DNA of 34,292 bases from Acidobacteria bacterium RIFCSPLOWO2_02_FULL_65_29 (GTDB taxonomy: Bacteria; Acidobacteriota; Vicinamibacteria; Vicinamibacterales; CAVVIG01), in assembly GCA_001767435.1 (NCBI GenBank), contig MEKT01000171.1, positions 1 through 34,292 of the forward strand. The letters run 5' to 3'. A program made the position numbers and the translations under genes. This document shows positions 1-34,292 of the stretch, one piece after another; positions within the stretch are counted from its first letter, which is position 1; each line of letters opens with the position of its first letter. The notes below the pieces were generated by a model. That model made no database searches and was not told the origin of the DNA. It saw only the letters and a list, made by a program, of their open reading frames with translations.

Positions 1-879
1 CGCACGAAGCGCCCTGCCACGCCCAGCTCCGACCGAGAAAAGGCTCAAGAGCGATCGTTCCCAATCCAACCCGATACGCGTGCCGAAGTGTTTTTGGCGC
101 CAATCACCCCGCAGGCTTGATGTTCGGGTTGAGGCGGAAGAAGTTGTGTCGCCGATGGTCTTCCGAGCCTCAGCGAAATCGACGATCTCAGGAAGATCGA
201 GCTCGGCGAAGTCGGCGTAGACCGTCCGAAGGAGCTCGAGGGTTCTACCCACCGGGTTCTCCGGGAGATCCGTCAGCCGCGGTCGGGCGAGCAGTTCTAC
301 CACGTGGGCTGGGAAATCAGACCGGATCTCCCCAGAGCGAATTCCGCGCTGTTCTGCCACTTCCATCTCCTTGCGTAACTTGTCGCGGATGCGCTGCAGA
401 CGTTTCCGCATGGCCGGTTCGTCCACCCCGGCCTTTTCTGCCAAGCGAGCCGTGCTCCAGTGTCCGTGGTAGCGCCGGTCGCACAACTGGCGCTCCTCAG
501 TGGTCAGCGTCAGCAACGCCTCCGCAAGCCGCTGCCGCTGCAGCTCAGACCAGCTCGTCTCCGCCTCGTCGAGCACGGGTACATCCGGAGCGTCGTCGAG
601 CCGCAGCAAAGTGAAACGTTGTGCTCGTCGCATGTTCAGGGCGACCGTAATCACGATGCGACGCAACCAGCTCACGAACGCGGCTGGCTCCTCCAGGTCT
701 CGGAGGCGCCGAAAGGCTCTTAAGTACGCTTCCTGGGCCGCGTCCTCCGCCATGCTCGAATGACGAAGAACCTCCCTCGCGACGGCGTGCACCATGGTCT
801 GGGTGGCCCGCACCAACCGACCGAACGCCTCGAGGTCGCCTGCCTGGGCACGAACAACCAGATCGTTCAGAGGCTCCAC
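1..879 (-). CDS. ECF-type RNA polymerase sigma factor with C-terminal extension, partial
   Basis: This frame starts at GTG 879, directly after an in-frame TAG, and stays open to the left edge, so the 3' end is missing (293 codons seen). Residues 8-80 fit sigma region 2, with the core-binding helix around DAAQEAYLRAFRRL (46-59). Residues 115-170 fit region 4, ending in the basic helix AMRKRLQRIRDKLRKE. Such proteins direct RNA polymerase to a small regulon. Residues 188-244 are extra: a segment with LARPRLTDLPENPVG and LLRTVYADF looks like the start of a phenylalanyl-tRNA-synthetase-like module, which I recall attached to some sigma-like proteins. After residue 244 (TIGD) the reading becomes unconvincing, and another frame reads RHNFFRLNPNIKPAG then a stop near 117, so a frameshift or rearrangement is possible there. 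No anti-sigma gene is visible upstream. Confidence 0.75.
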   Translation of the reverse strand, partial: MEPLNDLVVRAQAGDLEAFGRLVRATQTMVHAVAREVLRHSSMAEDAAQEAYLRAFRRLRDLEEPAAFVSWLRRIVITVALNMRRAQRFTLLRLDDAPDVPVLDEAETSWSELQRQRLAEALLTLTTEERQLCDRRYHGHWSTARLAEKAGVDEPAMRKRLQRIRDKLRKEMEVAEQRGIRSGEIRSDFPAHVVELLARPRLTDLPENPVGRTLELLRTVYADFAELDLPEIVDFAEARKTIGDTTSSASTRTSSLRGDWRQKHFGTRIGLDWERSLLSLFSVGAGRGRALRA

Positions 880-986
880 TTGTGGGTCCTACAGCCGTCC
901 CTTAATCGAAAAGACACAGAACCACCGAAAGTGTGACCGCTCACCACTAAACAAGAGCGCTGATACGTGAGCTGCTCGAGCTTAAA

Positions 987-1088
987 TTAGGTCGTCACCA
1001 TAGACGGAGATAGATGGCACGAGGGAAGTTCCAGGCGACCTATCCGCTGGAGATTCAGGATCGGCGAGGTGTCAGAGACAACAATCAA
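987..1088 (-). pseudogene. Frameshifted N-terminal stub of a DUF3368 (PIN-like) toxin
   Basis: Twelve bases after the UPF0175 stop a frame opens at TTG 1088 and reads IVVSDTSPILNLQRIGRLEL, the usual N-terminus of DUF3368 proteins, PIN-like nucleases normally encoded just after a UPF0175 antitoxin. The first acidic residue of the PIN site (the D of SDTSP) is present. After about 22 residues the match jumps to another frame, where AIYLRLW is read before a stop; the original frame ends at TAA 987-989 after 33 residues. A full toxin is about 150-170 residues, so the catalytic body is gone. This is a dead toxin beside an intact antitoxin-like gene. Confidence 0.75.
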
Positions 1089-1100
1089 AACTCGGAACGA

Positions 1101-1346
1101 TCAAAACCGTCCCATCTGACGAAGAGTGCGAAGGTCGGCGTGGAACTCTTCGATGCCGTAGTGGATCGGAATCTCGCGTGCCGCCAACAGCGCCTGGAAC
1201 GCGAGTTGACCGAGTCCCGCGAGACGGCTCGCCTGCGCGAGAGTCAGCCGCTCCTGCTGGAACAGCGTTACGGCAAGTTCCTGCTTCAGCTCGGGCTCAG
1301 TCATGTGCGCGGCCGCGAGTACTTCGTCTGAAATGGTGATTGGCAT
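1101..1346 (-). CDS. UPF0175 family protein, antitoxin-like
   Basis: An 81-residue protein starting at ATG 1346; the frame extends upstream but only from MPITISDEVL on does it look like a protein. The layout is typical of UPF0175: a short beta strand (PITISDEVL), a helical middle (MTEPELKQELAVTLFQQERLTL), a helix-turn-helix-like AQASRLAGLGQLAFQALLA (38-56) and the closing IPIHYGIEEFHADLRTL. Members are thought to be antitoxins or small DNA-binding proteins paired with DUF3368 toxins. The partner follows on the same strand but survives only as a stub (987-1088), so this gene is an orphan that may act alone as a regulator. Full length for the family. Confidence 0.82.
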   Translation of the reverse strand: MPITISDEVLAAAHMTEPELKQELAVTLFQQERLTLAQASRLAGLGQLAFQALLAAREIPIHYGIEEFHADLRTLRQMGRF

Positions 1347-1498
1347 AAGCCGTTGTGTGATTATACGGCCCCTTGGGTCTTGAGTGATGGCGGAGATTGA
1401 CACCGATTCAGTTCGTGCCTTTTCCTTTCCGTAGGCTCGCGCGATCGACGATGCGCGCGAACGCCGCGTCGCGAAACGGCAGTCCATTGTGTGTGGGG

Positions 1499-1542
1499 GG
1501 TCCGGCTTCAGCCGGACCAGCAGACATCCGACTAAAGTCGGA
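1499..1542. repeat. Pair of short palindromes in a gene-free stretch
   Basis: The stretch 1347-1733 has no convincing gene. Within it are two near-adjacent perfect hairpins: arms GGTCCGGCT/AGCCGGACC with a two-base loop (1499-1518), and TCCGACT/AGTCGGA with loop AA (1527-1542). Both contain the same TCCGRCT core. They do not end in T-runs, so a simple terminator is unlikely. I recall similar paired TCCGGCT/TCCGACT palindromes as dispersed repeats in Acidobacteriota genomes, but cannot count copies here; there is only one in this window. Confidence 0.7.
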
Positions 1543-1733
1543 CGCCACGACCGACAAGTGCGAACGGCCCGCGTCGCCGACGGCTCAATTCGTGCGTCTG
1601 GCGGGCGACGAGCTTCTTGCCGACTCGCTCTGCCCCTCGAGAGGCCGCTAATCAGGCCTTGTTCTCGCAAGAAGGTCTGACCGATGCAACAGCGCATGGT
1701 CCGAAAGTGAACCTTCAGTCGCGCCCGGAATAG

Positions 1734-2072
1734 GCGATCAAGATCAAGCCAGGGAGCGACACGCCCAGCATCAACCTGGGCTCGGCGGGCGTCATCCCGG
1801 TGGCGATCCTCAGCAGCCCCACGTTCGACGCCACCCAGGTGGACCCGGCCTCGGTGTCGCTGGCGGGCGCCAAGGTCAGGCTGCTCGGGAGAGGGGGGCG
1901 CTACTCCGCGTCGTTCCAGGACGTCAACGGCGACGGCCGGCTCGACCTGCTCTGCCACGTGGAGACCGCCAGCTTCTTCCTGGAGCTGGGAGAGTCGCTG
2001 GCCGTGCTGGAGGCGGAGACCTTGGACGGCCGCGCGATCCGGGGCCAGGAAACGATCCGCATCGTTCCCTGA
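1734..2072 (+). pseudogene. C-terminal fragment of an exported calcium-binding-type repeat protein
   Basis: The frame opens after TAG 1731-1733 and is clearly protein-like from its first codons: IKIKPGSDTPSINLGSAG, then VIPVAILSSPTFDATQVDPA, VSLAGAKVRLLG and DVNGDGRLDL, ending in RGQETIRIVP. This is a C-terminal module seen in many large exported proteins, where DVNGDGRLDLL is an EF-hand/dockerin-like calcium loop. The module normally follows a long secreted body; here nothing upstream belongs to it and the first start codon, GTG 1800, lies inside the module. The fragment is therefore the surviving 3' end of a lost gene, about 112 codons long. Confidence 0.75.
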
Positions 2073-2186
2073 CCCAGGCCGGGCGCGCCTCCCTGCGGCG
2101 TGCTGGCCCGTTTCTGCCGCCAGGGTCGGGGAAAGATCGGAGCGCGATGCCGACGCCGGCGCGACCGAGGTCATCGCGTACTTCGC

Positions 2187-2525
2187 CTAGTGTCGCGTCC
2201 CAGAAGTTCGTTCGCAGAAACGACTGACCTTGTCCAAGATGGTGTCGGCGGTCGCGGTCCAGACGAACGGCGAGCAGTGCGCATTGTAGTGCGCGAGATA
2301 CTCGTCAATGGCCGCCTCGAGGGCCGGGACGCTCTCGAAGGTGCCGCGGCGGATCCGCCGTGTCGTGATGGTGGCGAAGAAGCGTTCGACTTGATTGAGC
2401 CAGCTCGCGCTCGTGGGCGTGAAATGCAAGTGATAGCGGGGATGGCGCACAAACCACTGGAGGACCTTCGGCGCTTTGTGCGTGCCGTAGTTGTCCATGA
2501 TCACGTGCACGTCTCGGTCGGGCGC
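2187..2525 (-). mobile_element. IS630-family transposase fragment (C-terminal third)
   Basis: Frame open from 2525 after a TAG, first start GTG 2510. It reads DRDVHVIMDNYGTHKAPKVL, then RYHLHFTPTSASWLNQVERF, ending in an arm typical of IS630 (LEAAIDEYLAHYNAH, PFVWTATADTILDKV). The second catalytic Asp (DNYGTHK) and the Glu (NQVERF) of the DDE triad are present; the first Asp and all N-terminal DNA-binding regions are absent, so it cannot transpose itself. The fragment is bounded by a 7-base direct repeat, CGCCTAG, at 2184-2190 and 2523-2529, which could mark a microhomology deletion or be chance. No terminal inverted repeat pair is recognisable. Confidence 0.85.
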
Positions 2526-2529
2526 CTAG

Positions 2530-2838
2530 CCCAGGGTGACACAGATCAGCCGACTCCCATTCAACCATTCAAAAGAAGGGAGACGGGCGCGAGACTTACG
2601 CTGCCCTCCGTCCTGGCGTCTGCCGCGCTGGTTTTCGCGTACTCGCCAACTTCGCTGCGACCCGCGCTCGAGCGGGCGACGCCCAGGGAATGCCAAGGTA
2701 CCTATTTCGCAGTGTTCGCCCTGTTGACAACCCGTCGACGACGATGGCATCGTCGTCCCTCGACGTTGCTCGGGACGACCCTGAGTTCACCGAACGGTCG
2801 TCGTCCGATGCGATCGGCATCGGGAAGAAGCCGGATGC
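2530..2838. other. Gene-free spacer with a hairpin
   Basis: No frame on either strand here looks like protein. The only structure seen is a perfect hairpin with arms GACGACGAT/ATCGTCGTC and loop GGC at 2737-2757, extendable with mismatches to CGTCGA/TCGACG outside. A TTGACA hexamer at 2724-2729 lies just upstream but no good -10 follows at 16-18 bases, so a promoter for the gene at 2839 is only a weak possibility. Confidence 0.4.
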
Positions 2839-3105
2839 ATGGCTCAGATCACGATCAACGAAGGCTTGGCCTGGCTGAAGACGCTGAAGAAGCGCCATGA
2901 AGAGCTCCTCGCTCTTCGTAACGACAACGCGCATCGAGAGCGGCGCTTCTATGGGGCTTCTGCCGACAAAGAGATCGTCAAGGAACCTGTGTACGACGTG
3001 AAGGTCCTCGACCGGCTCGTCACGCGCGTCGCTCGCGAGATCCGCTTGCTCGAGCAAGCGCTCAAGTCGACGAACGCGCGGACGACGATTGATTGTTTCA
3101 CCTGA
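2839..3105 (+). CDS. Conserved-looking small hypothetical protein
   Basis: An 88-residue protein from ATG 2839, preceded by the purine-rich GGGAAGAAG. I do not recognise the family with certainty. It is charged and predicted mostly helical: INEGLAWLKTLKKRHEELLALRNDN, then a short RRFYGASADKE, a strand-like VKEPVYDVKVLDRLV and a helix RVAREIRLLEQALKSTNAR. The layout suggests a coiled-coil or helical-hairpin protein. The last six residues (TTIDCF) end abruptly and may be out-of-frame readthrough of a longer original. The next gene begins about 35 bases on, on the same strand. The protein-like composition, with many paired charged residues, argues against a shadow frame. Confidence 0.6.
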   Translation: MAQITINEGLAWLKTLKKRHEELLALRNDNAHRERRFYGASADKEIVKEPVYDVKVLDRLVTRVAREIRLLEQALKSTNARTTIDCFT

Positions 3106-3140
3106 TCGTGGACCTTTGGCTTTCCCCTCCAGACCTTGTG

Positions 3141-3851
3141 ATGCAGGAAATCGCTTTCGACAGGAACACCGACGGCGGTGACTTTTGGTGTGATGCCGCG
3201 CAAACCGTCGATGCGCCTGCGAAACCGTACCTGCTTCGCGTGGACTTTTCCGAGCGGAACGCCGCGCTGCCTGATCTCGCGCGTCGGTGCGGCGAGTTCG
3301 ACGTGCGGATGGAGCATCTCGTCGTCGGGGATTACTTCATCGGCGGCGGGATTCTCGTCGAGCGGAAGACGTACGCGGATTTCGCGATGTCGCTCGCCGA
3401 TGGACGGCTGTTTCCTCAAGCCGCCGCGCTGGCTCGAAGTCCGCATCGGCCCGTGGTCTTGCTCGAAGGCCCGCGGCCGCCGCGGATGCCGGATGTTCAT
3501 CCACACGCGCTGAAGGGAGCGATGGTGTCACTGGCGGTGATGTGGCGCCTTCCGGTGCTATGCGCGCGAGACCCGGAGGACTCCTTGCGAATCCTGCGCT
3601 TCCTCGCGCGACAACTGGGCAACTCAGCCCAGAGTATTCTCAGACGTTATGACCGAAAGCCGAAGCGTGCCGTGTCAAGGAAGCTGTATCTGCTTCAGGG
3701 GCTGCCCGGCGTCGGTCCGTCGCTGGCGAATCGGCTGCTGCTCCAATTCGGATCGGTGGAGCAGGTCATCACGGCCGACCAGCGCATGCTGATACAGGTT
3801 CGCGGTATTGGGCCGAAGAAGGCACAGCGAATCAGAACGCTGGTGTCGTGA
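3141..3851 (+). CDS. ERCC4/XPF-type nuclease domain protein with C-terminal helix-hairpin-helix
   Basis: Numbering is from ATG 3141 (236 residues); GTG 3138 and TTG 3093 are in-frame alternatives and none has a clear ribosome site. The nuclease motif of the XPF/MUS81/Hef family is complete: D35 and E38-R39 in LRVDFSERN, G63-D64-Y65, then E74-R75-K76 with D80 in VERKTYADF. These residues bind the catalytic metal and cut at branched or flap DNA in family members. Residues about 183-233 hold two helix-hairpin-helix motifs, LQGLPGVGPSLANRLL and VRGIGPKKAQRI, that grip DNA. No helicase domain is attached. The first 30 residues are not part of the domain and may be wrongly assigned or borrowed. A role in repair or recombination is inferred from the fold; bacterial members are uncommon and little studied. 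Confidence 0.8.
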   Translation: MQEIAFDRNTDGGDFWCDAAQTVDAPAKPYLLRVDFSERNAALPDLARRCGEFDVRMEHLVVGDYFIGGGILVERKTYADFAMSLADGRLFPQAAALARSPHRPVVLLEGPRPPRMPDVHPHALKGAMVSLAVMWRLPVLCARDPEDSLRILRFLARQLGNSAQSILRRYDRKPKRAVSRKLYLLQGLPGVGPSLANRLLLQFGSVEQVITADQRMLIQVRGIGPKKAQRIRTLVS

Positions 3852-3876
3852 CGGGACCGAGATTTCGATTGGTTCA

Positions 3877-4095
3877 TCAGGCCGCGACGACGACCGAGAC
3901 GTGCCCGTGTGCCTTGCGCGCCGGCTTCACGCGGACTTCCACGTCATGGCCGAGGGCGGCGAGAAACTCCATCAACCGCTCGGCGGAAAAGGCCCGGGCC
4001 CGCCCGCGCATCAGGTCGGAGACGTGCGGCTGCGGAATGCCGAGGATCTTGCCAGCTTGGGTTTGTGGCGAACATATAGCGAACACGGCGGTCAA
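3877..4095 (-). pseudogene. 5'-truncated XRE/HigA-type antitoxin
   Basis: The C-terminal two thirds of a small HTH antitoxin are clear: QAGKILGIPQPHVSDLMRGR is the DNA-binding helix-turn-helix, followed by FSAERLMEFLAALGHDVEVRVK and a short basic tail ending VSVVVAA. Family members are about 95-110 residues and begin with a helix plus LTQ before the HTH; here only QTQ survives. The frame can be read from TTG 4095, but its first ten residues lie inside a promoter-like sequence and are not antitoxin-like. No toxin gene (RelE/HigB type) is next to it. Upstream deletion seems to have joined a promoter to the middle of the gene. Confidence 0.7.
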
Positions 4096-4102
4096 CTGTC
4101 AA
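4070..4102 (-). promoter_or_regulatory. Candidate promoter overlapping a GTTC-N7-GTTC direct repeat
   Basis: On the minus strand TTGACA (4102-4097) is followed after 18 bases by TATATG (4078-4073). Over and beyond the -10 lies GTTC-GCTATAT-GTTC (4084-4070), an exact match to the direct-repeat LexA box described for alphaproteobacteria. It faces the truncated antitoxin at 3877. LexA specificity differs between phyla, so SOS control here is a hypothesis. Confidence 0.4.
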
Positions 4103-4198
4103 GCAACGGGGTCGTCTCGTCGAGTCGGGCTTCGGTGTCGGCTCCACGGCGCAGTGGACTCCTCCCGGCAATGTGCACCAACGAAATTGGTTGACGGC

Positions 4199-4227
4199 TG
4201 GTCAAGAAGCTCCTTCCGGGCTAGAAT
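4199..4227 (+). promoter_or_regulatory. Candidate promoter of the cytochrome c/copper protein gene
   Basis: TGGTCA (4199-4204), a 17-base spacer and TAGAAT (4222-4227) resemble a sigma-70 promoter. The start codon at 4250 follows, with GAGAGG about nine bases before it. Confidence 0.35.
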
Positions 4228-4249
4228 AAGAGTAGAGAGGTAGCCTCAT

Positions 4250-5611
4250 ATGCTCAGGGCGCGCTTCGGTCGCTGCATTTGTGCAGCTGGGATCAGTGCG
4301 GTCGTCGTCCTTCTCCTTCACGCGTCGGCCCTGCCCGGATTGGCCCAGGCCAGCGGCGGCGCCACGGCGGCGGTGACCTTCGCCAAGGACGTCGTCCCGG
4401 TTCTTCAGAAGAACTGTCAGGAATGCCATCGACCCGGCAGCATTGGTCCGATGTCGTTGAGGACCTACGAGGAAGTACGCCCCTGGGTTCGAGCGATCAA
4501 GCAGAAGGTCGTGGCTCGGGAGATGCCGCCTTACCGTTACGACCCAATCGGCATCCAGCACCTGAAGAACGACCTGCGTCTGAGCGACGCGGAGATCCAG
4601 ACGATCGTGCGCTGGGTGGACAGCGGGGCGCCGCTTGGCAACATCGCCGATCTTCCGGCGCCCGCGCAGTTTCCGGATGGCTCCAAGTGGGCGTGGGAAG
4701 ACGAGCTCGGTCCGCCCGATCTCGTGGTTCCGACCAAGCCCTATACGCTTCCGGCCAGCGGGCAGGATCGCTGGTGGCGCCCGATCGTGCCCGTGGGTAC
4801 GACGGCCGACCGCTGTATCAAGGCTCTGTCCGTCAAGCCGTCGCTCAAGGGCCGCGCGGCGGCCCACCACGCCAACAGCGACCTGATGGTCCCCGACGAG
4901 AAGAGCGGACAGTACGTCCAGCTCGAACGCGTCTCGGAGTACGCGTCCGGCAAGTCGGGAGAAATCGTCCCGGCGGATGGCTGCCGCACGCTGCCGGCCA
5001 ACTCGATGATCAGGTGGGACGTCCACTACTGGCCGTTTGGCGAGGAAGTCAAGGACGACGTCGTCGAGCTCGGCATCTGGCTCTACCCGGAGGATCACAA
5101 GGAGAAGGCGAAGCACAAGCAGGATTTGAAGTCCTACTCGCTGCTGATGAAAGGCGGCGAGCTCGAGATTCCGCCGCACGGCACGGCGATGACCCAGGGG
5201 TTTCATTCCTTCAAGACCCCGGTTCGTATCGATAGCTTCCAACCGCACGGCCACGCGCGCCTCGTGGGGATGACGGCCGAGATCTTCCACCCGGACACCG
5301 GCAAGCTGGAGATGGTGAGCTCGGTCTCCAACTGGACCAACCAGTGGCACACCAGCCACGTCTACGAAGACGACTACGCGCCGCTGCTGCCCACTGGAGC
5401 GGTCCTAGTGCTCACCGGTTACTACGACAACACCGCGGCAAACAAGGGGAACCCCGATCCGGATCAGTGGGTGGGCGGCGGAAGCCGCACGGCGGACGAG
5501 ATGTCCCACGCGTGGATTACGGTCACTCACTTGGACGACGAGGGCTACAAGCAGATCGTCGCCGACCGGGAGAGCCGCGCAGCGAAATTGTCCACCGACC
5601 AGCAGCAATAG
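4250..5611 (+). CDS. Exported cytochrome c-like protein with copper type II monooxygenase-like domain
   Basis: 453 residues from ATG 4250. Residues 1-33 are an export signal ending LPGLAQA. A class I haem c site CQECH (56-60), with a possible Met ligand in the following helix region, forms an N-terminal cytochrome domain. The rest resembles peptidylglycine-hydroxylating/dopamine monooxygenase architecture: a HH pair at 206-207 and H259 (RWDVHYWP) fit the first copper site, and HGH at 333-335 with M418/H420 in EMSHAW fit the second. Family enzymes use ascorbate and oxygen to hydroxylate substrates; here the fused haem could be the electron donor (inference). Substrate unknown. It heads a + strand run with two more exported proteins and is closed by a strong terminator at 5642. 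A structural role without catalysis is also possible. Confidence 0.78.
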   Translation: MLRARFGRCICAAGISAVVVLLLHASALPGLAQASGGATAAVTFAKDVVPVLQKNCQECHRPGSIGPMSLRTYEEVRPWVRAIKQKVVAREMPPYRYDPIGIQHLKNDLRLSDAEIQTIVRWVDSGAPLGNIADLPAPAQFPDGSKWAWEDELGPPDLVVPTKPYTLPASGQDRWWRPIVPVGTTADRCIKALSVKPSLKGRAAAHHANSDLMVPDEKSGQYVQLERVSEYASGKSGEIVPADGCRTLPANSMIRWDVHYWPFGEEVKDDVVELGIWLYPEDHKEKAKHKQDLKSYSLLMKGGELEIPPHGTAMTQGFHSFKTPVRIDSFQPHGHARLVGMTAEIFHPDTGKLEMVSSVSNWTNQWHTSHVYEDDYAPLLPTGAVLVLTGYYDNTAANKGNPDPDQWVGGGSRTADEMSHAWITVTHLDDEGYKQIVADRESRAAKLSTDQQQ

Positions 5612-5641
5612 AATCTGAAGCCGTATTTTGGTGGGAGTTGA

Positions 5642-5672
5642 AAAGAGCCTCTCGAACGTCGAGAGGCTCTTT
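5642..5672 (+). terminator. Rho-independent terminator
   Basis: A perfect 14-base stem, AAAGAGCCTCTCGA paired with TCGAGAGGCTCTTT around a three-base ACG loop, lies 31 bases after the stop of the cytochrome/copper gene. The paired A and T runs make it usable in both directions. Confidence 0.88.
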
Positions 5673-5763
5673 CGCTGTTTGGTGAATCCCCGCACACGCG
5701 CCGCCGTAGGCAGGACTGACGTCCTGCGCGACACGCCGGCGCAAACTGATTGAGGAGGCGTCA

Positions 5764-6789
5764 GTGCTTGCACGATGGTTCGTCGGCGGATTCGCAGTCG
5801 CGATATTCATCGGCTCGTCACCGCTGGAAGCGCAGCTTCCGCGACCACTTGTTCCCCTGCCGGAGAAGGGACTCAGGGTTGTTCCCTTTTTCGATGGCTG
5901 GTACGCGAACCCGGACGGCACGATCAGTTTTTCTTTCGGCTACTCCAACCTGAACAAAGACACGGTGGTGGAGATCCCCCTCGGTCCGGATAACTTCATC
6001 GTGCCGAAGGAGTATGACGGGAGGCAACCGACCGCCTTTTTGGTCGTCGCGCCCGAGCCCCCGGACGGCGGTGGCGGCGGTGGCAGAGGTGCCGGCGCCA
6101 GCCCGGATGCCGCCGCAGGCGCCGGTGCCGCCGCCAGCGCAGGTGCCGGTGCAGCCGCAGGTACTGGTGCCGCCGCCGCAGGTGCCGGTGCCGCCAGAGG
6201 TGGCGGCGCAGCCGCAAACAGGGGTCGCGACCGGGACAGAGAGCGGGGCGTCTTTACGGTCACGGTGCCCGGCAGTTATAAGGGCGATGTCGTCTGGACA
6301 TTGCGCTACGCGGGCCAGACCTTTTCCGTGCCGGCAAGGGCAAAGTCCACGGCGTACCAGCTCAGCTGGCCGGCGGCGATGGGGTCGCTTCCGCCACTCC
6401 TCAGCTTCCAGCCGAGCGGCGCGACCGGCCGTGGTCCGACTGGAATCCAAGGAGCTCCCTTGCAAGCCAAGGTCGGAGCGCCCCTCCCATTGACGATCTG
6501 GCTCACCGACGATGCCGTGCACGACAAGGAGCCAATCAAGTTCGGACGTGAAAGGCCCGGGATGAACGTGTCTTGGTACAAGCACTCGGGCCCTGGTCCT
6601 GTCGTCTTCGATCCGCAGAAGGCGCCGTTCCCGACTCCGACGGGCCAATCGACGACGACAGCGACCTTCAAGGAACCGGGCGACTATGTGATCCGAGTCA
6701 AGGCCGATGCCTTCGGTTATGCGGATTCCTCTTCCGGAAACCAGTGCTGCTGGACGAACGGCTACCAGAAAGTCGCGGTGACGCGATAG
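5764..6789 (+). CDS. Exported protein of unknown function with Gly/Ala-rich linker
   Basis: 341 residues from GTG 5764, chosen because GAGGAG sits six bases upstream (5752-5757). Residues 1-23 form a signal peptide. Two beta-rich parts, about 35-95 (VPFFDGWYANPDGTISFSF) and 160-341, are separated by a low-complexity stretch of Gly and Ala (about 101-150) closed by a charged cluster (RGRDRDRER). The C-terminal part looks like an immunoglobulin-type fold (TATFKEPGDYVIRVKADA) and carries a CC pair (QCCWTNGY). I do not recognise a named family. It lies between two other exported proteins on the same strand, so it may be a periplasmic or surface partner of the cytochrome/copper protein, though a terminator separates them. 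Confidence 0.8.
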   Translation: MLARWFVGGFAVAIFIGSSPLEAQLPRPLVPLPEKGLRVVPFFDGWYANPDGTISFSFGYSNLNKDTVVEIPLGPDNFIVPKEYDGRQPTAFLVVAPEPPDGGGGGGRGAGASPDAAAGAGAAASAGAGAAAGTGAAAAGAGAARGGGAAANRGRDRDRERGVFTVTVPGSYKGDVVWTLRYAGQTFSVPARAKSTAYQLSWPAAMGSLPPLLSFQPSGATGRGPTGIQGAPLQAKVGAPLPLTIWLTDDAVHDKEPIKFGRERPGMNVSWYKHSGPGPVVFDPQKAPFPTPTGQSTTTATFKEPGDYVIRVKADAFGYADSSSGNQCCWTNGYQKVAVTR

Positions 6790-6812
6790 GAGTGAGACTC
6801 GACGGGGGAGGC

Positions 6813-7889
6813 ATGACGTCGCGGATCAGCCCGGCGCTCCTTCTCATCGTTCTCGCACTCTCCGTCGCGCTGTCGAACACGAGCCAGGCGCAGCAGGCCG
6901 CTCAGGCCGAGCGCCGGATCGCTGCCTTCAAGAACGAGTACCCGGACCTGAACGCGATCCTGATCGCCATGGAGCGCGCGCACGGCGTCTTCTACGGCGC
7001 GCTCGCGCGGGGGAGAGGAAAGGTCAAGGAGGCCGACGTCTACGGGCTCTTGACGCGACGGGTCACGGAGGGCGCGCTCAGCTCGCGCCCGGATCCAGAG
7101 GCGGCAGCGGGGTACGCCGTGCTCGGATCGCGGGGGGCGGAGATCATCCGACGGACGCACGCGTTCCATCGGGAGGCGCTGGCCATCTTCGCAAGTCTGG
7201 AATCAGCGGAGAGGGAGCGGGCCCTCGATGAGGCGGTGGACCGGTACCTGAGTCGTCCGGACGTGGCGCTTCCGGACGTGCCGAAGGACATGACCATCCT
7301 CTACGACCACCCGTACACGTCCGTCGTGATCGACCCCGGCGCATTTCCCGCGGGCCCGACCCGGAAAATGGCGTACGCGAAGCTGAATGGCTTCGTCTGG
7401 GCCACGCACTGGTTTCAGCTGGCCGCGCAGGAGCCGTTGGAGGTTTTTGCCGGCGCCGCGGAGCGCCGCCAGGGTCTGAAGGTCGTGACGGACCGGTTCT
7501 TCCGAAAGCTGTCCTCTGGAAAGCCACCGGATGCCTTCCCCACCGAGCTCCCGCTCGCCCCTTCAATCGCGCCGGGGCTCGTCACAGCCCATCTGCGTGC
7601 GGCGGCGATCATCGACAATCTGAACATGATGCACCAGGTGATTGCGGATGTCCTCGTTCATCCGAAGGTCGATCATGCCCGTACCGCGCTCGATCAGGTG
7701 ATCGCGCAGTTCACGGATCGCCGCTATCGCGTGGTGGAGGTGGACGACTGGATTCGGATGGCGCTGCGCCACAGTATTTTCGAGCAGGGCGGGCCGGCCC
7801 TTGGGACCATGACGGTGACGGATCGGAACAGCTCTGGACACCTCCAGCACTTCGGCGCCGGACGGGCGATCATCCCAGGGATGCGATAG
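6813..7889 (+). CDS. Exported helical protein of unknown function
   Basis: 358 residues from ATG 6813, preceded by GGGGGAGGC; the frame is open further upstream but that part overlaps the previous gene and is a shadow. Residues 1-27 are a signal peptide (LLLIVLALSVALSNTSQA). The mature part is rich in helices, with conserved-looking segments such as NAILIAMERAHGVFYGALAR, HAFHREALAIF, AYAKLNGFVWATHWFQLAA and RAAAIIDNLNMMHQVIADV. Scattered His and Asp residues in the second half could bind metal but there is no textbook motif. It starts 23 bases after the preceding gene, so the two are probably cotranscribed, and it converges on the sugar dehydrogenase gene. Confidence 0.8.
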   Translation: MTSRISPALLLIVLALSVALSNTSQAQQAAQAERRIAAFKNEYPDLNAILIAMERAHGVFYGALARGRGKVKEADVYGLLTRRVTEGALSSRPDPEAAAGYAVLGSRGAEIIRRTHAFHREALAIFASLESAERERALDEAVDRYLSRPDVALPDVPKDMTILYDHPYTSVVIDPGAFPAGPTRKMAYAKLNGFVWATHWFQLAAQEPLEVFAGAAERRQGLKVVTDRFFRKLSSGKPPDAFPTELPLAPSIAPGLVTAHLRAAAIIDNLNMMHQVIADVLVHPKVDHARTALDQVIAQFTDRRYRVVEVDDWIRMALRHSIFEQGGPALGTMTVTDRNSSGHLQHFGAGRAIIPGMR

Positions 7890-7922
7890 GATCGGCGGAC
7901 GGAATGGTCGGATACGACGGGC

Positions 7923-9116
7923 TCACGGCGCCGGTTCGATCCGCAGGAGCGCGCCTTCGTCCTCGTCCGTCAACAGGTAGAGAAACCCGTCGGGCCCTTC
8001 GCGCACTTCTCGGATGCGCTGCCTGAGCTCCGACAGCATCGACTCGCGCCGCAGCTCTTCTGTCCTGGCGTTGAGCACGATGCGCTGCAAGTGGCCCGTG
8101 CCTGGTATTCCGCCCTGGCGCATGGATCCCACCAAGACGTTGCCTTTCCACGCCGGGAAGCGGTCGCCGGTGTAGACGGCCATGCCGGCGGCCGCGATGG
8201 CGGGCAGCCAGACCACCAGCGGCGACTCCATCCCCTCCTGCGTCGGATGTTCGGAAATGCGAGGGCCGGGATAGTCGCGTCCGAAACTCACGACTGGCCA
8301 TCCGTAATTGCGGCCCCGCAAGATGATGTTGATCTCGTCGCCGCCGTTGGGACCGTTTTCGTGGTTCCAGAGCGCGCCGGACCCTGGATGGACGATGAGG
8401 CCCAGCGTATTGCGATGGCCCAGGGTGTAGATTTCCGGCCGGTAGCCTGCGTGGTCCACGAACGGGTTGTCGCGCGGAACGGAGCCATCGTCGTGGAGGC
8501 GCAGAATCTTGCCGCGCAGGCTGGCGGGATCCTGCGAGACCTTCCCCGTATTGCCGCCGGTGGACATGTAGACCATGCCGTCACGCCCGAAGACGACACG
8601 GCCGTTGAGGCCCGAGTTGCCCTCGAACGCGTCGGTGACCACAAGGTCCCGGACGTCGGCCAGCGCACCCGCTTCGAGCCTGCCCCGCGCGAGCGCCGGT
8701 GCGCCCCTGCCGTTTCCGACGGGCTTCGTATACGTGAGGTAGACGAGGCGATTGTCGGCAAACCGCGGATGGAGAGCGACGTCCATGAGACCGCCGTTGC
8801 CGTCCGTCCTGACCTGCGGCACTCCGGAAATGGCTTGCGGGTCGAGCACTCCGTTGCGAACGATGCGGAGCCGACCGGGCCGCTCGGTGATCAGCATGCC
8901 TCCGTCCGGCAGGAACGCAATGGCCCATGGATGCGACAGCCCTTTGGTGACGACGCTCACGCGGATCTTGTGCTGCTCGGCCGTATCGAGCACCCATGGT
9001 CCCGCGCCTAGCGGCGGCACCGGTACTCCGACAGGCGGTTGCTGCTGAGCGTGGCTGAGCGCGAGCAGGCCAAGCAGCAAAGGCGCAACCAAAAGGGCGG
9101 AGTGTCTGACCCTCAT
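7923..9116 (-). CDS. Exported PQQ-dependent sugar dehydrogenase family protein (soluble GDH/Asd type)
   Basis: 397 residues from ATG 9116, with GGAGG just upstream. Signal peptide 1-23. The mature chain is a six-bladed beta propeller of the soluble glucose dehydrogenase/YliI family: LSHPWAIAFLPDGGMLITER opens the fold, followed by GNGGLMDVALHPRFADNRLV, VYMSTGGNTGK, YTLGHRNTLGL, NHENGPNGGDEINI and NYGWPVVSFGRDY. Family members bind PQQ and calcium and oxidise aldoses in the periplasm, passing electrons to a quinone or cytochrome. The HRNT and GPNGGDE segments contribute to the cofactor site. The gene is monocistronic and has its own promoter with tandem repeats (9141-9172). No PQQ biosynthesis genes are in the window. 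Confidence 0.92.
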   Translation of the reverse strand: MRVRHSALLVAPLLLGLLALSHAQQQPPVGVPVPPLGAGPWVLDTAEQHKIRVSVVTKGLSHPWAIAFLPDGGMLITERPGRLRIVRNGVLDPQAISGVPQVRTDGNGGLMDVALHPRFADNRLVYLTYTKPVGNGRGAPALARGRLEAGALADVRDLVVTDAFEGNSGLNGRVVFGRDGMVYMSTGGNTGKVSQDPASLRGKILRLHDDGSVPRDNPFVDHAGYRPEIYTLGHRNTLGLIVHPGSGALWNHENGPNGGDEINIILRGRNYGWPVVSFGRDYPGPRISEHPTQEGMESPLVVWLPAIAAAGMAVYTGDRFPAWKGNVLVGSMRQGGIPGTGHLQRIVLNARTEELRRESMLSELRQRIREVREGPDGFLYLLTDEDEGALLRIEPAP

Positions 9117-9140
9117 TCAAGCCTCCAGCGTGTGCGAACC

Positions 9141-9172
9141 AGTATAGGGCGACGCTAGACAAACGCTAGACA
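9141..9172 (-). promoter_or_regulatory. Promoter of the sugar dehydrogenase gene with two direct repeats
   Basis: Read on the minus strand, TGTCTAGCGT occurs twice (9172-9163 and 9161-9152), 11 bases apart, immediately before TATACT (9146-9141), a good -10. The -35 is poor, so the repeats, one helical turn apart, look like activator half-sites. The start codon is 25 bases downstream. Confidence 0.45.
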
Positions 9173-9217
9173 TCGTTTTGGTTACCCACGCGCCGGCCAC
9201 CGCCATTGACCGCCACC

Positions 9218-10042
9218 TTAAGTCTTAGTCGCGCGGACGATCGCGTAGCCCAGACGACGCTCGGCCACGGCGGTCAGCGCCTGCCGGGTCATGCGCTTCG
9301 CAGCCGGGAAATCGATGCTGGCGAGATCGAGCTTCCCGAGTCCCGCCAACACCTCGGTCGCGAAAAGCCGAGTCCCTATGCCTCGAATCATCTCCGTCAG
9401 GGCCTCGTCGTGGGTTTCGATGACCGCTCTCGTGAATCCGGCATCCGTGAGCCACGCCGCATATGAGTCGGCCGGACGTGCGTCCGCGAGACAGGCGATC
9501 CACGCCATCAGATCGGCCAGCTCGCCGGGCGGGCCCGGTGAACGCGTGATGTCACTCAATCCGACGCGCCCGCCGGGCTTCAGTACGCGCGCGAATTCTC
9601 GCGCCGCCCGTGGCTTGTCTGGGAACGTGCAGAAGGCGCACTCACAGATGATCGCGTCCACCGAGGCCTCGCCGAGCGGCAATTGCTCCGCGTCGCCGAC
9701 TTCGAAGTGCAAGCGGCCTGCAAGCCCCAACCGTTCGGCCTCCGTGCTGGCGTGAGCGACGTTTTGTGAGCTCAGATCGACGCCGACGACCGTGCTGCCG
9801 AACCGCTGCGCGATCAGCACCGCACTCGTGCCCTTCCCTGACGCCGCGTCGAGCACCCGGCTCTCTGGCGAGAGGCCGAGCAACCGGCCGAGCCGATCGG
9901 TCAGCGCGGCTCCGCCCGGATGAAAGGATTCGCCCAGCAGTCGCGAGACGATCTCACTCTCGTAGAGCCGCGCGCAGCACTGCTTGATCTCCCCAGCATC
10001 CGGGTGGCTGAGTCCTTCGCCGCGCGACGCCTCGCCGCTCAT
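9218..10042 (-). CDS. Class I SAM-dependent methyltransferase with cysteine motifs
   Basis: 274 residues from ATG 10042. The SAM fold is clear: motif I VLDAASGKG (63-71), the acidic end of strand 2 in VVGVDLS, GDAEQLPLGEASVDAIICE and the motif around LKPGGRVGLSDI. Unusual for a generic methyltransferase are the Cys residues: C22-C23 before the fold and CECAFC at 133-138, the latter in the active-site loop. This pattern recalls the DVU_1556-like methyltransferases and, more distantly, arsenite methyltransferase ArsM, so a metal(loid) or a radical-chemistry partner is possible. Its start overlaps the stop of the upstream radical SAM remnant (ATGA), suggesting they once were a two-gene operon. 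Substrate unknown. Confidence 0.85.
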   Translation of the reverse strand: MSGEASRGEGLSHPDAGEIKQCCARLYESEIVSRLLGESFHPGGAALTDRLGRLLGLSPESRVLDAASGKGTSAVLIAQRFGSTVVGVDLSSQNVAHASTEAERLGLAGRLHFEVGDAEQLPLGEASVDAIICECAFCTFPDKPRAAREFARVLKPGGRVGLSDITRSPGPPGELADLMAWIACLADARPADSYAAWLTDAGFTRAVIETHDEALTEMIRGIGTRLFATEVLAGLGKLDLASIDFPAAKRMTRQALTAVAERRLGYAIVRATKT

Positions 10043-10345
10043 GCCCGGAGTTCCCCGAACGAGAAGGTCACCGGCGTGGGCTCAAAGCGCCGCCCCTCCG
10101 CCCGCGCACGCCGGCGCGCCGGCTCCATGGCTTCGAGCTGCGCACGCGCCTGCTCGCGATAGCCGATCGTGTTGTACGCGCAGAACGGAATTTGTTGACC
10201 TCCGGGGAGGAGAAACTCCTTGCAACACTTCATCAGGTTCTCTTGATTGAACGTCCACGGGTCCATGAAGTCCTGCGCCATGATCATCAGCATGTGATCG
10301 GCAAGGTCGCCGACGGTGACGGCGTCCGGCAGGCCGCAGGCCTTG
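10039..10345 (-). pseudogene. C-terminal remnant of a radical SAM protein
   Basis: From about 10345 the frame reads CGLPDAVTVGDLADHMLMIM, then QDFMDPWTFNQENLMKCCKE, FLLPGGQQIPFCAYNTIGYR and a charged tail. The CCKEFLLPGG-IPFCAYN segment is the C-terminal Cys-rich end I associate with large radical SAM proteins of the Tes/MJ0619-like group (lipid or pterin modification). The CxxxCxxC cluster-binding domain is missing: upstream of the junction the frame belongs to a different broken gene. About 100 of roughly 450-500 residues remain. The stop overlaps the methyltransferase start by ATGA. The family assignment is from memory of the motif and is moderate; the truncation itself is visible. Confidence 0.6.
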
Positions 10346-10563
10346 CTACGTGAGCCCGTCGATGGCCAGCCAGCGTCCAGCGATGCCTGCGAGCACGCTG
10401 CCGGCAAGGGCGCCGAGGACTCAACAGAAACGAATAGATGCCCATCGCCCGCCCCGATATTGAAGCCGTGGCTCGCCAAATCCGCGACAGAGATGCCGAC
10501 CAGGACGCTGCTCGCTCCACCGGCCGCGCGCAACATCCCGTTGCCGGCGATGACGAGCGACAG
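10346..10563 (-). pseudogene. Wrecked MFS transporter gene
   Basis: Three pieces of membrane-transporter-like sequence lie in order but in different frames. First comes LVIAGNGMLRAAGGASSVLV with ADLASHGFNIGAG (about 10563-10445); next MGIYSFLLS in a second frame; last VLGALAGSVLAGIAGRWLAI-DGLT ending at TAG 10348-10346 in a third. The first piece resembles the first transmembrane helix and loop of an MFS carrier, the last a glycine-rich late helix. A working carrier has about 400 residues, so an internal deletion plus frameshifts have destroyed it. It follows the membrane protein gene at 10583 on the same strand. Confidence 0.6.
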
Positions 10564-10582
10564 CCGACGCGACGGCTGGCGA

Positions 10583-11038
10583 TCAGGCGTGGGCGACTCG
10601 CGGTTCGGGGGCGCCGGCGCCGGAGATGACGCCGAGCAAGACGCCGTAGATGACGTGGCTCATCAGCGACGCCATTGCGGCCTTCATGCCGCCCATGTTG
10701 CTGCTGAACAACCCGGCGCCCATCATCGGCAGCACGAGCGTCTGCGCGACGAGCCAGAGCGCGACGCCCAGAATGACTCCGCGCGCCGGCCGCGGCAAGC
10801 CTGACAGGCGTGCAAACAGGACAAACACGTAGAAGGCGGGGAAGATCACAGCCCCGTTGACGAAGTGGATCATCAGCCCGGCCGCCCAGCTCCCGCCGAC
10901 CAGCGATCCCAGCATGGCGGCGATGTCCATGTTCAGCCCCAGCATCCTGGGCGCGACCACATACATCATGACGGACATGGCCATCGTGCCCACGAGGCCT
11001 CCGAGCGCGGCGCGGGCGAGTGTCGGACGGGTTCCCAT
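10583..11038 (-). CDS. Small integral membrane protein, DUF6789-like
   Basis: 151 residues from ATG 11038, with GGAGGAGC upstream. Four hydrophobic helices are visible: LARAALGGLVGTMAMSVMMY, a Gly-rich MLGSLVGGSWAAGLMIHFVN-GAVIFPAFYVFVLF, ARGVILGVALWLVAQTLVLP and a Met-rich SNMGGMKAAMASLMSHVIYG-VLLGVISGAG. The conserved-looking HFVNG, the Met-rich last third and the size fit DUF6789-type inner-membrane proteins, of unknown function. It lies downstream of the aquaporin-GMC-VOC genes on the same strand but 140 bases away, and is followed by remnants only. Confidence 0.75.
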   Translation of the reverse strand: MGTRPTLARAALGGLVGTMAMSVMMYVVAPRMLGLNMDIAAMLGSLVGGSWAAGLMIHFVNGAVIFPAFYVFVLFARLSGLPRPARGVILGVALWLVAQTLVLPMMGAGLFSSNMGGMKAAMASLMSHVIYGVLLGVISGAGAPEPRVAHA

Positions 11039-11178
11039 CTGCTCCTCCTGTTCAAGCGTGTGGCGGTCAGCCCGAATGCGTTCCGCCTCTCATGTGTGAG
11101 CGCGTGTCAGACGGCGGGCATGACAGCCGTGTCGTGCCAAAGCGGCGTCGAGGTTGGAAGACAAGCGCTCGGTGACCG

Positions 11179-12249
11179 CTATCGCTCGATAAAGCGCAAT
11201 CCGTGGCCGTCCGGGTCCCGTGCAAGAGCGCCCGTTCGGAAGCCCAGAGACAATGATGCCGCATCCACTGGACCGGGTGACACCAATGCCACCCGATGTT
11301 CGCGGGCGAGGCCGATGAGTGAGTCGAGCCGCTCGGCCACGAGCGTCGTCTGCCAGTGCGCGACGTCGTTCGCACGCAAATCGCCAGGCGCCGGTCGGCC
11401 GTCGCGGGGCGCCAGGTACTCGAGGAGCTCAATCCCTGGTCCTCTTGCTGCGCGCAGCGCGGTGATTCGCAATCGCGCGCCGAACACGTTGTTCAAATGC
11501 TCCTGCTCGACGTCGTAGTTCTCGCTCTCGCCGGCCACCTGCATGCCGAGGGTGTCCCGATAGAAGCGCAGGGACACGTTCGTATCGTCGACCACGATCG
11601 CGGTGTGATCGATCCCGAGGAACAATTCCCTCGTTGCCTGATGCCATTTCGGCAATCCCTTACCGATGGGAAAGTTGATGATCTCCAGGAAGTGGCGATC
11701 GGGGTCACGGAAATAGAAGGCGCTGATGCCGCCTGCGTTCGGGTTCCAGTCGGGCAGACGTTGCGGCCCTGTCGACGCATGCTCGACCTGGCGTGCTCGC
11801 AGCGCTTCGTACGCCTTCGTCATGTCGCTCACGACGATCGCGATGTGTTGGAATACCCGATCGTTCGCACGCACATCGGGAGGCATCGGGCGCCCTCTTG
11901 GCGCCAGGAACTCCGTCAGCTCGATCTCCTCGGACCCGAGGCGAAGCCTGGCTACACGGCTGCGCGCCCCGAACAGACCGGACAACAACTCGTAGGGGCG
12001 GCCTGATACTTCCTGCGTCGACACCTTCGCAAACGACAGCACGCCCGTGTAGAAGGCGAGCGCTCGATCCAGGTCGGACACCGTGAGCCCGACCGCATCG
12101 ACCGCCGTCACCGGCAACGGCGCGCCTTGGGCCGCTGTTCGCGGCGTCAGGAAGCCGAGCGTCAGGAGGCAGAGTACCCCGACCGAACTGATGAACAGGC
12201 CGGGCGCCGACAACGGCCCGGCGGAACCGGTGCGTCTGGTGACCGTCAC
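11179..12249 (-). CDS. Exported protein with two VOC (glyoxalase/dioxygenase-fold) domains
   Basis: 356 residues from GTG 12249, which overlaps the stop of the GMC gene by GTGA, so translation is probably coupled. Residues 15-41 form a signal peptide ending TAAQG. Two VOC domains follow: about 48-195, opening VDAVGLTVSDLDRALAFYTG, and 212-354, opening IDHTAIVVDDTNVSLRFYRD. Each has the paired beta-alpha-beta modules; metal-ligand candidates are H131 (FQHIAIVV), H182/E185 (DRHFLEI) and H214 with later His/Glu. Such proteins use a metal to act on small carbonyls, lactones or aromatic substrates. Being cotranscribed with a GMC oxidoreductase, it may process the oxidation product. Substrate cannot be told. 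Confidence 0.85.
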   Translation of the reverse strand: MTVTRRTGSAGPLSAPGLFISSVGVLCLLTLGFLTPRTAAQGAPLPVTAVDAVGLTVSDLDRALAFYTGVLSFAKVSTQEVSGRPYELLSGLFGARSRVARLRLGSEEIELTEFLAPRGRPMPPDVRANDRVFQHIAIVVSDMTKAYEALRARQVEHASTGPQRLPDWNPNAGGISAFYFRDPDRHFLEIINFPIGKGLPKWHQATRELFLGIDHTAIVVDDTNVSLRFYRDTLGMQVAGESENYDVEQEHLNNVFGARLRITALRAARGPGIELLEYLAPRDGRPAPGDLRANDVAHWQTTLVAERLDSLIGLAREHRVALVSPGPVDAASLSLGFRTGALARDPDGHGLRFIER

Positions 12250-13817
12250 TGCGCCACCCCCTTCGGAACACTCGAAGGAGCGCCGAGTCGTTCGAGCAGG
12301 TGATCGCCGACGCGCAAGGCGTTGGCCATGATGGTCAACGCCGGATTGACCGCGCCACTCGAGACGAAAAAGCTGCCGTCGACGACGTACAGATTGTCGA
12401 CCTCGTGTGCCTTGCAGTTCGCATCGAGGGCCGACGTGTTCGGATCGCGCCCGAAGCGCACCGTCCCATTCTGATGCGCGACGCCTGCGAGCGGGATGCG
12501 AGTGCCCACGAAGAGATTGCGCGGCACGAGATGCGGACGCATGTCGAGATGCTGGAGCAGATACTCCAGCTTCTTGATCAGGCGTTCGTGGCCTTGGGTG
12601 TTGTTCGGTGTGTACGACAAGACGATGTTGCCGTCGCGATCCAGCGTCACCCGGTTGTCTGGGTCGGGCAGATCCTCGGACGTCAACCAGAAGTCGAGCG
12701 AGTGCTTCGCCATGAGATCCAGCGTCATGCCAGGTACGATGGCCGGCGCGCCTGCAGACAAGGCCACGGCATCGAGCTTTCCAACGAACGAGATGTGGCC
12801 CATGGGGTGCTTGAACTCGTCATCGCCGAAGTAGAAATCGTTGATGCCGAGCGTCTTCTGAAACACCGTCGGATTGGGCGACATCGAAATCGCGAGCAGC
12901 ACCGAGTTCACGTGGCCCATGTAATGGCGCCCCACGACCCCCGATCCATTCGCGAGACCGTTCGGGTGGCGATCATTGGCGGACCGCAGCAGGAGCGCGG
13001 CCGAATTGATCGCGCCGGCCGAGCACACGACGAAGCCGGCCGAGAACGTCTCTTCGGATCCGTTTCGCTGGACAACGACCCCGGTCACCTCCCGGCCGGA
13101 CGGGCTGGTCGCCAGCCGAGTCACCTTCGCGTTCGTCATCAGGGTGACGTTCGGGTGTTCGAGCGCGGGATCGACGCAAATCACCTGTGCGTCGCTTTTC
13201 GCATCGACCAGGCACGGAAAGCCGTCGCAGGTCTCGCAGCGGATGCACGGGCTCTTGTGAGGATTCGACTCATCGAGCATGACCCCAAGCGGGACGTGAA
13301 ACGGCCGCAGCCCGCATCGCACGAGGTCGTCGTTCAGCTTCTGGATTCGAGGCTCGTGCTGGACGGCGGGAAAACGGTACGGTGCGCTCGCCCACGGGTC
13401 GGTCGGATCGACGCCGCGCTCGCCATGGACCTGATAGAGATACTCGGCTTTCGTGTAGTACGGCTCGATGTCGTCGTAGCCGATCGGCCAGGCCGGCGAC
13501 ACGCCGCCATGGTGCGCGATCTCGCCGAAATCTTCCTTGCGCAGCCGGAAGAGCGCCGCGCCATAGAATTTCGTGTTGCCGCCCACGTAGTAGTTCGTGT
13601 GCGGGTGGAGCGGCTTGCCCTCGCTGTCCCGCCACACCTCATTCGTGTTGTACTTGGCCTCGACGTTCACCGCGTGCGAGCTCCAGTTGGCCTTTTCCCG
13701 GCGCACGTAGTCGCCTCGTTCGAGCAGCAGGATCCGCTTCCCCGAAGGCCCCAGATGGTAGGCCAGCGTACCGCCGCCAGCGCCCGTGCCGATGATGATC
13801 ACGTCATAGTGCGGCAT
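12246..13817 (-). CDS. GMC-family FAD-dependent oxidoreductase
   Basis: 523 residues from ATG 13817, full length. The FAD-binding Rossmann motif is VIIIGTGAGGGTLAYHL (6-22). NYYVGGNTKFYGAALFRLR fits the flavin-attachment region. Near residue 190 is a Cys-rich segment, CIRCETCDGFPCLVDAKSDA, typical of one branch of the family. The C-terminal domain has AHQNGTVRFGRD (about 446-457), holding the active-site His, then NLYVVDGSFFVSSGAVNPAL and the closing TIMANALRVGDHLLE. Members oxidise alcohols or sugars and pass electrons to cytochrome c or another acceptor. No twin-Arg signal is visible, so it is cytoplasmic or carried by a partner. Cotranscribed with the aquaporin 40 bases upstream and the VOC protein downstream. 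Confidence 0.92.
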   Translation of the reverse strand: MPHYDVIIIGTGAGGGTLAYHLGPSGKRILLLERGDYVRREKANWSSHAVNVEAKYNTNEVWRDSEGKPLHPHTNYYVGGNTKFYGAALFRLRKEDFGEIAHHGGVSPAWPIGYDDIEPYYTKAEYLYQVHGERGVDPTDPWASAPYRFPAVQHEPRIQKLNDDLVRCGLRPFHVPLGVMLDESNPHKSPCIRCETCDGFPCLVDAKSDAQVICVDPALEHPNVTLMTNAKVTRLATSPSGREVTGVVVQRNGSEETFSAGFVVCSAGAINSAALLLRSANDRHPNGLANGSGVVGRHYMGHVNSVLLAISMSPNPTVFQKTLGINDFYFGDDEFKHPMGHISFVGKLDAVALSAGAPAIVPGMTLDLMAKHSLDFWLTSEDLPDPDNRVTLDRDGNIVLSYTPNNTQGHERLIKKLEYLLQHLDMRPHLVPRNLFVGTRIPLAGVAHQNGTVRFGRDPNTSALDANCKAHEVDNLYVVDGSFFVSSGAVNPALTIMANALRVGDHLLERLGAPSSVPKGVAQ

Positions 13818-13856
13818 ATCGATTCTCGATTCTTCAGGCGGTCACGTTGTGAGTCG

Positions 13857-14669
13857 TCAGGCGGAGTGCACGAGCGCGGTCGCCCGCATCCTGCGATCGC
13901 ATCCGAAAATGCACGCACCGCCGTGAGGATGGTGCAACTTCGCGCAGATCACGCGGTGCATGCCGACGCTCCGGGTGTACAGCTCGGCGGCCAGCAGCAT
14001 GCCGAGCGGGGGCGCAATGAAATAGATCCAGAGCCCGACGAAATCTCCCGCCAGGAGCGCGGATCCGAACGTACGCGCCGGGTTGATGCTCATGCCTGAC
14101 AGCGGCGCTTCGACAGCGATATAGGTCCACACCATGAGGCCGGCGCAGAGTCCTGTGAATCGCGCCAGCCTCGGACGGTTTGACACCGACAGGATCACCA
14201 GCATCAGGCCGAACGACATCGCGGCCTCCGCCAGGAAGGCCACGGCTTCACCAGCCGGCCCCGGCCTCGTTACCACATAGTCGATCGACGGGGAAGAGAC
14301 GAGGTCGCCAAGAGCGGCAGCGACAAGGGCAATGCCGGCGATGCCGCCGACGAATTGGGCCAGGACGTAGCCCAGGAAATCGTGCCGGGCCACTATGCCG
14401 AGTCGAAAGAACGTCAGCGTGACGGCCGGATTCATGTGGGCACCCGAACGCTGCCCCCATGGCGAATAAATGATCGCGACCGCCGTCAGCCCCATGGCAA
14501 ATCCCATCACGCACCGGCGCAACCACTCGTTGGAAATACCCGCCGCCAGCCGCGACGAGGGGTGATAAAGTGCCGTGGCAAACAGCGCTGCCGACACCAT
14601 GAACGTGCCGAGAGCGGCCGCCTCGATGGCGTATTCGGGCCAATGGAGGGATGTCCGCTCTGGTGTCAC
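13857..14669 (-). CDS. Aquaporin/glycerol-channel (MIP) family protein with Cys/His tail
   Basis: 270 residues, start ATG 14669. Both pore signatures are intact: NPA at 80-82 (SGAHMNPAVTLTFFR) and NPA at 196-198 (SGMSINPARTFGSALL). Six helices flank the two half-helices, as in water and small-solute channels. The C-terminal tail after residue 240 is unusual: ICAKLHHPHGGACIFGCD, with C242, H246, H247, H249, C253 and C257, an array able to bind a metal. The gene heads a three-gene run with the GMC oxidoreductase and VOC protein, which suggests import or release of a small alcohol or polyol they act on. It is divergent from the GH63 gene, only 56 bases away. Confidence 0.9.
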   Translation of the reverse strand: MTPERTSLHWPEYAIEAAALGTFMVSAALFATALYHPSSRLAAGISNEWLRRCVMGFAMGLTAVAIIYSPWGQRSGAHMNPAVTLTFFRLGIVARHDFLGYVLAQFVGGIAGIALVAAALGDLVSSPSIDYVVTRPGPAGEAVAFLAEAAMSFGLMLVILSVSNRPRLARFTGLCAGLMVWTYIAVEAPLSGMSINPARTFGSALLAGDFVGLWIYFIAPPLGMLLAAELYTRSVGMHRVICAKLHHPHGGACIFGCDRRMRATALVHSA

Positions 14670-14725
14670 GTGTGTCGGCGGCTCCGAATCAGCGTCGTCA
14701 CAGCTGAACCCAATCGAGGCACCTC

Positions 14726-17410
14726 ATGGAAGAAGAACAGCGCCTAGACGAGCCCACCGCCAACGGATGGAAGTTGTGGGGCCCGTACCTCAGCGATCGC
14801 CAATGGGGGACGGTGCGCGAGGATTATAGCCCAGGCGGAACGGCGTGGGAGGCCTTCAGCCATGACGTGGCCCGCAGTCGTGCCTACCGTTGGGGAGAAG
14901 ACGGGATCTTCGGGATCAGTGACCACAAGCAGACGCTCTGCTTCGCGCTTGCTGTGTGGAATGGGCGTGACCCGATTCTGAAAGAGCGGCTGTTCGGTCT
15001 GACCAACAGCGAAGGCAATCATGGAGAGGACGTCAAGGAACGCTACTACTACCTCGACGCCACACCGACACACTCGTACCTCAAAGCGCTCTACAAGTAC
15101 CCGCAGCGCGAGTATCCGTACGCGCAACTGGTCGAGGAAAACCGGCGGCGCGGCATGGACGTGCCCGAATACGAGCTGATCGACACCGGCGCGTTTGACG
15201 ACGATCGGTACTTCGACGTCGTGGTCGAGTACGCGAAGCGGTCTCCACACGACATCCTTATTCGCGTCACCGTTCACAACCGCGGCCCCGAGGCTTCCGA
15301 GATCCATGTCTTGCCACACTTGTGGTTTCGGAACACCTGGTCATGGGCCGATCCCGGTCTGAAACCGGAACTGGCGCTCGACAGCGATCGCGAGGCCGTC
15401 GTCGCTCAGAGCGGCGAGCTCGGCGCGTACAGGCTCTATCGCCAGGGCGACGCGCCGTGGCTCTTCACCGACAACGACACCAATCCTCGCCGGCTGTACG
15501 GCATCCATGCCGAGGGATTCTTCAAGGACGCCTTTCACGAATTCGTCGTGAATCGGCACGAAGGGGCAGTCAATCCGCAGCAGCGCGGCACGAAGGCCGC
15601 GGCCGACTACCGTCTCGACATCCCCGCAGGTGGACACGCCGTCGTCCGGCTTCGCCTGTCCGCGGCGGCGCACTCGAATCCATTCGCAGGCTTCGATGGC
15701 CTCGTCGAGCGCCGACGACAAGAGGCCGACGGATTCTACGAGCGGCTGCAGAAGGGGATGTCGGACGATCAGCGGCTGGTTCAACGACAAGCGCTGGCGG
15801 GGATGATCTGGAGCAAGCAGTTCTTCTACTACGACGTGCGCAAGTGGCTGAAGGGCGATCCCGCGCAGCCGCCTCCGCCGCCCGAGCGCAGGCGTGGACG
15901 CAATCACGAGTGGCTCCACCTGAACAACGCCGACGTCATCTCCATGCCGGACAAGTGGGAGTACCCCTGGTACGCGGCGTGGGACCTGGCGTTTCATACG
16001 ATCGCGCTGGCGCTGGTCGATTCCGGGTTCGCCAAGGAACAGCTCGTCCTGTTGACGCGCTCATGGTACCTGCACCCCAACGGGCAGCTTCCGGCGTACG
16101 AGTGGGCGTTTGGCGATGTGAATCCACCCGTGCACGGATGGGCCGCGTGGCGCGTCTTCCAGATCGATCGCCAGCGCCGGCGACGGACGCACCCGCACGA
16201 TCCCGGTGATCTCGCGTTCCTCGAGCGCGTGTTCCACAAGCTGATGCTCAACTTCACCTGGTGGGTGAACCGGAAGGACGCCGAGGGGCGCAACATCTTC
16301 CAAGGCGGCTTCCTGGGACTCGACAACATCGGCGTGTTCGATCGGAGCGCGCCGCTGCCGACGGGCGGGTACATCAACCAGTCCGACGGCACGAGCTGGA
16401 TGGCGATGTACTCCCTCAATCTGATGCGGATCGCGTTGGAGCTGGCCCAGCACGATCACGTTTACGAAGACATCGCCACCAAGTTCTTCCAACACTTCCT
16501 CCACATCGCCGAAGCGATGACGAGCATGAACGAAGGATTGGGTTTGTGGAACGACGAGGACGGCTTCTTCTACGACGTGCTCAACCTGCCGGACGGGCAG
16601 AAGTTCCCGCTCAAAGTGCGATCGATGGTCGGCCTCATTCCACTGTTCGCGGTGGAGACGCTGGAGCCGGAGCTCTGTGCGAAGGTGCCGATATTTACAG
16701 CGCGCCTCGACTATTTCCTCAAGAACCATCCCGAGCTCGCGGCACTGGTCTCCCGGTGGAATGAGCCGCGAAAGGGGGAACGCCGCCTGTTGTCCTTGCT
16801 GCGAGGCAGCCGTATGAAGAAGCTGCTGAAACGGATGCTCGACGAGACGGAGTTCCTGTCCGACTACGGAGTGCGGGCCATCTCGCGCTATCACCGTGAC
16901 CACCCGTACACGTTCGAGTGGAGCGGCCAACGGTTCTCGGTCGAGTACCAGCCCGGCGAGTCCGCGTCGGGACTCTTCGGCGGCAACTCGAACTGGCGTG
17001 GGCCGATCTGGATGCCCGTGAATTACCTCATCATCGAGTCGCTTCAGAAGTTTCACCACTACTACGGCGAGGACTTCAAGGTCGAGTGCCCGACGGGATC
17101 AGGGCGGTATCTCACGATCGACGAGGTGGCGAGCGAGCTCGCGGCGCGCTTGACGCGGCTGTTCCTGCGCAATGGCGAAGGCAAGCGCCCCGTGTTGGGA
17201 GACAACCCTCGCGTGCAGGATGATCCGCACTTCCGAGACTACCTGCTCTTTCACGAGTACTTCCACGGCGACACGGGCCGGGGCGTGGGCGCGTCGCACC
17301 AGACCGGGTGGACCGGGCTCGTGGCCAAGTTGCTGCAACCACGCCGACGCGAGGCGACAGTCGACAGTCGTCAACCCTCGGGCGACCGTCGCGTCGTTGT
17401 CGAGCCTTAG
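14726..17410 (+). CDS. GH63-family glycoside hydrolase
   Basis: 894 residues from ATG 14726. No signal peptide, so cytoplasmic. The size and motifs fit bacterial GH63 'glucosidase' proteins of about 880-900 residues: [20 protein letters not shown] near the start, [20 protein letters not shown], a beta-sandwich with [19 protein letters not shown], then the catalytic alpha/alpha barrel with [20 protein letters not shown] (about 408-427, WD as candidate acid), [20 protein letters not shown], and [17 protein letters not shown] (about 752-768). Relatives hydrolyse glucosyl- or mannosylglycerate or glucosides. Its stop codon lies in the left arm of the palindrome at 17408, and a second carbohydrate enzyme follows at 17600. 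Confidence 0.88.
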
Positions 17411-17572
17411 CAGCCCGTGGTGAAAGTCTGGCGTCGCACCGAGACGGGCGAGGCGCCTCGCCGGCAAGGCGCGACGAGTGAGAATATCGGGAATATTTGA
17501 GCGAGGAGCAACGCAGCCGGCGAGGATGCATCGCCCGTCGAAGGCAGCCAGACTTCTACCACGGGCTGTTAG
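17408..17572. repeat. Long imperfect palindrome between the two carbohydrate-enzyme genes
   Basis: The left arm (17408-17432) and right arm (17547-17572) are inverted near-copies around AGCCCGTGGT and AGTCTGGC. Pairing continues inward: GACGGGCGA opposite TCGCCCGTC, CCTCGCCGGC opposite GCCGGCGAGG, and an AATAT/ATATT centre. The whole 165 bases could fold into one long hairpin. The left arm contains the GH63 stop codon. A 25-base copy of the left arm with two differences lies at 32818-32842. This is the shape of a MITE or large REP-like element; no transposase or target-site duplication is seen. Confidence 0.75.
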
Positions 17573-17599
17573 CCGGAGCGTCGCGATGCCGGAGACCTT

Positions 17600-19600
17600 G
17601 TGAACATTGACGACCGGACGGAATGGCTCGAGGCGGACGGCCTGGGCGGGTTTGCCTCCGGCACGATTTCCGGCATCAGGACGCGTCGTTATCACGCGCT
17701 GCTGTTGCCGGCAACAACACCACCGACGGGCCGGGTCGTCCTCGCGAACGGTTTCGACGCCTGCGTGGACACGCCAGACGGTTCGTTCGCGTTGTCGACG
17801 CAGCGGTACGCGCCGGACGTCCTTCACCCTGATGGCGCCGCGCACATCAATCAGTTCACCCCCGACCCTTGGCCGACCTGGGAATTCCAGCTGCCCGACG
17901 GCACTCGCGTCATTCAAGAGATCTTCGTTCAGCACGGCACAGGAGCAGCGGTCGTTGTCTGGACGCTGGCTCGTCGAAAGGGTCCGGTGGTGTTGCGCGT
18001 CAGGCCCTTCCTGTCGGGTCGCGACTATCACTCCCTGCACCACGAGAACAGGGCGTTTCGGTTCACTGCGAGTCATCGCGAGGGCGTCGTGACCTTCAGC
18101 ACGTACGACGGGCTGCCATGCATTGTCGCGCTGTCGAATGGCGACTACCGGCATGCTCCGGAGTGGTACCAGCAGTTTCTGTACGCCGCGGAACGCGAGC
18201 GCGGCCTCGACGACATCGAAGATCTGGCGTCTCCCGGCGAGTTCAGCTGGCGGCTGTCAGGGCCCGGCGAGCAGGCCGTGTGGGTCCTTCGAGTCGGCGC
18301 GGCCGATGAACACGAAGCGCTGACGGCTGATGAAGTGGTCACCCGTGTCTCCGGAGCCCGTGCGACCGAACGGCGTCGGCGCGAAGCATTTCCCACTCCG
18401 CTCGACCGCGCCGCGGACGCGTACCTGGTCCGGCGCCGGTCAGGTCAGACCATTGTCGCCGGATACCCGTGGTTTACCGACTGGGGGCGAGACACCTTCA
18501 TTGCCATGCGTGGCCTGTGCCTCGCGACCGGACGGGTGGCCGAAGCGCGGAACATCCTGCTCGAATGGGCCGGCACCGTTTCGGAGGGCATGCTGCCCAA
18601 CCGTTTCGCGGATCGTGGTGAAGCGCCGGAGTTCAACGCGGTTGACGCGTCACTCTGGTACGTCATCGCGGCGCACGAGCTGCTGGCGCTCGTCCCGAAA
18701 CGATCGAATCTGCTCACCTCGGCGCAACGACGTATACTCGAGACCGCCATCACCGAGATCGTTCACGGATACGCGCGCGGCACGCGATTCGGGATTCGCA
18801 TGGACGGGGATGGACTGCTGGCCGCCGGTGTGCCTGGCGTGCAGCTCACCTGGATGGACGCACGGGTCGGCGATCGCGTGATCACCCCACGGATCGGCAA
18901 GCCGGTCGAGATCCAGGCGCTGTGGTTGAACGCGTTGGATGTTGTCTCCCGGGTCTCCCGGGCCTCGCGGCTGGAGCCGACGTGGCGAGACGTGTTCGAT
19001 CGAGGCCGGGCCGCCTTCCTCGAGCGTTTCTGGAATGAGAACCTCGGGCGTCTCGCCGATGTCGTTGACGTCGATCATGTGCCGGGCACGCGCGACGACA
19101 CGTTCCGGCCGAATCAGATTCTCGCGGTTGGAGGGCTTCCTATCGCGATCGTAGACGCTGGACGGGGTCGCCGAATCGTCGACGCCATTGAAGAGCACCT
19201 CGTGACACCGGTTGGATTGCGGTCTCTGGCGCCGGGCGAGCACGGGTACGCGCCGCGGTACGAAGGCGATTCGTCGGCTCGAGACGCGGTGTACCATCAA
19301 GGCACCGTCTGGCCGTGGCTGATCGGGCCGTTCGTCGAGGCCTGGGTTCGTGTGCGTGGCAATACGAACGCTGCGCGGCGTGAGGCGCGGGCCCGGTTTG
19401 TCGAGCCGTTGCTCGCACACCTTCAAACCGCCGGCCTCGGCCACGTATCGGAGATCGCCGATGCCGAGCCACCATTCACGCCGAAAGGCTGTCCGTTTCA
19501 GGCGTGGTCGCTTGGCGAGCTGCTGCGCCTGGATCGGATGGTCTTGATTGAGCAGAAGCGGACAACGCGACTCCGCGCCGTCGTCCAGGAATCGGGATGA
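17600..19600 (+). CDS. Glycogen debranching enzyme-type amylo-alpha-1,6-glucosidase (GH133)
   Basis: 666 residues from GTG 17600, with GGAG five bases upstream. N-terminal domain: EWLEADGLGGFASGTISGIR-TRRYHALLLPA (8-38), the hallmark of bacterial GDE proteins. The catalytic alpha/alpha barrel has GYPWFTDWGRDTFIAMRGLC (about 287-306), LPNRFADRGEAPEFNAVDAS-LWYV, and EAPEFNAVDA for substrate binding, then LRSLAPGEHGYAPRY and AVYHQGTVWPWLIGPF near the end. These enzymes release the alpha-1,6-linked glucose at glycogen branch points in the cytoplasm. It follows the GH63 gene after 190 bases that hold the palindrome, so the two may or may not share a transcript. Full length. Confidence 0.9.
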   Translation: MNIDDRTEWLEADGLGGFASGTISGIRTRRYHALLLPATTPPTGRVVLANGFDACVDTPDGSFALSTQRYAPDVLHPDGAAHINQFTPDPWPTWEFQLPDGTRVIQEIFVQHGTGAAVVVWTLARRKGPVVLRVRPFLSGRDYHSLHHENRAFRFTASHREGVVTFSTYDGLPCIVALSNGDYRHAPEWYQQFLYAAERERGLDDIEDLASPGEFSWRLSGPGEQAVWVLRVGAADEHEALTADEVVTRVSGARATERRRREAFPTPLDRAADAYLVRRRSGQTIVAGYPWFTDWGRDTFIAMRGLCLATGRVAEARNILLEWAGTVSEGMLPNRFADRGEAPEFNAVDASLWYVIAAHELLALVPKRSNLLTSAQRRILETAITEIVHGYARGTRFGIRMDGDGLLAAGVPGVQLTWMDARVGDRVITPRIGKPVEIQALWLNALDVVSRVSRASRLEPTWRDVFDRGRAAFLERFWNENLGRLADVVDVDHVPGTRDDTFRPNQILAVGGLPIAIVDAGRGRRIVDAIEEHLVTPVGLRSLAPGEHGYAPRYEGDSSARDAVYHQGTVWPWLIGPFVEAWVRVRGNTNAARREARARFVEPLLAHLQTAGLGHVSEIADAEPPFTPKGCPFQAWSLGELLRLDRMVLIEQKRTTRLRAVVQESG

Positions 19601-19659
19601 ACCACGCGCCCAGCCGACGCGGCGGGCTCGCGACGGCGCTGTTCGAGGTCAGTTCGCAA

Positions 19660-19687
19660 TTGACAAGCCGCCGGCCGCAGTCATAAT
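19660..19687 (+). promoter_or_regulatory. Sigma-70 promoter of the NDH-2/Crp operon
   Basis: TTGACA (19660-19665), a 16-base spacer and CATAAT (19682-19687) match the vegetative consensus in 11 of 12 positions. Transcription would start near 19694, leaving about 130 bases of untranslated leader before ATG 19823. The intergenic stretch 19601-19822 contains no gene. Confidence 0.65.
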
Positions 19688-19822
19688 CGGCGCGTGACAA
19701 GGGGACTGCGCTGCCGCTCCCGCGTCCGAGGGGTTCGGTGAACCCGGCGCCCATCACGGCGATGGCGCCGCGGTGGACGACGTGATCCGGCAGATGCGGC
19801 AGGCGACGAGGAGCACGGGCAG

Positions 19823-21487
19823 ATGGGCGATCGCAAGAGGGTAGTGATTCTCGGCGGCGGGTTCGCCGGCGTGTACACGGCGATAGCGTTGGAGAAGGCC
19901 ATCGGCCGCGACAGCGACGTCGAAGTGGTGCTCGTCAGCCGCGAGAACTACCTGGTGTTCCAGCCCATGCTGCCCGAGGTGATCTCGGGCAGCATCGGCA
20001 TCACGGACGTCGTCAGTCCCATTCGCAGGCTGGTCAAGCGCACCCAGCTTCACATGCGCGATGTGGAGGCGATCGACCTCGAACGAAAGGTGGTCGTCGC
20101 CAACCCCGGGTTCCGCCCGCAGCCGCACCTCATTCGGTACGACCACCTGGTGCTGGCCCTCGGCAGCGTCACGGATTTCCGCGGCATGCGCGGGCTGGCC
20201 GAGCACGCGTTCCCGTTCAAGAACCTGGTCGATGCCCTCGCGTTGCGTAACCACGCGATCCGGGCGATCCGTGAAAGCGCCATCGAGTCGGATCCGGCAT
20301 TCCGGCGCGAGCTTCTGACGTTCGTGGTGGCCGGCGGCGGATTCTCGGGCGTCGAGGCGGTTGCCGAACTGAACGACTTCGTGCGCGGGCTGGCGCGCTC
20401 GTTCCCCACGATCGATCCGAAAGAGATCCGGGTCGTGCTGCTGCACGCGGGCGACCGCATCCTCCCCGAAATGGCGCCGAATCTCGCCCTGTTTGCGCAG
20501 AAGATTCTCGCCAGGCGCGGCGTCGAGATCCGCTTCAACGCGCGGCTGGAAGCGGCCACCAGCGGCGCGGCGGTGCTCAAAGGTGGCGAGCGCATCGCCA
20601 CGCACACGCTCGTCTCGACCGTGCCCGCGTTTCCGCACCCGCTGCTCGAAGCGTTGCCGCTGCCCAAGGGGCGAGGCGGCAGGCTCAAGGCCACAGCCGA
20701 GATGCAGGTCGAGGGCACGACGGACGTGTGGGCGCTGGGCGACTGCGCCCTCGTCCCGATGATCAACGGCGAGCTGGCGCCGCCGACGGCGCAGCACGCG
20801 ATTCGGCAGGCGGCCGTGGCCGCGCACAACATCGTCGCCACACTTCGCGGCGGCCCACGCCGCACCTTTACCTTCACGGGCCTTGGCAAGATGGGCGCCC
20901 TCGGCCATCGTTCGGCGGTGGCCGAGGTGTTCGGCATCAAGATTTCGGGTCTGCTCGCCTGGTTCATGTGGCGGACCATCTACCTCTTCAAGATGCCCGG
21001 CTGGGGACGCCGTGTGAAGGTCGCGTCGGCCTGGGCGCTCGACCTCGTGCTCCCGCCCGACATCGTGGAGTTGCGCTTCGGCGCTTCGCGCGGCATGTCC
21101 CAGGAGCACTTCGAACCCGGCGAGGACGTCTTCCACGAGGGCGACGTCGGCGATCGTATTTACCACGTCCTCACAGGTCAGGCCGAAGTGCTGCGGCAGC
21201 GCAATGGCGCCGACGAGCTCGTCGCGCTTCTCGGCCCCGGCGACTGGTTCGGCGAAGGGGCACTGCTGAACGAGACGACGCGCGGCGCGACGGTTCGCTG
21301 CCGGCTGGACCTCGACGTGCTGTCGCTGCCGAAGAAGGAGTTCGCGGTGCTCGCAGCGAGCCTGCCGGACGTGCGCAGGAGCTTCGATCAGATCCTGGAG
21401 AAGCGGGGTCTGAACAAGGACGGCTGGCCGCGACCGGTTCCGAACCCGCTGGCGGGCGCTCCTGCAGGGGGCGCGCCTTCGGGGTAA
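19823..21487 (+). CDS. Type II NADH dehydrogenase-like flavoprotein fused to a cyclic-nucleotide-binding domain
   Basis: 554 residues from ATG 19823. Residues 1-400 are NDH-2-like: FAD site VVILGGGFAGVYTAIALE (7-24), NYLVFQPMLPEVISGSI, an ALGS segment near 111, the NAD site FVVAGGGFSGVEAVAEL (about 168-184) and DVWALGDCALVP (about 302-313). NDH-2 moves electrons from NADH to quinone at the inner face of the membrane without pumping protons. A membrane-anchoring stretch, ISGLLAWFMWRTIYLFKMPG, lies near 373-392. Residues about 428-540 add a CNB domain: FEPGEDVFHEGDVGDRIYHV, GDWFGEGALLNETTRGATVR, with G-E and R of the phosphate cassette. A fused sensor on NDH-2 is unusual. The next gene is a Crp/Fnr regulator with the same fold. 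Confidence 0.9.
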   Translation: MGDRKRVVILGGGFAGVYTAIALEKAIGRDSDVEVVLVSRENYLVFQPMLPEVISGSIGITDVVSPIRRLVKRTQLHMRDVEAIDLERKVVVANPGFRPQPHLIRYDHLVLALGSVTDFRGMRGLAEHAFPFKNLVDALALRNHAIRAIRESAIESDPAFRRELLTFVVAGGGFSGVEAVAELNDFVRGLARSFPTIDPKEIRVVLLHAGDRILPEMAPNLALFAQKILARRGVEIRFNARLEAATSGAAVLKGGERIATHTLVSTVPAFPHPLLEALPLPKGRGGRLKATAEMQVEGTTDVWALGDCALVPMINGELAPPTAQHAIRQAAVAAHNIVATLRGGPRRTFTFTGLGKMGALGHRSAVAEVFGIKISGLLAWFMWRTIYLFKMPGWGRRVKVASAWALDLVLPPDIVELRFGASRGMSQEHFEPGEDVFHEGDVGDRIYHVLTGQAEVLRQRNGADELVALLGPGDWFGEGALLNETTRGATVRCRLDLDVLSLPKKEFAVLAASLPDVRRSFDQILEKRGLNKDGWPRPVPNPLAGAPAGGAPSG

Positions 21488-21515
21488 ATCGCGGATGTGA
21501 GCGCGAACGAGGGCC

Positions 21516-22268
21516 TTGCGCCCCGCGCGCTCTCGTGCAAGACTGTGCTCCCCGAATCGGGTCAAGGAGGCTGCCATCTCCGAACTTGCGAACGTTTCTG
21601 TGTTCGAACGCCTCGACAAGAACGAGCTCGATCAGCTCGAGGCGCTCACAGAGAAAAAACGCTATCCTGCAAACACGACGATCTTCTTCCAGGATGATCC
21701 GGCCGACGCGCTGTACATCCTGCTGTCCGGTTCGGCCAAGGTCTTCCAGACCTCCGAGGACGGCAAGGATCGGATCCTCCGGATTCTGAAGCGCGGCAAC
21801 GCGTTCGGCGAGCTCGCCATGATCGAGGGGAAGTCGCGCTTCGTCAGCGTGCAGACGCTCGAAGAGTGCGAGATGCTGAGGCTCGCGCGCAAGGATTTCG
21901 TCGCGTTCGCCGACAAGCACACCTGGGTGCTCTGGACGCTGCTCTCGGCGTTCGCGGAGCGGATCCGGCGCAAGAACGAGGACGTGCTGGACCTCGCATT
22001 TCGCGACGTCCCCTACCGTCTCCTGCACGTGCTGTCCGAGCTCGTCGAGCAGCACGGCGAGTCGGGGCCGGACGGCTGCCGGATCACGTCGCAGCTTTCG
22101 GCGCGCGATCTGGCGTCGATGGTCGGCTCCAACAGCGAGACCGTCGGCCGCCTGCTCGATCGTTTTGAGACCGACGGGCTGTTGAAGCGCGCAGGCGGGC
22201 ACTGGGTCGTGCCTGACCCCAAGGCGCTCCTCCGGGCCTTCGAGTACACCGCGCAGCAGGACGTCTGA
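21516..22268 (+). CDS. Crp/Fnr-family transcription regulator
   Basis: Effector domain: VFERLDKNELDQLEALTEKK, then FFQDDPADALYILLSGSAKV, GNAFGELAMIEGKSRFVSVQ; the GEL and R-F-S pattern resembles a phosphate-binding cassette. A long helix leads to the winged HTH, QLSARDLASMVGSNSETVGR-LLDRFETDGLL, then GGHWVVPDPKAL. No Cys cluster for an iron-sulphur sensor is visible. The start is uncertain: TTG 21516 is the first usual codon in frame, but a perfect AAGGAGG (21564-21570) sits five bases before ATC 21576, exactly where the family begins (ISELANV), so an ATC start is a real option. Twenty-nine bases separate it from the NDH-2 gene; the DoxX-like gene starts one base after its stop. It probably controls this operon. 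Confidence 0.88.
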   Translation: MRPARSRARLCSPNRVKEAAISELANVSVFERLDKNELDQLEALTEKKRYPANTTIFFQDDPADALYILLSGSAKVFQTSEDGKDRILRILKRGNAFGELAMIEGKSRFVSVQTLEECEMLRLARKDFVAFADKHTWVLWTLLSAFAERIRRKNEDVLDLAFRDVPYRLLHVLSELVEQHGESGPDGCRITSQLSARDLASMVGSNSETVGRLLDRFETDGLLKRAGGHWVVPDPKALLRAFEYTAQQDV

Positions 22269-22269
22269 C

Positions 22270-23490
22270 ATGAAGGCGCGACTCCGCCTCGGCCTCGGCG
22301 TTGGCCTTGGACCGCTGATGCTCCCGGCTGCGGCGGCCGCCCACGAGCGCTTCGTCAAGCACGAACTGAAGCAGCACCTCCAGGACGGGTTCTTCCAGCA
22401 ACAAGCCGGCAAGCCCTTCGGGATGGATCCCAACATGATCCAGGTCGGGCTGCTCGTCACGCTCGTGCTTGCGGCGTTCTTCGTCTTCTTCTTCTTGCGG
22501 GAGGGCCTGGACGAGTTCATCCGCTACAAGATCCTGGCGCCGCTGCGCGGCGCCGTCCAGCGGACAGTCCACAACGTGGCCTGCTTCGTGATGGACAAGC
22601 CAGTGCGGTCCAAGTGGTTCTACGCGGCGGGCGAGTGGTCGGTGATCATGTTCCTGCGCAGCCCCGCGCTGGTCCTGATGTACTCCGCGACCAATGATTC
22701 GCTGGTGATGCCCAGCTATCCGCTCGAGCCCTCCTCGGCGGTCATCTTTAAATTCATCCAAGTCCTGCTCGCGATTCTGATCCTGACCCAGACCCTGCTG
22801 CCCTTGTGCGGAGCGCTCGTGATCGGCACGTGGTTCTACACGTTCCGCTGGGGTCCGTTCGTCGCCATCGACGCGATTCCGATCGTGACCGCCGGCATTC
22901 TGTACGCCATGTCGCCCTGGCAGTCCCACAAGCTGGCGATCACGCGGCTGAACGCCCAGCAGACCCGCGTGATTCGCTTCGTGTTCGGGCTCGGGTTCGT
23001 CGCGCTGGGCTGGGCGAAGATCTACAACCACGACCTGACGGTCGGCGTCGCCGACAATTACCCGTGGATCATGAACGACCCGATGGTCGGTTTCTTCAAG
23101 ATGGGCACCGACCCGGCTTTTCAGCGCGAGACCTGGGTGCTGTCGTTCGCGCTAGCCGAGGTGATGAGCGGCTTCATGATCATGATGGGGATCTTCACGC
23201 GGCTGTGGGGGACCATCATGATCGTCATGTTCACCAAGCTGACGCTGGTGGACTTCGGCTGGGACGAGATCCCGCACATCTACCCCATCGGCGCCGCGCT
23301 CGCCGTGGTCACGTCGAACCACCTGCACTCGGAGTTCGGCCTGGTTGAGAAGATCGAGCGCGCGCTCAGATCCGACGCTCCCGCCAAGCGCTTCACGCTT
23401 GTCGCCGTGAGTGCGACGGTGATCGCGTTTCTGGCCGTGATGCCGGTCCTCTATTTCCTCACGTTCACCAATCGATCGTTGCTGCGATGA
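22270..23490 (+). CDS. DoxX-like integral membrane protein
   Basis: 406 residues from ATG 22270, directly after the regulator's stop. An N-terminal signal or anchor (LGLGVGLGPLMLPAAAAAHE) is followed by about six or seven transmembrane segments: VGLLVTLVLAAFFVFFFL, FIQVLLAILILTQTLLPLCG-ALVIGTWFY, AIDAIPIVTAGILYAM, RFVFGLGFVALGWAKIYNHD, LAEVMSGFMIMMGIFTRLWG-TIMIVMFTKL, and VAVSATVIAFLAVMPVLYFL. The late part (GWAKIYNHD, GIFTRL, F-x-PHIYPIGAALAV) fits DoxX/DoxD-type proteins, linked to quinone-coupled redox work or thiosulphate oxidation in some organisms. His residues facing the outside (HERFVKHELKQH, HLHSEF) may bind metal or haem. Position between a quinone-linked dehydrogenase and an exported CxxC protein supports a respiratory role. 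Confidence 0.82.
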   Translation: MKARLRLGLGVGLGPLMLPAAAAAHERFVKHELKQHLQDGFFQQQAGKPFGMDPNMIQVGLLVTLVLAAFFVFFFLREGLDEFIRYKILAPLRGAVQRTVHNVACFVMDKPVRSKWFYAAGEWSVIMFLRSPALVLMYSATNDSLVMPSYPLEPSSAVIFKFIQVLLAILILTQTLLPLCGALVIGTWFYTFRWGPFVAIDAIPIVTAGILYAMSPWQSHKLAITRLNAQQTRVIRFVFGLGFVALGWAKIYNHDLTVGVADNYPWIMNDPMVGFFKMGTDPAFQRETWVLSFALAEVMSGFMIMMGIFTRLWGTIMIVMFTKLTLVDFGWDEIPHIYPIGAALAVVTSNHLHSEFGLVEKIERALRSDAPAKRFTLVAVSATVIAFLAVMPVLYFLTFTNRSLLR

Positions 23491-24155
23491 TTAGCAAAAT
23501 CCGACTTGCCACGACCACTCAGGTAGTCGCCATGTCGATCGCGTGGCTGGGGGTCTGCCTGGGCATCGACTACACCTTCAACCCCCAGCTCTGGGCGCGT
23601 GCCGTCGAGGCGCCATCGAGCTCGGTGCCGCTGTCGCTGCACTTCCACCACCTCCGCTGCACGGGGTGCACCGACGAGATCAAGAAAGCGCTGGGCACGC
23701 TGCCCTGGCTGAAGGATGCACCGATGTCGGTGCGCGTGAGCGGCCAGGACACGACAGCGGGCAACTACGCCGGGTGGCTGGATATTTCAGTGCAGGAGAT
23801 TTCGCAGATCGACTTCATCGCGCTCGACCAGGCGCTCCGCAACGAGGGCTTCGTGGCGGCGCAAATCGAGTTCGGCGGCCTCCGTCACTTCCGTCTCGAA
23901 GGGAAGGCCCGCCACTTGTGCAGCGCCACGGGCCAGGAGGGCTGCGAGCCGCTGCCCGATGTGGGAACGGTGCGACGGGGCGAACGACTGCGCTGGTTGG
24001 ACAGCATGACCACCGACGCCACGGGATCGACGGTCATCTTCCACGTCCGCTATCAGCAGCCGAACGAGCGTATCGACGTGAAAGAGCTTTTCGCAGCGAT
24101 GGACGATTATGGGATGCTTCCGTACACGCTGCACGTGATCGCCGCCGCCGAGTAG
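23487..24155 (+). CDS. Membrane-anchored protein with HMA-like CxxC domain
   Basis: 222 residues; ATG 23487 overlaps the DoxX-like stop (ATGA), so the two are translationally coupled. Residues 10-30 (TTQVVAMSIAWLGVCLGIDY) are an uncleaved signal or anchor. Then comes LHFHHLRCTGCTDEIKKALG, with C58 and C61, close to the MxCxxC motif of HMA metal-carrier folds, though the Met is replaced. A second copy of the same fold may lie at about 160-215 (STVIFHVRYQQPNERIDVKE), without the Cys pair. A further pair, C at LCSATGQEGCE, could form a disulfide. It is likely periplasmic and may bind a metal or a thiol partner of the DoxX-like protein. No named family recognised. Confidence 0.78.
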   Translation: MISKIRLATTTQVVAMSIAWLGVCLGIDYTFNPQLWARAVEAPSSSVPLSLHFHHLRCTGCTDEIKKALGTLPWLKDAPMSVRVSGQDTTAGNYAGWLDISVQEISQIDFIALDQALRNEGFVAAQIEFGGLRHFRLEGKARHLCSATGQEGCEPLPDVGTVRRGERLRWLDSMTTDATGSTVIFHVRYQQPNERIDVKELFAAMDDYGMLPYTLHVIAAAE

Positions 24156-24169
24156 CGCCGCCGCTTGTT

Positions 24170-24188
24170 GCGGGCGCACAGCGCCCGC
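24170..24188. terminator. Hairpin between convergent genes
   Basis: GCGGGCGC and GCGCCCGC pair around ACA in the 45-base gap between the converging CxxC-protein and peroxidase genes. It lacks a T-run on either side, so it is a weak or factor-assisted terminator at best. Confidence 0.45.
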
Positions 24189-24200
24189 CCACCCACTCGG

Positions 24201-25859
24201 CTACTTCCCCTTGTATTGCGATGGCGCGCAGGAAGGCGCCCACAGCTCCCTACCCGTGCGATCCCGCGCGCACAGGCGCAGCGCATCCGGATCCGGATCG
24301 GTCGGACCGGGTATCCATTTCGCCAGACACGCCTGATCCTTGAGGCAGGGATCGGTCAGCGCCTTGAGGAACTCGACGATGTCGTCGACCTGCGCGTCGG
24401 TCAGCGTCGCGTCTTTGAGCACACCATTCTTGCCGTCGGCACGCTGCTCCTCGAGCCTCTTGAGGGCGTATGCCGTGTGTTCTTTCGAGTTCGCGAGGTT
24501 GAGCGGCCCGCCATCGGTCGATACCTTCCCGAAGTCGAACGCCTGGACGGACTTCTTGGCGTTAAGGTGGTGCTCGACGATCTCCTTGAGCGTGCTGAAG
24601 ACGCCGCTGTGCCCGAAGGGCGCCGTGACCTCGACGCCGAGGAGCGTCTGCGTGCGGTAGGCGTACTTGTCGTCACGGTTTCCGGTGACGTGCGCGCGCC
24701 CCCAGTCGTCGTTGGCGTCTTTCCGGTTGTTGACGTCGGTCTTGCCCCGGCCCATTTGCGGCACCGCGATCACCCAGTACTGCTCGTCGGTGAAAAAGTC
24801 GCCCGAATGACACGAGCTGCACTCTGCGCCGCCGGCCGCGATCGGCTTGTAGAAGAGCAGCGCGCCCCGCTTCGCTGCGGCGCTCATGGCGCCGTCGTTG
24901 CCCTGGACGTAAGCCTTCCAGGGCGTGTCGGTAAACGTCATCGTGCGCTCGAACGAGGCGATCGCGACCGAGATCTTGTTGGTCGTGATCAGTTGCTCGA
25001 CCGGGCCGTTCGGGTCGTTGAAGGCCCGGCGGAAGAGCGGTTGCCACTCGTTTTTCTTGAGCGGCGAGAGCTCGCTCGGCGATCCGTAGTTGCCGATCGC
25101 CGCCGCGAGGGCCTGCCGCACTTCGAGATCGGTCTGTAGCGACATGGTGGGCGCGGTCTTCGCGCCAAACGCCCTGCCGCGCATGGCCGCGTTCACGGCC
25201 GCCGGCATGAGCCCGTGGCCGGAGCTGATCGGCATGCCCTTGTCCCACTTCTCGTCGTAGGTGAGGTAGTCGGAGCGGGGCAGAAGCGGGTGCGTGAACA
25301 TGCCCCGGACCGGGGGCGTGTCCACCGGCGCGATGATTCGCCCATCGACGCCGCTCATCCCCGGCGTGCCGGTCTCGCTGTAGACCGTCCCGTCCCACGT
25401 GATCGACTGGTCCCAGAACGCGAGACCGATCGTCGTGGGGGAGTTGCGCGGCATCGGCGCGTTGCCGTTGGCGAACACGGGGATCTGATGCTCGTCCGTC
25501 CTCTGCCGCTTACGCCCGGGACCCAGCCGATCCGGGTATTCCGCGTCGACGCCGACGGGGAGCGGCAGGTTGTCGCCGAAGCCGAAAAACGGATGGTGGC
25601 AGGTGACGCAGGCCACTTGCCGATCCGCGCTCAGCGCCTTGGTATAGAAGAGGGCCTTGCCGAGCACGACCAGCGGATCGTCCATGGCAGGGATCGGGTT
25701 CACGCGACTGAGGATGGCGTCGCCCCTGAGTCCCTTGGCCTTGATGATGCCACGCAGCTCTGTCTCGCCGCTCTGGGCGGACACCCATCCCACCGCCACG
25801 AAGGGGAGTGCGACTGCGCACAGCCGGGTCACGAGTCGGATCGTCGTTGTGGTGGTCAT
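24201..25859 (-). CDS. Exported di-haem cytochrome c peroxidase/MauG-family protein
   Basis: 552 residues from ATG 25859; the frame extends much further upstream but overlaps the porin-like gene antisense and is not protein-like. Residues 1-28 are a signal peptide (LPFVAVGWVSAQ). Two c-type haem sites are present: CVTCH (84-88) in VACVTCHHPFFGFGD, and CSSCH (347-351) in AECSSCHSGDFFTDEQYW. LGKALFYTKALSADRQ, FERTMTFTDTPWKAYVQG, and PFGHSGVFSTLKEIVEHHLN are standard peroxidase/MauG segments. These periplasmic enzymes reduce peroxide with electrons from cytochromes, or oxidise protein or small substrates. A C-terminal pair of Cys (PCLKDQACLAKW) may form a disulfide. It is 53 bases downstream of the outer-membrane protein gene, likely cotranscribed. 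Confidence 0.92.
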   Translation of the reverse strand: MTTTTTIRLVTRLCAVALPFVAVGWVSAQSGETELRGIIKAKGLRGDAILSRVNPIPAMDDPLVVLGKALFYTKALSADRQVACVTCHHPFFGFGDNLPLPVGVDAEYPDRLGPGRKRQRTDEHQIPVFANGNAPMPRNSPTTIGLAFWDQSITWDGTVYSETGTPGMSGVDGRIIAPVDTPPVRGMFTHPLLPRSDYLTYDEKWDKGMPISSGHGLMPAAVNAAMRGRAFGAKTAPTMSLQTDLEVRQALAAAIGNYGSPSELSPLKKNEWQPLFRRAFNDPNGPVEQLITTNKISVAIASFERTMTFTDTPWKAYVQGNDGAMSAAAKRGALLFYKPIAAGGAECSSCHSGDFFTDEQYWVIAVPQMGRGKTDVNNRKDANDDWGRAHVTGNRDDKYAYRTQTLLGVEVTAPFGHSGVFSTLKEIVEHHLNAKKSVQAFDFGKVSTDGGPLNLANSKEHTAYALKRLEEQRADGKNGVLKDATLTDAQVDDIVEFLKALTDPCLKDQACLAKWIPGPTDPDPDALRLCARDRTGRELWAPSCAPSQYKGK

Positions 25860-25912
25860 GCCATTTCCCCGAGTTGAGCCCTGAGTGAGCGATGTCGAGC
25901 GTTCAGCGCTGT

Positions 25913-26788
25913 TCATGGTGCGTTTCGCGGTTTGGGCGCCGCCGGCGTCCAGAACGGAAAGACCGCCATGAGAGTGAGCCTCGTATCGCGCCCGCTGTAA
26001 TTGTTCTGAGAGACGGTCGTCGTGAGTCGTCCCTGCACCTGGACGAGGTTGCCAATGAGGTAGCCCCACAGGCCGCCGACGGCGAATTCGCTCTGTTTCT
26101 CGCCGCCACCGAGGTACCCGACCGACGGGCTGTCGAGATCCCAGACACCGTAAGCGATCACGCCGTAGTCCTTGCGATAGACATGCTTGACCGCGGTGAA
26201 GTCGACGTTGAAGGTGTTGGGCTGGCTGCCCGTCGCGCGCTCGCGGCCCGTCGTATAGAAGGTGTTGGTTGTGACGTTCCAGTTGTTCCTCAAGTAGGTC
26301 AATGCGACGTTCTGCTGGAACGCCGTGAAGTCGCGGCCGATCGCCTTGGTGAGATCGTTCGAAAAACCAATGTGTGCGCCCTCGCCAATCGACAGGTTGA
26401 ATCCACCCCCGAGGAACCACGAGAGCCAGACCGACACGTACGGGTTGTACGGCCGCGTGCTGCTCAGGCCCGGGGCGTCCAGGACCACGCCCACGAACGG
26501 GGCGGCTTTGACCGACACGTGGGTCTTTCCGATATCCCACGGCGTCGACCAGGTGAAGAACACCGGGATGGCCACCGCCTGCGTCGTGATCGACGGATCG
26601 GTGCTGCGAAGCCCGAAATCCAGCATCGAGGCGACGTAGAAGCCCGGCGTGCGTCCGTAGCCCTCCGGGATGCCGTTGGTCAGGCCGGGCCGCTGGATCG
26701 AATCGGCCGCAGCGAAGGACGCCGATCCGAGCAGGATTCCGAGTGCGGCCGCCGCTTGCACGCCTCTGGCCAGTGAAAGTCGTCTCAC
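25913..26788 (-). CDS. Outer-membrane beta-barrel protein, MetA/phenol-degradation type transporter-like
   Basis: 291 residues from GTG/ATG at 26788. Signal peptide 1-28 (GILLGSASFAAAD). The rest is made of alternating amphipathic strands with aromatic girdles: GFYVASMLDFGLR, TTQAVAIPVFFTW, THVSVKAAPFVGVV, YVSVWLSWFLGGGF, FQQNVALTYLRNNWNVTTNT, FNVDFTAVKHVYRKDYGVIA, and a last strand TRLTLMAVFPFW. This is the layout of MetA_deg-type outer-membrane proteins thought to pass hydrophobic or aromatic compounds. It lies upstream of and probably in the same transcript as the di-haem peroxidase; together they could admit and oxidise a compound. Divergent from the SDR gene. Confidence 0.75.
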   Translation of the reverse strand: MRRLSLARGVQAAAALGILLGSASFAAADSIQRPGLTNGIPEGYGRTPGFYVASMLDFGLRSTDPSITTQAVAIPVFFTWSTPWDIGKTHVSVKAAPFVGVVLDAPGLSSTRPYNPYVSVWLSWFLGGGFNLSIGEGAHIGFSNDLTKAIGRDFTAFQQNVALTYLRNNWNVTTNTFYTTGRERATGSQPNTFNVDFTAVKHVYRKDYGVIAYGVWDLDSPSVGYLGGGEKQSEFAVGGLWGYLIGNLVQVQGRLTTTVSQNNYSGRDTRLTLMAVFPFWTPAAPKPRNAP

Positions 26789-26866
26789 CGTGCGCTCCCG
26801 GGTTTCATGGTTGTCGAAGAGAATGGAGGCGGCACAACGCTACCCTCTTGCCGCGCGAGCGTCAAG

Positions 26867-26897
26867 GTCGGACCTTTCACGTGTCGGACCTTTCACG
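26867..26897. repeat. Tandem 16-base repeat in a divergent promoter region
   Basis: GTCGGACCTTTCACG occurs twice in direct succession (26867-26881 and 26883-26897) in the 220-base gap between the outer-membrane protein gene (-) and the SDR gene (+). Either a regulator site for both or a replication-slippage duplication. Confidence 0.5.
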
Positions 26898-27009
26898 GTG
26901 ACACCGGACGCGGGGTTGGCGCATCGCACCAACCAGCTGGACCGGACTTGTTGTAGACTCCCTGCTGCTCCGCGCACCTGTTCGGCGCGTCCCGAGGAGG
27001 ACGATCAAC

Positions 27010-27867
27010 ATGGTTGGACCAATCCCGAACCCCCTTGAATCGCTGTTGCCTGCCGAGCAGACGCTTCCTCTCTTGTTGAAAGGGCAAAAAGCGATCGTGA
27101 CCGGCGCGAGCTCCGGCATCGGACGTGCGGTGGCGATTGCCCTCGCTCAGGCCGGCGCCGAGGTCGTGGTGAACTATGTCGGCGGAGAGCAGCCCGCGCT
27201 CGAGGTCGTGAACAAGATCAAGGCCGCTGGCGGACGCGCGATCGCCGTTCAGTGCGATGTGTCGAAGGAAGATCAAGTCCAGGCGATGTTTCAGCGGACG
27301 ATCAAGGAGCTTGGGACCGTTGACATCCTCGTCAACAACGCCGGCCTGCAAAAAGACGCGGCGATCCACGAGATGACCCTGGATCAGTGGAACATCGTCA
27401 TCGGCGTCAACCTGACCGGCCAGTTCCTCTGCGCGCGCGAGGCGATCAAGGAGTTCAAGCGGCGCGGCGTGAAGAAGGACGTGTCGGTTTCGGCCGGAAA
27501 GATCATTTGCGTGAGCTCGGTCCACGAGGTCATCCCGTGGGCCGGCCACGCGAATTACGCGGCCTCAAAGGGCGGGGTGATGCTCATGATGAAGAGCATC
27601 GCGCAGGAGGTTGCACCGTATCGGATACGCGTCAACAGCATCTGTCCGGGTGCCATCAGAACGCCGATCAACACGTCGGCCTGGAACACACCCGAGGCCT
27701 ACGCCGGGCTCATGAAGTTGATTCCCTACAAGCGCATCGGCGAGCCCGAGGATATCGGACGCGCGACCGTGTTTCTTGCGTCGGACCTCGCGGATTACAT
27801 CAACGGCACCAGTATTTTCGTGGACGGCGGAATGTGTTTGTATCCGGGCTTCGCCACCGGCGGGTAG
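27010..27867 (+). CDS. Short-chain dehydrogenase/reductase, glucose 1-dehydrogenase-like
   Basis: 285 residues from ATG 27010, preceded by GAGGAGG. Classical SDR features: NAD(P) site TGASSGIG (31-38), NNAG (109-112), catalytic S169/S170, Y183 and K187 in ANYAASKGG, and IRVNSICPGAIRTPI after it. The end, YINGTSIFVDGGMCLYPGF, is typical of glucose 1-dehydrogenase and related 3-oxoacyl reductase-like enzymes. No signal peptide, so cytoplasmic. The N-terminal 20 residues are an extension seen in the glucose-dehydrogenase branch. It stands alone: divergent from the outer-membrane gene and converging on the ankyrin remnant. Cofactor preference is not obvious: VVNYVGGEQP after strand 2 does not settle NAD versus NADP. 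Confidence 0.9.
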   Translation: MVGPIPNPLESLLPAEQTLPLLLKGQKAIVTGASSGIGRAVAIALAQAGAEVVVNYVGGEQPALEVVNKIKAAGGRAIAVQCDVSKEDQVQAMFQRTIKELGTVDILVNNAGLQKDAAIHEMTLDQWNIVIGVNLTGQFLCAREAIKEFKRRGVKKDVSVSAGKIICVSSVHEVIPWAGHANYAASKGGVMLMMKSIAQEVAPYRIRVNSICPGAIRTPINTSAWNTPEAYAGLMKLIPYKRIGEPEDIGRATVFLASDLADYINGTSIFVDGGMCLYPGFATGG

Positions 27868-27888
27868 GCGGGAGAGGAATCAGACCAG

Positions 27889-28184
27889 ACACGGGCGTTG
27901 ACGTTGGCGCCTCTCGTCACGAGGAGCATGACCACTTCGAGCTGTCCGCCGCCGCTGGCTTGAATGAGCGCGTTCTCGTCGCCCGGCGCGACGAGGTCGA
28001 CGTGTGCGCCTCGACCGAGCAACAGGTCGACCATGTCGGAGCGGCCTTCGGCCGCCGCCGCGATGAGCGGGCTGCCGTCTCCGCGGACGATCATGTCGGG
28101 ATCGGCGCCGCGGTCGAGAAGGAGCCGAACGGCCTCGATCGATCCGCTACGCGCTGCGCCGATGAGCGGACTCCCATCGCCCCA
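27889..28184 (-). pseudogene. Ankyrin-repeat remnant of an M56/BlaR-type protein
   Basis: The frame runs on from the BlaI stop with no start codon. It reads GDGSPLIGAARSGSIEAVRL-LLDRGADPD, GDGSPLIAAAAEGRSDMVDL-LLGRGAHVD and GDENALIQASGGGQLEVVML-LVTRGANVNARVW, three ankyrin repeats. In Acidobacteriota-like genomes BlaI is commonly followed by an M56 metallopeptidase with such repeats at its C-terminus. Here the transmembrane peptidase (HEXXH) part is absent and the last repeat is cut at about 27889, after which the frame runs antisense into the SDR gene. The sensor half of this pair is therefore lost. The M56 origin is inference from context. Confidence 0.7.
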
Positions 28185-28577
28185 TCATGACGGTTTCCCT
28201 TCCTTGCGAACCCGCTCGATGGCGGCGCTGAGGGCGTCCAGCTCGCTCTCGGTCCACGTTTCCTGCTGGAGAAGCGCTGCCACTGTCTGACCGGGCGACC
28301 CGCCGAAGAAAACGCGAACCATCTTGTTCAGGGCTTCTCGTCGCGCCGCCGTGCGCGGCGTCGTCGGCGCGTAGACGTACCGCAGTCCCTGTTCGCGGTG
28401 CTTGACGTAGCCCTTGGCTTCGAGCTTTGCGAGCATCGCGCGAACGGCCGAGTAGCTGGGGGCGTCGGCGAGGCGCTCGCGGATGTCCTCGGCGGAGGCG
28501 TGGCTGGCGAGCGCGAACAGCACGTCCATGATTTCGCGTTCGCGGCGGGGGAGCTTGTCGAATCGAGGCGTCGGCAT
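28185..28577 (-). CDS. BlaI/MecI/CopY-family transcription repressor
   Basis: 130 residues from ATG 28577, with AGGAGA upstream. The winged helix is typical: LPRREREIMDVLFALASHAS-AEDIRERL (9-36), then SYSAVRAMLAKLEAKGYVKH as recognition helix region and REQGLRYVYAP as wing. The C-terminal part (ARREALNKMVRVFFGGSPGQ, TESELDALSAAIERV) dimerises and carries the cleavage loop used by BlaR-like sensors in relatives. Such repressors block their own operon until the sensor protease cuts them. Here the sensor is reduced to ankyrin repeats, so release must happen otherwise or not at all. Two dyads lie directly upstream (28595-28629). Confidence 0.9.
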   Translation of the reverse strand: MPTPRFDKLPRREREIMDVLFALASHASAEDIRERLADAPSYSAVRAMLAKLEAKGYVKHREQGLRYVYAPTTPRTAARREALNKMVRVFFGGSPGQTVAALLQQETWTESELDALSAAIERVRKEGKPS

Positions 28578-28594
28578 CCGGAGTCTCCTGGCTA

Positions 28595-28629
28595 TGCTGC
28601 GTACGTAGCGTAATGCTACGTTCGTAGCA
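28595..28629 (-). promoter_or_regulatory. Two operator dyads upstream of the BlaI-type gene
   Basis: TGCTACG-TT-CGTAGCA (28614-28629) is a perfect 7-base dyad, and TGCTGCG-TA-CGTAGCG (28595-28610) is its imperfect neighbour; centres are 19 bases apart, about two helical turns. The shared CTACG half-sites resemble the TACA-type dyads bound by BlaI dimers, so autorepression is likely. Confidence 0.7.
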
Positions 28630-28648
28630 TGTCAAGCGGCCCCGGTCT

Positions 28649-30157
28649 TCAGCGCGTCATCTCTTCATCGGCCTGCAGGCCCAGCCGCGACAGCAACGAG
28701 AGCAGCGCGTCGATATCTGTCAGCGACGTGCGAAAGTTCACGATGCACGCGCGCAGCGCGAACCGGCTCCCGACCAGGGCGTTGGACAGAAACGCCTCGC
28801 CGCTCTTCTCCACGCGCGTCAGGAGATCCTCATTCAGACGATTCAGGTAGTCTTCGATCTCCGGCAATCCGCGCTTGGGGCGAAGGTCGCTCGGGACGTA
28901 ACGAAACGTCGTGATGCTGAGATGCTGCGTCATCGCCTCAAAATCCGGATGCTGCTGCACGAGAGCGTGAAGGTGCCTGGCGAGGCGCATGTCATCGGCG
29001 ATCATGTCCAGGTATCCCGAGCGCCCGACCTGTCGCAGCGCCAGCCACACCTTCAGCGCCCGGAATCCGCGCGAGTTCTGCGGACCGTAGTCGAAATAGT
29101 TCGTGACCTCGTTGTCGAAGTGGTAGTAGCTCGGACGATAGGAGAACGTGCGCAGCAGGTCCTCGGGCCGCCGCACCAGCACGCAGCCGGCTTCGAGTGG
29201 CGCGTACAGCCATTTGTGCGGGTCCACGGCAACCGAATCGGCTTCGGTCAATGCGCGAAGACTGTCCGGCGCTCCAGGTACCCGCGCCGCCAGCGCGCCA
29301 TACGCACCATCAACGTGAAACCACAAGTCATGGCGACGGCAGACGGCCGCGATTTCCGCCAGCGGATCGACGACGCCCGTGCTGACCGAGCCCGCCGTGC
29401 CGACGACCAGAAACGGCAGCTCGCCGATCCTCCTGTCGGCGTCAATCTGTTTCTCGAGAGCAGACACGTTCATCCGCTGCTGCTCGTCGGTCGTGATCCA
29501 TCGAATGGCGTCGGTCCCCAGGCCGAACAGATCGGCGGCCTTCTGGATCCACGTGTGGGTTTCGGTGGAGCAATACACCCGAAGCCGCGGCTCGATCGAT
29601 CGCAGGCCGGTCTTCCGCACGTCCGAAGTCGCCTTGACGGTACGGGCCGCAAGGCAACAGACGAAGTTCGCCATGTTGCCTCCGCTCACCAGCAACCCGC
29701 CGGCATCCGTCGGAAACCCGATCAGCTCCGCAATCCATCGAACCGTCTGCGCCTCGATCTCGGTCGCGATCGGCGAGAGACGCCACGCGCCCATGTTCTG
29801 ATTGACCGTCGCGGCGAGCAGATCGCCCAGGGCCCCGATGGGTGCCGGGCTCGACGTGATGTACCCGAAAAAGCGCGGATGGCCGTTGAAGAGCGAGTGC
29901 CTGAACAGCAGGTCCGCCGCCTCTTCGAGCAGCTCACGCGGCTCTGTGCCGGATGCCGGCAGCCCGCGCTCCGCATTCAGCGCACGCCGGACATCTGCCG
30001 GCGACTCGTTGTGCGTCACCGGGCCGTCCGGCATCCTCTCCAGCCAGCCGGCGATCTGGTCCACGAGACCGTGGCCCGCCGCGCGGAACTCGGCGGCGGT
30101 CATGTCGAGTGGAGCCGCCCGGCGTCTGAGCGTGTCGACGTCCTTCGTCATCATCAT
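28649..30157 (-). CDS. PLP-dependent group II (aromatic-L-amino-acid type) decarboxylase
   Basis: 502 residues; the run ATGATGATG at 30157-30149 offers three starts, with GAGGGA upstream, and overlaps the LmbE stop. Group II motifs: HPRFFGYITSSPAPIGALGD (93-112), NQNMGAWRLSPIATEIE, GLLVSGGNMAN (155-165), the ring-stacking H201 in STETHTWIQKAA, the D283 of WFHVDGAYGA and the Schiff-base K315 in VDPHKWLYAP. The enzyme removes the carboxyl group of an aromatic amino acid (or a related one) to give the amine. Length matches the family's 470-510. Cotranscribed with the deacetylase; no transporter or transaminase nearby that would tell the substrate. Confidence 0.93.
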   Translation of the reverse strand: MMMTKDVDTLRRRAAPLDMTAAEFRAAGHGLVDQIAGWLERMPDGPVTHNESPADVRRALNAERGLPASGTEPRELLEEAADLLFRHSLFNGHPRFFGYITSSPAPIGALGDLLAATVNQNMGAWRLSPIATEIEAQTVRWIAELIGFPTDAGGLLVSGGNMANFVCCLAARTVKATSDVRKTGLRSIEPRLRVYCSTETHTWIQKAADLFGLGTDAIRWITTDEQQRMNVSALEKQIDADRRIGELPFLVVGTAGSVSTGVVDPLAEIAAVCRRHDLWFHVDGAYGALAARVPGAPDSLRALTEADSVAVDPHKWLYAPLEAGCVLVRRPEDLLRTFSYRPSYYHFDNEVTNYFDYGPQNSRGFRALKVWLALRQVGRSGYLDMIADDMRLARHLHALVQQHPDFEAMTQHLSITTFRYVPSDLRPKRGLPEIEDYLNRLNEDLLTRVEKSGEAFLSNALVGSRFALRACIVNFRTSLTDIDALLSLLSRLGLQADEEMTR

Positions 30158-30933
30158 CGCAGTCCCTCGAACAAGTCCGATTCGCGCGCGCGGCCGCCAT
30201 TCACCAGGCTGAACGCGCGATAGAACTCCTGCACGCCCCACAACGATCGATGGTGCTCCGCCGGCAGGCCTTCGAGGTCTTTGTAAACGCTCATCTGCGT
30301 CCTGTGACACTGCACCGCGCGCCACACCGACGGCCACACGGCGCTCGTGTCGATCCTCGTCGTGACCCCCCACTCGGGCGAGGGCGTCACCTGCCGCTCG
30401 ACGCCGTCCACCGTGCTGGTCAGCTTCTTCACCGCCGCCTGATACGCGGACCATGTCCGCTCGCTCCAGGCGATGTAGTAGAGCTTCGACACCGCAAACT
30501 CTCGATCGGCTGCACGGACGATGGCCGCGGTTGTCAGTTGAGAGATAGCGATGTGATCGGGATGACCGTAGGCGCCCTCAGGGCCGAAGGTCATCACCAC
30601 CTGCGGCCTGACGCGACGCAGATGGCCGGCAATCGTTTCCTGCGCTCCTGCCGGATCGACCGTGTCGAGCGCCCCATCCGGAAAGCCGAGGAGCTTGACC
30701 TCACGGAGGCCAAGCTCCTTCGCCGCGGCCAGCAGTTCCGCCTCGCGGGTCTTCCCGACGACCTCGGGATCCGGCCGTTCTCCACGTTCACCGAACCGGC
30801 CGCGCTCGCCCCGCGTCGCCGTCACCAGGTAGGTCTCGACGCCTTCGGCGGCATATTTCGCAAGCGTCCCGCCGGTCCCCAGCGACTCGTCGTCGGGGTG
30901 CGCCAGGACGTACATCAGCCTCAGGTTGTTCAC
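30154..30933 (-). CDS. PIG-L/LmbE-family zinc deacetylase
   Basis: 259 residues from GTG 30933. The zinc-site motif AHPDDE (11-16) and the second GHPDH (123-127) are intact; between them TATRGERGRFG and LGFPDGALDTV are standard. The family removes an N-acetyl group from amino-sugar conjugates such as GlcNAc-inositol, mycothiol or bacillithiol precursors, and many members act on unknown conjugates. The stop overlaps the decarboxylase start (ATGA-type), and the start overlaps the stop of a remnant upstream (GTGA), so it was once the second gene of a coupled operon. A cytoplasmic role is likely because no signal peptide is seen. Confidence 0.9.
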   Translation of the reverse strand: MNNLRLMYVLAHPDDESLGTGGTLAKYAAEGVETYLVTATRGERGRFGERGERPDPEVVGKTREAELLAAAKELGLREVKLLGFPDGALDTVDPAGAQETIAGHLRRVRPQVVMTFGPEGAYGHPDHIAISQLTTAAIVRAADREFAVSKLYYIAWSERTWSAYQAAVKKLTSTVDGVERQVTPSPEWGVTTRIDTSAVWPSVWRAVQCHRTQMSVYKDLEGLPAEHHRSLWGVQEFYRAFSLVNGGRARESDLFEGLR

Positions 30934-31064
30934 TGCCCGGTTTTCGCGCCAGCGGCGTTGCGGGGATCATCGGCCCGGTTGACGTACTTGAATTCCACCG
31001 GGCCCTGTCCGAACAGCACGATGGTCGTTTCCTGCTCCCTCCCTGCCAAGATAGATGAGACACT
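30930..31064 (-). pseudogene. 44-codon C-terminal remnant upstream of the LmbE gene
   Basis: Frame open from 31064 after TGA, reading LAGREQETTIVLFGQGPVEF, KYVNRADDPRNAAGAKTGQ and a TGA that overlaps the LmbE GTG by GTGA. The composition and the preserved coupling to the next gene argue that it is the end of a real gene, not chance. There is no start codon better than TTG 31049 and no ribosome site. I do not recognise the family. Confidence 0.5.
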
Positions 31065-31201
31065 TCACCCACGGGAAATGAGTGTTGAGGGCGGGGAGGT
31101 GTCAGGACGTTGATGAACACGATCCGCAGCTTGCAGAGCAACCAGTCGCCTGGGGGAGAGCCGGAGCGAAGGGGCGACGAGCGAAGCGAGGCGCCCCGTA
31201 G

Positions 31202-31424
31202 CGGAGGGTCTCCCGCCAGCAGCAGGTCAACCTGACGCGCTTCAACGTGTTCTTTCCTGAGAAGCGTGAGTTCTTTCTCGAGAACTCCGGTGTGTTCGCG
31301 GTCGCCGGGGGAAGTATTCCGAGCGGAGGAGGTGCCGGGGCGAATGTCTTCCCCTGACACGATATCGGGGTTGCTTCTGGCGCGTGGGCTGACCGTCAAG
31401 TTCACGAACCTTTTCGATTTCTGA
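31202..31424 (+). pseudogene. DUF5916-type outer-membrane protein remnants
   Basis: 31202-31357 reads QQVNLTRFNVFFPEKREFFL-ENSGVF and then stops; that FFPEKRxFFLENS string is characteristic of DUF5916/carbohydrate-binding-9 outer-membrane proteins of Acidobacteriota and Bacteroidota. A second piece in another frame ends LTVKFTNLFDF at TGA 31422-31424, with the C-terminal Phe expected for a beta barrel. The intact protein has 700-900 residues, so more than 90 percent is missing. Just upstream, 31153-31211, GGGAGA...TCTCCC and GGGGCG...CGCCCC pair imperfectly around GAGCGAAGCGAGG. The stretch 31065-31201 has no gene. Confidence 0.65.
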
Positions 31425-31431
31425 CTAGCTG

Positions 31432-32772
31432 CTAGATTGTGTCGGACCCCACGTGCGCTACTCGGTGCCGCTGCTCCTGCCCGAATGCGGCGGCGGGACC
31501 AACGCCGTAGCGCCCGGCATCCAGCAACGCCAAATCCGCCTCGACCGACTGCGTCAGACAATGACGACAGTCGGTTGAGGGAACCGACATCGGAAACTCG
31601 GAATAGAGCGCCTGTCGGCCCACGACCAGATGCGCATAGTAGTCGAGCGCCGCCGGCTCGCGATCCTCGAAGGCCGCGCCGCCGGAGACCACCCACGTGG
31701 CGTACTTCGGATAGATGCCACGCTCGTAGCACCACCGCATGCCGCGGAGCGTGGCATCGGCTGCCGCCTCCGGGCTCGGGTACAACCCCGGCACCGCGGT
31801 CTCGACACCCGCCACGAAGTTGCAGAGTACGTGGCCCTCGCCAAACACATCGACAGCATCGACGAGGCACTTCATCCAGCCTGCGCGGCCGACCGAACGC
31901 GCCTTGCCGGGGAGAATGTCCTGCCAGGCCGCCTCGTCCCACACTTCCATCGAGTAGCACGCGTAGTCGAACTGGGCACGGCGCAGCCGCTCGGTGTCTT
32001 TTGCGTCCAGCGCCTGGATGGCCGCTACGGTCGGCGGAAGCGGCAGGCCGGTGTGCCGCACCGCCTCCATGTAGCGGAGAAACGCGTCGGCTTCCTTCGT
32101 GCGATCGAACAAGCTGCCACCGCTGAAGGCGAGATAACCAATCGAGTGCTGCTCCTGCCAAATCGCGTCCAGCGTCTCGCGGAAGTCGTCGACGTTGGGA
32201 CGCATTTCCTGTGACTTCCCCATGCGCACCCACGAGCAGAACCGACATTCCTCGCCGTCGACGGCGAACTCGCAATGTCGCAACAGGAAGACGGCCACCG
32301 GCCCGCAGACGCCGCCGAGGCTTGGCGTGAACACGCTGGCCATCGGCGTCTGTTGGGCCGTACGCCTGCTGGTCCACGCAAACCGCGGTCCGGGTGTGAG
32401 ATCGCAAATGAGCTCACCATGCGGCCCCTCGCGCAGGGTCAGACGCGAGTCGGGCTCCATCTGGATCACGTACGGACTCGCCGGGTTTTGCGCGATGAAC
32501 ACGGTGGTCCCATCCGGCAAGACCACGCTCCCTTGCAGGTGAGCGCGTGGCCCGAGCGCCTTCTGGCCACGCTCGTCGTGATGGTGGTAGTGACGCGTGC
32601 CGACCGGCGCGTCGCCGAGACGCACACCGCGCCGAACGAGATCGATCTTGAGCATGACCGACGACGGGATGCCTGGGTAGAGCGCCGCAAACGCATCGAG
32701 TTTAGGCACGGCAATCTCCGCCGCGCGGACTCCTGCGCGAGTCGGAAATGCGCGGATATCGGAAGAACGCAA
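31432..32772 (-). CDS. Radical SAM protein with atypical Cx8CxxC cluster motif
   Basis: 446 residues from TTG 32772; ATG at residue 40 is a fallback start. The likely iron-sulphur ligands are C167, C176 and C179 in RHCEFAVDGEECRFCSW, with C156 just before; the spacing is Cx8CxxC, not the usual Cx3CxxC. Downstream FSGGSLF (216-222) stands where the SAM-binding GGE motif is expected, and a chain of alternating strands and helices fits a TIM barrel (IQALDAKDTERLRRAQFDYA, VLCNFVAGVETAVPG). A second Cys pair, C402 and C405 in DCRHCLTQSVEADL, could bind an auxiliary cluster. The N-terminal 150 residues have no match I know. The reaction is unknown. Same strand as the small gene at 32858. Confidence 0.72.
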   Translation of the reverse strand: MRSSDIRAFPTRAGVRAAEIAVPKLDAFAALYPGIPSSVMLKIDLVRRGVRLGDAPVGTRHYHHHDERGQKALGPRAHLQGSVVLPDGTTVFIAQNPASPYVIQMEPDSRLTLREGPHGELICDLTPGPRFAWTSRRTAQQTPMASVFTPSLGGVCGPVAVFLLRHCEFAVDGEECRFCSWVRMGKSQEMRPNVDDFRETLDAIWQEQHSIGYLAFSGGSLFDRTKEADAFLRYMEAVRHTGLPLPPTVAAIQALDAKDTERLRRAQFDYACYSMEVWDEAAWQDILPGKARSVGRAGWMKCLVDAVDVFGEGHVLCNFVAGVETAVPGLYPSPEAAADATLRGMRWCYERGIYPKYATWVVSGGAAFEDREPAALDYYAHLVVGRQALYSEFPMSVPSTDCRHCLTQSVEADLALLDAGRYGVGPAAAFGQEQRHRVAHVGSDTI

Positions 32773-32817
32773 ACTCCAGGCCAGCGACCGACCGCATCCT
32801 CGTCCCGATCACGCCCG

Positions 32818-32842
32818 TAGCCGCCCGCGGTGAAAGTCTGGC
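32818..32842. repeat. Second copy of the palindrome's left arm
   Basis: Twenty-five bases match 17408-17432 in 23 positions (core CGGTGAAAGTCTGGC). It sits between the radical SAM start and the end of the next gene; no right arm is found near it. Confidence 0.75.
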
Positions 32843-32857
32843 CGCGTTTCCGTGAGC

Positions 32858-33157
32858 CTACTTTTCAATCATGTAGATCTCACGTCGGCCATGATCGATC
32901 AGCTCGTGATACCCCTTCATCGCCGCCTGGAACTCCGGGTTTTCCATGGATTTGCGCGACATCTCGGCATATTCCTCGAGGCTGCGGACCTCGGTCTCCG
33001 ACACGACGGTCCAGTACCGCTCGGCGCTGACGTCGGTCATCACGCGCATCGATCCCATACCCATCTTCTGACTGAGCGCCGAGAGCGCCACGAACTTCTC
33101 GACCATGGGCCGAGCCTTGCCGGGCTTGCAATACATGATGTCTCTCACGAGGTACAT
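32858..33157 (-). CDS. Small protein of probable dimeric alpha/beta-barrel fold
   Basis: 99 residues from ATG 33157, with AAGGAGG a few bases upstream. Pattern beta-alpha-beta-beta-alpha-beta: MYLVRDIMYCKPGKARPMVE, a helix KFVALSALSQK, MRVMTDVSAERYWTVVSETE, then SLEEYAEMSRKSMENPEFQA, AMKGYHELIDHGRREIYMIE. This is the NIPSNAP/Dabb-like ferredoxin-fold plan; such small proteins dimerise and some act as monooxygenases or stress proteins. No catalytic residues are certain. It stands 85 bases upstream of the radical SAM gene on the same strand and may be cotranscribed. Strongly protein-like despite its size. Confidence 0.8.
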   Translation of the reverse strand: MYLVRDIMYCKPGKARPMVEKFVALSALSQKMGMGSMRVMTDVSAERYWTVVSETEVRSLEEYAEMSRKSMENPEFQAAMKGYHELIDHGRREIYMIEK

Positions 33158-33201
33158 AACTGCCTCCTTGGAATCCCAGGCGGGGCTTGCCGACGCAGCT
33201 A

Positions 33202-33262
33202 TCAGCCATCAGCTGTGAGCATCGGTTCTCAGCGACGCAATCGGCTGAAAGCTGATGGCTGA
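33202..33262. repeat. Hairpin of AGCCATCAGCT type in a gene-free stretch
   Basis: TCAGCCATCAGCT (33202-33214) and its exact inverse AGCTGATGGCTGA (33250-33262) flank a 35-base loop; pairing continues weakly outward. Such AGC-CATCAGC simple-sequence palindromes occur between genes in many genomes. The stretch 33158-33466 has no gene. Confidence 0.65.
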
Positions 33263-33466
33263 GAGCCGAGAGCGACGCCAAGTCAAGCGCACTCCGGGAT
33301 CAGGTTCAACGACCCGTGAGAATACGGTACTTCGGCCGGCGACGGCAAACGAGCCCCAATCGGTGAAGGCGGCGGGTCGAAACGCCGGCGCGTCAAAGGG
33401 CTCAGCGCTCCGGCGGGTCGGAATGGCGGCCTCAGGCGCATGGTTGCCTGATCGGCCCGCGTCGTC

Positions 33467-34292
33467 TTAGCTCACCGAGCAGCCCGGCAGAAACACCTTG
33501 CTCGCATTTCCAGGAACGGCTTCTCCCACCTTGCCGTCACCGTGAGCCCTGTGTGCGGGCTCCGCGCTGACACTGACCTCAATCGGCTGATACCGGCCGT
33601 TGCCCGTTCGATGGCAGAGTTGGACTTTTGCGGCCGGAGCCTCTTCGGCGGCTTGCACGCCCAGGTAGTGGCTGGAATCTCGATCGCTCACGCTGCCGCC
33701 GCCGGTGTCGGCGGTGGCCGTGCCGATGTTGACGTACTGGCCCAACGTGGCAACGCCCGTCGCCGTGCAGGTCATCGACGCGCCGGCCGCGAGCGTCGTT
33801 TGCGCGCCGCAATTCACGGTCACACCCTTGTCGTCGACGACCTTGACGTTGTTCAGGGCCGCGCCGCCATTGTTGGTCACGACGTAGGTCCAGGTGACCG
33901 GAGCGCCAACCTGGATCGAGGGTCCCGGCGCCCCGTCGGCATCCTGGCCATTGGTCGATTTCTTGATTGTGAGGCCAACACCGACGGGTTGGCAGCTTGC
34001 GGAGAATACTTTCGTGGGAGCACCAGGCACGGGATCTCCGACCTTGCCATCGCCGTGCGCCCTGTGCGCCGGTTCGGCGCTCGTGCTCACCTCGATCAGA
34101 TGATACTCACCAGTGTCGGTCTTGTGGCAGAGCTCCACTTTCGATGCCGACCGCACCTCGCTGACCACGACCGCGGTTGCACCCGTGATGCTGACGTGAA
34201 GTTGAATCTGCTCGTCCTGGCCCACGTTGGCCACGAGGATGGCGGCGTCGATGCCGCCGCCGCTGAACCGTAGGCGGACATCGCCGGATGGA
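33467..34292 (-). CDS. Surface/exported repeat protein with DUF11-like domain, partial
   Basis: The frame is open to the right edge, so the N-terminus is missing; it begins in-window with SGDVRLRFSGGGIDAAILVA. Two copies of a 50-residue unit, KVELCHKTDTGEYHLIEVST with SAEPAHRAHGDGKVGDPVPG and a final Cys, flank a DUF11-type beta domain (VTWTYVVTNNGGAALNNVKV, TLAAGASMTCTATG, YVNIGTATAD). In each unit one Cys near the start and one at the end probably form a disulfide; the HRAHGDG loop may bind metal. The second unit is 80 percent like the first. DUF11 domains are found in adhesins and other surface proteins. No LPXTG or PEP-CTERM anchor follows; it ends GCSVS. Confidence 0.78.
   Translation of the reverse strand, partial: PSGDVRLRFSGGGIDAAILVANVGQDEQIQLHVSITGATAVVVSEVRSASKVELCHKTDTGEYHLIEVSTSAEPAHRAHGDGKVGDPVPGAPTKVFSASCQPVGVGLTIKKSTNGQDADGAPGPSIQVGAPVTWTYVVTNNGGAALNNVKVVDDKGVTVNCGAQTTLAAGASMTCTATGVATLGQYVNIGTATADTGGGSVSDRDSSHYLGVQAAEEAPAAKVQLCHRTGNGRYQPIEVSVSAEPAHRAHGDGKVGEAVPGNASKVFLPGCSVS

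Follow-up and report, generated by a model that had tools for sequence, protein, structure and literature searches.

The window, a 34,292-nucleotide stretch of DNA from a soil bacterium (Acidobacteria bacterium RIFCSPLOWO2_02_FULL_65_29), contains a minus-strand gene that encodes a real protein, a radical SAM enzyme belonging to an already recognized but little-studied family (NCBIfam NF045502). As read from the alignments, what sets the protein and its closest relatives apart within this family is a set of six further invariant cysteines, and not the spacing of the cluster motif. We consider it fairly probable that the protein is a stand-alone NF045502 radical SAM enzyme that has, besides the SAM cluster, a second site made from the six extra cysteines.

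Gene, family and predicted fold

The minus-strand frame from 31432 to 32772 is open in the window, as the first-pass annotation had it, but translation probably begins at the GTG at 32709 and not at the TTG at 32772. We placed the start at 32709 because the start codons of other copies of the gene align there and because a GGAG lies upstream, its end 6 bases before the GTG. An ATG or GTG is found at this place or one residue off in five of the six other copies (L002, L003, L004, L061, L064); the remaining copy, L005, has no ATG, GTG or TTG at the place where the others start. The gene would then span 31432..32709 and encode 425 amino acids (MPKLDAF...), and the upstream part of the longer frame (32710..32772, minus strand) is probably untranslated, judging from the start position in these five copies. 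Residue numbers below count from the TTG at 32772; numbers in the short form are lower by 21.

The window protein scored 160.2 bits with NF045502 ('variant_rSAM'; cut-off 125) over residues 39-381, and five other copies from its branch of the family scored 145.1-168.4 bits against the same cut-off. All six copies scanned passed, the one left out of the seven being L005. With these scores, and with a low-confidence model that matches radical SAM barrels, the original assignment to the radical SAM proteins stands. NF045502 is a domain-level model, and its name states no function. The annotation had also remarked that about 150 N-terminal residues resembled nothing recognizable. Pfam was indeed silent on the window protein at E ≤ 1, Radical_SAM included, but NF045502 covers residues 39-381, and therefore most of the N-terminal part lies within the family. 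Searches of solved structures by sequence gave no convincing match, and viral contigs gave no match to the window protein or to query A3. In a sample of 396 genomes of the phylum, 109 had a match to NF045502 over its cut-off. There were no close copies in these 396 outside the window's own genome; eight other matches at E ≤ 1e-30 scored just 107-117 bits.

Homology to TIGR04043 (MSMEG_0568) was weak, at 27.8 bits, far under the cut-off of 303.7 for membership. TIGR04043 probably corresponds to NitD from the Nit1C cluster, and NF045502 is presumably the same group as COG2516. In a 2005 nitrilase study, the radical SAM enzymes of Nit1C are placed closest to COG2516, 'biotin synthase-related' (PMC1199592), and another paper gives NitD as the radical SAM protein of a cyanide-assimilation cluster (PMC8567248). 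This gene-cluster work on Nit1C was the only literature on a related enzyme that we found; literature searches on NF045502, MSMEG_0568, COG2516 and CX8CX2C radical SAM proteins returned no reaction for any NF045502 member. There was no nitrilase match among the 17 other open reading frames of the window that were scanned, and the genes adjacent to the enzyme gene (for PIG-L, a PLP decarboxylase, a DUF7507 protein and a small protein that no family claimed) are not those of a Nit1C cluster.

An AlphaFold2 model built from five sequences had a mean pLDDT of 53.7. Means over ten residues were 58-92 across short-form residues 171-340 and below 50 in the cluster loop, and the N-terminal part folded alone reached a pLDDT of 50. 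The model appears to contain a partial TIM barrel, and radical SAM structures head the lists of both Foldseek and VIA-align. The top Foldseek matches of this low-confidence model were HydE, biotin synthase, HydG, ThiH and HemN, with E-values from 5.5e-5 upwards, and some TIM barrels from outside the radical SAM enzymes also passed E 0.001 (Sul2, rank 14). VIA-align gave LipA (Z 14.1, rmsd 3.5, 214 aligned residues), HydG (Z 13.4, rmsd 3.9, 214 aligned), ThiH (Z 12.6, rmsd 3.3, 212 aligned) and NifB (Z 12.4, rmsd 3.2, 189 aligned), with Elp3 at rank 38 (Z 11.2, rmsd 4.5, 208 residues). In this model the scores of LipA, HydG, ThiH and NifB are too close to single out one family; a radical SAM barrel is the fold that this low-confidence model suggests.

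The cluster motif and six branch-specific cysteines

The cysteines picked out in the first reading of the sequence are all present on the minus strand: the Cx8CxxC motif formed by C167 (32272..32274), C176 (32245..32247) and C179 (32236..32238), an extra cysteine before it (C156), and C402-RH-C405 near the end. We followed C167, C176 and C179 in a 27-row alignment, which consisted of the seven copies of the window's branch and 20 relatives hand-picked among the family matches. All three proved conserved: they are present in 20 of the 20 relatives and intact in six of the seven branch copies, the seventh (L005) having a TGA at C167. These three cysteines would hold the [4Fe-4S] cluster at which S-adenosylmethionine is bound and cleaved; the resulting radical would attack a substrate inside the partial TIM barrel of the low-confidence model. 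Short-form residues G197, G198, E255, N297, G301 and E303 are invariant in nine sequences of two branches, at places that we presume to be like SAM-binding motifs.

The spacing of the motif had been offered as a mark of new chemistry, a claim that did not survive comparison with the family. We collapsed all phmmer matches, the window protein included, to 55 distinct proteins, in which the first two cluster cysteines were separated by 8 residues in 18 proteins, by 10 in 25 and by 11 in 10; the other two, read by eye, were L057, with a gap of 14, and L005, with its TGA at the first cysteine. Because the gap before CxxC varies through the family, with 8, 10, 11 or 14 residues all normal, the spacing is a family trait which the window protein shares, and we rejected it as a sign of unique chemistry. 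Biotin synthase, HydE, ThiH and LipA, whose barrel fold the low-confidence model of the window protein resembles, differ from it in having the classical Cx3CxxC. ThiC, HmdB and Elp3 are like it in having non-classical spacings, but theirs are different from the one seen here.

The window protein's own branch has seven known copies, six of them in six different genomes, out of 193 from the class, and one (L002) in a bin labelled Limisphaerales. It forms one side of a split with support 100/97, and its six other members are 60-74% identical to the window protein. Genes listed under several labels (L003/L062/L027, L004/L063/L028 and L005/L065/L030) were each counted once. A scan of genome contigs by exact peptide patterns found four copies; because the patterns had to match exactly, it may have missed some. 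Beside this branch lies a second one, in which the motif region reads much like CQYFGxxxECQFCDINENYRQQ. Matches from Streptomyces plasmids group with that sister branch, at 60-63% identity, and two of the four sister-branch proteins scanned weakly matched bioB.

Six cysteines distinguish the window's branch from the other NF045502 members aligned: C156 (32305..32307), C272 (31957..31959, in a predicted barrel strand at short-form 249-255), C302 (31867..31869, in a predicted helix), C348 (31729..31731), and C402 and C405 of the C-terminal CxxC (31558..31569), all on the minus strand. They are invariant in all seven branch copies and occur in none of the 20 other relatives aligned; near the C-terminus this absence rests on the alignment itself, because the two other branches align poorly there. 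A YHHHD stretch (short-form 41-45; 32575..32589, minus strand) is a further difference, identical in all seven copies, five of which keep the longer HYHHHDE intact. Family membership, the conservation of the cysteines and the branch are established at the level of sequence, and six cysteines kept in seven of seven copies against none of 20 relatives make a second site a possibility.

We propose that the six cysteines form a second site in this branch, most likely an auxiliary Fe-S cluster around C402 and C405, with C156 and/or C348 as further ligands, that would serve electron transfer or substrate binding. A part for C402 and C405 in such a site is consistent with their conservation throughout the branch. 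The auxiliary cluster taken on its own is a plausible but tentative proposal, to which we give slightly less than even weight. In biotin synthase the auxiliary cluster is held by cysteines in barrel strands 2, 3 and 5 and by an arginine, whereas in the window protein the stretch from C179 to C272, into which predicted strands 2 and 3 fall, contains no further cysteine. SPASM is a cysteine-rich C-terminal domain with about seven cysteines; the window protein has two after C348, and no Pfam family matched it at E ≤ 1.

The strongest competing explanation is that there is only one cluster, the SAM cluster, and that the six extra cysteines have structural or redox roles or were inherited within the branch without holding a cluster; C402 and C405 could then make up, for instance, a CxxC that binds zinc or forms a disulfide. 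The enrichment for branch-specific cysteines is suggestive and not strong: 6 of 9 invariant cysteines are branch-specific, compared to 62 of 175 invariant columns (P = 0.05). C302 falls in a predicted helix, only two cysteines follow C348, and C317, which lies outside the set of six, is replaced by serine in one of the seven copies; all of this would suit a single cluster. Against it, all six cysteines are kept in seven of seven copies, with 60-74% identity between the window protein and the other six, while C123 and C317 vary. We regard a single cluster as distinctly possible, but lean away from it. Slightly more doubtful is the idea that C156, C272, C302, C348, C402 and C405, perhaps together with YHHHD, form a second metal site that runs an undescribed reaction.

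A copy with UGA at the first cluster cysteine

A bolder idea, and one that we find much less likely than a second site in the branch, concerns the copy L005 (genome G116; the gene lies at L005:5971-7239), in which a TGA stands exactly at the codon for C167. The first cluster cysteine of this copy could be selenocysteine, and selenium a ligand of the radical SAM cluster. There is thus an in-frame UGA at a conserved cysteine in a genome with selenocysteine machinery: G116 has selB (314 bits), tRNA-Sec (66 bits) and a copy of selD that itself bears an in-frame TGA. Purifying selection appears to act on the codons before and after the TGA (dN/dS 0.19 and 0.10 against L064, with synonymous sites near saturation). 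In the nearest copy, 120 single changes would create a stop, and only three of them hit a motif cysteine; the remaining genes on the contig look whole by eye.

The sequence after the TGA speaks against selenocysteine. The 45 bases from the L005 TGA fold with -6.6 kcal/mol, the weakest value among the seven copies (the other six range from -7.5 to -17.9), compared to -21.4 and -21.8 kcal/mol after the selD TGA of the window's genome (G000) and of G116, respectively; other stretch lengths gave up to -15.0 kcal/mol, at 66 bases. Counted by a rule for SECIS hairpins, L005 has 4 base pairs, compared to 5-7 in the six copies with cysteine and 6-7 in selD, and we found no SECIS-like hairpin after the UGA. 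A hairpin that flanks the TGA was considered as a SECIS element and rejected: by eye, the TGC codon of the window gene sits in the same kind of palindrome, and the hairpin therefore follows from the protein motif. The missing start codon in frame where the other copies start also counts against selenocysteine, as does the restriction of the UGA to a single copy in a single bin. One study reports a stable stem-loop downstream of the UGA for each of its new selenoproteins (PMC1088965). We conclude that a broken gene or a base error is likelier, and that selenocysteine at this position is quite improbable.

Selenocysteine in a radical SAM protein is as such known, since two reviews list radical SAM selenoprotein families, TIGR04167 in both (PMC9312934, PMC13188914) and TrsS in the latter (PMC13188914). 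A second independent case of UGA at the first cluster cysteine would be important.

We made some further observations on selenium genes in the two genomes. The window's own genome has a selD (L108, G000:C60:7132-8055) whose in-frame TGA precedes a strong hairpin, and the organism therefore very likely makes selenoproteins; selB adjoins it at 8144-10033, and the top match for tRNA-Sec is a weak one, at 48.9 bits with a gathering score of 47. The selD of G116 with the in-frame TGA (L114, G116:C104:4759-5686) is a second match, in two pieces with a break near 5334-5339, and an uninterrupted selD with no TGA is located at C65.

Gene surroundings and significance

The order of genes on the minus strand is a DUF7507 protein, a 99-amino-acid protein (32858..33157), the radical SAM enzyme, a PIG-L deacetylase and a PLP-dependent decarboxylase. 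The first-pass annotation described the small protein as a dimeric barrel and a possible partner or peptide carrier. The small open reading frame does exist, but no Pfam match over cut-off and no NCBIfam match bears out the barrel. Homologues occur in 13 of the 193 genomes of the class, two of them among the six with the enzyme and 11 without it, and in one of the genomes with both (G119) the two are on different contigs. A two-gene peptide-modifying system would fit the common strand and the 148 bases from the neighbor's stop codon to the probable start of the enzyme gene, but it is strongly disfavoured, given that the small protein adjoins none of the six other copies, that 11 of the 13 genomes with it have no enzyme, and that a plasmid record with a 61% homologue of it has no radical SAM relative among the matches listed; we rejected the neighbor as a partner on these loci and on the co-occurrence in just two of 13 genomes. 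Upstream of the gene for the small protein is an inverted repeat with 23-base arms (33198-33266). Its CAGCCATCAGCT-like sequence had 67 matches in the genome with one mismatch allowed, and a reversed control was commoner, with 95.

The search for conserved neighbors, which had been suggested as a check, gave none. When the seven loci, of 7-15 kb each, were compared all against all, no neighbor was common to more than two. Besides the enzyme and frames that overlap it, there were three weak pairs, each from two loci, with 30-37% identity, one of them being the window's decarboxylase and an incomplete frame at one edge of L064. Ten neighbors in five other loci differed widely: citrate synthase and LepA; a quinohemoprotein amine dehydrogenase subunit; a cupin and a multihaem cytochrome; a sortilin-like protein; a 3-keto-disaccharide hydrolase and a chromate transporter; and two proteins with no match. 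By eye, L002 seems to have biotin ligase and nadC among its neighbors. We suggest that the enzyme may act on a small molecule or cofactor, with no fixed gene partner.

In the sister branch (CQYFG...ECQFCDINENYRQQ), a few loci have some of their neighbors in common. A protein of 540-618 amino acids recurs near the radical SAM gene in L093, L094, L095 and L098, and one of 348-351 amino acids is found near it in three of these four. These recurring neighbors are a possible functional clue for the family.

Enzymes of NF045502 are common, yet the literature that we searched describes no reaction for them. The branch found here, with its six named cysteines, offers a well-defined system in which the possible origin of an auxiliary cluster inside this family can be examined.
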